A stretch of DNA of 64,000 nucleotides from Solibacillus silvestris. Its GTDB lineage: Bacteria; Bacillota; Bacilli; Bacillales_A; Planococcaceae. Under the pieces are notes generated by a model. It did not search any database, had not been told where the DNA came from, and saw only the letters and a list, made by a program, of their open reading frames with translations. The DNA lies in assembly GCA_001586195.1 (NCBI GenBank), contig CP014609.1, positions 2,454,001 to 2,518,000 on the forward strand, given 5' to 3'. Below are positions 1 to 64,000 of this stretch, one piece after another. The translations under genes and the position numbers were made by a program. Each line of letters opens with the position of its first letter. The first letter of the stretch is position 1.

Positions 1-318
1 CGTTAAAAAATCAAACATCGACCCGACAATTTGGAGGGCAATCTTTACAGCGAAGAAAATAATGGCAAACGCAAAGACGCGATAAAATGTACGGTCAACA
101 TCAAGTGAATCCAGAACGAGCGTCACTGTTGAACCTTCTGTAAATCCAGGATACGGAATCCATAATACAAATTTTTCTGCAAGCGGCTTATAATAAATAA
201 TCGCTACAATGAGGGCAATAATAAAACTTCCGATATTAATAAGCTGAACAACGAACCCTCGTTTCGCTCCAACTATAAGACTAATGATAAAGACTACGAG
301 AATAATTAAATCCAACAT
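1..318 (-). CDS. cvpA: CvpA family membrane protein, N-terminal part (runs off window edge)
   Basis: The minus-strand frame opens with ATG at 318 and stays open to base 1, giving 106 residues without a stop, so the C-terminus lies outside the window. The start MLDLIILVVFIISLIVGAKR followed by a second hydrophobic stretch is typical of CvpA/YshB proteins, multi-pass membrane proteins of poorly defined function named after colicin V production. The start lies 5 bp beyond the zapA stop codon and uses a GAAGGG-like ribosome site inside the end of zapA, so the two are very likely translationally coupled. The zapA-yshB order matches B. subtilis. Family assignment is confident; function is not established. 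Confidence 0.85.
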   Translation of the reverse strand, partial: MLDLIILVVFIISLIVGAKRGFVVQLINIGSFIIALIVAIIYYKPLAEKFVLWIPYPGFTEGSTVTLVLDSLDVDRTFYRVFAFAIIFFAVKIALQIVGSMFDFLT

Positions 319-323
319 GTATG

Positions 324-584
324 TCAACCCTTCAAATGTTTCAATTGTATTTCTAGTTTTTCAAATTGCTCTTTTAATAATAGATAGTCGTGCACAGAAT
401 TAACGGCTGTTAATACAGCTAGCTTCGCTGTATCTAAAGATGGATTATGGGCACTGATTTCCCGCATTTTGTCGTCCACTAATGAAGCAACAAGACGCAT
501 ATGGACCGATGATTCTGTTCCTACCATTTTATATGTATTGCCATATATTTCTACGGAAATGCGATTCTTTTCTTGCTCAGCCAA
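324..584 (-). CDS. zapA: Cell division protein ZapA
   Basis: An 86-residue protein, the usual length for ZapA, which binds FtsZ filaments and promotes their bundling at the division septum. The N-terminal part ([15 protein letters not shown]) is the family signature and the C-terminal third is a charged helix suited to the coiled-coil dimer or tetramer of the family. The start is a TTG at 584, six bases after a strong GGAGGG, with no better ATG nearby. It is followed directly by cvpA, as in B. subtilis (yshA-yshB), and diverges from rnhC. Confidence 0.93.
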
Positions 585-679
585 AATAATCCCTCCAGAA
601 AAAATAAGTGAACAGTAACGAAAATACTATTTTCGATTCTTTGCCCAATAAATGATTGAATGCAAAACTGATTGGTTCT

Positions 680-709
680 ATTATATAACGATGCCATTTT
701 CCTATTGTA
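680..709 (-). promoter_or_regulatory. Candidate zapA promoter
   Basis: On the minus strand a perfect -10 TATAAT (680-685) follows a weak -35 TACAAT (704-709) with an 18-bp spacer, about 95 bp upstream of zapA. The rest of the 585-849 divergent region holds no gene. The weak -35 keeps this a prediction. Confidence 0.45.
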
Positions 710-849
710 CATCATACCATTTCCAAATTCACTATCGCAACACCATGTCCCGAATGTTCCTGTGAAAGAATCATACAATATGAAAGTTTCCCTTTTCTAT
801 TGTAAAAGCTATACTACATAGTAATACATTGTTTTTGAAAGGATCGATT

Positions 850-1779
850 ATGACAAATATCGTTTTACTATGCAGTGCTGACCAACAGCAATCTATTCAA
901 CATTTCTATAAAGACGCCCTTATTGAACGGAAGGCTCCCGGCGTAATTTTTGCGGTAAAACTTGCCGATACGGCCATTACTGCCTATAAATCAGGAAAAG
1001 TAATGTTTCAAGGGGCTGGTGCAGAACGTGAAGCCGCACGTTGGGGTCAAGCAAGTGCTCAAGCTTCTAAAATTGCATCCACTAAAGGTGATACACTCCC
1101 TGAAAATTTTGCATCCTTATCCGTTTTGGGCTCAGACGAGACTGGAACAGGCGATTACTTTGGCCCTGTAACTGTAGCGGCTGTCTATGTTCCAGCAGAT
1201 AAAATAGCGCTGGTCCAAGAACTTGGCGTGAAGGATTCTAAACAATTAACTGATGATTATATGCGTCAAATCGCTCCGGACTTAATGAAGGTTTGCGCTT
1301 ACAGTATATTGACGCTTCGCAATGATAAATACAATGAAATCCAGGCACGTGGTTACTCGCAGGGAAAAATAAAAGCGCTGCTGCACAATCAGGCTTTAAA
1401 ACATGTATTGACAAAAATAGCACCGGAAACACCGCAATATATTTTAATCGACCAATTTGCAGAGCGTGGAATTTACTATAATCATATAAAAAATGAAAAA
1501 GAAATTGTCCGTCAAAACGTCCTGTTCTCGACAAAAGCCGAAAATCTCCATGTAGCTGTTGCTACTGCTTCGATTTTGGCACGCTATGCATTTCTTAAAG
1601 AAATGGATCGTCTGGCAAAAGTGACAGGGTACCCTCTTCAAAAAGGAGCAAGCGGTAAAGTCGATGAAATGGCCGCAAAAATCTGGTTAAAGCATGGCGA
1701 AGAGACACTACGTTCCATGACAAAATGGCATTTTGCCAACACTGAAAAAGCACGCAAACTTCTGCAAAAAAGAAGGTAA
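850..1779 (+). CDS. rnhC: Ribonuclease HIII
   Basis: Degrades the RNA strand of RNA-DNA hybrids in the cytoplasm. The 309-residue protein has an N-terminal TBP-like substrate-binding domain (about residues 1-90, with the YKSGKVMFQG stretch) and then the RNase HII/HIII catalytic fold. The catalytic acidic pair is in GSDETGTGDYFGP (about D96/E97), with VKDSKQL and LIDQFA further on. The ATG at 850 follows GAAAGGA with good spacing; an upstream in-frame TTG would add seven residues without a better ribosome site. Divergence from zapA is as in B. subtilis (rnhC/yshA). Confidence 0.95.
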   Translation: MTNIVLLCSADQQQSIQHFYKDALIERKAPGVIFAVKLADTAITAYKSGKVMFQGAGAEREAARWGQASAQASKIASTKGDTLPENFASLSVLGSDETGTGDYFGPVTVAAVYVPADKIALVQELGVKDSKQLTDDYMRQIAPDLMKVCAYSILTLRNDKYNEIQARGYSQGKIKALLHNQALKHVLTKIAPETPQYILIDQFAERGIYYNHIKNEKEIVRQNVLFSTKAENLHVAVATASILARYAFLKEMDRLAKVTGYPLQKGASGKVDEMAAKIWLKHGEETLRSMTKWHFANTEKARKLLQKRR

Positions 1780-1784
1780 ATAAG

Positions 1785-1824
1785 AAAAAGGAGCTGTCGC
1801 CATAATTGGCAATAGCTCCTTTTT
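1785..1824. terminator. Bidirectional terminator between rnhC and the VOC gene
   Basis: An 11-bp inverted repeat (AAAAAGGAGCT at 1785-1795, AGCTCCTTTTT at 1814-1824) has T-rich flanks on both strands. It sits between two convergent genes and can serve both. Confidence 0.85.
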
Positions 1825-1826
1825 CG

Positions 1827-2198
1827 CTATTTTTCCATTATTGCAAAGTAATTTTCCTCATCATCAGCAAAGTTGAACACTTTCCCGAAAGGCATCTTCA
1901 TGAATTCTCCGACTGTAATTCCTTTTGATTTAAAATCTTCATACAGTTCCTCTAAATTTTGGGCATAAAACATTAGAGAAGGCGTAGACAAACTCAATTC
2001 TGGCGACATTTCTTCTATCTTCTTTTTATCATGCAATACAATGCTTGTCTGTGCTTCATCTTTTGGTGCAATCGTAATAATTCGCATGCCGTTATCGATG
2101 TCGGAAACTACAGTAAATCCTAATTTTTCAGTCCAAAACTTCTTTGACTGCTCCTGGTCTTCTACATACAACATGACTTGCCCTAATTGTTCAATCAT
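1827..2198 (-). CDS. VOC/glyoxalase family protein
   Basis: A 123-residue single-domain protein of the vicinal oxygen chelate (glyoxalase/bleomycin resistance) superfamily. The N-terminal pattern QVMLYVEDQEQSKKFWTEKL followed by GFTVVSDID, and the C-terminal FNFADDEENYFAIMEK, are typical of the two beta-alpha-beta-beta-beta modules. The substrate cannot be predicted; members include glyoxalases, dioxygenases and antibiotic-binding proteins. ATG follows AAAGGAG with good spacing. It appears to be a single-gene unit between two terminators. Confidence 0.8.
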   Translation of the reverse strand: MIEQLGQVMLYVEDQEQSKKFWTEKLGFTVVSDIDNGMRIITIAPKDEAQTSIVLHDKKKIEEMSPELSLSTPSLMFYAQNLEELYEDFKSKGITVGEFMKMPFGKVFNFADDEENYFAIMEK

Positions 2199-2262
2199 TT
2201 TTCGAACTCCTTTTTATACAAATTACTTTACCAAGTATTTTACCCAAGTATAACAAATAAAA

Positions 2263-2292
2263 AAACGGCAGGAGCAAAAACTCCTGCCGTTT
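2263..2292 (-). terminator. Terminator of the MFS transporter gene
   Basis: A perfect 12-bp stem (AAACGGCAGGAG at 2263-2274 and its complement at 2281-2292) is followed on the minus strand by a run of T. It lies 8 bp past the transporter stop codon. Confidence 0.9.
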
Positions 2293-2299
2293 CACTATT

Positions 2300-3823
2300 T
2301 TATTTTTTTTCTTGTACTGCTCCCGTAAAGTCTTCACGTTTCGTTATGTCTACACGCTTAATAAATAGCGCTAAAATTAAAGCTACAACTGTAACTGCTG
2401 CTGCTACGAAGAAACTGTACGTAATACCGTCAAGCATTGCCTGTTGCATTACCTGTGCTTGGGCTTGTGCAATTTGCTCAGCAGTCGGCTGTACTGCAGA
2501 TGAAGCATTCGCTTGCATATCCGCTGCAATTTCAGCTGCACGTGTTTTTGTGTGTGAGTTGAAAACTGTTACTAAAACAGCTGTACCAATTGCCCCTGCT
2601 ACTTGCTGAGCTGTATTGTTCATCGCCGTACCATGCGGATTTAAACGGTTTGGCAATGCATTTAATCCGTTTGTCATAATCGGCATCATGACCATCGAAA
2701 TACCTAACATACGGATTGTATAAACTGAAATAATAAATAAATAAGTTGAATCAACTTCCAAATATCCTAATCCGATTGTTGCTAATGTTGTAATCGTTAA
2801 CCCGACAACCGCTAAAATACGTGGTCCGAATCGGTCGAATAATTTCCCTGTAATCGGCGACATAATCCCCATTACAATTGCACCTGGCAACATCATTAAT
2901 CCTGCTTCAAATGGTTCGATTCCTCGAACACTCTGTACATAGGCAGGCGTTAAAATCATCCCTGAGAACATCGCTACAGATAATACCATCGATACGACAG
3001 ATGCGAGTGCGTATGAAGGATATGTGTAAATACGTAAATCCAGTAAAGGTTGTTCCAAGCGGAATTGACGAATGATAAACCAGGCTAAGCCAATTGCCCC
3101 TACGGTAATCGTTCCCCATACTTCTACTGCTGACCAGCCAGCTGAACTAGCTGTACTGAAGCCGTATAATAATCCGCCAAAACCGATTGTAGACAATACA
3201 ATAGAAAGTATATCTATTTTAGCATCACGGTTTGGAAGGACATCTTCCAGTTTCCAAACTGCCAGTAAAAGTGATAAAACGGCAATTGGAAGAATCATTT
3301 TAAACAGAACGCTCCAGTCGTAATGTTCCACAATCCACCCTGATAGTGTTGGTCCAATTGCTGGTGCCAATACCATAACTAAACCGAACATCCCCATTGC
3401 CTGCCCGCGTTTTTCAACCGGGAAGCTGATCAGCATTACGTTCATTAAAATCGGCGCCATCGTTGCTGCCCCAGCAGCTTGAATCATACGACCTGCCAAT
3501 AAAAAACTGAAGCTAGGCGCAAATGAGGCCAATGCTGTACCAATAACGAAAATCGCCATCGATAAAATGAATAAAGGTCTTGTTCTGAACTTCGTAATTA
3601 AATACGCCGAAGTAGGAACCAATACCCCGCTTACAAGCATATAGCCTGTCGCTAACCATTGTACTGTTGAATAGTCTTTAATATCAAAAGCAGTCATAAT
3701 AGACGGTAAAGCTACGTTTAATAATGTATTATTTAAAAATGCTACAAACGCCCCGACAAATAATACGGCAATCATTAAATACGGGGGTTTTTGAAATGTT
3801 TTTACATCTTTTGTCTGTTCCAT
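2300..3823 (-). CDS. MFS multidrug efflux transporter, DHA2 (EmrB/QacA) family
   Basis: A 507-residue polytopic membrane protein with about 14 hydrophobic segments, the size and layout of DHA2 drug:proton antiporters. Family motifs are visible: the loop 2-3 basic stretch (LITKFRTRPLF), motif C in segment 5 (GLVMVLAPAIGPTLSGWIVE) and the opening LPSIMTAFDI. It probably exports hydrophobic or cationic compounds; the substrate is unknown. It is divergent from a TetR-family regulator, and direct repeats lie in the intergenic promoter region, so induction by an effector of that repressor is likely. Confidence 0.9.
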   Translation of the reverse strand: MEQTKDVKTFQKPPYLMIAVLFVGAFVAFLNNTLLNVALPSIMTAFDIKDYSTVQWLATGYMLVSGVLVPTSAYLITKFRTRPLFILSMAIFVIGTALASFAPSFSFLLAGRMIQAAGAATMAPILMNVMLISFPVEKRGQAMGMFGLVMVLAPAIGPTLSGWIVEHYDWSVLFKMILPIAVLSLLLAVWKLEDVLPNRDAKIDILSIVLSTIGFGGLLYGFSTASSAGWSAVEVWGTITVGAIGLAWFIIRQFRLEQPLLDLRIYTYPSYALASVVSMVLSVAMFSGMILTPAYVQSVRGIEPFEAGLMMLPGAIVMGIMSPITGKLFDRFGPRILAVVGLTITTLATIGLGYLEVDSTYLFIISVYTIRMLGISMVMMPIMTNGLNALPNRLNPHGTAMNNTAQQVAGAIGTAVLVTVFNSHTKTRAAEIAADMQANASSAVQPTAEQIAQAQAQVMQQAMLDGITYSFFVAAAVTVVALILALFIKRVDITKREDFTGAVQEKK

Positions 3824-3876
3824 ATTTTTATTTCCCTTCTTTAATCTTTCAATCTTCCTATTTCTGTACTCGAACT

Positions 3877-3924
3877 ATTTTATACTCGGAGTCCAATAAA
3901 TTCAACAATTTTATACTCGAAGTC
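3877..3924. promoter_or_regulatory. Paired direct-repeat operator candidate at the MFS/TetR divergent region
   Basis: Two 17-bp copies of ATTTTATACTCGRAGTC (3877-3893 and 3908-3924) differ at one base and are spaced 31 bp, about three helical turns. Read on the minus strand they contain TATAAA-like -10 elements; a TTGTTG/18-bp/TATAAA arrangement could be the transporter promoter. A partial third copy (TACTCGAAC) lies near 3867. Most likely regulator binding sites, but no binding is shown by the sequence. Confidence 0.5.
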
Positions 3925-4053
3925 TAAAAACATTGCGAATCCACGCTTTAAACAGTAGAATGAGAGTACAATTCAGAGTATATAGTACAAAAAAATTCAC
4001 TTTTATTACGTTATATGCACAGTAAATCGTTTTAATTGATATGGAGGAAGTTC

Positions 4054-4947
4054 ATGAATCAACGAAAAAGACAGGTGCTTGATAGTGCATTGCAGCTTTT
4101 TATCGAAAAAGGCTTTCATGAAACATCAATACAGGACATTTTAGACAAAGCGCTTATTTCAAAAGGGACATTTTATAATTATTTCTCATCTAAAGTGGAA
4201 TGTTTTAAATCGATTATGGAACAGACCCGATACGAAGCAAGCTTATTACGCCATGAAATGCTGCTAAATCAAGATATAACCGATGAAAACTTATTATTGG
4301 AACAAATTCTCGTTCTTATGCAAATCAATAAAAAGCAAAACTTAGTATCCTTGTTCGAAAATATCTTTCAATCGAATGACAAGGAGCTCCGTCATTTATT
4401 GGAACGCTATCGCCTATTGGAAATTGAGTGGGTATCCAATCGTTTCACAGATATTTTTGGTGAGGAAGTCCGCCCCTATTCTCTAGAGCTTGCCATTTTA
4501 TATTTTGCGATGGTTCACCATTTAACTTATTCCCACCGTATCTTCTACAGTGAAATGATCGACCAGAAGAAAATTTTGCAAATTGCATTACGTAACGTTA
4601 AAGCAATTTATCCTATTATGTTGGAAAATGGCGACATCCTCATTACACAGGATGCCCTTCAACTAGTCGAAGAGAAAAAAATTTACCAGTCGATTACAAA
4701 GAACGATTTAATCGAAAAGGTTCAAGGATTCCTTGACCAGTTAAAACTCGATACCGACAATAGGGTGGGGACTCAATTCACTGAAAGTATTCTGGATGAA
4801 CTGCAGCGTAAAGATTTACGTCTTGCTGTTATCGAAACTATGCTTAAGCCTTTCCGTGAAGCTTTTGTAAACACACCGCATGCCGGTGAAAATGTCGAGC
4901 TTGCAAATTTATTATGGTACTTCATTAAAAACGGGGACCAGAACTAA
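4054..4947 (+). CDS. TetR/AcrR family transcriptional regulator
   Basis: A 297-residue regulator. The N-terminal helix-turn-helix (about residues 5-55: RQVLDSALQLFIEKGFHETS, then SKGTFYNYFSSKVECF) is a textbook TetR domain. The remaining 240 residues form a helical ligand-binding region longer than the usual 130-150, so it may belong to a long-C-terminus subgroup. ATG at 4054 follows GGAGGAAG; an earlier in-frame TTG has no ribosome site. It probably represses the divergent efflux gene and itself. Confidence 0.88.
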   Translation: MNQRKRQVLDSALQLFIEKGFHETSIQDILDKALISKGTFYNYFSSKVECFKSIMEQTRYEASLLRHEMLLNQDITDENLLLEQILVLMQINKKQNLVSLFENIFQSNDKELRHLLERYRLLEIEWVSNRFTDIFGEEVRPYSLELAILYFAMVHHLTYSHRIFYSEMIDQKKILQIALRNVKAIYPIMLENGDILITQDALQLVEEKKIYQSITKNDLIEKVQGFLDQLKLDTDNRVGTQFTESILDELQRKDLRLAVIETMLKPFREAFVNTPHAGENVELANLLWYFIKNGDQN

Positions 4948-4977
4948 TATTAGTGTCTGATGATCCTCACCAATAAA

Positions 4978-5016
4978 AAAAGTCGTATTGAACGTCATCT
5001 GTTCAATACGACTTTT
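4978..5016. terminator. Bidirectional terminator
   Basis: A 16-bp stem (4978-4993 with 5001-5016) containing AGTCGTATTGAAC, with A-rich and T-rich flanks, lies between the convergent tetR-like gene and the RNA helicase. Confidence 0.9.
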
Positions 5017-5018
5017 TA

Positions 5019-6464
5019 TTAGTTATTGCTCGTCGAGATGTGCACTTTTAATTGCTTGCCCTTAATAGGCGTTGTTTTCATCGCTTTTAACACGAGATTT
5101 CCTTTTCCATTTAGAATTTCTACGAATGTAGATGTATCCAGTATCGTAATAATGCCGATATCAGCGGCGGTCATCCCCGGAATCTTTGCAATTGTTCCGA
5201 CAAAATCAACAGCACGCAGCTTTTTCTTCTTACCGCCATTAAAATAAAGCTTCGTAATGTTTGCATCAACTTTGGCATTCTTTTGTTTTTTCTTTTGTGG
5301 TCGGCTCTGCATCTTTTTGTCAAACGCTTCCGCCTTTGCCTCAACTTCCTCGTGTGTCGGCAAATCCACCTTCGGAATCGTAAAGCCGATCAGTTCTTCA
5401 ATCCCCGCAAGAAAATCATGTTCAAATGGTGTTACAAACGTAACAGCTTTTCCTTCCTTGCCGGCACGTCCTGTTCGACCGGTACGATGTACATACGCTT
5501 CTTTTTCCATCGGTAAATCATAGTTAATCACTAACGAAATATTCTCGATATCAATGCCGCGTGCCGCAACATCTGTTGCCACTAAATAACGGAAATCTCC
5601 GCGCTTGTAGTCGTTCATGACAAGTAAGCGTGTTGACTGGTCCATGCCGCCGTGCAGCTTATCGACACTGTACTCTCGGTCATACAAATAATCATGCAAT
5701 GCATCGACCCGATCTTTTGTACGACAGAAAATAATGCACGTATCCGGATTTTCCACAACTGCAATTTTTTCGACAGCAGCTGTTTTTTCCTCATCCTGCA
5801 CTTCAATAACGGCATGTTCAATTTTTGGCGCGGCCTCTTCAGATTGTACTTCGATATCAACCGGATCATTTAAGTAATTGGAAGCCAGTTTTTTTATCGA
5901 TTCTGGTACTGTCGCAGAAAACAGCATCATTACTTCACGATGTTCTACATGTGCCAATATCGCTTCAACTTGCTCGATAAAGCCCATGTTGAGCATTTCG
6001 TCTGCTTCATCAAGAACAACATAGCGAATTTTATCGAGCTTCAATGTTCCCTTTTCGATATGGTCCAGCACACGTCCTGGCGTACCAACTGCAATATGTG
6101 TTTTTTGCTTTAATTCGTCCTGTTGATAACGGAACGGCTGCTTTCCGTAAAGTGCAGTAGCTTTAATACGTTTATAACGCCCAATATTGGTAAACTCCTC
6201 TTTTACTTGAACAGCCAATTCACGTGTCGGGGTCAATACGAGCGCTTGTGGCTTGTTTTCGATCCATTCAATGTTTTCACAAATGGGAATTGCGAATGCT
6301 GCAGTTTTTCCGCTTCCTGTTTGTGCTTTCACAATTAAATCCTGTTCTTTTAATGCGTGGGGCAATACTTTTTGCTGAACTTCAGTTGGGGTACTGTAAT
6401 CTAAATCTTTAAGTGCATTTTGCAATTCTGGTGATAATGGAAATTCGTTAAAATTAGTTGTCAT
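5019..6464 (-). CDS. dbpA: DEAD-box ATP-dependent RNA helicase, DbpA/YxiN type
   Basis: A 481-residue helicase with all core motifs in order: AQTGSGKT (about 48-55), [26 protein letters not shown] and HRTGRTGR. After a lysine-rich linker, the last 75 residues (from [11 protein letters not shown] to LKVHIS) match the DbpA RNA-binding domain, which in B. subtilis YxiN and E. coli DbpA recognises hairpin 92 of 23S rRNA. A role in large-subunit assembly is therefore expected. It starts 22 bp after the lysR-type gene with a GAGGAAT ribosome site and may be co-transcribed with it. Confidence 0.93.
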
Positions 6465-6486
6465 ATTTATTCCTCATTTTCTTCTA

Positions 6487-7380
6487 TTAATGAATGATTC
6501 CCGGATCAACAATAGCGATAAATTTCCTTGTTGCCTTCGAGAGTGAAACATTTTTTAAATGGACAATTCCTAAACTGCGCTTAGGAATTGGCTGTTGGAG
6601 CTCAATCTCATATAAAAGCCCTTTATCCAAGTAATCGGTCGCAAACTCCTTTGTTACACTTGCGACACCTAAATTGATTTTTGCAAATTCCAATACTAAA
6701 TCATGTGAGCCTAATTCGAATTCAGGTGAAATCGTATAGCCTTGTTCTTTTAGATAGTTTTCCACATAATTACGAGAGTTTGCCTTTCTCTCCAAAAAAA
6801 TTAATGGCAGCTTCATGAGCATATCGAGGCGAATTGGCTTTTTTGATAAGTTTTTATATTTTTGTCCGCACACAAATATATCATGAATTTCCTTACAGGG
6901 GCTAACTTGAAGCTGGGGATCTTGAATCGGTAAGTTGCATATGCCCAAGTCTGCTTCCCCTGATTTGATAAAAGCCAATATTTCATTCGTTGTACCGTTT
7001 AAAACCTTTAGTTTAATGCCAGGATACCTAATATGAAATGACTCTAAATAAGGCAGTAAAAAGTATCTTGAAATCGTATCCCCTACACCTATACGTAAAA
7101 CGCCTGTACGCAGATTTTTAAATTCGGCCATTTTTTCTTCACCCGCGTCTAAAATACCAAGAGCAGAATTAACGTATTCGTGTAACAATTCACCTTCTTC
7201 TGTTAAGGTTACCCCTTTTGGTGTTCTATTAAATAAAATAGTATCAAGTTCTTTTTCAAGCTTAGAAATAGACTGGCTAACGGCCGGCTGTGTCATGTAT
7301 AAAGCATTCGCTGCCTTTGAAAAACTTTTACTGCGACTTACTTCATTGAATATGCGATATGCTTCTAACTTTATTATCAT
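6487..7380 (-). CDS. LysR family transcriptional regulator
   Basis: 297 residues, typical LysR length. The N-terminal winged helix (about 1-60) shows the signature SFSKAANALYMTQPAVSQSI followed by LEKELDTILFNR, and the rest is the periplasmic-binding-protein-like effector domain (about 90-290). It is transcribed away from the CofE-like gene across a 153-bp region, the usual arrangement of a LysR regulator and its target. Effector unknown. Confidence 0.9.
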   Translation of the reverse strand: MIIKLEAYRIFNEVSRSKSFSKAANALYMTQPAVSQSISKLEKELDTILFNRTPKGVTLTEEGELLHEYVNSALGILDAGEEKMAEFKNLRTGVLRIGVGDTISRYFLLPYLESFHIRYPGIKLKVLNGTTNEILAFIKSGEADLGICNLPIQDPQLQVSPCKEIHDIFVCGQKYKNLSKKPIRLDMLMKLPLIFLERKANSRNYVENYLKEQGYTISPEFELGSHDLVLEFAKINLGVASVTKEFATDYLDKGLLYEIELQQPIPKRSLGIVHLKNVSLSKATRKFIAIVDPGIIH

Positions 7381-7387
7381 ATAACCC

Positions 7388-7440
7388 TCACTTATATCTG
7401 ATATTAGAATTATTAATTTTACTTATATCACATGAACAGG
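7388..7440. promoter_or_regulatory. Candidate LysR binding region
   Basis: Within the divergent lysR/cofE-like region the octamer ACTTATAT occurs twice, near 7389 and 7420. The first copy overlaps a small palindrome, ATATCTGATAT. LysR proteins usually bind interrupted dyads in such divergent spacers. The assignment rests only on these repeats and the location. Confidence 0.3.
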
Positions 7441-7533
7441 TTATAGTAAACATTGTGAGATTACTTATGTTTTGCTTAAAGGTAAGCAAAAGCAATTAAA
7501 ATATAACTTACAGCTATTGAAGGAGAGATTATT

Positions 7534-8724
7534 TTGGAACGTGTAGTAGGAACGGTTGTACGAGGTCTTCGTGGCCCAATTATTAATGAAGGTGACGATA
7601 TTGTTCAAATCGTTGTTGATACAGCGTTAAATGCTGCAAAGACAGAAGGCTATGAAATTGAAAATCGTGATATTGTGACTGTAACAGAATCTGTTGTTGC
7701 ACGTGCACAAGGAAACTACGCTAAAATTTCAGATATCGCATCAGATGTAAAAGCCAAATTCGGAGATGATACAGTAGGTGTAATTTTCCCGATTCTTTCG
7801 CGTAACCGCTTCTCTAACATTTTAAAAGGAATTGCAGCAGGTACGAAGAAAATCGTTCTTATGTTAAGCTACCCATCAGATGAGGTGGGCAACCATTTAG
7901 TATCATTGGATGAGCTAGATGAAAAAGGCATCAATCCATGGACAGATGTACTGACAGAAGCTGAATTCCGTGGTCATTTCGGTTTTAACAAACATACATT
8001 TACAGGTGTGGACTACATCGAATATTATAAAGAATTAATCGTTGAACAAGGCGCGGAAGTAGAAGTTATCTTCTCGAACAATGCAAAAACGATTTTAGAT
8101 TATACGAAAAGCATTTTAACTTGCGATATTCACTCGCGCTTCCGTACAAAACGTATTCTAAATGCTGCTGGTGCAGAAAAAGTTTTTGGTCTTGACGACA
8201 TTTTAGCTGAATCTGTAAACGGATCTGGCTGTAACTCTAAATATGGATTACTTGGATCAAACAAATCGACAGAAGATGGTATTAAATTATTCCCGGATAA
8301 CTGTCAACCGATTGTTGATGACATTCAAGCAAAAATATTGGCTGCTACTGGGAAACTTGTAGAAGTAATGATTTACGGTGATGGTGCATTTAAAGATCCA
8401 GTAGGCCAAATTTGGGAACTTGCAGATCCTGTTGTCTCACCTGCTTACACACCAGGTCTTGACGGTACTCCAAACGAGATCAAGTTGAAATATTTAGCGG
8501 ATAACGATTTCGCTAACTTGCAGGGTGAAGAGCTGAAAGAAGCAATCAAAGACTATATTAACAACAAAGAAGAAGATTTAACTGGCAATATGGCCGCACA
8601 AGGTACGACACCTCGTAAGCTGACAGATTTAATCGGTTCATTATCTGACTTAACTTCAGGTTCAGGCGATAAAGGAACACCAATGATCTACATCCAAGGT
8701 TATTTCGATAACTATACGAAGTAA
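7534..8724 (+). CDS. CofE-like protein (coenzyme F420-0:gamma-glutamyl ligase family), orphan
   Basis: A 396-residue protein that resembles the F420-0:L-glutamate ligase family (CofE/FbiB N-terminal domain). The opening pattern with a leading GTVVRGLRGPII, then EIENRDIVTVTESVVARAQG, is family-like, as is the internal VNGSGCNSKYGLLGSN stretch. True CofE proteins add glutamate to F420-0 using GTP. No other F420 gene is in this window and Bacilli are not known as F420 producers, so it may ligate glutamate to another acceptor. The start is a TTG after AAGGAGAG; no ATG fits. A terminator follows directly. Confidence 0.7.
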   Translation: MERVVGTVVRGLRGPIINEGDDIVQIVVDTALNAAKTEGYEIENRDIVTVTESVVARAQGNYAKISDIASDVKAKFGDDTVGVIFPILSRNRFSNILKGIAAGTKKIVLMLSYPSDEVGNHLVSLDELDEKGINPWTDVLTEAEFRGHFGFNKHTFTGVDYIEYYKELIVEQGAEVEVIFSNNAKTILDYTKSILTCDIHSRFRTKRILNAAGAEKVFGLDDILAESVNGSGCNSKYGLLGSNKSTEDGIKLFPDNCQPIVDDIQAKILAATGKLVEVMIYGDGAFKDPVGQIWELADPVVSPAYTPGLDGTPNEIKLKYLADNDFANLQGEELKEAIKDYINNKEEDLTGNMAAQGTTPRKLTDLIGSLSDLTSGSGDKGTPMIYIQGYFDNYTK

Positions 8725-8730
8725 AAAACA

Positions 8731-8769
8731 AAAAGACTCAATTTCCCTCCAATGGAAATTGAGTCTTTT
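8731..8769 (+). terminator. Terminator of the CofE-like gene
   Basis: A 16-bp stem (AAAAGACTCAATTTCC at 8731-8746 with its complement at 8754-8769) ends in a T-rich run just past the stop codon. Confidence 0.9.
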
Positions 8770-8789
8770 AATTCCTATAAAAAATAAAA

Positions 8790-8822
8790 CGGTGCAAATT
8801 TTAGATTTCAAAATTTGCACCG
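8790..8822 (-). terminator. Terminator of the opuA-type operon
   Basis: A 13-bp stem (CGGTGCAAATTTT at 8790-8802, complement at 8810-8822) is followed on the minus strand by TTTTATTTT, 30 bp after the binding-protein stop. Confidence 0.88.
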
Positions 8823-8851
8823 CTTTTGATTTAAGCTAAAACTTTTTTAAA

Positions 8852-9739
8852 TTACTTTTCAATGCCCTCTGTCCACTTGTTCACAACATCTTGATTTTCT
8901 TCAATCCATTGTTGTGCTGCTTCTTCAGGTTTTGTTCCTGAGTAAATGTTCAGCATAACTTCTTCGATATCTTCTGTTGTCCATTCAAAGGCATCTAAAA
9001 TCTTGAAAGCATCAGGTGACTCTTTTTCTAAGTTTTGACGCACAAATGTGTGAATGCTTTCTTCTCCGCCGAATACGCCTTCAGGATCTTCCAAATATTT
9101 CAAATCATAATTGGCAAATTTCCAGTGTGGGCTCCAGCCTGTCACAACGATATCTTCCTCATTTTTAATCGCTTGTTCTAAAGCAACTGTCATCGCACCC
9201 GATGATGATGGTTGTAATGACCATGATTCCAAGTTTGGATACGTTTCAAGTGCTCTTTCAGCAGCTGCAACTACACCTGCACCTGCTTCAATTCCTGTAA
9301 TTGTCGATGCCGCTTCAGTCGATAAATCAGCAATTGATGTTGCTTCCATATAGCTTGGTACAACTAAACCAATTTTGGCACCTTGCAAGTTTGGTCCTAA
9401 ATCTTCTACGTCTGCTCCGTATTTTTCATACTGTGAAGCATGTGTAGCAGGTAACCAGCCAGATACCATCGCATCTGCTTCACCTTTTGATACAGCTTCC
9501 CACATGATGGCATTGTCCAATGGTGTAATATCAACGTTATAGCCGACACTTTCCAGTACTTCTGCCACTACATACGTAGATGCAACTTCAGAATCCCATT
9601 CTACATAGGCTAATTCGATTGAACCTAGATCTTCTTTAGATGACGTTTCTTTTTTCTCTGTTGTGTCATCTCCACACGCAGCTAATAATAGCGCTGCACT
9701 CATTGCTGTTGCTGCAGGCATCCATTTTAATTTTTTCAT
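8852..9739 (-). CDS. opuAC: Glycine betaine ABC transporter substrate-binding lipoprotein (OpuAC type)
   Basis: 295 residues starting MKKLKWMPAATAMSAALLL, then lipobox LAAC with the acylated cysteine at residue 22. The mature part carries the OpuAC-type solute-binding fold, with an aromatic-rich pattern (YVEWDSEVAS, VSGWLPATH, VVTGWSPHWKFANY) that supplies the tryptophans of the quaternary-ammonium binding cage. It captures glycine betaine or a related osmolyte outside the membrane. ATG at 9739 follows GGGGGAAAG; an in-frame ATG at 9754 lies inside the permease end without a ribosome site. Third gene of the operon. Confidence 0.92.
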   Translation of the reverse strand: MKKLKWMPAATAMSAALLLAACGDDTTEKKETSSKEDLGSIELAYVEWDSEVASTYVVAEVLESVGYNVDITPLDNAIMWEAVSKGEADAMVSGWLPATHASQYEKYGADVEDLGPNLQGAKIGLVVPSYMEATSIADLSTEAASTITGIEAGAGVVAAAERALETYPNLESWSLQPSSSGAMTVALEQAIKNEEDIVVTGWSPHWKFANYDLKYLEDPEGVFGGEESIHTFVRQNLEKESPDAFKILDAFEWTTEDIEEVMLNIYSGTKPEEAAQQWIEENQDVVNKWTEGIEK

Positions 9740-9740
9740 T

Positions 9741-10604
9741 TTACTTTCCCCCATTTGATTTTTGTTTATTTAAACTTTGTGTTAAACGGTCTACAATAAT
9801 AGCGAAGATTACTAGACTTATCCCCGCAACAAATCCATTACCGATTTGTGCTCGTTGTAGAGCCGATAATACTTCACGACCTAAACCTGGCGCACCGATC
9901 ATTGATGCAATAACGACCATCGATAATGATAAAAGTACCGTTTGGTTAATACCGGCCATAATTGTAGATTTTGAAAGTGGCAATTCTACTTTTACTAATT
10001 TTTGAGTGAAAGTACTACCATAAGAATCCGCCGCTTCGATTAAATGAGTCGGAACTTGACGGATACCGAGATTTGTAAAACGTACAGTTGGTGGTAATGC
10101 GAAGATAACTGAAGCAAATACACCAGGTACGACACCAATCCCGAAAAATGCAACGGCTGGGATTAAATATACGAACCCTGGCATTGTTTGCATAAAGTCT
10201 AAAATTGGTTTCAAAATTTCTTCTACTACTTTTGATTTCGACATGAGGATGCCAAGTGGTATACCAATTACAATCGCGATTAAACTTGAAAACAACACGA
10301 GTGTAAATGTATTCATAAGCTGTTCCCATAAACCTTGGTTTAAAATGAATAGTAAACCAATGATTGAAAAGATGGCTAAGCCGAATTTTTTGCCTGTTGC
10401 GAAAAACGCTAACACGGCAATGATTAAAATAAATACGTATGGTGGAATAGCAGTTAATGTGGATGTTACAAAATCCATCAAATCTTCACCGTTATTTTGA
10501 ATAAAACGGAATTGCGCTGAAAACGTATCTGTTACAATATCCATCAGCTTTTCCACATTTTCCGCCACTGGTAATGGCGTCGCTAAATTTAATAGTTTAC
10601 TCAT
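9741..10604 (-). CDS. opuAB: Glycine betaine ABC transporter permease (OpuAB type)
   Basis: 287-residue inner-membrane permease with a binding-protein-dependent transport domain. The coupling-helix EAA-type loop is visible as [22 protein letters not shown]. The first 60 residues form an amphipathic and membrane segment typical of OpuAB/ProW. Its start overlaps the end of the ATPase gene by 8 bp, so translation is coupled. Together with the ATPase and binding protein it forms an osmoprotectant importer. Confidence 0.92.
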
Positions 10605-11796
10605 TGTCTACACCTCCGTTTTTTTCAGAGGCTAACGACTCTAAAACAACTCCACGAATTAGTACTCCGCGCAGTTTCCCTTCTTCTACAACAGCTAATG
10701 GTGTCGGAGAATCGGAAATAACCGATAAAATATCCTGTATGACTGTAGATGGTTCAACAATCGGCATATCGTTACGTAAAATTGATTGCAGTGATTTTTC
10801 ACCGGATTGCGCTAGCTCCAGTGCATCATTTGCAGTAATATAGCCTAAATATTTTCGGGCTTTATCTACTGCGAGCAAGACACTTACTTTATCTTCTCTC
10901 ATACGCTGCAACGCAACTTTTGGCCCTTCATGATCAATTTGGATTGTCATTGGACGAATCATCGCATTTTCCGCTGTCAATACTTTTGAACGGTCCACAT
11001 CTTCCAGGAATGAGCGGACATATTCATTTGCAGGGTTTGTCAAAATTTCTTCCCCTGTTCCTACCTGCATGATTTTTCCATCCTTCATAATAGCAATACG
11101 ATCACCAATACGAAGCGCTTCATTTAAATCATGTGTAATAAAGACAATTGTTTTCTGTAAATTAGCTTGTAACTCCAATAGCTCATCTTGCATTTCTTTA
11201 CGAATGAGCGGATCAAGAGCAGAAAAAGCTTCATCCATTAATATGATTTCTGTATCATTTGCCAAAGCACGTGCAAGCCCTACACGCTGCTGCATACCGC
11301 CTGATAATTGATCTGGATACTGGTCTTTATAGGAGAGTAACCCTGCATTCTGTAAAGCCTTTTCTGCTTTTAATCGTCTTTCCTCTTTCGGAACGCCTCT
11401 GATTTCCAGGCCATACTCTGCATTTTGTAAAATGGTACGTTGCGGGAATAATGCGAAGTTTTGAAATACCATGCTCATTTTTTCTCTGCGAACAACTTGC
11501 AGGCTCTTTTTATTGAGCTTTGTAATATTTTGATCATCTATATAAATATCACCACTCGTTGGTTGAATGAGACGATTGAGTAAACGGATCAATGTAGACT
11601 TCCCACTTCCTGAAAGCCCCATAATTACGAAAATCTCACCTTCTTCAATTGTCAAACTTGCTTCATATACACCGACAGTAGCATTTGTTTCTTTTAAAAT
11701 CTGTTCTTTGGATTTTTCTTGCTTCACGAGCTTCAATGCCTGTGATGTATTTTTTCCAAATACTTTAGTGACTCGGTCAATTTTAATTTTCCCCAT
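10597..11796 (-). CDS. opuAA: Glycine betaine ABC transporter ATP-binding protein with CBS domains (OpuAA type)
   Basis: A 399-residue ATPase: Walker [10 protein letters not shown] (about 60-68), Q-loop FQNFALFP, signature LSGGMQQR, Walker [12 protein letters not shown] and H-loop THD. The C-terminal 120 residues form a CBS tandem, the ionic-strength sensor described for OpuA ATPases. The start at ATG 11796 ([14 protein letters not shown]) follows AGGAAGTGG; the open frame extends 25 codons further upstream but runs through the putative operator. First gene of the operon; expression is likely controlled by the adjacent BusR-like regulator. Confidence 0.92.
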
Positions 11797-11828
11797 AATC
11801 CACTTCCTAATAATAATTAATTTCATGC

Positions 11829-11898
11829 TAGTAACAACTTTATATTTATCTCGGGTTGTTAAAAGCAACAACTTTTATATTAATAGACGTTGTTACTA
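11829..11898 (-). promoter_or_regulatory. opuA promoter with three-part palindromic operator candidate
   Basis: Exact 10-bp inverted arms TAGTAACAAC (11829-11838) and GTTGTTACTA (11889-11898) flank a central palindrome GTTGTT-6-AACAAC (11855-11872). On the minus strand, TTGTTG inside the central palindrome could be the -35, with TAAATA 17 bp downstream as -10. All three elements share the GTTGTT core, so a repressor bound here would cover the promoter. The neighbouring BusR-like protein is the obvious candidate. Confidence 0.6.
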
Positions 11899-11960
11899 TT
11901 GTCAAATGAGAATTGATTTTTATGTACATCCAACTAGAAATAAAGTCCCTTAAACAGAAA

Positions 11961-11993
11961 AAACTACTCCCGAAATACAATGAGGGAGTAGTT
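11961..11993 (-). terminator. Terminator of the busR-like gene
   Basis: Stem AAACTACTCCC (11961-11971) with GGGAGTAGTTT (11983-11993). On the minus strand it ends in TTTTTT. It separates the regulator gene from the transporter operon, so these are separate transcripts. Confidence 0.85.
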
Positions 11994-12017
11994 TGTTTTT
12001 GTTGAAAATTTGACACT

Positions 12018-12674
12018 CTATATCGAATCAGATTGAAAGTTGTTACTTTCCAGCTGTAAAAAGTGTTTTACATTCGAATAGCATTCTTCTTTACCGATAA
12101 AAAATAATGTATCACCCGCGGACAATGTTGCGTATGGCCCAGGCGAAACAATCAGCTCATGATCTTTTTTGATTCCAATTATTGTAGCACCTGTTTCCTG
12201 CCAGAAATTAATTTCGCCAACATTTTTTGATAGGAATGGGCAATTATCGGTAATATCAATTTGAAAAGGTACAAACGGGTTAATCGATTGATATCTGCTT
12301 GTCCGATTGACCATTTCTCCTAATGTATCCTGGAAATGATGCAACTCATCAATTTGGCGTTCAATACTGTCAGTTAATTGTTTTTGTAAATCTCTTATTG
12401 ATTTGACACCAGTTAACCGCTGAATGTATTTAGCTGCATTTTCATAGGAAACGATGACAACACCGCTTCCCTTTGTCGCTTCTACTATATTTAAATCCTG
12501 TAGAACGGCAATCGCTCGTCTAGCTGTTTCCGATGAAACACTGTATTGAGATGCCAGCGATGAACGGGCATAAATTTTTTCCCCGACAACATATTTTTTT
12601 TCAACAATTTTAGCGGCAATATCTTCTGCTATTACTTGATATTTAGGCTGCTTAATTTGGATTTTCTTCTCCAT
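12018..12674 (-). CDS. busR: BusR-like GntR-type regulator with C-terminal RCK_C domain
   Basis: 218 residues: a GntR-type winged helix (about 10-75, with SLASQYSVSSETARRAIAVL), a helical linker rich in Q/E/D (about 90-130), and a C-terminal RCK_C/TrkA-C domain (about 133-205, with GATIIGIKKDHELIVSPGPY and LSAGDTLFFIG). This architecture is that of BusR, which represses the betaine transporter genes busAB in lactococci and streptococci and binds c-di-AMP through RCK_C. The gene sits just upstream of an opuA operon. ATG 12674 follows AAAGGAG; the upstream GTG is too close to it. Ligand binding is inferred. Confidence 0.82.
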   Translation of the reverse strand: MEKKIQIKQPKYQVIAEDIAAKIVEKKYVVGEKIYARSSLASQYSVSSETARRAIAVLQDLNIVEATKGSGVVIVSYENAAKYIQRLTGVKSIRDLQKQLTDSIERQIDELHHFQDTLGEMVNRTSRYQSINPFVPFQIDITDNCPFLSKNVGEINFWQETGATIIGIKKDHELIVSPGPYATLSAGDTLFFIGKEECYSNVKHFLQLESNNFQSDSI

Positions 12675-13006
12675 TAATTGCACTCCTTTGTGCTGTGTTC
12701 AGTATGCATAAGCAAAATTCCTATATTTATACTATATCGAAATTATATACCTTTTTATAAAAACCACAAATAGTTCACTAATTTTGAACAAATTTTTTAA
12801 AAACAATTATAGAAATAAGTTTTATTAAATGTAGGTATTTTTTTCTGTTAAATACTAACAATAACATTATTCACTGTTTTATTCGAGTTATTTCTTCCTT
12901 TTTCGACAAAGCCAATACTTTAGCACTTTAACTCAATAAACATGTTTATTATACACAAAAATAATGATAAAATTTTGATTATTGTAAATTAGAAATAGGT
13001 GTATCA
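12675..13006. other. Intergenic region between busR-like gene and amino-acid permease
   Basis: A 332-bp, strongly AT-rich divergent spacer that should contain both promoters. No ORF, strong dyad or known RNA element was recognised. Confidence 0.5.
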
Positions 13007-14401
13007 ATGAAAAAAATATTTAGAAAAAAACCAATCAATGACCTTTTACTTAAAAGCGGAAATATGCAGTTGCCTAAAACAATGGGTTCTTTCGATTTGA
13101 TAATGTTAGGTGTCGGTGCCATTGTCGGTACAGGCATTTTCATTTTACCTGGGACGGTCTCCGCTCTCCATGCAGGCCCGGGGATTGTCTTCTCCTTTAC
13201 GATTGCTGCAGTCGTTTGTGCATTAGCCGCGCTATGTTATTCTGAGTTTTCTTCTACTGTACCCGTTGCAGGAAGTGCCTATTCATATAGCTATATTGTC
13301 TTTGGTGAAATCATTGCATGGCTGGTCGGCTGGGCATTACTATTGGAATACGGCCTCGCAACTGCTGCCGTGGCAACAGGCTGGTCAGGATATTTCGTAT
13401 CGCTGCTGGAAGGTTTAAATATCCATTTACCGGTAGCATTGACAGGGGCATTCAGTCCTGAAAACGGTACTTATATTAACTTGCCTGCAATTTTTATTAT
13501 CTTTGCGATTGGTGCTTTACTTTCATTAGGAATGAAAGAATCAACTCGTTTTAATGCATTATTGGTTGCCATTAAACTCGGCGTTATTTTATTGTTTATT
13601 GTAGTTGGCGTCTTTTATGTGAAGCCGGATAACTGGACACCCTTCCTGCCATTTGGGATGAGCGGTGTATTCACAGGTGCTGCACTCGTATTTTTTGCTT
13701 ACTTAGGCTTTGATGCCGTGTCTTCTGCTGCGGCGGAAGTAAAAAATCCACAGCGGAATATGCCAATCGGAATTATCGGTTCCCTGCTCGTCTGTACAGT
13801 ATTGTATATTGTAGTTTCACTTGTACTGACTGGGATTGTTCCATATACTGACCTCAATGTAACCGATCCTGTATCGTACGCGATGCATGTTATCGACCAC
13901 GAATGGGCAGCGGGGATCATATCGCTTGGTGCTGTCATTGGCATGATGACCGTTATATTAGTCATGATGTATGGCGGGACGCGATTATTAATGGCCTTTG
14001 CCCGTGACGGCTTAATGCCTAAAATGCTGGCACACCTAAGTGAAAAGCGCAAAATGCCTGCTAAAAATACGTGGCTGTTTACATTGATTATTTCGTTTTT
14101 TGCAGGATTTGTTCCATTGGACTTGTTGGCGGAACTTGTAAATATGGGTACATTGGTCGCATTTATTTTCGTTTCTGCCGGCATTTTATATTTACGTAAA
14201 AATAAAAACTTACCGCAAGATCGATTTAAAGTACCATTTTATCCTGTATTACCAATCTTATCATTTATTCTTTGTATTTTTCTGATTACGCAACTTTCCT
14301 TGCACACATGGATCGCTTGCGGAATTTGGTTTATTATCGGTATAATCGTATATTTCACGTATGGAAAAAAACATTCTACGATGAATTCTAATACTAAATA
14401 A
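13007..14401 (+). CDS. APC family amino-acid permease (YfnA/CAT-like)
   Basis: A 464-residue membrane protein with about 12 hydrophobic segments. The first segment holds the APC signature GVGAIVGTGIFILPG, the conserved glycine-rich sodium/substrate site of this fold, and segment 6 has FAYLGFDAVSSAAAEVKNP, as in cationic amino-acid transporters and B. subtilis YfnA. It most likely imports an amino acid by proton symport; the substrate is not predictable. The ribosome site is weak (AGGTG). A strong terminator follows. Confidence 0.88.
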   Translation: MKKIFRKKPINDLLLKSGNMQLPKTMGSFDLIMLGVGAIVGTGIFILPGTVSALHAGPGIVFSFTIAAVVCALAALCYSEFSSTVPVAGSAYSYSYIVFGEIIAWLVGWALLLEYGLATAAVATGWSGYFVSLLEGLNIHLPVALTGAFSPENGTYINLPAIFIIFAIGALLSLGMKESTRFNALLVAIKLGVILLFIVVGVFYVKPDNWTPFLPFGMSGVFTGAALVFFAYLGFDAVSSAAAEVKNPQRNMPIGIIGSLLVCTVLYIVVSLVLTGIVPYTDLNVTDPVSYAMHVIDHEWAAGIISLGAVIGMMTVILVMMYGGTRLLMAFARDGLMPKMLAHLSEKRKMPAKNTWLFTLIISFFAGFVPLDLLAELVNMGTLVAFIFVSAGILYLRKNKNLPQDRFKVPFYPVLPILSFILCIFLITQLSLHTWIACGIWFIIGIIVYFTYGKKHSTMNSNTK

Positions 14402-14436
14402 CGGCAATGTGAATTGGTACTATAACCGCTCTATTT

Positions 14437-14478
14437 AAAAAGCGCAGCAAATTTGGTTTCATAATTTGCTGCGCTTTT
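14437..14478 (+). terminator. Terminator of the permease gene
   Basis: Stem AAAAGCGCAGCAAAT with its complement (14437-14451 and 14464-14478), ending in TTTTATTTG. Confidence 0.88.
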
Positions 14479-14635
14479 ATTTGTCAGTTTGTCAGAGGGA
14501 CAGTCCCCGTCATATCCGAAAATAATATTGTGCAAATCTTCTGACCTGGTTAAATTGTTTGTTTTTGAACCTTTTACTGATGCCAACAAATTGCTAATAT
14601 GAGAGATAATTTCAAGCAAGGGAGCGTCAATTATT

Positions 14636-15175
14636 ATGGAATCATCACGTTCAATTTCTACTTCATCAGAAAAAACAAAAGATTTAATTATTACGAGTCT
14701 TCTTATTTCACTTGTATTCGTAGCAACATTTTTTATTAATATCCGTTTGCCGATTGCTGCAAATGGAGGGCTTGTTCATTTAGGGTCTGCCATGCTCTTT
14801 ATTATCGCAATCTTATTTGGTCCAAAAAAGGGGGCGGTGGCCGGAGCATTCGGTATGGCACTGTTCGATATTTTATCTGGATGGACATTGTGGGCACCAT
14901 TTACATTCATTACACGTGGTCTGCAAGGCTATATTGTAGGAAAAATTGCTACAATGCATGGGAAAAATGGCGGAAGCTTTATGTATAACTTAGCAGCTAT
15001 CGTTATCTCGGTTCCATTTATGCTTGGAGGTTATTATATTTGTGAACGTGTTCTCTATGGAAACTGGATTATCCCACTTGCATCAATTCCAGGAAATCTC
15101 GTTCAAAATTCAGTAGGACTAATCATTGCAATACCAGTATGTATCGCTTTGAAAAAACTGCCCCTTTTTAAATAA
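14636..15175 (+). CDS. ECF transporter S component, substrate unknown
   Basis: A 179-residue membrane protein with about five or six hydrophobic segments, the size of an energy-coupling-factor S component (vitamin-binding subunit). The internal GGLVHLGSAMLFIIAILFGP and the following GAVAGAFGMALFDILSGW show the small-residue-rich helices typical of the family. S components partner with the shared EcfAA'T module, which is not in this window, so this is a solitary S subunit. ATG follows AAGGGAGCG. An approximately 155-nt leader after the upstream terminator was searched for thiamine, folate and preQ1 motifs without success. Confidence 0.78.
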   Translation: MESSRSISTSSEKTKDLIITSLLISLVFVATFFINIRLPIAANGGLVHLGSAMLFIIAILFGPKKGAVAGAFGMALFDILSGWTLWAPFTFITRGLQGYIVGKIATMHGKNGGSFMYNLAAIVISVPFMLGGYYICERVLYGNWIIPLASIPGNLVQNSVGLIIAIPVCIALKKLPLFK

Positions 15176-15247
15176 AATGAAACTTTAATTAGTGGGGGTT
15201 TTCCTCATCCCCCATAGAGACGGGACCCCGTTAATGTGGATAAAAAA

Positions 15248-15277
15248 ATTGGTTAGCGGCCAATTTCGCTAACCAAT
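15248..15277 (-). terminator. Terminator of the isochorismatase-family gene
   Basis: Stem ATTGGTTAGCG (15248-15258) with its complement (15267-15277); the minus strand continues into TTTTTTTA. It is 8 bp past the stop codon. Confidence 0.85.
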
Positions 15278-15284
15278 CCTATTT

Positions 15285-15824
15285 TTATTTTACTAATTTG
15301 CTAATTGCTTTAAATGCATCGCCTTTTGCTACTTGCTGCATTTCGAATAATGCCATTTCCACACTAGTTACGCGTGCACCAAGCTGCATCATTTTCTGGA
15401 TGCCTATCTCTCGATTACTCGCTGTGCGTGAAGACACACAGTCTGCCAGCACTTCGACTTCATAACCGTTTTCCAGTAATTGAGCTGCTGTTTGATACAC
15501 ACAAATATGGGCTTCAATTCCGGCCAATAAAATCTTCTTGCGTCCTGTTTGCTGTAATGCTTGTACAAATTCCTCAGTATCATAAGCACTGAATGTAATT
15601 TTTTCAATTGGTTTTTCATCTGTTAAATGCTCCGCAACTCGCTCATCTGTCGGGCCAAGCCCTTTTGGATATTGCTCAAGCCATAAAATAGGTAATTCCA
15701 ATAATTTTGCCCCTTGTACCATTGTGGCAATATTACCTACAACGAGTGCGCTTTCCTCAACAACTTGCGCCAATTTCCCCTGAATATCAATCAGTACTAA
15801 TACTGCTTCTTCTTTTTTTAACAT
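15285..15824 (-). CDS. Isochorismatase-family cysteine hydrolase
   Basis: 179 residues with the family catalytic triad pattern: an aspartate in LVLIDIQGKL, a lysine in the central IEKITFSAYD region, and the nucleophilic cysteine in LAGIEAHICVYQTAAQL. Relatives (YcaC, nicotinamidase-like and isochorismatase proteins) hydrolyse amide or ether bonds; the substrate is unknown. ATG 15824 follows GGGGAGG; an upstream alternative is unlikely. A single-gene unit convergent with the S-component gene. Confidence 0.85.
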   Translation of the reverse strand: MLKKEEAVLVLIDIQGKLAQVVEESALVVGNIATMVQGAKLLELPILWLEQYPKGLGPTDERVAEHLTDEKPIEKITFSAYDTEEFVQALQQTGRKKILLAGIEAHICVYQTAAQLLENGYEVEVLADCVSSRTASNREIGIQKMMQLGARVTSVEMALFEMQQVAKGDAFKAISKLVK

Positions 15825-15950
15825 AAATATACCTCCCCTAAGTTGCATTCTTCTCTATTATACTGAACTTTTCCACTAAATGAATAGTAGATCCTCCATT
15901 GAAACGAAATGCATGACACTGTATAGTGAAAAGAGAAATGGAGGATTCAC

Positions 15951-16430
15951 ATGTTGCGTCTTAGTTGGCTCATAAGTATGGGCATTAGTTTATTTGGAGT
16001 ATTAATCATTCAGCACTTTTTTACGGTAAAACCGGACGATGTTGCAAATGGAGGAAATCTTGGTGCTCTTGGTTTAGCGCTTGTTGCACCATTTATTATA
16101 CTTAGTTTATTTATTACGTTTCGCTTCTTTACTGAAAGCGCCAGAAACGCAAAGGATCAGCTTATGCGTATGATTTATTTAGTATTTGGAATTGCGCTGT
16201 TAGTGGCATTCATCTATTATGCCATTGATTTTTCAAATAATGTGTATGCATCCCTCGGCGGTGATACGAAGACACCGGGTTCCACAATCTACCGTTTCCC
16301 CCTATTAAATGAGTATACGAATCACGTTTTTCTTAATTTTTATACGTTTGGAATTGTCCATACATTAAGTGCTTTAATCGGAGCTGCTAATGGAATGTTC
16401 AAATCTGCCAAACAATCTCCGCAATTATAA
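15951..16430 (+). CDS. Small integral membrane protein (YufK/DUF5366-like)
   Basis: 159 residues with four hydrophobic segments (about 5-25, 38-60, 75-95 and 125-145) and short polar loops. It resembles, by overall pattern, the uncharacterised YufK/DUF5366 group of Bacilli, but I cannot confirm this without a profile search. The ribosome site AATGGAGG precedes the ATG. No functional residues stand out. Confidence 0.6.
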   Translation: MLRLSWLISMGISLFGVLIIQHFFTVKPDDVANGGNLGALGLALVAPFIILSLFITFRFFTESARNAKDQLMRMIYLVFGIALLVAFIYYAIDFSNNVYASLGGDTKTPGSTIYRFPLLNEYTNHVFLNFYTFGIVHTLSALIGAANGMFKSAKQSPQL

Positions 16431-16449
16431 AAGAGGGTGGGACATAACC

Positions 16450-16488
16450 AAAAAATGCCATTTTCTCTTAGAGAAAATGGCATTTTTT
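16450..16488. terminator. Strong symmetric terminator hairpin inside element E1
   Basis: An approximately 18-bp stem (AAAAAATGCCATTTTCTCT and its complement) has A-run and T-run flanks on both sides. It can stop transcription from the upstream membrane-protein gene and from pheT. Confidence 0.85.
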
Positions 16489-16499
16489 TGCTGAGCGGA

Positions 16500-16605
16500 A
16501 AAATTGATTTCCATTCCGGGACGCTTTCCGCGGGCGTGGCCTGAGCCTGTAGTCTCAGGCGTCACGCTATTCCCACAGGAGTCGCCCTCCATTCCAATCA
16601 ATTTT
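16500..16605 (+). repeat. Dispersed GC-rich hairpin repeat, copy 1
   Basis: Bounded by AAAATTGATT and AATCAATTTT. The core contains ACGCTTTCCGCGGGCGTGG, then GCCTGAG-CCTGTAGT-CTCAGGC, which folds as a hairpin. The core is nearly identical to 20204-20305 and related to 39774-39916. It is much more GC-rich than its surroundings. Confidence 0.85.
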
Positions 16606-16688
16606 ATAAAATATCCGTTTCTTAATAAGGTTTTTCTCCTTAGTTTATGAAATTACTACTTCTGTCCCAGCCTCTTTATTATATTTAA

Positions 16689-19094
16689 TTAGCGTACTTC
16701 TGCACCAGCTGCTGCCAATGCTTTTAGTACTTTATTATGTGCTGCTACTACTTCTTCGTCTGTTAATGTACGCTCTGGGTCGAAGTATGTTAATGAGAAG
16801 GCTACTGATTTTTTACCAGCCGTCATTTTCTCCCCTGCATAAACATCAAATACTTTTACTTCTTTCAGTAAAGAAGTTCCGGCACCTTTAATAATGCTCA
16901 CAATTTCACCGGCTGGAGCTGCTACATCCAATTCTAATGCGACATCACGACTCATAGCCGGGAAGCGCGGAATCATAGAATAAACAAGCTCTTCTTGTGT
17001 TGCACTTAAAATGGCATTTAAGTTCAGTTCGGCTACATATGTTTCTTTTACATCAAATGCTTTTTGTTCTTGCGGATGAAGCTGGGCAATGACACCCACT
17101 TTTTCGCCATCTAATAATACATCAGCTGTACGGCCAGGATGTAAGCCGTCTACTTGCGCTTTTACATAGCTTACGCGAGATGTTAAGCCTAATTTAGCAA
17201 ATACCGCTTCAACAATACCTTTTGCAACGAAGAAATCAACATTTTTCTTCTCGCCCTGCCAAGTATTATCAATCCATTTACCTGTTAATACAAGCGCTAA
17301 GTGTTCTTCTTCAAATGGAAGTTCCTCAGCTGTTTGTCCAAGGAAAACTGATCCGATTTCGTATAATGCTACTGTTTCCGCTTGACGAGCTACGTTATAA
17401 CTTGCTGCCTCTACTAAGTGGGGAATTAAGCTTTGGCGTAGTGTAGAGCGTTCTTCAGACATAGGCATTAATAACTTTGTTGTCTCCTCAGCTTTTAATG
17501 CAAACTTTTGAGCGTGCGCTGCTGAAGTTAATGAGTAAGTTACCGCTTGATAAAGACCGGCACCTTCCATTACATTGCGTACGATACGGCGTCCTGCTTG
17601 ATATGGCGTTAACCGGCCAACTTGTTCACTCGCTGGTAGGCTTACAGGGATCTCATCGTAGCCATACATACGTGCAATTTCTTCAACGATATCTTCTGGA
17701 ATTTTAATATCCTGACGTCTTGTAGGCGCATCAATGATTAATAAACCATTTGCCGCTTCCACATCAAATTTTAAACGCTCTAAAATAGAAAGCATATCCT
17801 CTAAAGAAATTTTCATGCCTAAACGGCCGTTAATAAAGTCAGGTGATACTACAACACGAGCTGGCGTTTTATCAAGCTCATCTACTAGCACTGTACCTTC
17901 CAATACTTCTCCTCCTGCTAATTCAGCAAGTAATTGTGCTGCACGTTCTGCTGCAGGAAGGACACGGTTCGGATCTACACCTTTTTCAAAACGTGCAGAA
18001 GAATCCGAACGTAAGCCGATTTCTTTTGAAGTACGACGCACAGATGCCGGGTTGAAGTAAGCTGATTCGATTACTACTGTCGTAGTAGAATTGGACACTT
18101 CTGATTTAGCACCGCCCATGACACCTGCAACCGCTTCTGCTTCTTGACCATTTGTAATGACAAGATTGTGGCTTGCTAATTTACGCTCCTGATCATCAAG
18201 CGTCGTCATCACTTCGCCATCACGAGCCATACGCGTTACGATTTCACCAGTTGCTAATTTATCGTAGTCAAATGCATGTAATGGTTGACCGTATTCCATT
18301 AATACGTAGTTTGTAATATCGACTACATTATTATGTGGACGTACACCTGCAGACATAAGCGCATGTTGCAACCATAATGGAGATTCTTTTACTTCAATGT
18401 TTTTTACAACCTTCGCTGCGTACATTGGGTTTGCTTCTTTATCTTCTACCGTTAATTTTAATACATCTGCCGCTTTTTCCGCTGAAGCAGTATAATCGAT
18501 TTTCGGTAATTTTACATCTTGAGATAAAATCGCTGCCACTTCATAAGCAACGCCAAGCATGCTCATTGCATCCGAACGGTTCGGTGTTAAACCAAGCTCA
18601 AGTACTGTATCACGTAAGCCTAAAACATCTAATGCATCGGCACCTGGAGTTGTATCAGCTGGCAGTACATAAATCCCTTCAGCATAAGCTTTTGGTACAA
18701 GACGGCCTTCAATGCCCAATTCTTGAAGTGAACAAATCATCCCGTTTGATTCTTGGCCGCGTAATTTCGCTTTTTTAATTTTAATGCCGCCTGGTAATTT
18801 TGCTCCTGGACGCGCTACGATGACTTTTTGACCTGCATCGACGTTTGGTGCACCACATACGATTTGCTGAAGCTCTTCTTCCCCAACATCAACTTGGCAT
18901 ACATTTAATTTATCAGCTTCCGGGTGTTTTTCTTTAGACACAACATGACCAACAACAACATTTGTCATACCTTGTGAACGGTCAATTACTGCATCTACTT
19001 CAATCCCTGCACGCGTAATTTTTTCTGCTAATACATTTGCTTCTAATGAAGAAATGTCTACATATTGACTTAACCATTTTAATGAAACTAACAT
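16689..19094 (-). CDS. pheT: Phenylalanyl-tRNA synthetase beta subunit
   Basis: 801 residues, standard length for bacterial PheT. Domain order is visible: N-terminal module with tRNA-binding EMAP-like OB fold (about 40-150, VVVGHVVSKEKHPEADKL), B3/B4 editing domain (GLTPNRSDAMSMLG, later PHNNVVDITNYVLMEYGQPL), B5 and catalytic-like domains, and a C-terminal ferredoxin-like anticodon-binding domain (YSMIPRFPAMSRDVALELDV). With PheS it forms the (alpha beta)2 enzyme that charges tRNA-Phe and clears mischarged Tyr. ATG follows AGGAGGACA, 17 bp after pheS. Confidence 0.97.
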   Translation of the reverse strand: MLVSLKWLSQYVDISSLEANVLAEKITRAGIEVDAVIDRSQGMTNVVVGHVVSKEKHPEADKLNVCQVDVGEEELQQIVCGAPNVDAGQKVIVARPGAKLPGGIKIKKAKLRGQESNGMICSLQELGIEGRLVPKAYAEGIYVLPADTTPGADALDVLGLRDTVLELGLTPNRSDAMSMLGVAYEVAAILSQDVKLPKIDYTASAEKAADVLKLTVEDKEANPMYAAKVVKNIEVKESPLWLQHALMSAGVRPHNNVVDITNYVLMEYGQPLHAFDYDKLATGEIVTRMARDGEVMTTLDDQERKLASHNLVITNGQEAEAVAGVMGGAKSEVSNSTTTVVIESAYFNPASVRRTSKEIGLRSDSSARFEKGVDPNRVLPAAERAAQLLAELAGGEVLEGTVLVDELDKTPARVVVSPDFINGRLGMKISLEDMLSILERLKFDVEAANGLLIIDAPTRRQDIKIPEDIVEEIARMYGYDEIPVSLPASEQVGRLTPYQAGRRIVRNVMEGAGLYQAVTYSLTSAAHAQKFALKAEETTKLLMPMSEERSTLRQSLIPHLVEAASYNVARQAETVALYEIGSVFLGQTAEELPFEEEHLALVLTGKWIDNTWQGEKKNVDFFVAKGIVEAVFAKLGLTSRVSYVKAQVDGLHPGRTADVLLDGEKVGVIAQLHPQEQKAFDVKETYVAELNLNAILSATQEELVYSMIPRFPAMSRDVALELDVAAPAGEIVSIIKGAGTSLLKEVKVFDVYAGEKMTAGKKSVAFSLTYFDPERTLTDEEVVAAHNKVLKALAAAGAEVR

Positions 19095-19111
19095 TTATAT
19101 TGTCCTCCTTC

Positions 19112-20149
19112 TTACACTTCTGCCTGGTGGAATTGTGATAAGAAGCGTGTGTCATTTGTATAGAAATGACGAATATCATCCACACCGTATTTTAACATTG
19201 CGATACGTTCTGCACCGATACCGAAAGCGAAACCTGAAAGCTTAGTTGAATCGTAGCCAGCCATTTCAAGTACGTTCGGGTGTACCATACCAGCACCTAA
19301 AATTTCAATCCAGCCAGTTTGCTTACATACATTACAGCCTTTACCTGAACATTTATGACAAGATACGTCAACTTCTACAGAAGGCTCTGTGAATGGGAAG
19401 AATGATGGTCGAAGGCGGATTTCGCGTTCTGCTCCAAACATTTTCTTGGCCAATACATCAAGAGTTCCTTTTAGGTCAGACATGCGGATATTTTCCCCGA
19501 TTACAAGACCTTCAATTTGCATGAATTGGTGAGAGTGTGTCGCATCATCTGTGTCACGACGGAATACTTTACCTGGGCAAATCACACGAATCGGTTCGCC
19601 TTTTTTGGCTTCCATTGTACGGGCCTGAACTGGAGAAGTATGTGTACGCAATAATGTTTCTTCTGAAATATAGAATGAATCCTGCATGTCACGGGCCGGG
19701 TGACCTTTAGGCAAGTTCATTGCTTCAAAGTTATAGTAGTCTTTTTCTACTTCAGGTCCTTCTACGATTTCGTAGCCCATACCTAAAAACAGGTCTTCGA
19801 TTTCTTCGATTACACGTGTTAACAAGTGACGGTTTCCTGCACGTACTTTTGCACCTGGTAACGTCACATCGATTGACTCGTTTTCAAGTTGCGCTAAAAT
19901 TGCAGCTTCTTCTAAAACAGCAACCTTTTTCTCAAGTTCAGCTGTTACATTTTCACGTACAGTGTTAACTAGGGCACCCATTTTCGGACGTTCTTCTGCA
20001 GAAAGTTTCCCCATTCCTTTTAATAAATCCGTGATCGGTCCTTTTTTACCTAAGTACGCAACACGAACGTCATTTAATGCTTTTAAGTCAGCAGCATCGG
20101 CTATTTTAGCTAATGCTTCTTGTTCTAATTGCTTTAATTGTTGTTCCAT
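19112..20149 (-). CDS. pheS: Phenylalanyl-tRNA synthetase alpha subunit
   Basis: 345 residues, one longer than B. subtilis PheS. N-terminal coiled coil (about 1-80) for tRNA binding, then class II catalytic core: motif 2 [20 protein letters not shown] and motif 3 [36 protein letters not shown] segment (four Cys) is present, as in many Bacilli PheS. ATG at 20149 follows AAGGAGGA with a longish 12-nt spacer; the frame remains open upstream through the dispersed repeat but without a ribosome site. Controlled by a T-box leader. Confidence 0.96.
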
Positions 20150-20203
20150 TTTAACAAAATTCCTCCTTATAAGTTTCGCTAACAAAGTTTCGACTTTGAA
20201 AAC

Positions 20204-20305
20204 GTTGATTTCCATTACGGTTACGCTTTCCGCGGGCGTAGCCTGAGCCTGTAGTCTCAGGCGTTACGCTATTTCCGCAGGAGTCGAACCTCCACTTCAA
20301 TCAAC
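20204..20305 (+). repeat. Dispersed GC-rich hairpin repeat, copy 2 (in pheS leader)
   Basis: Bounded by GTTGATT and AATCAAC. The core ACGCTTTCCGCGGGCGTAG and GCCTGAG-CCTGTAGT-CTCAGGC is the same as copy 1 with few changes. It lies between the T-box terminator and the pheS start codon, so it is present in the read-through mRNA, in antisense to the gene. Confidence 0.85.
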
Positions 20306-20362
20306 TTCATCAAGTTGATAAGCAAACAAACTCCTGAAACTATAATCACCATTTTTGAAAAT

Positions 20363-20396
20363 AAAAAATCCTCGCCCCCTAAGAAAGGGACGAGGA
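20363..20396 (-). terminator. T-box attenuator terminator of pheST
   Basis: Stem TCCTCGCCCCCT / AGGGACGAGGA (20369-20396), followed on the minus strand by a T run at 20363-20368. It forms when tRNA-Phe is charged. Confidence 0.9.
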
Positions 20397-20645
20397 CGAG
20401 TTTCGCGGTACCACCCTAGTTATTGCAAAAAGCAATCACTTCATTGGAGCTAACGACTATGTCTAGCCGGCAATCCTTTCACCACAAGTGGATCCCGGAT
20501 GCTGCTCGCGGGGTGAACTTCACTATACAATTTGTTAGCAAGCTTTCAGTCATTGGCTTGCATTCCCTAAAACAAATGGTGTATACCTACTCTTCCCGGT
20601 CAACGCATTTCGTAATATATTCTCCAACTAGTTTAATGTATTTTC
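20363..20645 (-). promoter_or_regulatory. T-box riboswitch leader of pheST (Phe specific)
   Basis: The minus strand carries the conserved T-box AGGGTGGTACCGCG (around 20404-20417) just before the attenuator. Stem I is visible: UAUACA/UGUAUA and AUUUGUU/AACAAAU pair across a distal arm, and the specifier loop has GAAGAGUAGG on its 5' side. On its 3' side is AAGUUCACC, whose UUC codon (20515-20517) matches phenylalanine. Uncharged tRNA-Phe should pair with UUC and stabilise the antiterminator. Confidence 0.92.
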
Positions 20646-20680
20646 GTACATTTATCAACTAGCTGGAGCGTTTTTCATCA

Positions 20681-20962
20681 TTACATATCCCAAAGAAGGA
20701 TTAATAAAGAACCTAAAACAGTCAATACTACTAAACCGATTCCGTATACGATGTTGGAGTAGATAGCCCACTTGTCATTTGTTTCACCAGCGTGCATGAA
20801 GACAATAAACTGTAAACCTGCTTGAATGAATGCTGTCACTAAAAGGATAACCATTCCAGTTGTGAATGACATATCTGTGAAGTAAACAAGCATTGCAATC
20901 ACTGTTAAAATCAGTGAAAATACGAAGCCCATAATTTGGCCTATTGGGAAGAACTTAGCCAT
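20681..20962 (-). CDS. qoxD: Quinol oxidase aa3 subunit IV
   Basis: 93 residues with three hydrophobic helices, typical of the small subunit IV of heme-copper oxidases. The FIQAGLQFIVFMHAGE segment matches the COX4/CyoD family. Needed for assembly of the aa3 menaquinol oxidase. Last gene of qoxABCD, 3 bp after qoxC. Confidence 0.93.
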   Translation of the reverse strand: MAKFFPIGQIMGFVFSLILTVIAMLVYFTDMSFTTGMVILLVTAFIQAGLQFIVFMHAGETNDKWAIYSNIVYGIGLVVLTVLGSLLILLWDM

Positions 20963-20965
20963 AGA

Positions 20966-21565
20966 TTACATCATTCCTTTCAAGTAAATGAAACTGAAGA
21001 TGAAGATCCAAACAACATCCAGGAAGTGCCAGTATAGTGAGAATACAAATGTTTTCCCTGCTGTTACTGAGTTAAGTCCGCGCTTGGCAATTTGGATCAT
21101 AATGAAGATTCCCCAGAATAAACCAAACGTTACGTGAAGACCGTGTGTTCCTAACGTTGTTAATAAAGCAGATGTGAAGGCACTAGTTGTAATACCTGCA
21201 CCAACATGTACATAGTGTATAAATTCGTAAATTTCTACAGAAATGAACGCTGCACCAAGTAATAACGTAATACCCATAAATGACAATGTCGCTTTTTTAC
21301 TGCCAAGACGCATTGCATGAATAGCTAAACCGATTGTAAAACTAGATGTTAAAAGAATAAATGTTTCTGCCAATACTGGACCGATTTCGAAAATCTCAGC
21401 AGCAGTTGGACCGTCACCTGTACGACCCGAAAGGACAAAGTATGATGCGAATAATGTACCGAATAACATAATTTCCGCACCTAGGAAAGTCCAGAATCCG
21501 AAGATTTTCAGGTTATTTTCCTCTGTTGAATATTCCAATGGAACATTGTTATTAACTTTACCCAT
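20966..21565 (-). CDS. qoxC: Quinol oxidase aa3 subunit III
   Basis: 199 residues, five transmembrane helices, of the short subunit III type found in quinol oxidases (E. coli CyoC). Recognisable stretches are NNLKIFGFWTFLGAEIMLFG and LGTHGLHVTFGLFWG, with the C-terminal YWHFLDVVWIFIFSFIYLKG. The start overlaps the qoxB stop (TAATG). It stabilises the catalytic subunit. Confidence 0.95.
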   Translation of the reverse strand: MGKVNNNVPLEYSTEENNLKIFGFWTFLGAEIMLFGTLFASYFVLSGRTGDGPTAAEIFEIGPVLAETFILLTSSFTIGLAIHAMRLGSKKATLSFMGITLLLGAAFISVEIYEFIHYVHVGAGITTSAFTSALLTTLGTHGLHVTFGLFWGIFIMIQIAKRGLNSVTAGKTFVFSLYWHFLDVVWIFIFSFIYLKGMM

Positions 21566-23529
21566 TATTTCGCACCTCCTTCTTTTTCATATTTTTTCTC
21601 GATTAATTCTACTTCTTCTTTATGGATATGGTAGCCATGGTCGTCTTCTAGAGAACGGTAACCCATGCAAGCTAAAATACCGATTAAGCTGATGATTGCT
21701 AAAGTGAACATGCTGAATACTAAAGCGAAACCACCGATGAAGAAGAATATTGATAAAATAAATGTTTGACCTGAGTTATTTGGCATGTGAATATCTTGAA
21801 TTTCACCTTTGAATAACTTCGTGCCGTTTTTCTTAGCATCCCAGAATGCTTCTGAATTTGAATCAGTTACGTCTGGAGTGATTGCAAAGTTATAGTGTGG
21901 AATTGGTGTATGTGTCGCCCACTCAAGACCACGTGCATCCCATGGATCTGAACCGATGTCGCGTGGAGAGTTTTTGAAACTGTACCAAATGTTCCATACT
22001 AGCATTAAGAATGAAATAGACATGATTCCGGCACCGACGAACGATACCATGTTTAATGTACTGAAACCTGCAGCATCAGAGTATGTGTACATACGACGTG
22101 CTTGACCATCTAAACCAGTGATATACATTGGAATGAATGATAGTACGAAACCTGTAGACATTACCCAAACAGTTGCTTTACCAAGACGCTCATTTAACAT
22201 GAAACCGAACATTTTTGGCCAGTAGAACGTTAAACCAGCTAACATCGCGTAAACAACACCAGGGATGATTACGTTATGGAAGTGAGCTACTAAGAACATT
22301 GTGTTGTGGTATTGGTAGTCAGCTGCTGACATCGCAAGCATAACCCCTGTAACACCACCAAGTGTGAATAAAGGAATGAAGTGCAATGCATACAACATTG
22401 GTGTTGTAACAACAATTTTCCCTTTATAAAGTGTGAATAACCAGTTGAAAATTTTAACCCCTGTTGGGATCGCAATTGCCATTGTTGTGATCGAGAAGAT
22501 CGAGTTCGTGAATGCACCTTGACCCATTGTAAAGAAGTGGTGAGTCCATACAGCGAACGAGAATACTGAAATTAAGATCATTGACCAAACCATTGATGTG
22601 TAACCATATAAGTTACGACGTGCGAATGTCGAAATAACTTCAGAGAAAATACCGAATGCCGGTAAGATTAAGATATATACTTCAGGGTGACCCCAAACCC
22701 AGAATAGGTTGGCCCAAAGCATGTCCATACCACCGTCACCGATAGCAAAGAATTTAGTATCCCATAGACGGTCCATTGTACCCATAGCTAATGCTACTGT
22801 TAATACTGGGAACGCGAATACGATAATTAAGTTTGCAATAAGTGCTGACCAAGTGAACATTGGCATTTTAAATAATGTCATGCCTGGAGCACGCATTTTC
22901 ATGATAGTCGTAATGAAGTTAATACCTGTCATTAACGTACCAAGACCCGCAATTTGCAGTGCAAGCATGTAATAGTTTGTACCAACTGATGTACTGAACT
23001 CATTATCCGCTAACGGGAAATATGAAGTCCATCCAGAATCAGGAGATCCACCGACGATGAATGAGATATTGAATAATCCCATCCCCATGAAGAATAACCA
23101 GAATGCCAAGTTGTTTAAACGTGGGAACGCTACGTCACGTGCCCCGATTTGTAATGGTACTAAAAAGTTAAAGAAGAACGTAATGAATGGCATTGCCATG
23201 AATAAAATCATGACTACTCCGTGAGTTGTAAATACTTCGTTATAGTGCTGAGCGTCTAAGAAACCGTTATCTGGAACAGCTAACTGTAAACGCATCATTA
23301 CGGCATCGACACCGCCGCGGAAAAGCATAACTAAAGCAGTGATTAAATACATGATACCAATTTTTTTATGGTCAACAGTTGTAATCCATTCACGCCATAA
23401 GTAGCCCCACAATTTAAAATAAGTAACGATCGCTACTAACGCGATTGACCCTAAAACTATAGAAGCCATTGCGATATAAATTAATGTGCTTGGGTGTGGA
23501 ACTGCAAACTGTGCAAAGAATTCCGACAT
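21565..23529 (-). CDS. qoxB: Quinol oxidase aa3 subunit I (catalytic)
   Basis: 654 residues of the heme-copper oxidase subunit I. It contains the heme/CuB ligands in the family motifs: [15 protein letters not shown] (low-spin heme histidine), [15 protein letters not shown] (CuB histidine with the adjacent glutamate/tyrosine) and [13 protein letters not shown] (CuB and heme a3 histidines). It reduces O2 to water while pumping protons. The extra terminal helices fit quinol oxidases. Second gene of the operon. Confidence 0.96.
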
Positions 23530-23566
23530 AGTAGTACTCCTTTCGAAAAGTTGTTACTTTCAAAAA

Positions 23567-24454
23567 TTAGTGTGAAGAATGATCCTCTTCATCTTCTTTT
23601 TCTTCGTCTGAAGATTCATGGTTGTGTTCCGGAGCTGGTGAGAACTCTAGATGTGTACCAGTATAAGTTGATTTACCAAGATGACCTGGCTCTAATAATT
23701 CGTCAAACTTCTCTTCTGTTAATGGAGCAGCCGTTTCATGAACTTCTGTTACCCATTCATCAAATTCAGTTTGAGTTAAAGCTGTTACATCAAAAATGTT
23801 TTCTGCTGTACCACGACCTGAGAAGTTCGCGTTACGTCCCCAGAATTCGCCTGGGTTATCTGCAGCTAAGTGTAATGTTGTTACCATGTCTGCCATTGCG
23901 TATTTCTGACCACCAAGTTGTGGAATCCAGAAACTTGTAATTGGACCATAAGAGTAAAGTTTAAATTCAACTGCACGTCCAGCAGGAATGTATAGGTAAT
24001 TTACTGTTTCAATATCTTGTTCCGGATAGCTGAAGTGCCATTTCCAGTTAGATGATGAAGCATAAATAACTAAAGGTTCCTGATCCTCATATTCTTGAGG
24101 AACACTCTCAACAATGTAGTTACTCTTAACTGAAACAAATGATAAGAAAATAACGATGATTACAGGAATACCAATCATAAATGTTTCTACAAGCCAGTGG
24201 CCATGAATATGCGGTGGCTCGTAATCTGGACTTTGTTTTGATGCACGGTATTTAAATAACATAAACACCAAAATTGCTAATACTGTTAAAACAATCCCTG
24301 ACATTAAGTAAATTAATAACATTGTGTCATCGGCTTGTCTTTGAGCTTGAGGACCTTTAGGATCAAGAACTGCTAACTTATCGTTACAGCCTGCTAAAAG
24401 AATAGCACCTAGTCCCATGAAAGAGAGTAATGTTCCCTTCATATTTACTTTCAT
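23567..24454 (-). CDS. qoxA: Quinol oxidase aa3 subunit II
   Basis: A 295-residue lipoprotein (lipobox LLAGC early in the chain) with two transmembrane helices and an extracytoplasmic cupredoxin domain. The domain has SSNWKWHFSYPEQ and ITSFWIPQLGGQKYAM. The CuA site residues of cytochrome c oxidases are missing: the loop that should hold Cys reads GRNANFSGRGTAEN. This identifies a quinol oxidase rather than a cytochrome c oxidase. A His/Glu/Asp-rich tail follows. ATG 24454 follows GGAAAGGAG. Confidence 0.95.
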   Translation of the reverse strand: MKVNMKGTLLSFMGLGAILLAGCNDKLAVLDPKGPQAQRQADDTMLLIYLMSGIVLTVLAILVFMLFKYRASKQSPDYEPPHIHGHWLVETFMIGIPVIIVIFLSFVSVKSNYIVESVPQEYEDQEPLVIYASSSNWKWHFSYPEQDIETVNYLYIPAGRAVEFKLYSYGPITSFWIPQLGGQKYAMADMVTTLHLAADNPGEFWGRNANFSGRGTAENIFDVTALTQTEFDEWVTEVHETAAPLTEEKFDELLEPGHLGKSTYTGTHLEFSPAPEHNHESSDEEKEDEEDHSSH

Positions 24455-25056
24455 AGTTGGACTCCTTTCCAATTAAATAAAGCTTGTTAGATTTTGCTTA
24501 AGCGCTTTCATGTGAGAGCGAAAATAAAATAATGACGATAGTGCGACATCGAATGAATATTTTCACTTTTTACCATTTACACTATGCATATAGTGGCAAA
24601 TAGTCAGACCATCAATCCATCACCATTTAGAACCTTTAAATTGAATCCCATAATTAACAGTTTGCACACTATTTTAAAAAGCATTATTTTATTTTTTTAT
24701 TGTGATAACTTAAGGCGTCTGTCTAACCTACTTAGATTTTAGTTAAACATCAAATAAGTGTCAAAACATCAAATTGGAAAAAACCCTTATTTCTCCCAAT
24801 TTACGAGCAATTCTTTTTTAATATTTTAAAATAATGACGGCAAACGCAGTAAAATAAAGCGATTTCGAGCTAAAAGTTACCTTCATTTCAAAAATGACAT
24901 TTCTATGAACTCGTTAAAGTTCATATTTTGGGACTAATCAGAAAGCTCAATACGTTTCATTTTATGGGTTTTATTTCCACTTTTTACCTAATATTTTAAA
25001 AGAAATAGGATTTTATAAGTACTTACTTACAAAATCCCACCTTTAAGTTTTCCTGT
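24455..25056. other. 602-bp region upstream of qoxA, no gene
   Basis: No coding frame is convincing here. Notable items are a 6-bp-arm dyad CACTAT-GCAT-ATAGTG (24580-24595), a cre-like site (TGAAAGCGCTTAAG on the minus strand, about 24497-24510, 12 of 14 consensus positions), and a 12-bp direct repeat AAAATAATGACG near 24526 and 24827. It should hold the qox promoter and oxygen- or carbon-responsive control sites, none of which I can assign firmly. Confidence 0.45.
25008..25037 (-). terminator. Terminator of the TrmH-family gene
   Basis: A near-perfect stem GGATTTTATAAGTA / TACTTACAAAATCC (25008-25021 and 25024-25037), with a moderately T-rich tail on the minus strand. Confidence 0.6.
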
Positions 25057-25818
25057 TTATTTTACAAATGCATACAATAAAATTCCTGTTGCCACCGCAA
25101 CATTCAGTGATTCTGCCCCGCCTAATATAGGAATGATGATGTTTTGGTCTGTTTTTGCCAATATTTGCGGATTGATGCCACTTCCTTCATTACCCACAAT
25201 TAAAGCAAATGAATCACTCGGTTCCACTTTTTTGTATGAAATCGATTCTTCCAATGAAGTGCCAAATACACGGATACCATCAGCCTGCAGGTTTTCTACC
25301 CATTCCATCAAGTCGCCACGTACAACAGGAATATGGAAATGGGAGCCTTGTGCAGAACGCAATGATTTTGGATTAAATGCATCGACACTGCCTTTCCCTA
25401 ACACAACTGCATCAATTCCTGCTGCATCTGCCGTTCGGATCATCGTGCCGATATTTCCCGGATCTTGGACCGCATCGACTAATAGTACTTTTTTCCAATC
25501 AAATTGTTCATCTTCGGAAATTTGGCGCTGCTTACAATGGGCAAATACCCCTTGGGAATTTTCAGTTTCCGCAATTTCTTTTGATACTGCCTCATTTACA
25601 TGGACTAATACTACTTCATCTATTGCCCATAATAATGGTAGATCAACACCATCACGCACAATAATCTGGACGATTTGGTCTTTATGCTTTAACGCTTCTT
25701 CCACTAAATGAAAGCCTTCTACAATATACTCTCCTGTTTTTTCTCGCTCTTTACGTTGTGTAACAAGCTTTTTCCAATGCTTCACTAGTGCATTTTGTGT
25801 CGATTCGATTCTTTTCAT
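25057..25818 (-). CDS. ysgA: TrmH/SpoU-family RNA methyltransferase (YsgA-like)
   Basis: 253 residues: an N-terminal substrate-binding domain (about 1-95, starting MKRIESTQNALVKHWKKL) and a SPOUT methyltransferase domain with the trefoil-knot motifs ALIVGNEGSGI and the final PILGGAESLNVAVATGILLY. It transfers methyl from SAM to a ribose 2'-OH in rRNA or tRNA; the site is unknown. ATG 25818 follows AAGGA. Location next to sspI and upstream of pheS matches B. subtilis ysgA. Confidence 0.9.
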   Translation of the reverse strand: MKRIESTQNALVKHWKKLVTQRKEREKTGEYIVEGFHLVEEALKHKDQIVQIIVRDGVDLPLLWAIDEVVLVHVNEAVSKEIAETENSQGVFAHCKQRQISEDEQFDWKKVLLVDAVQDPGNIGTMIRTADAAGIDAVVLGKGSVDAFNPKSLRSAQGSHFHIPVVRGDLMEWVENLQADGIRVFGTSLEESISYKKVEPSDSFALIVGNEGSGINPQILAKTDQNIIIPILGGAESLNVAVATGILLYAFVK

Positions 25819-25941
25819 TATTTCCCGTCCTTTTTTCCGTACTCGATTGTATATTCTATCACAATTATTTTGTAATCCATAACGCAATGCCATGTATAAA
25901 GTTTATTATTTTGAACAAAGTATGGGAAAAGGAGGTTTCAT

Positions 25942-26151
25942 ATGGATTTTCAAATTAGACAAGCAATTACTGCCAATGTAACGGGCTCAGATGCCGCTGA
26001 ATTTCAGGATATCGTCAATGATGCCATTGCACGTGGCGAGGAGCATTTACTTCCTGGCCTTGGTGTATTTCTGGAAAAATGGTGGAATGGTGCAAGCGAA
26101 AGCGAGCGAAGCGAATTTTCGCAAAAACTGGCAAAGCAGTTTGTCAGCTAA
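25942..26151 (+). CDS. sspI: Small acid-soluble spore protein SspI
   Basis: A 69-residue protein very similar to B. subtilis SspI: MDFQIRQAITANVTGSD, EEHLLPGLGVFLEKWW and the ASESER segment. It is a minor forespore-specific protein made under sigma-G and found in the spore core, so the organism forms endospores. Strong ribosome site AAAGGAGG. Divergent from ysgA, as in B. subtilis. Confidence 0.95.
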   Translation: MDFQIRQAITANVTGSDAAEFQDIVNDAIARGEEHLLPGLGVFLEKWWNGASESERSEFSQKLAKQFVS

Positions 26152-26193
26152 CATTAAGCATAACCATCCATCATTCAATTATGACTCCATACA

Positions 26194-26227
26194 AAAAAGC
26201 AATCCAGCGTCTCCCGGATTGCTTTTT
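26194..26227 (+). terminator. Terminator of sspI
   Basis: Stem AAAAAGCAATCC (26194-26205) with GGATTGCTTTTT (26216-26227) ends in a T run. Confidence 0.9.
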
Positions 26228-26264
26228 CTATGTAGTGATGGGGCATTCCATCTTGAATACAGAC

Positions 26265-26403
26265 ATCACTTGTAGTACTTCATGAATCGTCACAGCGTCT
26301 CCCATTGTTATTCATGTTGGACTACTACATTATTTATTTGCCCTTCCTGCCCATAAATAATGCATTGTTCGCAGCGGCGACTACAACCCGTAGTACAATG
26401 CCA
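26265..26403. repeat. Inverted-repeat-rich spacer between sspI and argF
   Basis: Contains a long-range dyad TGTAGTACTTCATGAAT (about 26271) with ATTCATGTTGGACTACTACA (about 26310-26329), followed by GCATTGT/ACAATGC arms with an inner ACTAC/GTAGT pair (26363-26402). The latter could act as an argF terminator on the minus strand, since AT-rich sequence follows it. Origin unknown; no ORF. Confidence 0.4.
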
Positions 26404-26420
26404 AATGCTTGTTACTGATT

Positions 26421-27389
26421 TTACGCCAATAAAGATACTAAAACTGCTTTTTGGGCATGCAGGCGATTTTCTGCTTGCTCAAATATATAAGAATTTGAGC
26501 CGTCAATAACTGACGTCGCAACTTCTTCCTCTCGATGTGCCGGTAAACAATGAAGGAACATATAATCCGGCTTTGCATGGGCAACCAATTCATCATTGAT
26601 CTGATACTTTTCAAAATCCTTCAGTCGCTTTAGTGTTTCTTCTTCCTGCCCCATTGATGTCCATACATCTGCGTAAACCGCATCTGCATCTGTAACAGCT
26701 GCCACTGGGTCATTTGTTACAACAATAGTACTGCCGTTACGAGAAGCGATCATTTGTGCTTTTTCAATAAAACGTTTATCACATTCATATCCTGGTGGTG
26801 TTGCAACTGCTACATGCATACCAACATGTGCTGCTGCAGCGATAAGCGCATGTGCTACATTATTGCCATCACCTACATAAGCGATTTTTAATCCTTTCAA
26901 TTCCCCTTTATTTTCGGCAATTGTTTCAAGGTCAGCTAATGCCTGACATGGATGATCAAGGTCCGTTAACCCATTAATGACCGGAATCGAGGCGTTATCA
27001 GCCAATTCTTCAACCATTGTATGGGAGTTGGCACGGATCATGATTCCGTCTAAATAACCTGACAATACTCTTCCTGTATCAGATATTGGTTCACCACGGC
27101 CAATTTGCATATCGCGAGCATTCATATACATTCCATATCCGCCAAGCTGCTGCATGCCTACTTCAAATGATACACGTGTACGCGTTGAACTTTTTTCAAA
27201 GATCATGCCAAGTGTCTTACCTTCCAATAATCGTGGACATTTGCCCGCTTTTGTAATTATTTTCAACTGTGTAGCAAGTTCAAGCAGTTGCTTCACTTCT
27301 TCACTCGTATAGTCAAGCAATGTTAATAAGTCTTTTCCTTGTAAACTTTCAACAGGCTTTAATTGCACCTCTTCTAATAACTTCATCAT
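26421..27389 (-). CDS. argF: Ornithine carbamoyltransferase
   Basis: 322 residues. Carbamoyl-phosphate binding motif [12 protein letters not shown], ornithine-side motifs HPCQALADL and the catalytic [10 protein letters not shown] loop are intact. It makes citrulline from ornithine and carbamoyl phosphate in arginine synthesis (or could run in reverse in an arginine deiminase pathway, although no arc genes are nearby). It stands alone here, outside an arg cluster. A strong promoter with ARG-box-like sequence precedes it. ATG 27389 follows AGAGGTG; the next codon is also ATG. Confidence 0.95.
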
Positions 27390-27420
27390 TACACACCTCT
27401 GTAAGCTTTATGTTGGTTTT

Positions 27421-27449
27421 ATTATACAAATGAATAAATATAAAATCAA
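27421..27449 (-). promoter_or_regulatory. argF promoter with ARG-box-like operator
   Basis: On the minus strand TTGATT (27444-27449), a 17-bp spacer and a perfect TATAAT (27421-27426). The spacer contains an AATGAATAAATATAAAAT-like sequence (read on the plus strand, about 27429-27446), close to the ARG box bound by AhrC/ArgR. A second, weaker match (GTGAATTATTATAAATT) adjoins it at about 27450-27466. Arginine-dependent repression is likely. Confidence 0.65.
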
Positions 27450-27660
27450 GTGAATTATTATAAATTATTTAAATTAATAAAATTGTACAATAATTAGGCT
27501 TATTCATGAACGATGAAATAATTCACTTGAAGGATATATTTTATGTTTTTTAGAGAAGATATCCGATTTTTATTGAATTCTAATTCATTTTTAAGCATAC
27601 TATTTACAGCAGTACATTTTGGAAATAATTTACTCTATCACTGATTTAGGAGGAATCATT

Positions 27661-28113
27661 ATGCCGCACGCGATTCACACAGTGGAATTACCATTATCTA
27701 ATGAGATAATATGGCATTTTCTAAAGAACTATAATAATTGGGCTCCATTAATTCCAGGTTATATCGAGCACGAAGCAATACATGATACGCAGTTCACTTG
27801 GACTTTACTTGCAGATTTAGGGTTCACGAAAAAAAAGATTATTCTTCAAGTAGATATAACTGATTCTGTTGAACCGACTGATGTAAAATTTAACATAAAA
27901 GGTTTGTCCGACAACTTTGATGGGAACGGCTACTTTAACATTGCAACCGGCAATAACGAGTCCGCTCAAGTAACAGGCAGCCTGGATTTATCTGCTGGCG
28001 GTTTTATGGGGATGATGATCAACCCTGTTTTGGAAAGTTTCGTACCTAAAGCGACGTCTGATTTAACGAACTCAATTGAAACAAAGCTTACTGCCCTACA
28101 TGATGTAAAATAA
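27661..28113 (+). CDS. SRPBCC/CoxG family protein
   Basis: A 150-residue single-domain START/SRPBCC fold protein resembling CoxG (carbon monoxide dehydrogenase subunit G family). Pattern visible: MPHAIHTVELPLSNEIIWHF at the start, then a VTGSLDLSAGGFMG near the C-terminal helix. The fold binds hydrophobic ligands. No carbon monoxide dehydrogenase genes are in the window, so the CoxG name should not be taken as function. ATG 27661 follows TAGGAGGAA. Confidence 0.75.
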   Translation: MPHAIHTVELPLSNEIIWHFLKNYNNWAPLIPGYIEHEAIHDTQFTWTLLADLGFTKKKIILQVDITDSVEPTDVKFNIKGLSDNFDGNGYFNIATGNNESAQVTGSLDLSAGGFMGMMINPVLESFVPKATSDLTNSIETKLTALHDVK

Positions 28114-28115
28114 AC

Positions 28116-28160
28116 AAAAAACCATTAACTTTCCTGACAATCGGAAAATTAATGGTTTTT
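28116..28160 (+). terminator. Terminator of the SRPBCC gene
   Basis: Long stem AAAAACCATTAACTTTCC with a near-perfect complement (28116-28134, 28143-28160), ending in T residues. Confidence 0.85.
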
Positions 28161-28308
28161 GCTTATTGTATTGGAGAGTGTACAGCAGGTTTCAACATAC
28201 GATGCACTCAATTTTCTCATCATATTCACTGCATACACTAATACAAACTTCATCCATAAATAATGTAGTCACAGTACAGTTGAGAATACGACGTTCAAGA
28301 TCTAAAAT

Positions 28309-29439
28309 TTACTGAAATACTCCATCCCGAATAATAGTAGTGTTTACGGTAACGTTTACTTTCATTTTTGAAAACATTTCATACCATTCCTCTTTATCGA
28401 TATTCGCATTTCGGTACTGTGCTTTATAATATTCTCCAAACTGGAATATATCCGTATTGATGTCATGGCTATATTGTATAAGTCGTTTAATTTCACTTTC
28501 AATTTTCTTGTTGATTTCCTTCTCGACTTTATGAATCATTGCGTTTCCATCCATGCTTATATCCGAATCAACCTCCAATAGTCGACACTCCAGTTGAATC
28601 GTTAAATTGAATTCTGGAACTTCCGGATCAACTAATTCAATAGTCCGTTTTGAATTAATAGAGTCGATGGCTATCGGCAGTTCTTTCGAAGAATCCGAGG
28701 GGGATTTCTCCAGCGCTGTGACTGGTATTTTCATTTCCAACGCTCCTTTATGAGTATTACCTTGAACCATTAATATATATATAGCTTCTTCTGCAGGGAG
28801 ATTTCCGGATAATTTTCCCGTATTAAAAAAAGCAATGCCGGAAATTTCAACATTTTCTTCTTCTCTTTTTAATATTGGCATTGCATAACTATTCAAAAAA
28901 GAAAGTTTATCTCTATTGACTTCATGTAGCGTCGATGAAATAATGTATTGTTGTTCAATGTTATGTTGAATTAATTGATATATATGTTGTCCAATATCCG
29001 ATATATTTTCATATTTATATTCCAATAATGTTTTCAAATCTCCATCTACAGTAGCCAAATATGTTGCATTGCTGATTTCAGAATTCATTTTTAAAATATG
29101 GATATTATCATCTAAACCTGATTTCGCCAGCTCCTCACCGAACAGTACAACCCGCAATTGTCCTGATCCAATTTCCTTGGATGTTTTTAAATCCATTTTT
29201 GAACGGGCTCCCTTACTTGTAGATGCAGTGGCTGACTGCAATTCAATTTTACTCTCTAATTCCGGATTGATCTGACGGATGACGGCTGTGACGGACAAAT
29301 TATCCTCTTCTTCTATATCATAGCCCAGAAGTGTCGTTAAACTTATCCTTTCAAGAATTTTCTCTTCTGCACAGCCCCCGAGAACTATTGTGCATACAAA
29401 AAGCATAAGTAGCATTCTTAACATAATCAGCGCTTTCAT
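28309..29439 (-). CDS. Spore germination protein, Ger(x)C family lipoprotein
   Basis: 376 residues with a lipoprotein signal (LMLFVCTIVLGGC, acylated Cys23) followed by ERISLTTLLGYDIEEED, the GerAC/GerBC family opening. This is the C subunit of nutrient germinant receptors, anchored on the outside of the spore inner membrane. The ATG overlaps the stop of the B-subunit gene by four bases (ATGA). Receptor specificity cannot be predicted. Confidence 0.93.
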   Translation of the reverse strand: MKALIMLRMLLMLFVCTIVLGGCAEEKILERISLTTLLGYDIEEEDNLSVTAVIRQINPELESKIELQSATASTSKGARSKMDLKTSKEIGSGQLRVVLFGEELAKSGLDDNIHILKMNSEISNATYLATVDGDLKTLLEYKYENISDIGQHIYQLIQHNIEQQYIISSTLHEVNRDKLSFLNSYAMPILKREEENVEISGIAFFNTGKLSGNLPAEEAIYILMVQGNTHKGALEMKIPVTALEKSPSDSSKELPIAIDSINSKRTIELVDPEVPEFNLTIQLECRLLEVDSDISMDGNAMIHKVEKEINKKIESEIKRLIQYSHDINTDIFQFGEYYKAQYRNANIDKEEWYEMFSKMKVNVTVNTTIIRDGVFQ

Positions 29440-30545
29440 TCCCTTCCAGCCTTTCTTTTAAAGACTTTTTTGTTCAGGAGAGCAATGAAATATATAAAGA
29501 TAGGATAAATAAATACAATATAAAAAGCATAATTCCCGAAATAGTCGTTGAATGTATGAACTTCAATCCTTGTTTTCACTATCAGCGACCCTATAAATAT
29601 TAAAACGGAAAATATAAGAACAAATTTCTTGTCGGTTATGTTAATCATTCGACTGACACCCCGATAGGCGGACCATACAAAAAAACAAAGATTCGGCAAA
29701 ATGATCATCATCCAGTAACAGACAGTGATAAGTTCAATCCGTTCAAGAAAAGGCAGGCGGACAATGCTGAATAAAGATAATGTTGCCCAGATCGATTTCT
29801 CGAGCTGTTCCCCACTGAAAAAAGTTAATGTTACGAGCATAACAAATAAATAAATAGCCAATGTACACATCAATCCTAAATGTACATATTTTTGGGCCTT
29901 ATTCTTTTCTTTGACATAGGGATAGATCGTATTAATTATTTCAAAACCTACAATGGTGAGCGTCATCGAATACGCCCCTTTTAATAGACTTTTAAAATCA
30001 TTATTCAATACTGGCAGCAAGTAATTTATATTTGAATATTCAATTGGAAATAACAGTACAACTAAAATCCAGAGACTAAAAAAAAAGCTAAAAAAACAAA
30101 CTCCTATTATTACCCGTAATCCTCCCGTGAAAGCATAGCTCACAGTGATAAGCAGAGTAATTGTAATAAACGAAGCACTTAAACTTGGGAATACCCATGT
30201 ATTTATTACATCTGAATAATTTTTGATAATCGCGAAATAGGCCAAGCCGCAATAAACAATATAAGTTAAATTAATTAAATTGCCTAAGTATTTACCAAAT
30301 AAATTTATATTCACCCCGTAAATATCATTTGATTCATACAATTCCAGAACTTTAAAGATAATATAAACGACTATATGCGCTGCTATGAAACTGATAATGA
30401 TAGAAATCCACGCATCCTGTTTTGCATCTCTATAGATGATGCTTTGAAACCCGTGAATTCCTACACCAATCTGGGTGGAACAGATGATGAAAAAGAGAAG
30501 CGGTGCATTGAATGTTTGAGTAGGATTAACTTGCAGCTTGTCCAT
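29436..30545 (-). CDS. Spore germination permease, GerAB/GerBB family
   Basis: 369 residues with ten hydrophobic segments of the amino-acid/polyamine transporter fold. The start LLFFIICSTQIGVGIHGF matches GerAB-type B subunits, which bind the germinant in the spore inner membrane. Chosen start ATG 30545 overlaps the A-subunit stop by one base and lies six bases from GGGGGA. Middle gene of a gerABC-type operon. Confidence 0.93.
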   Translation of the reverse strand: MDKLQVNPTQTFNAPLLFFIICSTQIGVGIHGFQSIIYRDAKQDAWISIIISFIAAHIVVYIIFKVLELYESNDIYGVNINLFGKYLGNLINLTYIVYCGLAYFAIIKNYSDVINTWVFPSLSASFITITLLITVSYAFTGGLRVIIGVCFFSFFFSLWILVVLLFPIEYSNINYLLPVLNNDFKSLLKGAYSMTLTIVGFEIINTIYPYVKEKNKAQKYVHLGLMCTLAIYLFVMLVTLTFFSGEQLEKSIWATLSLFSIVRLPFLERIELITVCYWMMIILPNLCFFVWSAYRGVSRMINITDKKFVLIFSVLIFIGSLIVKTRIEVHTFNDYFGNYAFYIVFIYPIFIYFIALLNKKVFKRKAGRE

Positions 30546-32149
30546 CACTCTTCCCCCTTCTCTTTATCACCTTTAAGATTTACACGCACTTTGGAATATT
30601 CCGGATTCTCCACTCTTGCGTTTGGCGATTTTCGTACAATGAACGGATACGGCAGACGAACCAGGCTATCGCCCAAATCTTTAAGTCTAGGTGGATAAAA
30701 CGGTGCCATATAAGGGGCGCCTAAACTTGTTTGTCGTAATAGATGAATCACCAGAATACAAAAAGCGAGCATTATACCATAATACCCCCAAAACCCGGCT
30801 AAAATGATTATTGGAAAGCGCAGCAATCGAATTACATTTCCCATCATATAACTCGGAGTTATAAAGGAAGACAGAGCACACAATGCGACAATAATAATGA
30901 GAATGTTACTCGTTATCCCTGCCTGCACCGCCGCTGTACCGAGTACAACCCCCCCTACAATTCCTATTGTCTGGCCTATTTTGGTAGGCAGGCGCGCTCC
31001 GGCCTCGCGAAGCAATTCCATAATCAATTCCAGGAAAAGTGCCTCCAGTATAGGCGGAAACGGCACTTTAGCTCTAGATTCGCTAAGCGGAACTAAAAGC
31101 GGCTGAGGAATGACTTCATAATGGAATGTTAGTGAAGCTACATACAGTGGGGTAAAAAAAATTGAGATAAAAATAGCTACGAATCTTAACCATCTGACAA
31201 AGGTAGCTATCGGCCACCGCAAGTTCCTATCTTCCCTACTCTGGAAAAACTCAATAAATGCGTAAGGACAAAGTATCCCCATTGAACTGCCATCAACAAG
31301 AACGCCTATTTTCCCGCTCAATAAACCATCACAAAACCGGTCAGGGCGCTCCGTTAATAACATTTGCGGAAAAATGGACAGAGAGCTGTCATCAATTAAC
31401 TCGGCAAGTTCCGCACTGTCGATCAGATCTTCAATATCAAGAGTTTGAATTCTTTGTCGAACAGTATTTACATTTTGTTCTGAAGCAACGCCATCTATAT
31501 AAAGTATGGAGAGCGATGTATTGGTCTGATTCCCGACTTTCAGTTGTTCATTACTAAGATCAGGGCTCAAAATAAACCGTCGAACAAGCGATATATTTGT
31601 GGATAGACTTTCATTAAACCCAACTTGTGATCCGATTACTTGAGATTCATTTTCGGGTGCAGACAAACCGCGCGATTCTCTTGCCGGAATGATGACCATA
31701 GTAACCATTGCATATCCTGCCACATGAATGATCACAGCCCCTGTTAACATGGTTTTGATACACTCATTTAACCTATCCTCCACATTTACTTGAGGGAGGG
31801 GCAACTGACTATGGATACTGTCAGGTGTGGCATTTTGAATATCCTGCAGGACAGGTAATATTTTTCCGTTCAATATTTCTTCTTTTACTAAATTATCGAT
31901 ATAAATGATAGTAATGGATTCTGTCATGTTTCGAATTATCAAATCGGCCGGAGAATGAAGCTGATCTTTTACTTCTTTTATAAAGACTTCCGTAGAATCG
32001 GAAATGGGTTTCAGATTTTCCGTTTTGGGAGTTACTTTACCCTTTTGTTGAACAGATTGCTTTTCGTCCATATTATTATTGAAAGGCGATGTTATATCTC
32101 CCGTTTGTTTGTTGAGTGATGATTTCTTATTCTTTTTTCCAAAATACAT
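30545..32149 (-). CDS. Spore germination protein, GerA family A subunit
   Basis: 534 residues: a hydrophilic N-terminal half (SPADLIIRNMTESITIIYID, then RESRGLSAPENESQVIGSQVG and GFNESLSTNISLVRR), and a C-terminal membrane half with about five helices around ITSNILIIIVALCALSSFITPSYMMG. These are diagnostic for GerAA/GerKA/SpoVAF proteins. The first 45 residues are a polar, K/N/Q-rich extension. ATG 32149 follows TGGGGGAATG; 35 further upstream codons are open but lack a start context. First gene of the operon, expected to be sigma-G dependent. Confidence 0.93.
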   Translation of the reverse strand: MYFGKKNKKSSLNKQTGDITSPFNNNMDEKQSVQQKGKVTPKTENLKPISDSTEVFIKEVKDQLHSPADLIIRNMTESITIIYIDNLVKEEILNGKILPVLQDIQNATPDSIHSQLPLPQVNVEDRLNECIKTMLTGAVIIHVAGYAMVTMVIIPARESRGLSAPENESQVIGSQVGFNESLSTNISLVRRFILSPDLSNEQLKVGNQTNTSLSILYIDGVASEQNVNTVRQRIQTLDIEDLIDSAELAELIDDSSLSIFPQMLLTERPDRFCDGLLSGKIGVLVDGSSMGILCPYAFIEFFQSREDRNLRWPIATFVRWLRFVAIFISIFFTPLYVASLTFHYEVIPQPLLVPLSESRAKVPFPPILEALFLELIMELLREAGARLPTKIGQTIGIVGGVVLGTAAVQAGITSNILIIIVALCALSSFITPSYMMGNVIRLLRFPIIILAGFWGYYGIMLAFCILVIHLLRQTSLGAPYMAPFYPPRLKDLGDSLVRLPYPFIVRKSPNARVENPEYSKVRVNLKGDKEKGEE

Positions 32150-32318
32150 AACATTCCCCCATTTTTGTCTTAAGATTATATTTTTTGAACACCTATCTTT
32201 CAACAGTCGCCAATTAATGAATTCATTATTGCCAGATTCTAGGTAAATATTCATAAAGGACTAAATTTGGTAGTAGGAATTAAAAGGAGGGTAATGAAAT
32301 GAATGTTTATTTCAAAAT
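32150..32318. other. Upstream region of the ger operon
   Basis: AT-rich leader that should hold the forespore promoter. An isolated ribosome-site-like AAAGGAGGGTAATG near 32283 leads only to a ten-codon frame that runs into element E2. No other feature seen. Confidence 0.35.
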
Positions 32319-32355
32319 AAAAAGAGACTGGGACATAATTAGTATCGGTTAAGGC

Positions 32356-32390
32356 AAAAAGGGAAATTGCACCGTGCAATTTCCCTTTTT
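32356..32390. terminator. Perfect 16-bp hairpin in element E2
   Basis: AAAAAGGGAAATTGCA and its exact complement separated by three bases, with A and T flanks. Competent as a terminator on both strands. Confidence 0.75.
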
Positions 32391-32424
32391 GTTTTATTAT
32401 TTGAGAAGATTGGATGAAGAGTTA

Positions 32425-32567
32425 ACCCCTCACCGCATATTTACTTAAATTTTTGGCCATTAATGCTAATCCGATTTCATTATTAACCTTCGATTATCCC
32501 GAATCGAAAACCGCGTGAAACCCAAATTAGCTTTCAAGAATCCCAAAATGGCAGCCGTAGACACAAA
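32425..32567 (-). pseudogene. IS1182-family transposase C-terminal remnant (frameshifted)
   Basis: Minus-strand translation gives AAILGFLKANLGFTRFSIRD, then a frame change, then KVNNEIGLALMAKNLSKYAV and a stop. This reads as the C-terminal end of IS1182-type DDE transposases (family pattern GFLKANL.FTRF..RG..KV..E.GLALMA.NL.K). About 45 residues remain, with a frameshift near 32500 and no start, so it is a relic. The family call is from memory of the motif, not a search. Confidence 0.7.
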
Positions 32568-32568
32568 A

Positions 32569-32612
32569 TAAAGCCGTTCAAATTTTACTTTCGTAAAATT
32601 TGAACGGCTTTT
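32569..32612. repeat. Long hairpin at the transposase-relic end of E2
   Basis: A 19-bp stem TAAAGCCGTTCAAATTTTA with its near-perfect complement around a CTTTCG-type loop, adjoining the right end of E2. It could act as a terminator towards higher coordinates, as TTTTGATTTT follows. Confidence 0.75.
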
Positions 32613-32706
32613 GATTTTAAGGCGGGTTTTGTCCCAGCCCCTTTTTTACCTAGTTCACTATTTAACCGTCAATTCCCCGTTGGTTCTATCCAAAGTTTTT
32701 ATAGTA

Positions 32707-33795
32707 TTATTCAAATGTAATTTTATTTACTGTGTCACGGTCTAATCGTTTAATTACTTCTACAATTAATTTAACCGCATTATCATAATCATCACGATGT
32801 AAGATTCCTGCATGTGAGTGAATATAGCGTGTTGCAACACCGATTGCCAATGATGGTACACCGTTTGCTGTAATGTGAATACTTCCTGCATCCGTACCGC
32901 CGCCAGCCATTGCTTCGAACTGGTATGGAATGCCCGCTTCTTCAGCTACATCAAGGACAAATTCACGTAAACCTGTATGAGATACCATTGATGCATCATA
33001 TACGACAATTTGTGGACCTGCGCCCATTTTTGAAGTCGATTCTTTCGGTGTCACGCCCGGCGTATCGCCAGCAACACCAACATCTACAGAAAAACCGATA
33101 TCCGGCTGTACTTTAAATGTAGAAGTTTTCGCACCGCGAAGGCCGATTTCTTCCTGTACATTCCCGACACCATACACAATGTTCGGATGCTTTTCATCTT
33201 TTAATGCTTTCAGTACATCAATCGCAATCGCACAGCCAATACGGTTATCCCATGCTTTCGCTAATAGATGCTTTTCATTTTTCATTACATTGAATTCGAA
33301 ATATGGTGTAATCATATCGCCTGGACGTACGCCCCACTCCATTGCTTCTTCTTTTGATGCGGCACCGATATCAACGAACATTGATTTAATATCGACTACT
33401 TTGTTTCGAACATCTGCCGGTAAAATATGTGGTGGCTTTGATCCGATCACACCAATAATTTCTTCCCCTTTACGTGTTGTAATTGTCACACGTTGTGCAA
33501 GCATTACTTGGCTCCACCAGCCGCCTACTGTCTGGAAGAAGACAAACCCTTTATCATCGATGCGTGTAACCATGAAACCAACTTCATCCAAGTGACCCGC
33601 AACCATAATTTTCGGACCGTTTTCATCGCCTACTTTTTTTGCGATTAAACTTCCTAAGTTATCTGTTTCCACCTCATCTGCATAAGGTGCGATATACTTT
33701 TTCATCACCTCACGTGGTGCACGTTCATTTCCTGGTATACCGTTTGCATCTGTTAAATCTTTGAACATTTGTAATGTAGCATCAAGCTTTGTCAT
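32707..33795 (-). CDS. ysdC: M42 family metallopeptidase (YsdC-like glutamyl aminopeptidase)
   Basis: 362 residues of the M42 peptidase family, dinuclear-metal aminopeptidases that often form tetrahedral dodecamers in the cytoplasm. Metal and catalytic motifs: [53 protein letters not shown] and the C-terminal [14 protein letters not shown]. The position downstream of rplT-ysdA-ysdB matches B. subtilis ysdC. No strong terminator was found before the E2 element. Confidence 0.93.
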
Positions 33796-33879
33796 GTCGG
33801 TTTTCCCCCTAATAATTACTCATCTTTATTATAGCGACAATATTTCGAAATGTGAAATAGTTTCTCGGCATTATGTAAT

Positions 33880-34362
33880 TTAATAGCCATTTCGTTGCCG
33901 TTCATAATTCTTCTCATTTTTTAATTCATATGCATGCAAAACATCATCAATTGCAAAATCCAGGTTGTAGGCAATTATGCTGTATTGTTCCCACATCGCC
34001 CTGTAATTTTTTTCTGTTTGGTGCTGCAGAAAGGTCAGGATAGTCTGTGTCGCATTCAGGAAGGTTTCTGTTAACTCTTGCTTAACCTTTAAAAAGGGCC
34101 ATTCTTCCAGCAGAAAACCGCGCATATTTCCTAGTGAGAGCATAAAGTGGACCGAGTCGACATACTCCTCCAAAAGAACAGCTCTTTTTGATGGCCCCTT
34201 CGTTGACCAGAACTTGAAACAGCGTGTTTCATTGGCCAATTCACTTAGCTCAACTAATAATGCGAGGCCTTTTTCGGCAAATACATCTTTTTGTACTTGT
34301 TGGTTTTCTTCAATAAATCGGTCTAGCTGCCGTTGCTTTTCAAATAATTGACGAAATTGCAT
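33880..34362 (-). CDS. dUTPase-like all-alpha NTP pyrophosphohydrolase
   Basis: 160 residues, all-helical. The metal-binding motif of the dimeric dUTPase/MazG-like group is visible as LLVELSELANETRCFKFWS (ExxE) followed by LLEEYVDSVHFMLSLG (ExxD). These enzymes hydrolyse dUTP to dUMP and PPi and so keep uracil out of DNA. ATG 34362 follows GAGGG; a TTG 21 bp upstream has no ribosome site. Divergent from the ysdB-like gene with a short 90-bp spacer. Confidence 0.85.
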   Translation of the reverse strand: MQFRQLFEKQRQLDRFIEENQQVQKDVFAEKGLALLVELSELANETRCFKFWSTKGPSKRAVLLEEYVDSVHFMLSLGNMRGFLLEEWPFLKVKQELTETFLNATQTILTFLQHQTEKNYRAMWEQYSIIAYNLDFAIDDVLHAYELKNEKNYERQRNGY

Positions 34363-34452
34363 TAAAACATCCCTCTTTTTCAAAATAAAATGAAACTTTT
34401 TATACTACTCAATCGTATAGGAGGGAATCACCGTAAGCAAGGAGGAAGTTTC

Positions 34453-34833
34453 ATGGCTTTATTGTTACGAATTGCCATCATCCTTCTCATCATTTACATA
34501 TTTTACAGAGGGGTACGCTACTTAATCGACCCAAAGCGTAAATTGGATGAGGCCTATGAAAATGGACAATATTATTTTTATGATGATGTGAAAAACATTC
34601 GGAAAAACTTTTTCATATCGTATAAGGGGGCATTATTTGAAGGAGAAAAATATTTAGGTACGACAGACAATGCATTTGAAGTCGTAAGTATTTTCGTCTT
34701 TGTCCATGATGCGATGAAACTTCAAGGGTTTACGAAAGAGGATTTTATGTATTTGGAAAACGAGATTCTCATGAATTATCCAAACGCCTCGATTAACTGG
34801 AAAAATCCGATAGAAAAACTGATGAAAGACTAA
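34453..34833 (+). CDS. ysdB: YsdB-like small membrane-anchored protein
   Basis: 126 residues with one N-terminal transmembrane helix (about 2-22, MALLLRIAIILLIIYIFYRG) and a cytoplasmic domain (YYFYDDVKNIRKNFFISYKG, then GTTDNAFEVVSIFVFVHDA). Length and layout match B. subtilis YsdB, a protein genetically linked to the sigma-W pathway, in the same neighbourhood. ATG 34453 follows AAGGAGGAAG; the longer frame from 34390 lacks one. Confidence 0.8.
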   Translation: MALLLRIAIILLIIYIFYRGVRYLIDPKRKLDEAYENGQYYFYDDVKNIRKNFFISYKGALFEGEKYLGTTDNAFEVVSIFVFVHDAMKLQGFTKEDFMYLENEILMNYPNASINWKNPIEKLMKD

Positions 34834-34841
34834 CTGGGGAC

Positions 34842-34869
34842 AGCGAACCGTATGATTGTACGGTTCGCT
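34842..34869 (+). terminator. Terminator of the ysdB-like gene
   Basis: An 11-bp stem AGCGAACCGTA / TACGGTTCGCT (34842-34852, 34859-34869) followed by TTTATGTTT. Confidence 0.8.
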
Positions 34870-34991
34870 TTTATGTTTGAAACCTTTTTCATATATATCC
34901 GTATAAATGGATTTGAATAAAGTTTAAAATATCGACTATTTCCTCCACTTGGCATTGTCATGATGCTCCTATTATTTATTAGTTAAAACAG

Positions 34992-35025
34992 AACCGGATG
35001 CTGCATTTTACTGCAGCATCCGGTT
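34992..35025 (-). terminator. Terminator of the AhpD-like gene
   Basis: A perfect 14-bp stem (AACCGGATGCTGCA at 34992-35005, complement at 35012-35025) that begins within the stop codon of the gene. The minus-strand tail is CTGTTTTAAC. Confidence 0.75.
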
Positions 35026-35615
35026 TACCGATTATGTCCGTAATGCCCGGGATTTGCAACTGCTCCAATCGTACTTACCCAGCGGTTAGTATAATTGAAG
35101 AATCCGGCAACATATGCGGCTTCCAAAATTTCATGGTCATTAAAACCCGCTTCACGTAGTAAATCAACTTCTTTTGTCGTTATTTCATTTGGATACCTTG
35201 TTACACGGTATGCATAATCACATAACGCACGCTGCTTTTCCGTAAGTTTTGCGGAGCGGTAATTGTATGTTAACTGGTCAACCCATCCCGGATTTTTTGT
35301 TAGCCCCCGAAGGACATCACTATGTGAAGTAAGGCAATAGCTGCAATTATTTGTCGAAGAGACGACAAGCCCGATCATTTCCTTGTCTGCTAATGATAAA
35401 TACGTTGTTTCTTCATTGAACAGAGAATATTTAAATTCCAAAAATCCTTTATACTGCAGCGCATTCAATGGAAGAATTTTAAATAAATTATTTACAAACC
35501 CATTTTGCTCCTGCTGCTTTTCAACATGTTGATCGAAAAGTTGCTGTATATCTTCCGGTATTTCCTCTTCATTTGGCTTCTGTAAATAAGATAATTGCTC
35601 TTCGTATTTACTCAT
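35025..35615 (-). CDS. AhpD-like peroxidase-related protein (carboxymuconolactone decarboxylase family)
   Basis: 196 residues. The AhpD/CMD active-site signature is NNCSYCLTSHSDVLRG (CxxC with the downstream histidine), preceded by LADKEMIGLVVSST. Members with this motif act as alkylhydroperoxidase-like or peroxidase-related thiol enzymes. Partner reductase not seen. ATG follows GGGGAG. This gene is inserted between ysdB and ysdA relative to B. subtilis. Confidence 0.85.
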   Translation of the reverse strand: MSKYEEQLSYLQKPNEEEIPEDIQQLFDQHVEKQQEQNGFVNNLFKILPLNALQYKGFLEFKYSLFNEETTYLSLADKEMIGLVVSSTNNCSYCLTSHSDVLRGLTKNPGWVDQLTYNYRSAKLTEKQRALCDYAYRVTRYPNEITTKEVDLLREAGFNDHEILEAAYVAGFFNYTNRWVSTIGAVANPGHYGHNR

Positions 35616-35707
35616 TTCATTACTCCCCGCTTTCGAATTTACTGAATTTATTATAAATTACAACTACTAATCTAACAAATGAATAATCTTTTTCAATGCA
35701 TAAAAAA

Positions 35708-35732
35708 AGCACAGACAAATTTAGTCTATGCT
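35708..35732 (-). terminator. Terminator of ysdA
   Basis: A 9-bp stem AGCACAGAC / GTCTATGCT followed on the minus strand by TTTTTTTA. Confidence 0.8.
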
Positions 35733-35743
35733 CCAAGATCATA

Positions 35744-36004
35744 TTAAAATAGCTGAACTAGTATAAATATATGAATTGCCCCAAGTAAAGGAAAGCCAAA
35801 TGCAAATTGGTTATGCTTCGTTTTATGACGAAATAAGTACATCCCTAAAACACCGCCAAGTGCGCCACCGAGTACCCCTAATGTTAATAGTGTTCTTTCG
35901 GAAATACGCCATTCCTTCTTTTTAGCGCGTTCTTTATCTATGTACATATATACGCATAGTACGAGTGAAACAACTGCGACATATGAAACTGCTGCTAATC
36001 CCAT
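35744..36004 (-). CDS. ysdA: YsdA-like DUF1294 membrane protein
   Basis: 86 residues with three hydrophobic stretches and the DUF1294 pattern YIDKERAKKKEWRISERTLL, then GGALGGVLGMYLFRHKTKH. Function unknown; the position just after rplT is conserved with B. subtilis. ATG 36004 follows AGGGGGAT; the track frame extends 13 codons into the terminator hairpin and should not be used. Confidence 0.88.
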   Translation of the reverse strand: MGLAAVSYVAVVSLVLCVYMYIDKERAKKKEWRISERTLLTLGVLGGALGGVLGMYLFRHKTKHNQFAFGFPLLGAIHIFILVQLF

Positions 36005-36027
36005 CTGAATCCCCCTAGTCAAAAAAA

Positions 36028-36056
36028 GACTGATAAGGAGCAAATCCCTATCAGCC
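36028..36056 (-). terminator. Terminator of the infC-rpmI-rplT operon
   Basis: An 11-bp stem GACTGATAAGG / CCCTATCAGCC with a run of seven T on the minus strand, between rplT and ysdA. Confidence 0.88.
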
Positions 36057-36073
36057 TTTATTGTATACTAAAA

Positions 36074-36433
36074 TTATTTAGCTACTGCTTTTTTAGCTTC
36101 TTCAGCTAATTGAGCGAATGCTGTGCTATCTGTTACAGCTAAGTCAGCTAACATTTTACGGTTAACTTCGATACCTGCTACTTTTAAGCCGTGCATTAAA
36201 CGAGAGTAAGATAAACCGTTCATGCGAGCAGCTGCATTGATACGAGTGATCCATAATTTACGGAAATCACGTTTCTTTTGACGACGGTCACGGTATGCAT
36301 ATTGACCTGATTTCATTACTGCTTGGTTAGCTACTTTGTATAACGTGTGTTTTGAACCATAGTAACCTTTAGCTAATTTTAAAACTTTTTTGCGACGAGC
36401 GCGTGTTACTGTTCCGCCTTTTACGCGTGGCAT
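36074..36433 (-). CDS. rplT: 50S ribosomal protein L20
   Basis: 119 residues, standard length. N-terminal basic extension [20 protein letters not shown] and the globular C-terminal domain ([20 protein letters not shown]) are fully conserved. Essential for early 50S assembly and, in B. subtilis, binds the infC leader to repress its own operon. Preceded by GGAGGT. Confidence 0.98.
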
Positions 36434-36508
36434 AGTAATTACCTCCTGCTAATTCTTTCGAATGCTAATTTTTATTTTTGTTATTAATAATCTTTTAAAC
36501 GGTCAAGA

Positions 36509-36709
36509 TTATTTCATGTAAGTTAATAATGTACGGATACGCTTGAAATCGCCTGAAGTTGCAACTTTTGCTTTACGTAAGTGACGTTTTGCTTTAGTTG
36601 ATTTGTTAGCGAATAAGTGAGAGCCATAAGCACGGTCAAATTTTAATTTACCAGTACCTGTTTTTTTGAAACGTTTCGCAGCTCCACGGTGAGTTTTCAT
36701 TTTTGGCAT
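36509..36709 (-). CDS. rpmI: 50S ribosomal protein L35
   Basis: 66 residues, [20 protein letters not shown] and the rest of a canonical L35. Second gene of infC-rpmI-rplT, ribosome site AGGAGG. Confidence 0.98.
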
Positions 36710-36744
36710 GTCGATTTCCTCCTAAACTTGTTTCTACATACGTA

Positions 36745-37260
36745 TTATTTCTCTGTCTTCGGTTGAAGAACTAAGAACATGCTTCGGCCTTCCATCTTCG
36801 GTTTTTGTTCAACCGTAGATACTTCAGCACAAGCTTCAGCAAAGCGATCTAGCACACGCTGACCAATTTCTTTGTGTGTGATTGCACGACCTTTAAAGCG
36901 AATTGAAGCTTTAACTTTATCTCCTTTTTCAAGGAACTTAATCGCATTACGTAATTTCGTTTGAAAATCATGTTCATCGATTGTCGGGCTCAAGCGAACC
37001 TCTTTCATCACGATAACTTTAGAATTTTTACGAATTTCACGGTCTTTCTTTTGCTGATCGAACTTAAATTTACCATAGTCCATGACACGAGCGACTGGTG
37101 GCTTGGCTTGAGGGGCCACAAGGACAAGATCCAAGTTAGCACGAGCGGCAATTTCCAACGCTTCTGTACGCGTTTTTAAACCAAGCTGATCACCATTGTG
37201 ATCAATTAGACGAAGTTCTCGCGCGCGGATGCCTTCGTTTACATACATGTCTTTGCTAAT
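36745..37260 (-). CDS. infC: Translation initiation factor IF-3
   Basis: 171 residues. N-domain (about 1-75, [20 protein letters not shown]) and C-domain (about 85-171, [20 protein letters not shown] and the final SMFLVLQPK) are intact. The best start is an ATT at 37260, nine bases after GGAGG, giving an [11 protein letters not shown]-terminus that aligns with B. subtilis IF-3. The non-standard start is a known feature of infC, which IF-3 itself discriminates against, giving autogenous control. The longer open frame to 37512 lies in the leader and is not coding. Confidence 0.95.
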
Positions 37261-37269
37261 ATTAATCCA

Positions 37270-37500
37270 CCTCCAAGTGTTTGTCGCGAATACATGAGTT
37301 GGTGTAAAGTATAACCCTGTCGAACGGTACAACTCTGCGTGATGTCCATATGTTCTTCTTGTTTTACAAACAAAAAGGACGGACATTTGAGATGTCCGCC
37401 CGCTATATGTGCATACGCATCCATGCGTAAAACAATTCAACGTTTCTAATACCTGCACGTAACTTATATAAAAGCACTTGTCAGGTGAGAAGCGGGCAGC
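37270..37500 (-). promoter_or_regulatory. L20-type attenuation leader of infC
   Basis: About 240 nt of untranslated leader precedes infC. It contains an intrinsic terminator (37377-37401) and upstream sequence able to compete for pairing (for example GCATACGCATCC- and GATGTCC-containing segments). This is the layout of the B. subtilis L20 leader, where L20 binding favours termination. I assign it from position and the attenuator; the conserved L20 binding fold was not modelled. Confidence 0.7.
37377..37401 (-). terminator. Leader attenuator upstream of infC
   Basis: Stem GGACGGACAT / ATGTCCGCCC with one G-U pair, followed on the minus strand by TTTTTGTTTG. It lies 110 bp before the ATT start. 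Confidence 0.85.
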
Positions 37501-37728
37501 CTCTACTTTCAAACTTTTGTATTCATAACTTAAATAATCTTAACATGAGATCCAATTACCGTCAAGCATTTTTATATGATTAATTTACTTTAAAAAATAA
37601 ATGAAATTAATTTTCACTTCCGGGTTTCACTCAAAATATTCGTGGTATCTAATTAGGGACCAACATTTTATAGAGATGTAAAAAATGTTATTACTATCGA
37701 AATCGAAGCTTACCATTACTGACAACAA

Positions 37729-37761
37729 AAAAGGTGTCCCGCAAAATGCGGGACACCTTTT
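37729..37761 (-). terminator. Terminator of thrS
   Basis: A perfect 14-bp stem AAAAGGTGTCCCGC with its complement, followed on the minus strand by TTTTTTGTTG. Confidence 0.92.
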
Positions 37762-37765
37762 CATT

Positions 37766-39697
37766 TTATTTCTTCACTTCTGCAGTAATGTCTGCCAGGA
37801 ACTGTTCAAAGCTGATTGTTTCTGAATCCTTCGAACCGTAACGGCGGATATTTACCGCATTTTCTGCAACTTCTTTATCTCCAAGTACAAGCATGTACGG
37901 GATTTTTTGCATTTGTGCTTCACGGATTTTATAACCTAGTTTTTCTTCGCGGTCATCCATTTCCACACGGATACCAGCTGCAGCTAACTTTTCTTGTACT
38001 TCGCGTGCATAATCATAATGCACTGCGTTTGATACAGGAATAATTGTTGCTTGCACTGGCGCCAACCAAGTCGGGAATGCCCCTTTGTATTCTTCAATTA
38101 AGAATGCTACGAAACGTTCCATTGTCGATACAACACCGCGGTGGATAACAACTGGGCGTTGAGGCTGACCGTCTTCACCAATGTAAGAAAGGTCGAAGCG
38201 TTGTGGTAATAAGAAGTCAAGTTGTGCAGTCGATAATGTTTCCTCTTTACCAATAGCTGTTTTTACTTGAACGTCTAGCTTCGGACCATAGAATGCTGCT
38301 TCATCTTCTGCGATGAAGTAATCATAACCAAGCTCATCCATTGCTTCTTTTAACATCGCTTGTGCAGTTTCCCACATTTGATCGTCATCAAAGTATTTCT
38401 CAGTGTTGTTCGGATCGCGGTAAGAAAGACGGAATGAGAAATCTTTAAGATCAAAGTCTTTATAAACTTCTAAAATCAGTTCCACTACTTTTTTGAATTC
38501 TGCTTTAATTTGATCCGGACGTACGAAAATGTGCGCATCATTTAAAGTCATCCCGCGTACTCGTTGTAGACCAGATACGGCACCACTCATTTCATAACGG
38601 TGCATTGTTCCAAGTTCTGCGATACGGATTGGTAAGTGACGGTAAGAGTGCAGACCGTTTTTGAATACCATCATATGGTGAGGACAGTTCATTGGACGTA
38701 AAACAAGTGTTTCATTGTCCATTTCCATTGGCGGGAACATGCCATCTTGATAGTGCTCCCAGTGTCCTGATGTTTCGTATAATTTTTTCGAGCCAAGCAC
38801 TGGTGTGTAAACGTGTTTGTAACCTAAAGATAATTCTTTATCTACAATATAACGTTCAATAGTACGGCGGATTGTTGCACCGTTTGGTAACCAAAGTGGT
38901 AAACCTTGACCAACTGTTTGGCTAGTCATGAATAAATCCAATTCTTTACCGATTTTACGGTGGTCACGTTCTTTTGCTTCTTCAAGCATTTGAAGGTGGT
39001 GCTTCAACTCGTCTTTAGTGAAGAATGCAGTACCGTAAATACGTTGCAGCATTTTGTTGTCTGAGTTACCGCGCCAGTAAGCACCTGCTAATGATAATAA
39101 TTTGAACTCTTTTAATTTGCCTGTAGATGGTACGTGTACACCACGGCAAAGGTCAAAGAAATCGCCTTGGTAATAGATTGATACTTGGTCATCTGCTGGT
39201 ATTGCTTCAAGTAGTTCTAATTTGTATTCGTCGCCGACTTCCTCGTATATTTTTTGTGCTTCATCACGAGAAACGTTTTTACGCTCGATTTCGATGTTTT
39301 CAGCAATGATTTTTTTCATTTCTTTTTCGATTGCTGGTAAATCTTCTGCAGTAATCGGTGTTGGTGAATCGATGTCATAGTAGAAGCCTGAATCGATAAC
39401 TGGACCGATACCTAATTTTGCATCCGGGTAAAGACGTTTTACTGCCTGTGCTGTTAAGTGGGCAGTTGAATGGCGAAGAATTTCTAACGCTTCGTCTGAT
39501 TTGTTAGTAATGATTTCGATCGCACCATCTTGTTCGATTCCTGTTTTGGCATCGATTAATGTGCCGTTGATTTTCCCTGCTAAAGTTGATTTTTTAAGAC
39601 CTGGGCTGATTGAGCCTGCAACGTCTAATGTAGATGTTCCCTTGGCAAATTCCTTTACTGCGCCATCCGGGAATGTTAATTTGATCATTTCTGACAT
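37766..39697 (-). CDS. thrS: Threonyl-tRNA synthetase
   Basis: 643 residues, as in B. subtilis. Order: TGS domain (about 1-62), editing domain with [16 protein letters not shown] and the HxxxH/CxH zinc-like site of the N2 domain (RGVHVPSTG), class II catalytic core ([12 protein letters not shown], motif 2 [16 protein letters not shown], motif 3 [11 protein letters not shown]) and anticodon-binding C-terminal domain ([13 protein letters not shown]). Charges tRNA-Thr. ATG follows AAGGAGGA. Expression is governed by the upstream T-box. Confidence 0.97.
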
Positions 39698-39773
39698 GTT
39701 GTTGTCCTCCTTTATTAATTTAAAAATAAATTATTTTGTATTGAAGAGCGAAGGGCATTTTGAGACTAAACTA

Positions 39774-39916
39774 GTTGATTGGAGTGAAGGCGGCGAGTGT
39801 AGCTGACGGCTAACGCCTTTCGCTACAAACTGCGTTTCCTGGGGAAATAGCGTGACGCCTGAGACGTTCGTGTAAGGCCACGCCCCCGGAAAGCGTTCGC
39901 CGTAACTGAAATCAAC
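39774..39916 (-). repeat. Dispersed GC-rich hairpin repeat, copy 3 (variant, in thrS leader)
   Basis: Bounded by GTTGATT and AATCAAC as in copy 2. Read on the minus strand it has ACGCTTTCCGGGGGCGTGGCC and TCTCAGGCGTCACGCTATTT, but the CCTGTAG loop region differs and about 38 bp of extra sequence with GTTAGC-type arms is inserted before the far end. It lies between the thrS T-box terminator and the start codon, in sense orientation. Confidence 0.8.
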
Positions 39917-39951
39917 GGTATTAGTAGCTTCTCTTATTTTTTAGGCAAAAT

Positions 39952-39983
39952 AAAAAGCACCGTCCCAACAAAGGGACGATGCT
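39952..39983 (-). terminator. T-box attenuator terminator of thrS
   Basis: Stem AGCACCGTCCC / GGGACGATGCT (39956-39966, 39973-39983) followed on the minus strand by TTTTTATTTTG. Confidence 0.9.
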
Positions 39984-40200
39984 GTATGCTCGTGGTGCCA
40001 CCCTTCTTCCTTCTTCGCAAAACGAATCAGAAGCTCTCGGTCAGTTAACGTACTGAGAAACGATGACGGATTGGCCCCGTCACTGCTCGAAGGTAGTAAA
40101 GTAAAACGCTTGTGCTAGGAAGCTTGCAGCCGTGTCTTCCCTCTCTAAAAGCCAGTTCGTTAAACTTGTTGTCCTTTTCAATGCATTTATTGTTTATTTA
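39952..40200 (-). promoter_or_regulatory. T-box riboswitch leader of thrS
   Basis: Minus strand shows the T-box AGGGTGGCACCACGAGC (around 39988-40004) immediately before the attenuator, and upstream stem I sequence with AGAGAGGGAAGA. Threonine codons ACU/ACC occur in the CUUUACUACCUUCG stretch (about 40090-40105) where a specifier is expected, but I could not place the loop with certainty. Uncharged tRNA-Thr should switch on thrS. Confidence 0.88.
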
Positions 40201-40207
40201 CGTACAA

Positions 40208-40236
40208 AGTATACGCTCGATTTTGCAGAAATGCAA
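40208..40236 (-). promoter_or_regulatory. thrS promoter
   Basis: On the minus strand TTGCAT (40231-40236), a 17-bp spacer and TATACT (40208-40213), placed just before the T-box leader. Confidence 0.75.
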
Positions 40237-40262
40237 TATTGAAAAATAAAACTTTCAATATT

Positions 40263-41222
40263 TTATTTTCTGCGGTTTGTTCCTGTAATTTCAAGCGGTG
40301 TTGTTAATGCCTGTACTCGTTGTAAAATACGGCCCGATTTCATTTCGTCAATTGCCCCATGTTCGGTTACCGCCCATTGTTCTTCCAATTGTTTGTAATT
40401 GAAGTTGGACGATATAAACGTCGGTAATTTTTCCGCCATTCGATAATGCAAGATTGACCCGATAATTTCATCTCTTGTCCATGTAGAAATCGGCTCTGAA
40501 CCTACATCATCCAGCATCAGTACCGGCACTTTTTTTACAAAATCGATTTTCTGCTCAATCGATCCCTCTGTTACCGACGACTTTAATTCTCGGATGAATT
40601 CCGGCATATACACTAACAAAGTTTGAATCCGTTCTTTGGATAAAGCATTTGCGATGGCACCTAAAATATAGGTTTTGCCAACACCAAATGTTCCGTATAA
40701 ATACAGCCCTTTTGCAGGAAGTTCTTTTGTTTCCCGATATTGCTTCCTGAATTCGACCATAAACTGTGTTGCAGCCATACGGGAGTTATCATTCATATCC
40801 ATTTCATTAAAGTCTGCATTCAGGACATCTTTTGGCATATACATGGTCTTCATCATTGAAGCTAGCTCACGCTGATCATCTTCTTTTAACATTTGCTCAC
40901 ACTTGCGGTAAATAATATTAATCTGACCATTTGAAAGCATTAATTGCGGAACATGGCCTTTATAGAAATTTTGACACTGCGATGTTGAACCGGCTCCACA
41001 GCAAGTGTGCTTTTGCTCTACAAATTCAAAAAGTGTCGTCATTCCATATTGAATAACAGCGGAGTTTTCCGTCATATTATGGTCATTCATAAACTGTTGT
41101 ACACTTGGATGTGATAGCACCCGGTTTTTTAATTCATTATATTTTTGCTCAAATGATGGGATATTAATTTTATTGAGCGAATCTTTTATTGGTTCGATCG
41201 TACTCACCTGCTTTTTAATCAC
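40263..41222 (-). CDS. dnaI: Primosomal helicase loader DnaI
   Basis: 319 residues: N-terminal domain with a cysteine/histidine zinc-type cluster (HTCCGAGSTSQCQNF) and an AAA+ ATPase domain (Walker A LYGTFGVGKTYILG, Walker B VLMLDDVGSEP, sensor ISSNFNYKQL). It loads the replicative helicase DnaC. The frame opens with GTG at 41222, overlapping dnaB by 8 bp; a second GTG at 41207 aligns better with the B. subtilis start, and neither has a strong ribosome site. Translational coupling to dnaB is likely. Confidence 0.92.
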   Translation of the reverse strand: MIKKQVSTIEPIKDSLNKINIPSFEQKYNELKNRVLSHPSVQQFMNDHNMTENSAVIQYGMTTLFEFVEQKHTCCGAGSTSQCQNFYKGHVPQLMLSNGQINIIYRKCEQMLKEDDQRELASMMKTMYMPKDVLNADFNEMDMNDNSRMAATQFMVEFRKQYRETKELPAKGLYLYGTFGVGKTYILGAIANALSKERIQTLLVYMPEFIRELKSSVTEGSIEQKIDFVKKVPVLMLDDVGSEPISTWTRDEIIGSILHYRMAEKLPTFISSNFNYKQLEEQWAVTEHGAIDEMKSGRILQRVQALTTPLEITGTNRRK

Positions 41223-43962
41223 TATTTAATTGCTCTAATAACTTTTTGCGTTGCTCTTCAAAATCAATTGGGTTTTGAGTATTGCTAGAATTAGTTTGTT
41301 GTACAGGTACCTGATCTTTTTCTTTAAACCAATCCGGCACTACGCCAACTTTCCTTGCACCGCGTTGTTTGTTCTTCTTGTCTTGCATTTCAGTATAAAC
41401 TTTCGCTTGGGTAATCGTCTGAATTTTATTGTTTCGCCATGTATTTGCGACACTGTTAATATATTTTTCAGGCAATGCACCTTCTGTCTTTTCCATTACA
41501 TACTCTAGCATGTAATTGACGACAGCCGGGATCATCTTGTAATGCAGGATCAACTTTTCTGCTGTTGCGACAACATACGCAAATGGTTCATGACCATCGT
41601 TTAATTCTTTTGTAAAAAGATAAGGCGTCGCTTTTTCATAGCGGGCCAATTCAGGCGTAAACACATAATCCCCCGGATAATATTTCGGTAAATCCTGCTC
41701 GGTAATTTTCACGTCTACTTTGTTTTCTTTATAATTTGTTTCAATGTAAGCAAGTGCATCTTTAGCCAACAGGATATCTTTCAGCTGCATATTTAGTGCC
41801 AGCGTCTGAATTTGATTACGTCCAAAACGGCTCGTTTTATTCGTTAATATAAATTCAAGAATTGCGTTGACAACACCAACTTTAATGCCATGTTTTAATA
41901 CAAGGTCATCCACTTGCTTCACTAACATTTCAACCGGTTCTTTACCGTTAAGTAAGTTTTTCATGAAATCATATGGCAATGTTTCATCGAAAGCCGGAAT
42001 CCATTTTGACATATCCTTAACCGTAACTTTAAATGCAAGCGGTGTATCCATCGTAATTTTAGAAGCCTTCAATTGAGATCCATCGCTTTCTTCAACAATA
42101 CGAAGGGCTTCCAAAGCATTTGCAGGCGGATTTAACATCCAGTTACCTGCGATTGACTGCACAAAGTTTTTTGTCAGTTTCCCGTTACTCTCGTTGTAGG
42201 CATATTCCATCAGCACGTTGACAGCGCCGACCGAAAGCCCTTGCTGCAATACGAGTTCCTCCGCTAAATCGACAATAAATTTTACCGGCTTTTTCCCTTT
42301 ATACAGCGATTTCAAGAAATAATAAGGAACCGTTTTATCATAGTGAATTGATTGGTCATCTACCGTTAAATAATCTTCTGTCACTTTAATAAGATTGCGT
42401 TCATTTCGCTTTTCAATATAGTCCAATGCTTGCTCTGCTGTTTTAATTTGATTGTATCGGATTTCAGATGCCAACGCTTCTACAAACGATTCTGGTAGGT
42501 TTCCTTTTGTTGAATCCCAAACATGGCGAATAATGACGTTCGCCACTTCGATCGGTATATCATAAGAACTGTAAAGCGATTCTGCTATTTTCACATGCCC
42601 TGAAAACGGTTCTTCACCATGAGTCAATATAAGTAAATACTGATAAGGCGTAGAATTTTTAAAATCAACTAACGCTGAATCAGGAGAATCATTTTTCGAG
42701 TTATTATTTTCTTCAACTTTATTCAAATCGTTATTCGTAACCGTAATTTGCGATAAATTTTTCGATTTACGATCACGGTAGCTATGTTCAACTTTTGCAA
42801 TTTCCATTGTATTTTCAGCTGTTTTTGCACCTTTTTTCAGCCAGTTATTCATGACAACCTTCATAAAGTTTTTATTGTAATTCAGTTCATCATTCATTGA
42901 AATATAATGAATCAAAACATTCAATGTGCCGTAAGATACCCCTTTTCTAATGAAATTGTTAAATTCCATTACAACGGATTCCGGTGGCAAATAACCATTA
43001 AATTTTTGAAAAACTTCTATCGGTGAGGTTTTTTCTAAATACTCGATTAAACCTTCTTTATCATTAATATTTCGCTGTGTTTTTGCAGGTGCAGTGTTCA
43101 TTACTTCTACCGAACGGAAAATGTCCTGTTTTTTGATCAGTTTCGGTTTCGAGACACCGACGTTCAACTGGTAATATTCTTCACAGCGTTTTTCCAGCTC
43201 TTTTTTTGTAAGTCCATCATCTGTATCCCATGCCAATAACACAATTCTTTGCATGTCCGTTACAGAGAAATTGTACATGAAAGCTAATTTGGCAATAGCA
43301 ATTTTAATATCAAGTGTAAATAATTTACTCGGAATCAAGTTTTGGCTCATGCCCATCATGAAGCTTTTGAAATCAAATAAGTCATACTCAAACGGGTACG
43401 ACATTTTTGAACGTTCATTTACCGAACCTGTATTTTCCTGCATGACTTGCTTTAGCTCAGTTTCTGTTATTGCTACAAATGCATCGTTAAAGCTGCATGT
43501 CACATCTTTGTATCCATGTAAGGAAATATCATGTTTCGTTAATTTATTTCGCAATGCTTCATACTGTTCACGACCGATTTTTCGTAAAAGTGCTACCGAA
43601 AGAATCGAATCGTCAAAAAAATCGCGGCCAGTCAAAGGCGGATATAAAATATACTTCATTGATTTATATGAATCCATCATTTTTTCAAATGACTTCACTA
43701 AACCAATTGCCTCTAATACAATTCTTGCTTGTAGTAATTGCTTCGGTTTAAAACTTAATGAATCTAGCAGGTTGCTATGAAAACAAGTTGCTTTTTCCTG
43801 TTGTTGTGTTTCAACCCATAACTTTAAATATAATGCGGTAGCTTCAACACCGATAATCGGCTGATAGCATAATTGCAATGCAAGCTGATGCTCACTAGTG
43901 ATATTTTGAGGGCAATGAATTTCACAATGGTCATATGGATTTAGCTGATTCATCATTACCAT
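41215..43962 (-). CDS. dnaB: Replication initiation/membrane attachment protein DnaB, expanded form
   Basis: A 915-residue DnaB, about twice the B. subtilis protein (roughly 470). The N-terminal winged-helix part (DDBH1, about 1-275) looks normal. It is followed by five tandem copies of the DnaB/DnaD C-terminal (DDBH2) domain at about residues 304-385, 432-516, 539-624, 656-742 and 774-858, with a PDWFKEKDQ tail. Copies share a (T/V)PY..L..L..G..P motif, a V.N central helix and an NW/NTW segment. Canonical DnaB carries two. The gene keeps its nrdR-dnaB-dnaI context. It should act with DnaD and DnaI in primosome assembly at oriC and at restart sites. ATG follows AGGAGGG. Confidence 0.92.
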   Translation of the reverse strand: MVMMNQLNPYDHCEIHCPQNITSEHQLALQLCYQPIIGVEATALYLKLWVETQQQEKATCFHSNLLDSLSFKPKQLLQARIVLEAIGLVKSFEKMMDSYKSMKYILYPPLTGRDFFDDSILSVALLRKIGREQYEALRNKLTKHDISLHGYKDVTCSFNDAFVAITETELKQVMQENTGSVNERSKMSYPFEYDLFDFKSFMMGMSQNLIPSKLFTLDIKIAIAKLAFMYNFSVTDMQRIVLLAWDTDDGLTKKELEKRCEEYYQLNVGVSKPKLIKKQDIFRSVEVMNTAPAKTQRNINDKEGLIEYLEKTSPIEVFQKFNGYLPPESVVMEFNNFIRKGVSYGTLNVLIHYISMNDELNYNKNFMKVVMNNWLKKGAKTAENTMEIAKVEHSYRDRKSKNLSQITVTNNDLNKVEENNNSKNDSPDSALVDFKNSTPYQYLLILTHGEEPFSGHVKIAESLYSSYDIPIEVANVIIRHVWDSTKGNLPESFVEALASEIRYNQIKTAEQALDYIEKRNERNLIKVTEDYLTVDDQSIHYDKTVPYYFLKSLYKGKKPVKFIVDLAEELVLQQGLSVGAVNVLMEYAYNESNGKLTKNFVQSIAGNWMLNPPANALEALRIVEESDGSQLKASKITMDTPLAFKVTVKDMSKWIPAFDETLPYDFMKNLLNGKEPVEMLVKQVDDLVLKHGIKVGVVNAILEFILTNKTSRFGRNQIQTLALNMQLKDILLAKDALAYIETNYKENKVDVKITEQDLPKYYPGDYVFTPELARYEKATPYLFTKELNDGHEPFAYVVATAEKLILHYKMIPAVVNYMLEYVMEKTEGALPEKYINSVANTWRNNKIQTITQAKVYTEMQDKKNKQRGARKVGVVPDWFKEKDQVPVQQTNSSNTQNPIDFEEQRKKLLEQLNSD
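41389..43053 (-). repeat. Five tandem DDBH2-encoding repeats within dnaB
   Basis: Coding repeats map to about 42808-43053, 42415-42669, 42091-42348, 41737-41997 and 41389-41643. Units are about 85 codons with linkers of 22-46 codons. Protein similarity is clear but the DNA has diverged, so the expansion is old rather than a recent slippage or assembly artefact. Confidence 0.85.
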
Positions 43963-43978
43963 TTATCCCTCCTAACAC

Positions 43979-44446
43979 TTATTTGTCATTTGACTGACGG
44001 GTCATAATTTCTTTCAGTTCCTCGATAAAGACTGTAATATCTTTAAATTGACGGTAAACAGAGGCGAAGCGCACATAGGCCACCTCATCAATTTTTGCAA
44101 GTCGGTCCATCACCATCTCCCCGACATTTTCCGAGCGTACTTCCGCATTGCCTAATCGGCGTAATTCCTTTTCAATTGATAGGACAATCTCTTCTAATTG
44201 ATCTAATGCAACTGGTCGCTTTTCACATGCGCGGATCAGACCACGCAACACTTTTTCACGACTAAACTCCTCGCGTGAGCTATCCTTTTTCACTACGATT
44301 AAAGGGGTTTCTTCAATTTTTTCAAATGTCGTAAAGCGAAAAGCACAAGATTCACATTCACGACGTCTGCGAATTTCTTTATTATCATCAACAGGTCTTG
44401 AGTCTACAACGCGTGTACCGTTGTATTGACAAGCTGGACATCTCAT
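43979..44446 (-). CDS. nrdR: Transcriptional repressor NrdR
   Basis: 155 residues: N-terminal zinc ribbon ([17 protein letters not shown] with the second CxxC in CESCAFRF) and an ATP-cone domain (about 49-139). It senses ATP/dATP and represses ribonucleotide reductase genes. The stop is 17 bp before dnaB, as in B. subtilis ytcG-dnaB-dnaI. Confidence 0.96.
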
Positions 44447-44478
44447 ATAATAATTTCTCCTAAAAGTTAGTTTATTCT

Positions 44479-44524
44479 ATTATAACAAAAACAACGCGCT
44501 TGAAATAGTGCTTCACGCGCGTTG
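44479..44524 (-). promoter_or_regulatory. nrdR promoter region with GC-rich dyad
   Basis: A perfect -10 TATAAT (44479-44484 on the minus strand) is preceded by CAACGCGC/GCGCGTTG arms (44492-44499, 44517-44524) and a T run. The dyad could be a second gapB terminator or a regulator site; the -35 is weak. Confidence 0.45.
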
Positions 44525-44581
44525 AAATTTTCCAATGGAAAGTCATTCAATTATATAGTGCATTGGTGCTTCACACAATAG

Positions 44582-44627
44582 AAAAAGCCTTTTGCAAAAA
44601 TGGTTTGATTTTCCGCAAAAGGTTTTT
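44582..44627 (-). terminator. Terminator of gapB
   Basis: A 13-14-bp stem AAAAAGCCTTTTGC / GCAAAAGGTTTTT with a 19-base loop and T-rich tail on the minus strand. Confidence 0.75.
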
Positions 44628-44691
44628 CTGTTACATCAGACGTATTTACGCCTTTTTGAAGTGATCTATCACATTTTAACAAGCATTAAAA

Positions 44692-45711
44692 TTATGCATT
44701 TACTGTTGCTAATTCGTTTGCAATTTTCTTTGTTAAGTCTACTACGCGTGCAGAGTAACCCCACTCATTATCATACCATGCGATAACCTTTACTTTACGG
44801 TCTCCCAATACAATCGTAGTTAAGCCGTCTACAGTAGATGAGTACGTTGTTGTATTGTAGTCAGAAGATACTAATGGCTCCATAGAGAAGTTTAAAATAC
44901 CGTTCATTTTGCCGTCAGCTGCCGCCTTAAATGCCGCATTTACTTCTTCTACTGTAACGTCTTTTTCTACATCTACAACTAAATCAACTAAAGAAACGTT
45001 TGGTGTTGGTACACGTAATGCCATACCATGAATTTTCCCATCCAATTCCGGTAATACAAGGCGCAATGCTTTTGCTGCACCAGTTGAAGTTGGGATAATT
45101 GATGATCCGCAGTTACGCGCACGACGTAAATCTTTATGAGGGTTATCGATGTTGTTTTGATCGTTTGTATAAGCGTGAACTGTTGTCATTAAGCCGTTTA
45201 CAATGCCGAACTCATCGTTTAATACTTTTGCTACAGGAGCTAAACAGTTTGTCGTACAAGATGCATTTGAAATAACATCATGCTTTGATAAATCCAATTT
45301 ATCATCATTTACACCTAAAACAACGGTAATATCTTCATTTTTACCAGGAGCAGTTAAAATAACTTTTTTCGCGCCAGCTTCAATATGTTTTGCTGCTTTT
45401 TCACGTTCATTAAATTTGCCAGTAGCTTCGATTACGATATCTACACCCATTTGAGCCCATGGTAATTTTAATGGATCGCGTTCACTAACTAATTCAACAC
45501 GTTTGCCGTTTACAATTAAGGCACCTTCGACTGCTTCTACAGTCCCCGGGAACATACCATGATTTGTGTCATACTTAATTAAATGTGCTAACGTTTCAGA
45601 TGGATAGCTTGCATTCACCGCTACGATATTCACGTCACCGCGCATCATTGCTTGTCGGAACACCATACGACCAATGCGGCCAAAACCATTAATTGCAATA
45701 GAAACTGTCAT
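44692..45711 (-). CDS. gapB: Glyceraldehyde-3-phosphate dehydrogenase, GapB type
   Basis: 339 residues. Rossmann start [16 protein letters not shown], active-site [12 protein letters not shown] with the catalytic cysteine, and phosphate-site [15 protein letters not shown]. Length and position next to coaE and nrdR match B. subtilis gapB, the NADP-preferring gluconeogenic enzyme; the residue after the first strand (VNASYPSE rather than the NDL- type acidic residue) fits NADP use. Direction in the cell is inferred. speD, which follows gapB in B. subtilis, is absent here. Confidence 0.92.
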
Positions 45712-45853
45712 ATTATTTAAATCCTCCTAAAAGTACGATTCATTCGTTTTGTTTATTCGTTGATTAGTATAACACATATTATAAAAAGTTGAACATATTT
45801 AATCCACTAAATTAAATTTGTTATTTTCAGATAATACATACCCTCAAAATAAA

Positions 45854-45890
45854 AACCTCAACCCAATTTTTAATAAAATTAGTTGAGGTT
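45854..45890 (-). terminator. Terminator of coaE
   Basis: A 9-bp stem AACCTCAAC / GTTGAGGTT followed on the minus strand by TTTATTTTG. Confidence 0.75.
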
Positions 45891-45895
45891 ATATT

Positions 45896-46492
45896 TTACT
45901 TCAGTACATTCCATTCATACAAAATATTTTGAAGCTGAATTGCCGTATCTTCCAGCGTACCGTTATTATGAATGACAGCATCAGCTAGCTGTTCTTTTTC
46001 TTTTACCGGAATTTGTGAGGCAATACGGGCATTTGCTTCATCTTCCGTAAAGCCGTTTCGTTCCATTAAGCGCTGCAGCTGAACTTCTTTATTTACAGAA
46101 ACAACAATGATTTTTTCAACGAAATGTTCCAGCTTGCTTTCAAATAACAGCGGAATATCCATGAAAATGTTTTTTTCTCCATAAGACATTAATTCATCAC
46201 GCTGACGCAGCATTTCTTCACGAATAGCCGGATGTATAATGCTATTTAAAGTTTTTCGCATTTCTTCATCATGAAAAATAATACTTCCCACTTTTGCACG
46301 GTCCATTGAACCATCGTGTGCAACGACTTCCGGTCCAAATGCTTCCGCAATTTTTTTTAATGTCGGTGTACCAGGCTCGACTACTTGCCGCGCCACTAAA
46401 TCGGCATCAACGATTGGTAATCCGTATGACTCAATCATTTTAGCAACTGTACTCTTTCCACTGGCAATACTACCTGTTAAACCAATAATCAC
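45896..46492 (-). CDS. coaE: Dephospho-CoA kinase
   Basis: 198 residues. P-loop GLTGSIASGKST, DADLVARQVVEPG and MDIPLLFES motifs are all present. Last step of CoA synthesis, phosphorylating dephospho-CoA. The start is GTG at 46492 after AAGGGG. It follows mutM by 12 bp, without the ytaF that separates them in B. subtilis. Confidence 0.96.
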   Translation of the reverse strand: MIIGLTGSIASGKSTVAKMIESYGLPIVDADLVARQVVEPGTPTLKKIAEAFGPEVVAHDGSMDRAKVGSIIFHDEEMRKTLNSIIHPAIREEMLRQRDELMSYGEKNIFMDIPLLFESKLEHFVEKIIVVSVNKEVQLQRLMERNGFTEDEANARIASQIPVKEKEQLADAVIHNNGTLEDTAIQLQNILYEWNVLK

Positions 46493-46504
46493 AGCAATTC
46501 CCCT

Positions 46505-47377
46505 TTATTTTTGACATTGCGGACAATATGTTGATGTTCTGCCCGCAATTACGAGCGACTCTGTATTTGTTTCACATACAACACATTGCTTTTTCCCATA
46601 CATTTTCAGTCGATGCTGCATTGTTCCAGCACCACCATTAATACTGCGATAGTCTGAAATTGTCGATCCACCCGAATCTATGCTTTCCTGCAACACATCA
46701 CAAATCACACGAAAGAGCGTCGTCTTCTGCTCGCGGCTTAACTCATTCGTTGCTTTTCCAGGATGAATAAGCATTTTGAACAATGCTTCGGTTGCATAAA
46801 TATTCCCGCAACCAGAAATCACCTGACCGTCCATGATGACTTCTTTAATCGGTTTTTTCGCGAATTTCGGTTTTTCACTTTGCATGATGAAAAAATCACA
46901 GGCGATTTCATCAAAAGGCTCCGGTGCCATTTTTAACAATGGTGGATGATCGGCAATTTCTTTAATAAACCGTAATTCACCAAAACGGCGGATATCTGCA
47001 TAGACAAGCAATTCTCCGCTTGCCAATGTGAATATTGCATGAATATGCTTGCGGAATTTTTCTTCCGTTATCTCCAGCACATCAGTAACAACAAACCATG
47101 CGCCACTCATCCCTAAATGATTCACTAAAATAAAACGTTCATCATCTTTCTTGAGATGAAAGAATATATATTTTGATCTGCGCTCCAATTTATCGATTTT
47201 CATATCGCGTACTAATAGTTCAAACTGAGAAGGCTTTGCGTTTTTTACAATCGCCTGTTTTCCAGCTTCATGTGATGTATAAACAACATCCGACAAAGAG
47301 ACAGATTCAATCGTCTTTCCTTCTACAATTGGCCGTAAATCACGTACGACCCCTTCTACTTCTGGTAATTCCGGCAT
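46505..47377 (-). CDS. mutM: Formamidopyrimidine-DNA glycosylase
   Basis: 290 residues. N-terminal MPELPEVEG with the catalytic proline 2 and glutamate 3, a conserved beta-lysine region, helix-two-turn-helix DGQVISGCGNIYATEALF, and C-terminal zinc finger (CVVCETN ... CPQC). Removes 8-oxoguanine with associated AP lyase activity. Follows polA by 12 bp; repair operon polA-mutM-coaE. Confidence 0.97.
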   Translation of the reverse strand: MPELPEVEGVVRDLRPIVEGKTIESVSLSDVVYTSHEAGKQAIVKNAKPSQFELLVRDMKIDKLERRSKYIFFHLKKDDERFILVNHLGMSGAWFVVTDVLEITEEKFRKHIHAIFTLASGELLVYADIRRFGELRFIKEIADHPPLLKMAPEPFDEIACDFFIMQSEKPKFAKKPIKEVIMDGQVISGCGNIYATEALFKMLIHPGKATNELSREQKTTLFRVICDVLQESIDSGGSTISDYRSINGGAGTMQHRLKMYGKKQCVVCETNTESLVIAGRTSTYCPQCQK

Positions 47378-47389
47378 AAATGGTACTCC

Positions 47390-50020
47390 TTATTTCGCAT
47401 CGTACCATGTAGCACCATATGAAAACTCAACCTTTAAAGGCACACTTAACTTAATTGCATTTTCCATAACTTCAGGTACGATACGTTCTAAAATTTCAAT
47501 TTCTTCTTTTGGTGCTTCAAAAATAAGCTCATCGTGAACTTGTAATAATAACTTCGTCTGTAATCCTTCTTGTTCAAGGCGTGCGTTCATATCAATCATT
47601 GCTTTTTTAATAATATCCGCTGCACTTCCTTGAATTGGTGTATTCATCGCAGTACGCTCTGCAAAACTTCTTAAATTGAAGTTCGAACTTGTAATGTCCG
47701 GCAAGTAGCGGCGGCGATTTAAAATCGTTGTAACGAACCCTGCTTTCTTTGCCTCTTCAATACTTGTATCCATATAGTTTTTTACACCCGGGAAGCTTTG
47801 CAAATAGTTTTCGATAAAAATTGCCGCTTCTTTACGGGTAATATCAAGGCTTTGCGATAAGCCGTAATCACTAATCCCGTATACAATACCAAAGTTAACA
47901 GCTTTTGCAGTGCGACGCATTAAACTTGTCACTTCGTCCGGATTCTCAAGATTAAACACATCCATCGCCGTACGCGTATGGATGTCCATCCCTTGCTGGA
48001 ATGCCTCTACAAGCGCATCATCTCCGCACATATGAGCCAATACGCGCAGCTCAATCTGTGAATAGTCCGCCGCAAACAAAATCCAATCCTTTTTCGACGG
48101 AACAAATGCTTTTCGAATTTTGCGTCCTTCTTCTAAACGAATCGGGATATTTTGTAAATTCGGGTTCGTTGAGCTTAAACGCCCAGTTGAAGTTAATGCC
48201 TGCTGGAATCGGGTATGCACTTTTGAATCTTCTTTATGCACTTCTTTTATTAAACCTTCAATATATGTTGACTGCAGTTTCGCAAGCGTTCGGTACTCAA
48301 GAATATGCTTCACAATGTCATGCTCGGACTGTAACTTCTCCAGTACATCGGCTGCTGTTGAATATCCTGTCTTTGTCTTTTTAATGACAGGTAAGCCTAA
48401 TTTATCAAATAAGATAACACCAAGCTGTTTCGGTGAATTAATATTGAATTTCTCGCCTGCCAGCTCATAAATTGTCGCTTCCATTACTTTAAGCTTTGCC
48501 TTCAAATCATCACCCATTTGACGTAATGTATCAATATTGACAGTTATCCCTTCGCTCTCCATTTTCCCTAAAATATGTGCAAGCGGCAGCTCCAGCTCTT
48601 TGTATAATTCAAACTGTTCATTTTCCTTCAGCTTTTGCTCTAATAAAGGCTGCAGCTTCCAAACTGCTACCGCTTTTCGGCTCACATGTTCAGCTACATG
48701 ATCCGCACCTGGAACAACCCACTTCGCCCCTTTTCCGTAGATTGCTTCATTGGATTGGACATCCTGGTAACCGAATTCCTTTGCAAGTGTTGCCACATCA
48801 TCACCAGATATCGACGGCTTTAAAATGTACGAAGCTAATAATAAATCGAACTCCACGCCTTTAAGCTCAATCCCTAAACGATGGAGCATTGCTTGTGTTG
48901 CTTTACTGTCCACAATATACTTTTTCTTAGTTTCATCTTGCAGCCATGCTTTTAAGTCCGCATTATCAACTACATTATCAATCGCTGTATAAACCGTACG
49001 TTCTCCGTCTGACAAGGCTAAACCGAGGGCATTACAGCTATGGTAATGTTCGTTTTCCAACTCGAGGTGGATTGCCATCGTTTCTTTTAACATGTCGCCT
49101 GTAATAGCCTGTACATTTTCAAATACTAATTCAGCTTGTTCCGTTTCTACTGCTTCAAAATCACTTTTTTCGATTAAAGATTTAAAGCCAAGCTCTTGCC
49201 ATACATTAAGAAGTGCTTCCTCATCCGGACCTGCATATGCTAAATCATCAAGTGAAATTGTTAGTGGTGCATCTGTATGAATTGTCGCAAGCTTTTTTGA
49301 TAAGTGAGCCATTTCTTCATTGTCTACCAGCTTTTCTTTCATTTTCGAAGCTTTCAATGAATCCATCGCTTCATATAATTTTTCAATCGTCCCGTGTTCC
49401 TTCAATAATTTAATCGCTGTTTTTTCACCAACGCCTGGAACTCCCGGAATATTATCGGATTGATCACCCATAAGCCCTTTCATATCGATAATTTGCTCCG
49501 GTGTCAGTCCATATTTTTCTTCAATATGTGCAGGTGTATATTTTTCGATATCGGTAATCCCTTTACGGGTAATATATACTGTGACATCCTCTGTTGCGAG
49601 CTGCGTTAAATCTTTATCTCCTGAAACAACGATAACTTCGATCCCTTGTCCAGCAGCCTGTTTTGCTAACGTTCCGATAATGTCATCCGCTTCGTACATT
49701 TCCAGTTCATAGCGTTTAATGTTGTATGCATCAATCAGTTTTCGAATATAAGGGAATTGTTCGGAAAGCTCTGGCGGAGTTTTTTGACGGCCCCCTTTAT
49801 ATTCACCGAATGATTCATGACGAAAAGTCGTTTTGCCGGCATCAAACGCAACAAGCATTTGTGTCGGATTTTCCTCACCGATAATTTTTTGCAGCATCGT
49901 TGTAAATCCGTAAGTCGCATTTGTATGAATCCCGCTGTCATTTGTCAGCAGCGGCAATGCAAAAAAGGCACGATAAGCCAATGAGTTTCCATCTAGTAAA
50001 AGCAATTTTTGTTTTGTCAT
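47390..50020 (-). CDS. polA: DNA polymerase I
   Basis: 876 residues: 5'-nuclease domain (about 1-295, LLLDGNSLAYRAFFALPLL), a vestigial 3'-5' exonuclease fold (about 300-465) and polymerase palm/fingers (FAADYSQIELRVLAHMCGDD motif A, KAVNFGIVYGISDYGLS O-helix, LLQVHDELIFEAP motif C). The proofreading acidic residues are not apparent, as in other Bacillus-type enzymes. Fills gaps in repair and Okazaki processing. ATG follows GGAGGAAC. Confidence 0.97.
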   Translation of the reverse strand: MTKQKLLLLDGNSLAYRAFFALPLLTNDSGIHTNATYGFTTMLQKIIGEENPTQMLVAFDAGKTTFRHESFGEYKGGRQKTPPELSEQFPYIRKLIDAYNIKRYELEMYEADDIIGTLAKQAAGQGIEVIVVSGDKDLTQLATEDVTVYITRKGITDIEKYTPAHIEEKYGLTPEQIIDMKGLMGDQSDNIPGVPGVGEKTAIKLLKEHGTIEKLYEAMDSLKASKMKEKLVDNEEMAHLSKKLATIHTDAPLTISLDDLAYAGPDEEALLNVWQELGFKSLIEKSDFEAVETEQAELVFENVQAITGDMLKETMAIHLELENEHYHSCNALGLALSDGERTVYTAIDNVVDNADLKAWLQDETKKKYIVDSKATQAMLHRLGIELKGVEFDLLLASYILKPSISGDDVATLAKEFGYQDVQSNEAIYGKGAKWVVPGADHVAEHVSRKAVAVWKLQPLLEQKLKENEQFELYKELELPLAHILGKMESEGITVNIDTLRQMGDDLKAKLKVMEATIYELAGEKFNINSPKQLGVILFDKLGLPVIKKTKTGYSTAADVLEKLQSEHDIVKHILEYRTLAKLQSTYIEGLIKEVHKEDSKVHTRFQQALTSTGRLSSTNPNLQNIPIRLEEGRKIRKAFVPSKKDWILFAADYSQIELRVLAHMCGDDALVEAFQQGMDIHTRTAMDVFNLENPDEVTSLMRRTAKAVNFGIVYGISDYGLSQSLDITRKEAAIFIENYLQSFPGVKNYMDTSIEEAKKAGFVTTILNRRRYLPDITSSNFNLRSFAERTAMNTPIQGSAADIIKKAMIDMNARLEQEGLQTKLLLQVHDELIFEAPKEEIEILERIVPEVMENAIKLSVPLKVEFSYGATWYDAK

Positions 50021-50310
50021 GCAAGTTCCTCCAATAATATATCAATTTTGCCTTGGCGTAATTGCGTCCAGATTCGGGTTAGGCACAAAGGATGTGGGTC
50101 AGTCAGCCATTAAGGGACATACAATACTCTTCAGGAACCATAAACCGATTCTTTGACATCCGCCGGAGGCACCAACTTCATTTAGCAGATGTTTTAACAT
50201 TCGCAAATGACATTCGGTACGATTATATGTTCTCTTTCTACTTTAGCGATTGTTCACATGAATTGCCAATATTTAATGTGGTGTTCGTCAGATTTTTTAA
50301 GGAAACAAAA
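50021..50310. other. Region upstream of polA, no gene
   Basis: 290 bp without a convincing coding frame; a 100-codon plus-strand frame at 50092-50394 has no ribosome site or family features and overlaps the next gene. It should contain the polA promoter, which I cannot place. Confidence 0.4.
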
Positions 50311-50332
50311 AGGCCCCTATTGCTAGGAGCCT
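50311..50332 (-). terminator. Terminator of the small membrane-protein gene
   Basis: Compact stem AGGCCCCT / AGGAGCCT around ATTGCT, followed on the minus strand by TTTTGTTTCC. Confidence 0.7.
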
Positions 50333-50339
50333 GTAATCT

Positions 50340-50777
50340 TTATTTTAACTTTTTAAATTTAAAGTTCTTCACTACTTCGCGTTTTTCTTCATAAAATACT
50401 TCTTCAAAAATTACCGTTAATAAAAAGGCATTTAAAAATGGTATGATGACATACATCGGCATGCCGCCTAAATCATATGGCATTAAACCGCGCGCAAATA
50501 CTTCTACAAATCCAATTTGTGTGAAATAAAATATCATACCAATACCAACTTGCCAAATCGGACGCTTATCTTCACGTTTTTCAAACCATAGTACTTTCTT
50601 GAATGAATCCCGTACATCTTCTGCAATAAATAAACTTAATATTAAAATAACAATAAATAAAATTGGTATATGGAAAATTTCCACCTTCACGAAATTAATA
50701 TTAGACTGATAAAAAAGCGCCGTTACAGATGTTGCCATAATAAAAGCAATTAAACTATTCTGTATTACTTTACTCAA
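50340..50777 (-). CDS. Uncharacterised membrane protein
   Basis: 145 residues with three to four hydrophobic segments (about 8-24, 34-51, 78-92, 108-125) and a basic C-terminus (REVVKNFKFKKLK). I do not recognise the family. It has an EDVRDSFKKVLWFEKREDKR cytoplasmic loop. The gene stands alone between hflC and polA and has its own terminator. Confidence 0.55.
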   Translation of the reverse strand: MSKVIQNSLIAFIMATSVTALFYQSNINFVKVEIFHIPILFIVILILSLFIAEDVRDSFKKVLWFEKREDKRPIWQVGIGMIFYFTQIGFVEVFARGLMPYDLGGMPMYVIIPFLNAFLLTVIFEEVFYEEKREVVKNFKFKKLK

Positions 50778-50885
50778 ACTTCGCCACTCCCCCTATATGA
50801 ACTAACTATACTATAGTATAACAGCAAAATAATAGTTTCCAATAATATAATTTGAAAATTTGATGAAGTTTTTTCCCATGCAAAG

Positions 50886-50922
50886 AAAAGCCAATTAGAA
50901 TGGCTGATTCTAATTGGCTTTT
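50886..50922 (-). terminator. Terminator of hflKC
   Basis: A 16-bp perfect stem AAAAGCCAATTAGAAT with its complement around GGCTG. Confidence 0.85.
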
Positions 50923-50929
50923 ACATTAT

Positions 50930-52003
50930 TTAATCTATTTGACCGGATAACAGTTTTGCATATGGCGAGTCTGACGGGATGATAATCATCGTCTCATTGC
51001 CGATTGTTTTCTTATATGATTCTAACGTTCTGAATAAACTGTAGAATTCCGGGTCTTTCGAGTAGGCAGCATTATAAATTTGTGCGGCCTGTGCTTCTCC
51101 TTCTGCACGGATGACAGATGCTTCTTTGTTTGCTTTCGCAAGAGTCACTTGAACTTCCTGGTCTGTTTTCGCCTCTTTACTGCGCTTTTCCGCATCCCCT
51201 TCTGACAGATACTTTTGCGCAATCGATTGACGTTCAGAAACCATTCTTGTATAAACAGACTGTTCGTTTTCCTCAGGTAAATCTGTACGGCGAATACGTA
51301 CATCAATTACTTCAATACCAAAGTTGGCTGAATCGATTAATTCATTGACGCGTTGAGTAACACGGTCATTAATGTTCCCGCGTTTCGAATCCTTTTCATT
51401 AATAATATCGCCGTATTCCGTTTGACCGAATTCTGTACGAAGTGCCGAATAAATGAACTCCTCCATACGATTTTCCGCATTGAGCAACTGTCCGGCATTT
51501 GAAATTAACGCTTTTGGATCCGTTACACGCCAAACAGTATAGTTATCAATAATAATTCGCTTTTTATCCTTTGTACTGATCTCTTCTTCTGTCATATCAT
51601 GTGTCATTAAATTGCTTGGTAAAGTTGTCACACTTTGAATGAACGGGATTTTCATATGAAGTCCCGGTTCACTTTCATACTTGACTACTTCCCCGAACTG
51701 ACGAACTACTTTATATTCATTTTCTTTAACAATATACAGATTCGCAAATACGACAATTAATGCTGCAAACACAACCGTTAATACAATAGCAGAAGAAACC
51801 CATTGTTTTACATTTATCGGCTTCTTATCTTTCTTTAATGGTGTTGGCGCTTTTTTTGCATTTGTATTACTGCTATTTACTTGTTGTTCAGCGTCGTTTG
51901 CTTTCGGTACTTCCTTCACTTCTTTCGACCCTTTTTTGTTGCCGAACAGTTTTTTCACAAACTCATCTAAATCGCCGTCAAAGTTATTTTTGTTGTTACT
52001 CAT
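50930..52003 (-). CDS. hflC: HflC-like SPFH-domain protein
   Basis: 357 residues with one transmembrane helix (about 69-93, VSSAIVLTVVFAALIVVFAN) and an SPFH/band-7 domain (about 94-300, with LYIVKENEYKVVRQFGEVVK and PGLHMKIPF). HflK and HflC form a membrane cage around FtsH in E. coli. An unusual hydrophilic N-terminus of about 65 residues precedes the helix, rich in K, N and P, with DGDLDEFVKKLF; in E. coli such an extension belongs to HflK. Start overlaps hflK by 4 bp. Confidence 0.9.
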   Translation of the reverse strand: MSNNKNNFDGDLDEFVKKLFGNKKGSKEVKEVPKANDAEQQVNSSNTNAKKAPTPLKKDKKPINVKQWVSSAIVLTVVFAALIVVFANLYIVKENEYKVVRQFGEVVKYESEPGLHMKIPFIQSVTTLPSNLMTHDMTEEEISTKDKKRIIIDNYTVWRVTDPKALISNAGQLLNAENRMEEFIYSALRTEFGQTEYGDIINEKDSKRGNINDRVTQRVNELIDSANFGIEVIDVRIRRTDLPEENEQSVYTRMVSERQSIAQKYLSEGDAEKRSKEAKTDQEVQVTLAKANKEASVIRAEGEAQAAQIYNAAYSKDPEFYSLFRTLESYKKTIGNETMIIIPSDSPYAKLLSGQID

Positions 52004-52974
52004 TCACTTTTGCTCCCTTCTTTTTTCTCTTCTGTAGAAGGAGGTGTCGTTTGCATTGGCTGGATCGGCAAGTACTTCATCGTACCGCTGCCGTCATCAT
52101 TCATAATATAAATCTGGGCATTCGGTAAAACTGCCTCCAATGTTTCGAGCACTAATCGTTCACGTGTAATATCTTTATTCAGGCGGTATTCATCATAAAG
52201 CTGGTTAAATAAAGCAACTTCACCTGTAGCTTGCTCGATACGTGAAGCCTTTTCCCCTTCTGCCTTCGAAAGAATTGCAGCTGCTTCACCAACCGCTTCA
52301 CTTACACGCTGGTTTTCGTATTTTTCCGCTTCGTTAATCTTTGTATTTTTTGTCTCTCGTGCATCGGTAACATCTGTGAAAGCTGCACGAACTTCTGCAT
52401 TCGGTACCTCTACATCTTGCAGCTTTACTCCTAAAACCCCAATACCGATATCGTATTTTTCGATTAACGATACAAGCAATTCGCGTGTCTCTGCTTCAAT
52501 ATCCGCTTTACCATCCGTTAATGCCTCATCGATTGTTGAGCTGCCTATGATGGAACGAATCGCACTGGATGTCGCATTATGTAAAATCGCTCGCGGCTCC
52601 TGTGAACTAAATAAATATTTTTTTGGCTCAACAATACGCCATTGAACAACAAGATCTGTTAAAACAATATTTTCATCACCTGTAATCATTTTTGTTTCTT
52701 TATCGAATGCTTCAACCGTACCGTCCGGGTTTTGCTTATAGCCGAATTGTAAACTGTACGTTTCTTTTGATAAAATTTCTACAGACTGTATTGGCCACGG
52801 TAATTTAAAATGAAGTCCTGAATCTTGTATTGTTTCATCCGCTTGACCAAATGTAATCACTACTGCCTGTTCCGATTCATCTACTGTATACCAGGATGTC
52901 GTCACAACAATAATACCTACGACAGCCATGAGAATAAGCGCTACCCACATTAATGTTCTTTTTACACTCATCAT
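52000..52974 (-). CDS. hflK: HflK-like SPFH-domain protein
   Basis: 324 residues. One N-terminal transmembrane helix (about 8-28) with almost no cytoplasmic extension, an SPFH domain (SEQAVVITFGQADETIQDSG, LVVQWRIVEPKKYLF) and a long helical region ending in a P/T/K/E-rich tail. It should pair with HflC to regulate FtsH proteolysis. The first ATG follows AGGAGGC. The pair lies between phoR and polA, an insertion relative to B. subtilis. Confidence 0.9.
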   Translation of the reverse strand: MMSVKRTLMWVALILMAVVGIIVVTTSWYTVDESEQAVVITFGQADETIQDSGLHFKLPWPIQSVEILSKETYSLQFGYKQNPDGTVEAFDKETKMITGDENIVLTDLVVQWRIVEPKKYLFSSQEPRAILHNATSSAIRSIIGSSTIDEALTDGKADIEAETRELLVSLIEKYDIGIGVLGVKLQDVEVPNAEVRAAFTDVTDARETKNTKINEAEKYENQRVSEAVGEAAAILSKAEGEKASRIEQATGEVALFNQLYDEYRLNKDITRERLVLETLEAVLPNAQIYIMNDDGSGTMKYLPIQPMQTTPPSTEEKKEGSKSE

Positions 52975-53076
52975 ATAAAGCCTCCTTACTTTTCAATTTC
53001 CTCTTATTCTACGGGTAACCATTTGTAAAAGTTTCATATTTTTTCAAATTGAGGGGTCAGAAATTTAGACATAAAA

Positions 53077-53113
53077 AAACTACACAGAAAGCTTCCAATT
53101 TTCTGCGCAGTTT
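53077..53113 (-). terminator. Terminator downstream of phoR
   Basis: A 13-bp stem AAACTACACAGAAA / TTCTGCGCAGTTT with a T run on the minus strand, between phoR and hflK. Confidence 0.75.
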
Positions 53114-53237
53114 CTTCATTATTATATTCAATTCCATGTTTTGCGTTACCTTCTTTTAGAAACGGGGGTTTCTATAAAGAACTATAACACCGCAATATAA
53201 AGGTTATTTAAATATTTTGTAAATATACTGTTAAGCT

Positions 53238-54776
53238 TCAATCTTTCAATGGTAGGTACACTTTAATACTCGTACCTTTACCAACTTCACTTTGTACTAT
53301 AATTTTCCCGTTATGTGCTTCAATCAAATGCTTTACAATGGACAAACCAAGGCCTGTACCTCCAGAATTTCGGCTTCGTGCCCGATCTACCCTGTAAAAG
53401 CGCTCGAAAATACGTGAAATCTCTGCTTTTTCAATACCGATACCTTCGTCTTTCACTTCAAATATCCCGTATTGGTCATTGGCACTAATACGCAGTGTAA
53501 CCGTTGTTTCTTCTTTAGAATAGGCGATCGCATTGTTAATCAAATTCGTAAATATTTGCATTAGCCGATTTACATCACCTAAAATAACAGCATCCTGCTC
53601 TATTTCAACATCAAACTGCATGTTTTTATTTTCTAATTGCGCGCTTGTCAAATCAACAACCCGAACTAAAATATCCTGCAGCTTTGTCGGCACTACATCG
53701 AGTGTAAAGCCATGTCGCTCAATTTTGGATAGCTCGAGCAAATCATTGACGAGCACCTGAATCCGATTGCTTTCATCATGAATAATCGTTAAAAAGGAAA
53801 GCAGCATCTGCTCATCATTAAACGCTCCGTCAAGAAGCGTCTCAGAAAATCCTTTGATCGATGTAATCGGTGTACGTAGCTCGTGCGATACGTTTGCGAC
53901 GAAATCTTTACGAATCTGCTCCAATCGTACAAGTTCACTCACATCATGCATTACAATTACGACACCGAGCCAGCGTCCATGTTCTCCAACAACCGGAGCC
54001 CCGTAAACTTGCTCATAATACACTTCATTTGCGATTTCCATTTCAAGCTGCTGACGATATGGTAATTCCGTTAAAAATACATGATCAATAAACTTTTCAA
54101 GCTCTTTTGGCAGCCCGAGCATCATAAAATTATTGCCAATGAGCTTCTCTTTAGGCAGCTCAAATAATGTTTGGAATTTCTTATTAACAATCGAAATATT
54201 CCCTTCCCGGTCAATCATCATTAAGGCACTGCCCATATTTTCAATTAATGTTTTTAATCGCTCTTCCTCAATAGCTCTTGTTTTCGTAATATCTTGCAAA
54301 TTGCGCGCCAGAATATTAATGGAATTTCTCAACTCAACAATCGTAGTCGGACCATTCGCAAAAGCGCGCGCACGGTAATTTCCTTTTGATAGCTCTCTCG
54401 CGGTTTTTGTAATATTAATAATCGGTGTTATAAAATTGCTCACAACCCGATATGCCATAAAACTCATTACAATGAGACCGCCAAATAATAATGCGGCAAT
54501 GATTAAATATATTTTTTGCTTTGTACTTTGTAGTCCTTCAGCCTGTCTATCTATTGCATAAGTGCCTAAAATGGCTTCTTTCTGTGTCTCAGTAAGTTCT
54601 ATTTGTTCCTGCTCGATCACTTGCTCCAATTGCTGCTCAGAATCCTTTGTCACTTCATGAACAAACTCGTCTGCGAAAAATGGAAAAAGCTGCCCTATGA
54701 ACAGTCCTAGAACAGCTAAACTTGATCCAATTACTAAAATAAACGAATAAAATAAACGATTTTTCATTGCGTTCAT
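53238..54776 (-). CDS. phoR: Phosphate-response sensor histidine kinase PhoR
   Basis: 512 residues: two transmembrane helices (about 8-30 and 88-110) flanking a short extracytoplasmic loop, HAMP (about 111-165), PAS (about 180-280), HisKA with the phospho-acceptor histidine in VSHELRTPITSIKGF, and an HATPase with N box (LINNAIAYSKEE), G1 (DEGIGI) and G2 (GTGLGL). The extracytoplasmic loop is shorter than in B. subtilis. Its ATG overlaps the phoP stop by one base. Confidence 0.93.
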   Translation of the reverse strand: MNAMKNRLFYSFILVIGSSLAVLGLFIGQLFPFFADEFVHEVTKDSEQQLEQVIEQEQIELTETQKEAILGTYAIDRQAEGLQSTKQKIYLIIAALLFGGLIVMSFMAYRVVSNFITPIINITKTARELSKGNYRARAFANGPTTIVELRNSINILARNLQDITKTRAIEEERLKTLIENMGSALMMIDREGNISIVNKKFQTLFELPKEKLIGNNFMMLGLPKELEKFIDHVFLTELPYRQQLEMEIANEVYYEQVYGAPVVGEHGRWLGVVIVMHDVSELVRLEQIRKDFVANVSHELRTPITSIKGFSETLLDGAFNDEQMLLSFLTIIHDESNRIQVLVNDLLELSKIERHGFTLDVVPTKLQDILVRVVDLTSAQLENKNMQFDVEIEQDAVILGDVNRLMQIFTNLINNAIAYSKEETTVTLRISANDQYGIFEVKDEGIGIEKAEISRIFERFYRVDRARSRNSGGTGLGLSIVKHLIEAHNGKIIVQSEVGKGTSIKVYLPLKD

Positions 54777-55486
54777 TATTTTTTTGGCTCCTCAAATTTA
54801 TAACCTAAACCACGGATTGTTTTAATATACAGTGGTTTACGACTATTTTCTTCAATTTTATCCCGCAGATGACTAATATGTACGTCTACAATTCGAGTAT
54901 CCCCGGCAAAATCATAGTTCCATACGGCACTAAGCAGCTGATCGCGTGTTAAAACACGGTTTTTATTTTCAAGCAAGTAAACAAGCAATTCAAATTCTTT
55001 TGGCGTGAATTCCAAAGACTCATCATCGATAAATGCTTCAAATCGCTCCGGGAAAACTTTTAAATTACCAAATGTGTAGACTACTTCACTCGATTCGACT
55101 GTTTCTTCCACAACTGGTCCCGAGAAACGTCGCAACACAGCCTTCACTCGTGCAATTACTTCACGTGGGCTGAATGGCTTTGTCATGTAATCATCAGCCC
55201 CAAGCTCTAGACCTAATACTTTATCAAATTCATCGTCTCTCGCAGTCAACATAATTATCGGTATATTGATACGCAATCTTCGTAATTCTTTACAGACTTC
55301 GACCCCATCAAGTTTTGGCAGCATTAAATCCAATAAAATCAGATCCGGTGATTGTTCTACTGCTGTATCAAGACCTGCCTGACCATCATGCGCCAATAGA
55401 ACGTCAAAACCTGCTTGTTCCAAGTTATATTTTAATAGTGTTGCAATTGGCATTTCATCTTCTACTACTAAAACCGTTTTAACCAT
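54776..55486 (-). CDS. phoP: Response regulator PhoP
   Basis: 236 residues: receiver domain (about 1-115, VLVVEDEMPIATLLKYNLEQ, phospho-acceptor aspartate in LILLDLMLPKLDG, KPFSPREVIARV) and a winged-helix OmpR-type output domain (about 135-235, LEFTPKEFELLVYLLENKNR, RIVDVHISHLRDKIE). Activates the Pho regulon under phosphate limitation. ATG 55486 follows GGAGGAAC; the frame extends five codons upstream. Confidence 0.95.
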   Translation of the reverse strand: MVKTVLVVEDEMPIATLLKYNLEQAGFDVLLAHDGQAGLDTAVEQSPDLILLDLMLPKLDGVEVCKELRRLRINIPIIMLTARDDEFDKVLGLELGADDYMTKPFSPREVIARVKAVLRRFSGPVVEETVESSEVVYTFGNLKVFPERFEAFIDDESLEFTPKEFELLVYLLENKNRVLTRDQLLSAVWNYDFAGDTRIVDVHISHLRDKIEENSRKPLYIKTIRGLGYKFEEPKK

Positions 55487-55710
55487 TATAAGTTCCTCCA
55501 AAATCGATTTGAAACCCCCATCTCAAAATCAATCTTCCAGTGGTTGGCTATCAACTATTTCTTTAAATATGTACTGAATAAAGCACTACCTTCATAGTAA
55601 CAACTTTTTTTGAAAAGTACAATTATTCCTCTGTTCAGCTATCTATATGCTCATTGTTATTCGAAGAAATCTAATCCATATTATTTCGATAGGTAAAATA
55701 ATTTTTACTA

Positions 55711-55740
55711 TTGACTGAATATTTATTATTATGGTAACAT
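55711..55740 (+). promoter_or_regulatory. Candidate promoter of the ssu-like operon
   Basis: TTGACT (55711-55716), an 18-bp spacer and TAACAT (55735-55740), about 110 bp before ssuB. No cysteine-regulator site was recognised in the 55487-55849 region, which holds no gene. Confidence 0.45.
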
Positions 55741-55849
55741 TTAGAAAAATTGTTCATGCGCACTATTTAAAGAGCCTGTGTAAATTTTTTTATTAATAAT
55801 TCCTAGTAATTCAATATGTTAAGTATTTTAACGGAAAGTAGGTGCTTCC

Positions 55850-56623
55850 ATGACAAATGGAATCAATATTGAGTTAGTAAATTTAACAAAAAGTTTCGGT
55901 GAAAAACAAGTATTAAAGGATATTAATTTAACAATCCCCGCTGGACAATTTGTTGCCATCGTCGGGAAAAGCGGATGCGGGAAAAGTACGCTTCTCCGTA
56001 TCATTGCAAATTTAGAACAAAAAACGGCAGGAGAATCTTTAAAAGACGGTATTCAACAGGAAGACTTTTCAGGCGTTCGCGTCATGTTTCAGGAAGATCG
56101 TTTACTCCCATGGCTGTCTGTATTAGAAAATGTAGGGGTAGGCACAGAATTGAAAAAGGATTGGCAACCACTTGCATTAAAATCACTTGAACATGTGGGA
56201 TTAAAAGACCGCGCAAAAGAGTGGCCACATGTACTGTCAGGTGGCCAAAAACAACGGGTTGCATTAGCTCGTGCGCTTAGTGCACAGCCAAGACTTTTAT
56301 TGTTGGATGAACCGCTTGGTGCATTAGATGCGCTGACTCGACTTGAAATGCAAAATCTAATTGAACAGCTGTGGTTAAACCAGAAATATACATCGTTGCT
56401 CGTGACACATGATGTGGCAGAAGCCATTGCATTGGCAGATCGAATTATTTTAATCGAAGACGGAATCGTTGCTTTAGATTTGCCGGTAAAACTCCCTCGA
56501 CCAAGAACGCGGTCAAATCCACAATTTGCGGAGCTCGAGGAAATTCTGCTTCAGCATTTATTAGGACAACAAACAAAAACGGAAACATCGAATAAACAAA
56601 AAGAATTACAGGCAATTATTTAA
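55850..56623 (+). CDS. ssuB: ABC transporter ATP-binding protein, SsuB type
   Basis: 257-residue ATPase: Walker [27 protein letters not shown] (typical of nitrate/sulfonate/taurine importers), signature LSGGQKQR, Walker [13 protein letters not shown] and [13 protein letters not shown]. Powers import of an organosulfonate-like compound; the true substrate is unknown. First gene of a three-gene operon transcribed opposite to its neighbours. Confidence 0.88.
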
Positions 56624-56636
56624 GGAGGTATTACAA

Positions 56637-57575
56637 ATGAAAAAACTATTATCCATCTTTTTTCTCTTAACTTTATCGGTTATTTTAGTCGGGTGCGCAT
56701 CATCGAATGCAGAAAATAAAAAAGTACGCATTGGCTATCAGAAAAACGGGACAACATTACTATTAAAATCGAATGGCGAATTGGAATCACGATTAAAGGA
56801 ATTAGGTTATTCAGTGGAATGGTCTGAATTCAATACAGGAAGTTCGATTCTTGAAGCATTAAACTCCGGGGCCATCGATTTTGCCAATGCAAGTGATGCA
56901 CCATCAATGATGGCACTATCAAAAGGAATGAATTTCAAATACATTGCAGGTGAAGAATCGTCTCCACAAATGGAAGGTATTTTAGTAAAAAATGATGGAT
57001 CTATCCAATCTATCGAACAATTGAAAGGAAAAAAAATTGCGTACAATAAAGCTTCAATTTCAGAGTATTTATTAGTTAATGCTCTAGCAACAGTTAACTT
57101 GACTCTGGACGATGTAGAATCGGTTATTTTAAGCCCGGCAGATGCAAATATTGCTTTTGAGAACGGCGATGTGGATGCATGGGTAATTTGGGATCCGTAT
57201 ATGACGGTTTCCGAAAGTAAAGGCAATCAAATCTTAACTACAGCAGAAGGCATTGTTGAACACCGCAGCTTCTACTATTCATCTGATAAATTCATCGAAT
57301 CCAATAAGGATGCGGTCGTTGCCTATGTGGAAGAACTATCTAAAGTTGGTGAAGCCATTGATACTGATTCAAGCGAGGCAGCAGAAATTCTTGAAGAGAA
57401 TACAGGTATTGCCGCAGATATATGGGTAACAAGCTTAGCCCGCCGTTCATCTGTAGCTAGTTATTTAGATGAAGCCGCTCAAGCAGACTTACAAAGACTA
57501 AATGAAGATTTATATGACATTGGCTTAACAAGTAATCTTGTAGAAAATCTCGAAAACCATATTTGGAAACCATAA
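56637..57575 (+). CDS. ssuA: ABC transporter substrate-binding lipoprotein, SsuA type
   Basis: 312 residues with a lipoprotein signal (FLLTLSVILVGC, Cys20) and an NMT1/SsuA-like binding fold: RIGYQKNGTTLLLKSNGELE, the SGAIDFANASDAPSM pocket, and VDAWVIWDPYM. Most similar in pattern to aliphatic sulfonate receptors. Ribosome site AAGGAGG. The monooxygenase SsuD is not present here. Confidence 0.88.
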   Translation: MKKLLSIFFLLTLSVILVGCASSNAENKKVRIGYQKNGTTLLLKSNGELESRLKELGYSVEWSEFNTGSSILEALNSGAIDFANASDAPSMMALSKGMNFKYIAGEESSPQMEGILVKNDGSIQSIEQLKGKKIAYNKASISEYLLVNALATVNLTLDDVESVILSPADANIAFENGDVDAWVIWDPYMTVSESKGNQILTTAEGIVEHRSFYYSSDKFIESNKDAVVAYVEELSKVGEAIDTDSSEAAEILEENTGIAADIWVTSLARRSSVASYLDEAAQADLQRLNEDLYDIGLTSNLVENLENHIWKP

Positions 57576-57578
57576 GAG

Positions 57579-58355
57579 GTGAGAAAAATGAAGAAGAAAA
57601 AATGGATTCATTTGATTGAGCCATGGATCATCCCTATTTTAATTATTATCATATGGGAAGTATCGAATAAAACAGGTATTCTGGCCAACACAGTTTTGCC
57701 TGCCCCTTCCGATGTAGTAAAAGCAGGCTATGAACAAGCCGTTTCCGGTGTTCTGTTTGATCATCTTCAAATTAGTACGACGCGTGCTTTAATTGGGTTC
57801 CTAATCGGCGGCAGTATCGCTTTTGTCATCGGTATTTTAAATGGAATTGTTCCTTTTGCACAGCGTTATTTAGATACAACTATTCAAATGCTGCGAAACA
57901 TCCCGAATTTGGCGCTCATCCCTTTAGTTATTATTTGGTTTGGTGTGGGTGAAGAAGGAAAGATTTTCTTAGTTGCAATCAGCGTATTTTTCCCGATTTA
58001 TGTCAATACATACCATGGTATCCGCAATGTTGATCCACGGTTAATCGAAATGGGTAAAATTTATAATCTTTCGAAATACAAGCTTTTTTTTAAAGTAATT
58101 ATTTTAGGTGCAATGCCATCGATTTTGGTCGGTATTCGCTACTCATTAGGAATTATGTGGCTTACTTTAATTGTTGCAGAAACAGTAGCAGCAAGTTCGG
58201 GAATTGGCTATATGTCGATGAATGCCCGTGAGTATATGCAACTTGATATTGTTGTGTTGGCGATTATTTTATATGCGATTTTAGGAAAAATTGCAGATTC
58301 CATTGCAAAACTATTAGAGAAGAAATTATTAAAATGGAATCCCGTGTATCAATAA
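57579..58355 (+). CDS. ssuC: ABC transporter permease, SsuC type
   Basis: 258 residues, six transmembrane helices, with the BPD_transp domain. Coupling loop motif EMGKIYNLSKYKLFFKVIILGAMPS and NIPNLALIPLVIIWFGVGE are characteristic of sulfonate/nitrate permeases. It starts 3 bp after ssuA and is followed by a bidirectional terminator. Confidence 0.9.
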   Translation: MRKMKKKKWIHLIEPWIIPILIIIIWEVSNKTGILANTVLPAPSDVVKAGYEQAVSGVLFDHLQISTTRALIGFLIGGSIAFVIGILNGIVPFAQRYLDTTIQMLRNIPNLALIPLVIIWFGVGEEGKIFLVAISVFFPIYVNTYHGIRNVDPRLIEMGKIYNLSKYKLFFKVIILGAMPSILVGIRYSLGIMWLTLIVAETVAASSGIGYMSMNAREYMQLDIVVLAIILYAILGKIADSIAKLLEKKLLKWNPVYQ

Positions 58356-58365
58356 ATGAAAAACC

Positions 58366-58400
58366 AAAAAGGGCCTCGGTAATAACCGAAACCCTTTTTT
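58366..58400. terminator. Bidirectional terminator between ssuC and mdh
   Basis: A 15-bp stem AAAAAGGGCCTCGGT with a near-complement (58385-58400) lies between convergent genes, with T runs on both strands. Confidence 0.9.
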
Positions 58401-58402
58401 AT

Positions 58403-59341
58403 TTATTTCAGTGCTTTCATTACATCTTTTACGGCATCTGCGGATTGATCTAACGCTGCTTTTTCATCTGCTGTAAGCTCAAGTTCGAATATTCTCTCGA
58501 TACCGCCAGCACCTAATAATGTCGGAACACCTAAATAAATCCCCTCATAACCGTATTCACCTTCTAAATAGGCAATTGCCGGTAAGACTCGTTTTTGATC
58601 CTTTATAATTGCCTCTGCCATTTCCACCATTGCCGCAGCCGGTGCATAATAAGCCGAGCCATTCCCTAATAAATTCACGATTTCACCACCACCTACACGT
58701 GTACGCTGTACAATTTCCTCTAAACGTTGAGCAGGTATTAAGCTTTGTAAAGGAACGCCTCCTACCGAAGCATACCGTATTAAAGGCACCATTGTATCAC
58801 CGTGACCTCCTAATACAAGTGCAGATATATCTTTTACCGATACATTCAGTTCCTCGGCAATAAATGCACGGAAACGGGCAGTATCCAACACACCCGATTG
58901 TCCAATTACCCGATGTTTCGGGAAACCAGATTCTTTAAATACTGTATAAGTCATCGCATCAACTGGATTTGTAAGAACAATAATCGTTGCATCGGGTGAA
59001 GTACGGGCAATTTCTGATGCAACGGCTTTCATTACACCTTGATTAATCTGTACTAAATCATCTCGACTCATTCCTGGCTTCCGGGCAACACCCGCAGTTA
59101 TTAAAACGACATCTGAGTTTGCGGTATCCTCATAATCGGAAGAGCCTATTACATAAGAATCAAAGCCTTGTACAGGCGATGCTTCCCACATATCCAATGC
59201 TTTTCCCTTCGTAGGATTTTCTGCTGATGGAAGATCAATAATTACAACATCACCTAGTTCTTTTTGCGCTGCCAAAAATGCTGCGGTTGCCCCTGTAAAA
59301 CCACTACCAATAACTGAGATTTTTTTACGTTTTAATGTCAC
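58403..59341 (-). CDS. mdh: Malate dehydrogenase
   Basis: 312 residues of the LDH-like malate dehydrogenase group: NAD site [16 protein letters not shown], the substrate loop [13 protein letters not shown], and the active-site [12 protein letters not shown]. Oxidises malate to oxaloacetate in the TCA cycle. The best start is GTG 59341 (nine bases after GGAG), aligning with B. subtilis Mdh; a frame to 59359 also exists but its ATG overlaps the ribosome site. It is separated from icd by a terminator. Confidence 0.95.
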
Positions 59342-59393
59342 CAAGAACCACTCCTTCATCGTAAATAAATTTGTGTCATGAAAATTATATAAA

Positions 59394-59430
59394 AAAAAAG
59401 AGAGAAAACATAATGCTTTCTCCCTTTTTT
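59394..59430 (-). terminator. Terminator between icd and mdh
   Basis: A 12-13-bp A/T-rich purine-pyrimidine stem (AAAAGAGAGAAAA / CTTTCTCCCTTTT) followed on the minus strand by TTTTTTTTATATAAT. The TATAAT could also be an mdh -10. Confidence 0.65.
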
Positions 59431-59556
59431 ACTATTATTTATTTCAAACCTCAAAGCAAACTATTTCCAATTATGTAAAATTATATAACTATATTATTCA
59501 TTACTAAACAATTTGTTCATAATTTCACATATATAGGCAAATGTTTAAACTTTTAA

Positions 59557-60819
59557 TTAGAAGTTTTCGATTAATTTTGTAGCGAATTCAGAACATTTAA
59601 CTTCTGTAGCGCCGTCCATTAAACGTGCGAAGTCATAAGTTACATATTTAGAAGAGATTGTTTTCTCTACTGAATTTGTAATTAAGTCCGCAGCTTCTTG
59701 CCATCCTAAGTGCTCAAGCATTAATACGCCTGATAATAATACTGAAGATGGATTTACTTTATCTTGACCAGCATACTTAGGTGCAGTACCGTGAGTAGCT
59801 TCGAAAATAGCGTGACCAGTTAAGTAGTTAATGTTAGCACCTGGAGCGATACCGATACCACCAACTTGAGCAGCTAATGCGTCAGAGATGTAGTCACCAT
59901 TTAAGTTCATAGTTGCTACTACGTCGAACTCGTTAGGACGAGTTAAGATTTGTTGTAAGAAGATATCAGCAATAGAATCTTTTACGATGATTTTGCCTTC
60001 TGCAACAGCTTTAGATTGTGCTTCGTTTGCAGCAGCTTCGCCTTGCTCAGCTTTGATTGCATCGTATTGGTTCCAAGTGAATACTTTGTCGCCGAATTCA
60101 GCTTCAGCCACATCGTAACCCCATTGTTTGAATCCACCTTCAGTGAATTTCATGATGTTACCTTTGTGTACTAAAGTTACTGATGGACGGTTGTGTGAAA
60201 TAGCGTACTCGATTGCAGAACGTACTAAACGTTCAGTACCTTCTTTAGATACTGGTTTAATACCTAAGCCAGAAGTTTCTGGGAAGCGAATTTTGTTAAC
60301 GCCTAATTCGTTTTGTAAGAAGTTTAATAATTTCTTTTGCTCGTCAGAACCAGCTTTGTACTCGATACCAGCATAGATATCTTCAGTGTTTTCACGGAAG
60401 ATTACCATGTCAACATCTTCTGGACGTTTAACTGGTGAAGGAACACCGTCAAAGTGACGTACTGGACGTAAGCAAACATATAAATCCAACTCTTGACGTA
60501 ATGCTACGTTTAGAGAGCGGATACCGCCGCCGATTGGAGTTGTTAAAGGACCTTTAATAGCGATTAAGTATTCGTTGATTTTTTCTAAAGTTTCAGCTGG
60601 TAACCATTCACCCGTTTTGTTGAATGCTTTTTCACCTGCTAATACTTCTAACCATTCGATTTTCTTTTCACCGTTATAAGCTTTTTCTACAGCTGCGTCA
60701 ATTACGCGAGATGCTGCAGCCCAGATATCTGGACCGATACCGTCACCCTCGATGAAAGGAATAACAGGATTGTTTGGAACGTTTAATTTACCATTCTCTA
60801 CTACGATTTTGTTAGTCAT
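59557..60819 (-). CDS. icd: Isocitrate dehydrogenase (NADP)
   Basis: 420 residues, close to B. subtilis Icd. NADP-type motifs and the phosphorylatable-serine loop ([20 protein letters not shown]) are present, with the metal/substrate residues in [15 protein letters not shown] and [11 protein letters not shown]. Converts isocitrate to 2-oxoglutarate. ATG follows TTAGGAGGC, 79 bp after citZ. Confidence 0.97.
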
Positions 60820-60846
60820 TGGAAATTTGCCTCCTAATAATCATAA

Positions 60847-60876
60847 ATCTAGGACTGTGTCAAATCACAGTCCCAG
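60847..60876 (-). other. Stem-loop between citZ and icd
   Basis: Imperfect stem TCTAGGACTGTG / CACAGTCCCAGA without a T run, in the intercistronic gap. Possible mRNA processing or stability element. Confidence 0.5.
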
Positions 60877-60898
60877 ATATTTTAACATACTTTTTTAA

Positions 60899-62014
60899 TT
60901 AGCGCTCGTTAATTGGAACGTATTTTTGCATATCTGGACCAACATACTCCGCACGTGGACGGATTAGACGGTTGTTTGCATACTGTTCTAAAATGTGCGC
61001 TACCCAACCTGAAGTACGAGATACTGCGAAGATTGGTGTGAATAAGTCATGCTCGATACCTAAAGAATCATATACTGATGCTGAGAAGAAGTCTACGTTT
61101 GCAGGTAATTTCTTTTGCTCAACAATCATGTCATGGATTTTCACTGACATATCGTATAATTCTGGTTTGCCTGTTAATTTAGTAAGCTTTTCAGACATTA
61201 CACGTAAGTGAGGTGCACGTGGGTCGCCTTTGCGGTATACGCGGTGACCGAAGCCCATGATTTTTTCTTTGTTATCTAATTTGTTCTGAACCCAAGATTC
61301 AACTTTATCAATTGATCCGATTTCAGTTAACATTTTCATAACTTGCTCGTTAGCACCACCGTGTAATGGGCCTTTTAATGCGCCGATTGCAGAAGTTACA
61401 CCAGAGTATACATCTGATAATGTCGCAACACATACACGTGCAGTAAATGTAGAAGCGTTTAATTCATGGTCAGCGTGTAAGATTAACGCTTTATCGAATG
61501 CTTCAATTTCGATTGCTGCTGGTTCTTCACCTTTCAGCATATATAAGAAGTTTGCTGCATAACCTAATTCTGGTTTTGGAGCAACTGGTTCTTTACCTTG
61601 ACGTACACGTGCAAAAGTAGTTACTACTGTACCAATTTTTGCTTGTAAACGGATCGCTTTACGGTAATTTGCTTCAGCTTCCATAACATCTGCTTCTTCG
61701 TCAAATGCACCTAACATTGATACCGCTGTACGTAGTGCTGCCATTGGGTGCACTGTGTTTAAAGGCATAGATTTGAATAAATCTGTGATTGCCGCTGGAA
61801 TTTCCATATTTTTAGCTAATTCTTCTTTTAAGTTAGCTAATTCTTCAGCGTTTGGTAAACGCGTGTTCCATAACAAGAATACTACTTCTTCAAAAGTCGC
61901 ATTGTTAGTTAGGTCGTCGATGCCATACCCTACATATGTAAGTGTATCATCGATAATTGAAGAAATTTTCGATTCTGCTGCTACGATACCTTCTAAACCT
62001 TTTGTTGCTGACAT
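60899..62014 (-). CDS. citZ: Citrate synthase
   Basis: 371 residues, one fewer than B. subtilis CitZ. Catalytic histidines and aspartate lie in LHADHELNASTF, GPLHGGANEQVM, GFGHRVYRKGDPRA and the C-terminal VDFFSASVYDSLGI. Condenses acetyl-CoA and oxaloacetate. ATG 62014 follows AAGGAGCGA; the frame opens six codons earlier. First gene of the citZ-icd group; cre-like sites lie upstream. Confidence 0.96.
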   Translation of the reverse strand: MSATKGLEGIVAAESKISSIIDDTLTYVGYGIDDLTNNATFEEVVFLLWNTRLPNAEELANLKEELAKNMEIPAAITDLFKSMPLNTVHPMAALRTAVSMLGAFDEEADVMEAEANYRKAIRLQAKIGTVVTTFARVRQGKEPVAPKPELGYAANFLYMLKGEEPAAIEIEAFDKALILHADHELNASTFTARVCVATLSDVYSGVTSAIGALKGPLHGGANEQVMKMLTEIGSIDKVESWVQNKLDNKEKIMGFGHRVYRKGDPRAPHLRVMSEKLTKLTGKPELYDMSVKIHDMIVEQKKLPANVDFFSASVYDSLGIEHDLFTPIFAVSRTSGWVAHILEQYANNRLIRPRAEYVGPDMQKYVPINER

Positions 62015-62047
62015 AAAAAATCGCTCCTTCACTTAGTAAATTAATTT

Positions 62048-62131
62048 TGTAAGTGCTTTCTTTTTACTCTATTAAAAAGTCGCACACTCATATCGTTCTG
62101 CTCAATTGAACCTATAAGTAAATCGCTTACA
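62048..62131 (-). promoter_or_regulatory. cre-like sites upstream of citZ
   Basis: Two near-matches to the catabolite-responsive consensus TGWAANCGNTNWCA, TGTAAGTGCTTTCT (62048-62061) and GTAAATCGCTTACA (62118-62131), each about 12 of 14. CcpA control of citZ is known in B. subtilis. Prediction only. Confidence 0.4.
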
Positions 62132-62276
62132 AATTTCATTATAATCAATTTTGACGGCTTTGTGAATGAATTAGTAGGATTTTAGGAAAAAATCACATAT
62201 GTGATAGAATTCACGCAAAAAAGAGAATTTATAATTTGTAATGAGTTAATAAAGGTATTAATTAGGAGTGAGATAA

Positions 62277-63245
62277 ATGGATTATACAAATAAAACAAAC
62301 CAATGGCTAGTAAAAAGTAGGAACATTATCGTTCTTCTACTTTATTTTATCCTTTTTTATTTCATTCCTCCTATTATTTTTGGTCTATTTTTCGCTTATT
62401 TACTGTTTCCCGTCTTCCTCTTTTTCAAACAGCAATTTAAACTACCATTCTTTCTCGTTGTCATTATACTTTCGGTATTTTTATTCTCGGTTGTCGTCTC
62501 TGTGATCATGCTGATTATTCATAGCTTTATCACCATTCTCCCTCAGCTGCAGTCAACACTCTTATCTTTGGATAGCACCTATATGAAACATCCGCTTCTT
62601 CCGTTTATTGTTGAGAAGCTCCAAAGTTTTATAAGGGACTTGCTGTTTTACACAATCAATTTTATAAAAAATAGTTTTCAATCTATATTTGAGTTTTTTA
62701 TTTTCATTGTCACATTCTACTTCGCACTGATGGAGAGCTATAAAAACCGATTATGGTTTTTTGCTTACATACCGAAAGCTTATCGCACTACATGGGCACG
62801 CTACTTCCAAAAAGGTATGGAGCTTATCGGCCGCTTTATCGTTGTGGAAATGCAATTGTTTACACTGACGTTTATCCTGCTATGTATTGGATTTTATTTT
62901 TTAAAGTTTGAAGCATTTGTAATTAAAGCTTTTTTAATTGCCTTTGCAGATTGCCTGCCTTTTTTAGGAATCGGCATTTTCCTTATTCCAGTTTCTATTT
63001 ACTATTTTATTGTAGACGAACCGATGATAGGTATTGCCATATTAGTTCTGTACTTTATGGTACAAATGATAAGGCAGCTAACTGAATCCATGCTCTGGTC
63101 ACATACGTTGCATTTACGTATGATCCACACATTTCTAATCAGCGCTGCCTCAGTTTTACTATTTGGTTTTTACGGAATCATCCTTAGTCCGATCTTACTG
63201 ATGATTGCCATTAAGGTAAAACAACATGCTATTTTTGCAAAATAA
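62277..63245 (+). CDS. ytvI: YtvI-like AI-2E family membrane protein
   Basis: 322 residues with eight or so hydrophobic segments and the AI-2E/PerM family pattern, including GRFIVVEMQLFTLTFILLCI and LPFLGIGIFLIPVSIYYFI near the C-terminus. B. subtilis YtvI (sporulation-associated) occupies the same place next to citZ, but is longer (about 370). ATG follows TTAGGAGT. Its last 17 bp overlap the end of fxsA on the other strand. Confidence 0.85.
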   Translation: MDYTNKTNQWLVKSRNIIVLLLYFILFYFIPPIIFGLFFAYLLFPVFLFFKQQFKLPFFLVVIILSVFLFSVVVSVIMLIIHSFITILPQLQSTLLSLDSTYMKHPLLPFIVEKLQSFIRDLLFYTINFIKNSFQSIFEFFIFIVTFYFALMESYKNRLWFFAYIPKAYRTTWARYFQKGMELIGRFIVVEMQLFTLTFILLCIGFYFLKFEAFVIKAFLIAFADCLPFLGIGIFLIPVSIYYFIVDEPMIGIAILVLYFMVQMIRQLTESMLWSHTLHLRMIHTFLISAASVLLFGFYGIILSPILLMIAIKVKQHAIFAK

Positions 63246-63618
63246 CGACTTGGCCTCTTTTCACCTTTTTACGTAAATAGTAGAAGATGACCGGTTTAAA
63301 CAGATTTCGCGTAATTCCTGAAACAAATAATATTCCGAGAATATCCGTAATAAAGCCAGGTACCGCCAAAAGTACACCGCCAACAAAAATCATAAATGTC
63401 TCAATGACCGGTACTGCAGGAGGCTGACCTTGCTGCATACTCTTTTGAATATCCTGTATAGATTTTGTCCCACGTTTTTTGGCAATTAGCAGTCCTGCTA
63501 TGGATGTGAAAATAATTAATAACAATGTATAGAAAACACCGATTGCATTTCCAATTACGATAAATACCGCAATTTCAGCAAATACTAGTGCCAGTAATCC
63601 AAATAATATCTTTTTCAT
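63229..63618 (-). CDS. fxsA: FxsA family membrane protein
   Basis: 129 residues: two to three N-terminal transmembrane segments (ILFGLLALVFAEIAVFIVIG, then VFYTLLLIIFTSIAGLLIAKKRG) and the FxsA core with GGVLLAVPGFITDILGILFV. Named for suppressing F-plasmid exclusion in phage T7 infection; cellular role in Bacilli is unknown. ATG follows AGGAGGTTC. B. subtilis YtzA/FxsA lies in the same place, near pyk. Confidence 0.9.
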   Translation of the reverse strand: MKKILFGLLALVFAEIAVFIVIGNAIGVFYTLLLIIFTSIAGLLIAKKRGTKSIQDIQKSMQQGQPPAVPVIETFMIFVGGVLLAVPGFITDILGILFVSGITRNLFKPVIFYYLRKKVKRGQVVILQK

Positions 63619-63693
63619 TTATGAACCTCCTCTTCTTCTATTTTATACGAAACAGCGTAGAAAAAGTTTCAATAAGCTTTATAGCAAAAACAA

Positions 63694-63721
63694 ACCACCA
63701 TTTTTTAATGAAAATGGTGGT
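63694..63721 (-). terminator. Terminator of pyk
   Basis: Stem ACCACCATTTT / AAAATGGTGGT followed on the minus strand by TTGTTTTTGC. Confidence 0.85.
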
Positions 63722-63757
63722 TTTGCTGTACTAAATTAAATTTTTCACTTATTAATC

Positions 63758-64000
63758 TTAAAGAACGCTGGCATGTCCTTTATAAATAACACCAGTTTCA
63801 GCATCCATTGTAATTTCCTGTCCGTGCTGAATTAAAGTAGTTGCTTCTTTTACACCGACAATAACAGGAATTCCTAAGCTTAGGCCGACTACAGCCGCGT
63901 GGGATGTTAGCCCGCCTTCTTCCGTAATAATACCTGCGCATTTTTCAATTGCCGGCATCATTTCGCGGTCAGAGCCTACTGTTACAATAATTGCTCCTTC
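63758..64000 (-). CDS. pyk: Pyruvate kinase, C-terminal PEP-utiliser-like domain (partial)
   Basis: The frame is open from the window edge to a stop at 63758, giving 80 residues. It contains [26 protein letters not shown], ending in GHASVL. This extra C-terminal domain, similar to the PEP-synthase swivel domain, is characteristic of Bacillus-type pyruvate kinases (about 585 residues). The catalytic domains are outside the window. Confidence 0.92.

Follow-up and report, generated by a model that had tools for sequence, protein, structure and literature searches.

The long dnaB gene and its domains

The window, that is, the whole stretch of 64,000 nucleotides of Solibacillus silvestris that was analysed, carries the gene order nrdR-dnaB-dnaI-thrS, in which a long form of dnaB occupies positions 41215..43962 of the minus strand as a single open frame of 915 codons plus stop. 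The native flanking gene nrdR (43979..44446, minus) lies upstream, and dnaI (319 codons; 40263..41222, minus) lies downstream, overlaps the end of dnaB by 8 nt and has diverged together with it. Both the single 915-residue frame and the nrdR-dnaB-dnaI synteny had been described in an earlier, sequence-only reading of this DNA, and the open frame and its neighbours bear them out. DnaB is an essential protein that helps to put the DNA-unwinding helicase onto the bacterial chromosome, and a search of the host genome found no second dnaB, the long-form gene being the only one.

The 915-residue product matches DnaB in the PDB by sequence (E 5e-47), and its residues 1-285 match the solved N-terminal domain (NTD) and middle domain (MD) of Geobacillus and B. 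subtilis DnaB. A chance or false frame is ruled out, because the frame is open in five other species of the genus at 96-97% identity, so that the expansion has also been maintained, and because it is 46-48% identical to its counterpart in another genus. With the NCBIfam DnaB models the protein scores 315 and 307 bits, under the cut-offs of NF053829 (570 bits) and NF052657 (800 bits); however, most DnaBs of the class, that of B. subtilis included, also score under the NF053829 cut-off, which therefore does not define the DnaB family. Between positions 39000 and 46500 no Rfam elements were found, and at the locus there were neither DNA repeats of note that could explain the modules nor a useful shift in GC content. 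Judged by its sequence, then, the protein is the chromosomal DnaB helicase-loading protein of the Bacillus type, in a long-armed form.

The domains, all on the minus strand, follow the order of an ordinary DnaB up to the first C-terminal domain (CTD). The NTD (residues 1-195; 43378..43962) and the MD (approximately 196-285; 43108..43377) match the structures 29km and 5wtn, with 30-31% identity to 5wtn, and superpose over 258 aligned residues with a Z of 18.2 and an rmsd of 13.6; the B. subtilis DnaA-dock positions D122 and F161 correspond to D118 and F158, invariant in 18 long DnaBs. The middle domain of DnaB is a degenerate DDBH2 (PMC5204125, PMC3290774), and here it is the usual one: residues 198-269 of the model match the DnaD domain 2i5u (Z 5.9). 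Module 1 (310-389; 42796..43035) is the ordinary CTD according to a DDBH2 profile trained on the family of the window, the module tree and its groove residues. It is followed by four added modules recognized by the same profile, namely module 2 (434-516; 42415..42663), module 3 (541-622; 42097..42342), module 4 (658-740; 41743..41991) and module 5 (775-856; 41395..41640), and by a C-terminal tail (857-915; 41218..41394), GVVPDWFK...IDFEEQRKKLLEQL, that aligns to its B. subtilis counterpart. Modules 1, 3 and 5 have the relaxed YxxxIxxxW motif, which is lost in module 4 and, with its tryptophan, in module 2. In this way the array is placed between the first CTD, which in B. subtilis is the DnaD dock, and the tail, which is the DnaI dock there.

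The Pfam model DnaB_2 (PF07261) recognizes the protein with an E-value of 1.7e-26 and four stretches that each pass independently, and in a six-frame search it hits four places within the dnaB frame, three of them above the curated cut-off, so that fewer than four significant matches, a result that would have spoken against the array, was not what was found. The family-trained profile recovers 5/5 units at E <= 1e-23, although, having been seeded with these same five units, it is not independent of them; the five units can be aligned across four genera. The sequence-only reading had counted five DDBH2 domains instead of two. The five copies of the CTD stand, but the MD is also a DDBH2, and the total is therefore six DDBH2-like units against the ordinary two, with five CTDs against one; accordingly, the modules added are four and not the three then supposed.

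An AlphaFold2 model of the full-length protein, built on 18 long DnaBs, is of modest quality (pLDDT 69, pTM 0.29) and the relative arrangement of the modules has no reliable prediction in it, while within the modules a six-helix unit is repeated five times. Searched with Foldseek, the full model finds only relatives of the NTD and MD at E <= 0.001; its module 2 superposes on the DnaD C-domain (Z 9.3, 84 residues, 2.8 A), although the chain it was compared with is an integrative model. When modelled alone from 58 modules, module 4, which is the most degenerate, reaches a pLDDT of 87, and its two best matches in the PDB, with weak E-values, are the C-terminal domains of DnaD proteins. The models are consistent with the five DDBH2 units that had been read from the sequence, each predicted as a six-helix fold in the full-length model, with module 4 predicted to fold on its own.

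Distribution and single origin of the added modules

In the family of the window, a survey of 261 species gave a DnaB match in 259, most of these proteins having approximately 446-501 aa. DnaBs with two CTDs (576-615 aa) occur in 12/261 species of two genera, and long DnaBs (863-935 aa) in 20/261 species of four genera, with exactly five CTDs in every long protein retrieved; nearly all the others have one CTD. The long DnaBs are found in Metasolibacillus, in part of Ureibacillus (U. xyleni, U. acetophenoni, U. manganicus and Lysinibacillus endophyticus), in Metalysinibacillus together with Lysinibacillus alkalisoli, and in 6 of the 16 species of the window's own genus. A long DnaB as the norm of the family, which would have counted against the observation, is ruled out by these lengths; and across 399 evenly sampled genomes of the class, among the approximately 155 matches listed, frames of more than 600 aa appear only in this family. 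No published description of a DDBH2 array was found in the openly accessible literature, to which the search was confined.

The modules 2-5 of all the long lineages form one clade (support 100/99), and module 1 groups with the ordinary CTDs. An independent five-CTD expansion in each lineage is rejected by this tree, as is a separate origin in one Ureibacillus, with its five modules together (p_AU 7e-47). In the two-CTD DnaBs the second module falls outside the clade of the five-CTD modules, and comes from a separate duplication. The module phylogeny shows, in other words, that the four added modules had a single origin, and the modules of one protein are only 14-32% identical to one another, in agreement with the earlier opinion that the expansion is old.

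Exchange of dnaB and dnaI between lineages

In a species tree made from six flanking genes, the long species of the window's genus lie deep inside its short species, and the alternation of long and short forms on this tree requires at least six changes, one of them inside this genus. The NTD and MD of the window's clade, together with those of Metasolibacillus, constitute a separate type (monophyly of the genus rejected, p_AU 1.7e-6); Metasolibacillus is not the sister genus, yet the modules of both are positionally orthologous. With respect to the short sister species G005, DNA identity is 88% until 5 nt before the start of dnaB and 86% again from within dnaI, and the segment between (40551..43966) has no clear DNA similarity, with the exception of one 77-nt piece in dnaI. 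In Ureibacillus, on the other hand, the NTD and MD are native and only the part after the first CTD has been swapped, together with dnaI: between G280 and G274 a native similarity extends through module 1 and ends there, and what follows is foreign-like. Some of the long DnaBs are therefore mosaics within the gene.

The changes of dnaB are accompanied by changes of dnaI. In five pairs formed by a long species and its nearest short relative, identity is 42-60% for DnaI, against 73-98% for ThrS, NrdR, DnaA and the helicase in the same pairs, 74-84% for DnaD in the three pairs where it is comparable, and 68-87% for DnaI itself in short-short pairs. DnaA, DnaD, the helicase, PolA, ThrS and NrdR all stay native when the form of dnaB changes; linkage to the locus applies to the flanking genes, but DnaA, DnaD and the helicase, which are encoded elsewhere, agree with them. 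In the DnaI tree the short species of the window's genus form one clade and the long ones lie outside it, the monophyly of the genus being rejected (p_AU 0.017), and the long-form DnaIs group together with modest support (92/83) on long branches. The DnaIs of different long lineages are, however, only approximately 46-47% identical, as far from each other as from the short ones, so that no common donor is visible. In the species with two-CTD DnaBs, DnaI occupies its native place in the tree. As dnaI adjoins dnaB, the joint movement of the two could be due to linkage alone.

These comparisons of genes and trees show that lineages have swapped long and short forms at their native locus, nrdR-dnaB-dnaI-thrS. 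The case for transfer is strongest in the window's clade, whose lineage the long form would have entered horizontally, with a replaced dnaI, perhaps with an extra burst of change on top of the transfer. A search for the source of the array in phages, plasmids and viral contigs gave no match over the array. One weak match to a single module was seen on an Anoxybacillus plasmid.

An alternative without transfer is that an ancient long variant has been kept in place, and that dnaB and dnaI have undergone a rapid joint burst in each long lineage. This would account for the long branches and for the fact that the DnaIs of the long lineages differ among themselves as much as from the short ones, and the fourfold-degenerate sites, with which transfer and burst were compared, are near saturation, those of the flanking genes too, and give no decision between the two. 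However, the rates inside the long clades are ordinary (the window against G001, both long: DnaI 0.98, DnaB NTD and MD 0.95), and neither the DnaI clade of the short species without the long ones, nor the positional orthology with a genus that is not the sister, nor the sharp edge of identity at the start of dnaB would be expected of it; we consider it improbable.

The proposed longer arm and matched tail, and the mobile initiators

One might regard the added modules as ballast that the protein tolerates: a neutral expansion of domains with no role of their own. In the window's clade, modules 2 and 4 have lost the motif tryptophan, which would fit with this, and the constant number of five does not need selection, since modules that are 14-32% identical can hardly recombine, and the number could simply have been frozen. 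Against it, five intact folds have been kept over a deep divergence, in four genera and with their core positions conserved, so that such a neutral history seems unlikely to us.

In B. subtilis the NTD is responsible for tetramerization and is the DnaA dock. What the modules might do can be approached from the other parts of that protein: the CTD binds the DnaD tail, with L315, L350, Y360 and L364 needed in an alanine scan, higher-order assembly has been linked to the YxxxIxxxW face, and DnaI is bound by the C-terminal tail (PMC13326638). The DnaD groove is an AF3 model in that work, and its positions were carried over to the modules by alignment. A hydrophobic residue stands at position 364 in 37/37 ordinary CTDs, in 24/24 modules of two-CTD DnaBs and in 15/15 first modules, but in 0/60 added modules, whose position 315 is aromatic in 60/60. 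In module 1 of the window's clade, 315 is L, 350 is V and 364 is M, all of them conservative, so that the groove pattern is kept, and the relaxed YxxxIxxxW is complete in 38 of the 60 added modules. That the added modules multiply the DnaD docks, with one DnaB tetramer holding many DnaD tails as an avidity platform, could be argued from the binding of the DnaD tail by the B. subtilis CTD (PMC13326638) and from the DnaD tail FYNWL, which does not vary across the 30 DnaDs examined from long and short hosts, but the added modules lack the groove pattern and DnaD is unchanged when the form of DnaB changes, and hence this seems to us very unlikely. The change in DnaD interaction that the sequence-only reading had contemplated finds no support in the groove, at least in the form of a multiplied docking. 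We infer, as the best reading of these residues, a longer arm with surfaces for DNA or for self-assembly, and not more DnaD docks.

In such a long-armed DnaB, docking of the DnaD tail would still fall to the first CTD, the four added modules would make a longer arm, possibly DNA-binding or self-assembling, and the tail at the tip of the arm would hand over a matched DnaI-helicase complex. If the pairing between tail and DnaI were specific to each form, it would follow that the C-terminal part of dnaB and dnaI move together, as we propose. The model for B. subtilis predicts that the CTD and the tail mask each other until DnaD binds (PMC13326638), and this gating may differ in the long form, since its tail adjoins module 5. 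Taken as a whole, namely a long-armed DnaB with an array of single origin, exchanged together with dnaI, an arm and a matched pair as its proposed mechanism and the speculative driver set out below, we hold this reading to be somewhat probable.

The tail also has copies outside dnaB. Run against 48 genomes, a profile of it recovered their dnaB, and 27 other retrieved proteins carry the motif at or near their end, one of them weakly; a further candidate was discarded because its motif was internal. Seven of these proteins were checked for families, and two were DnaD-like (PF07261), two Rep3, two RepA_N and one without a Pfam match; two of the seven come from named plasmids. Copies of the tail in initiators from several families, phage-like ones as well as those of plasmids, were unexpected.

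These copies tend to resemble the tail of the host in which they are found. Among long-form hosts, 5/5 copies in Metasolibacillus have the DnaB tail of Metasolibacillus as their closest match, a Rep3 protein from the window's clade comes closest to the tail of that same clade (KIGVVPDWFK vs KVGVVPDWFK), and one RepA_N to the Ureibacillus long-form tails. In total, 25 of the 27 are nearest to the group of their own host (permutation p 5e-5, relatedness among the elements being ignored), with the matching made by best score against 40 short tails and 3-6 of each long type, and with 20 of the 27 in short hosts. Strong copies appear in 15/28 short and 2/20 long hosts (Fisher p 0.002, with a profile that leans to short tails); at a looser cut-off, with 15/28 and 6/20, the difference is gone (p 0.14).

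Our reading of these motifs is that the mobile initiators carry a putative DnaI dock like that of DnaB. Mobile elements could recruit DnaI through copies of the DnaB tail, and the swapping of the tail-DnaI pair would let the host escape; this escape from the theft of the loader is a plausible, though speculative, driver of the swapping of forms, and phages do target DnaI, as in the precedent of phage 77 (PMC4887207). The wider proposal, in which DnaB arm or tail and DnaI would be interchangeable matched pairs swapped between genera, followed by DnaD-like, Rep3 and RepA_N initiators with host-matching tails in an arms race over the loading of the host helicase, is put forward tentatively, as something that we consider conceivable and somewhat short of probable.

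The core proteins of replication initiation are usually regarded as architecturally fixed. Here, a real and rare expansion of a known protein, of single origin, has been exchanged horizontally with its partner gene: DnaB gained an insert of four domains exactly between the DnaD dock and the DnaI dock, and moved with dnaI at the native locus. The sister species with long and short forms, together with the in-gene mosaic of Ureibacillus, are natural experiments on the role of the DnaB arm, which could address whether the binding of DnaD gates the release of the tail, as has been proposed for B. subtilis, and in the copies of the tail carried by mobile initiators there is a concrete candidate for a signal that recruits the helicase loader of the host.

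Compared with the DnaB of B. subtilis (472 aa; 29km) and with residues 1-300 of that of Geobacillus (5wtn), the long form has the NTD, the degenerate middle DDBH2, the CTD and the tail in the same order, and it keeps the DnaA-dock positions, the tail motif and the dnaB-dnaI neighbourhood of B. subtilis; it differs from the latter in having five CTDs instead of one, with the array between CTD and tail, and in its horizontal exchange with dnaI. The DDBH2 fold and, in part of the modules, the YxxxIxxxW are shared with DnaD (DDBH1-DDBH2) and with the three-domain DnaD-like proteins of C. difficile (CD3653), although these have one or two copies of DDBH2 and a DnaI-binding tail is not described there (PMC5204125). 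The two-CTD DnaBs (L018, L019, L048-L053, L064-L067) are alike in the duplication of the CTD between the NTD-MD and the tail, but theirs is a separate duplication, with groove position 364 kept in all 24 modules and with a native DnaI. Finally, ORF104 of phage 77 and the phage DnaI homologue are examples of mobile elements that attack or replace the DnaI step, and thus a precedent for the selection proposed, even though they act as an inhibitor and a substitute loader and not as a copy of the DnaB tail (PMC4887207).

Other DnaB frames and their annotation

DnaB proteins carrying two C-terminal domains (CTDs), 576-615 aa in length (loci L018, L019, L048-L053 and L064-L067), were found in 12 species belonging to two genera other than those with the five-CTD form, and this is a duplication separate from the five-CTD expansion. 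The DnaI of these species is native, and both modules retain the DnaD-groove pattern. Outside the Planococcaceae, a DnaB frame of 591 aa was observed at G464:C1:876194-877534, possibly another domain addition.

The window's own DnaB (41215-43962, minus strand) scores far under both NCBIfam DnaB equivalog cut-offs (315/570 and 307/800 bits), so automatic annotation may leave this gene without the dnaB name.

Possible exchange at the dnaB and polA loci

The short-form Ureibacillus G274 (L133), compared with G280 (L111), sits among long-form ones; its DnaI clusters with that of a different subclade of Ureibacillus, and this points to a swap in the opposite direction, from the long form back to the short one.

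The PolA of the window (47390-50020) has an identity of 0.97 to the short-form sister species G005 and of 0.95 to G001, despite G001 belonging to the window's clade; between G005 and G007 it is only 0.89. Recombination around polA seems to be frequent.

DnaB tails in mobile initiators

The C-terminal tail of the host's DnaB (P-x-W-F ... DFExERxKILxKL) recurs as a copy at the end of phage-like DnaD proteins and of plasmid Rep3 and RepA_N initiators (L031, L032, L272-L294, L296, L297, L240 at 1691-2686, and L241 at 1502-2644), the plasmids including Sporosarcina pA38H4 and one of Planococcus lenghuensis. These copies mostly resemble the DnaB form of their own host.
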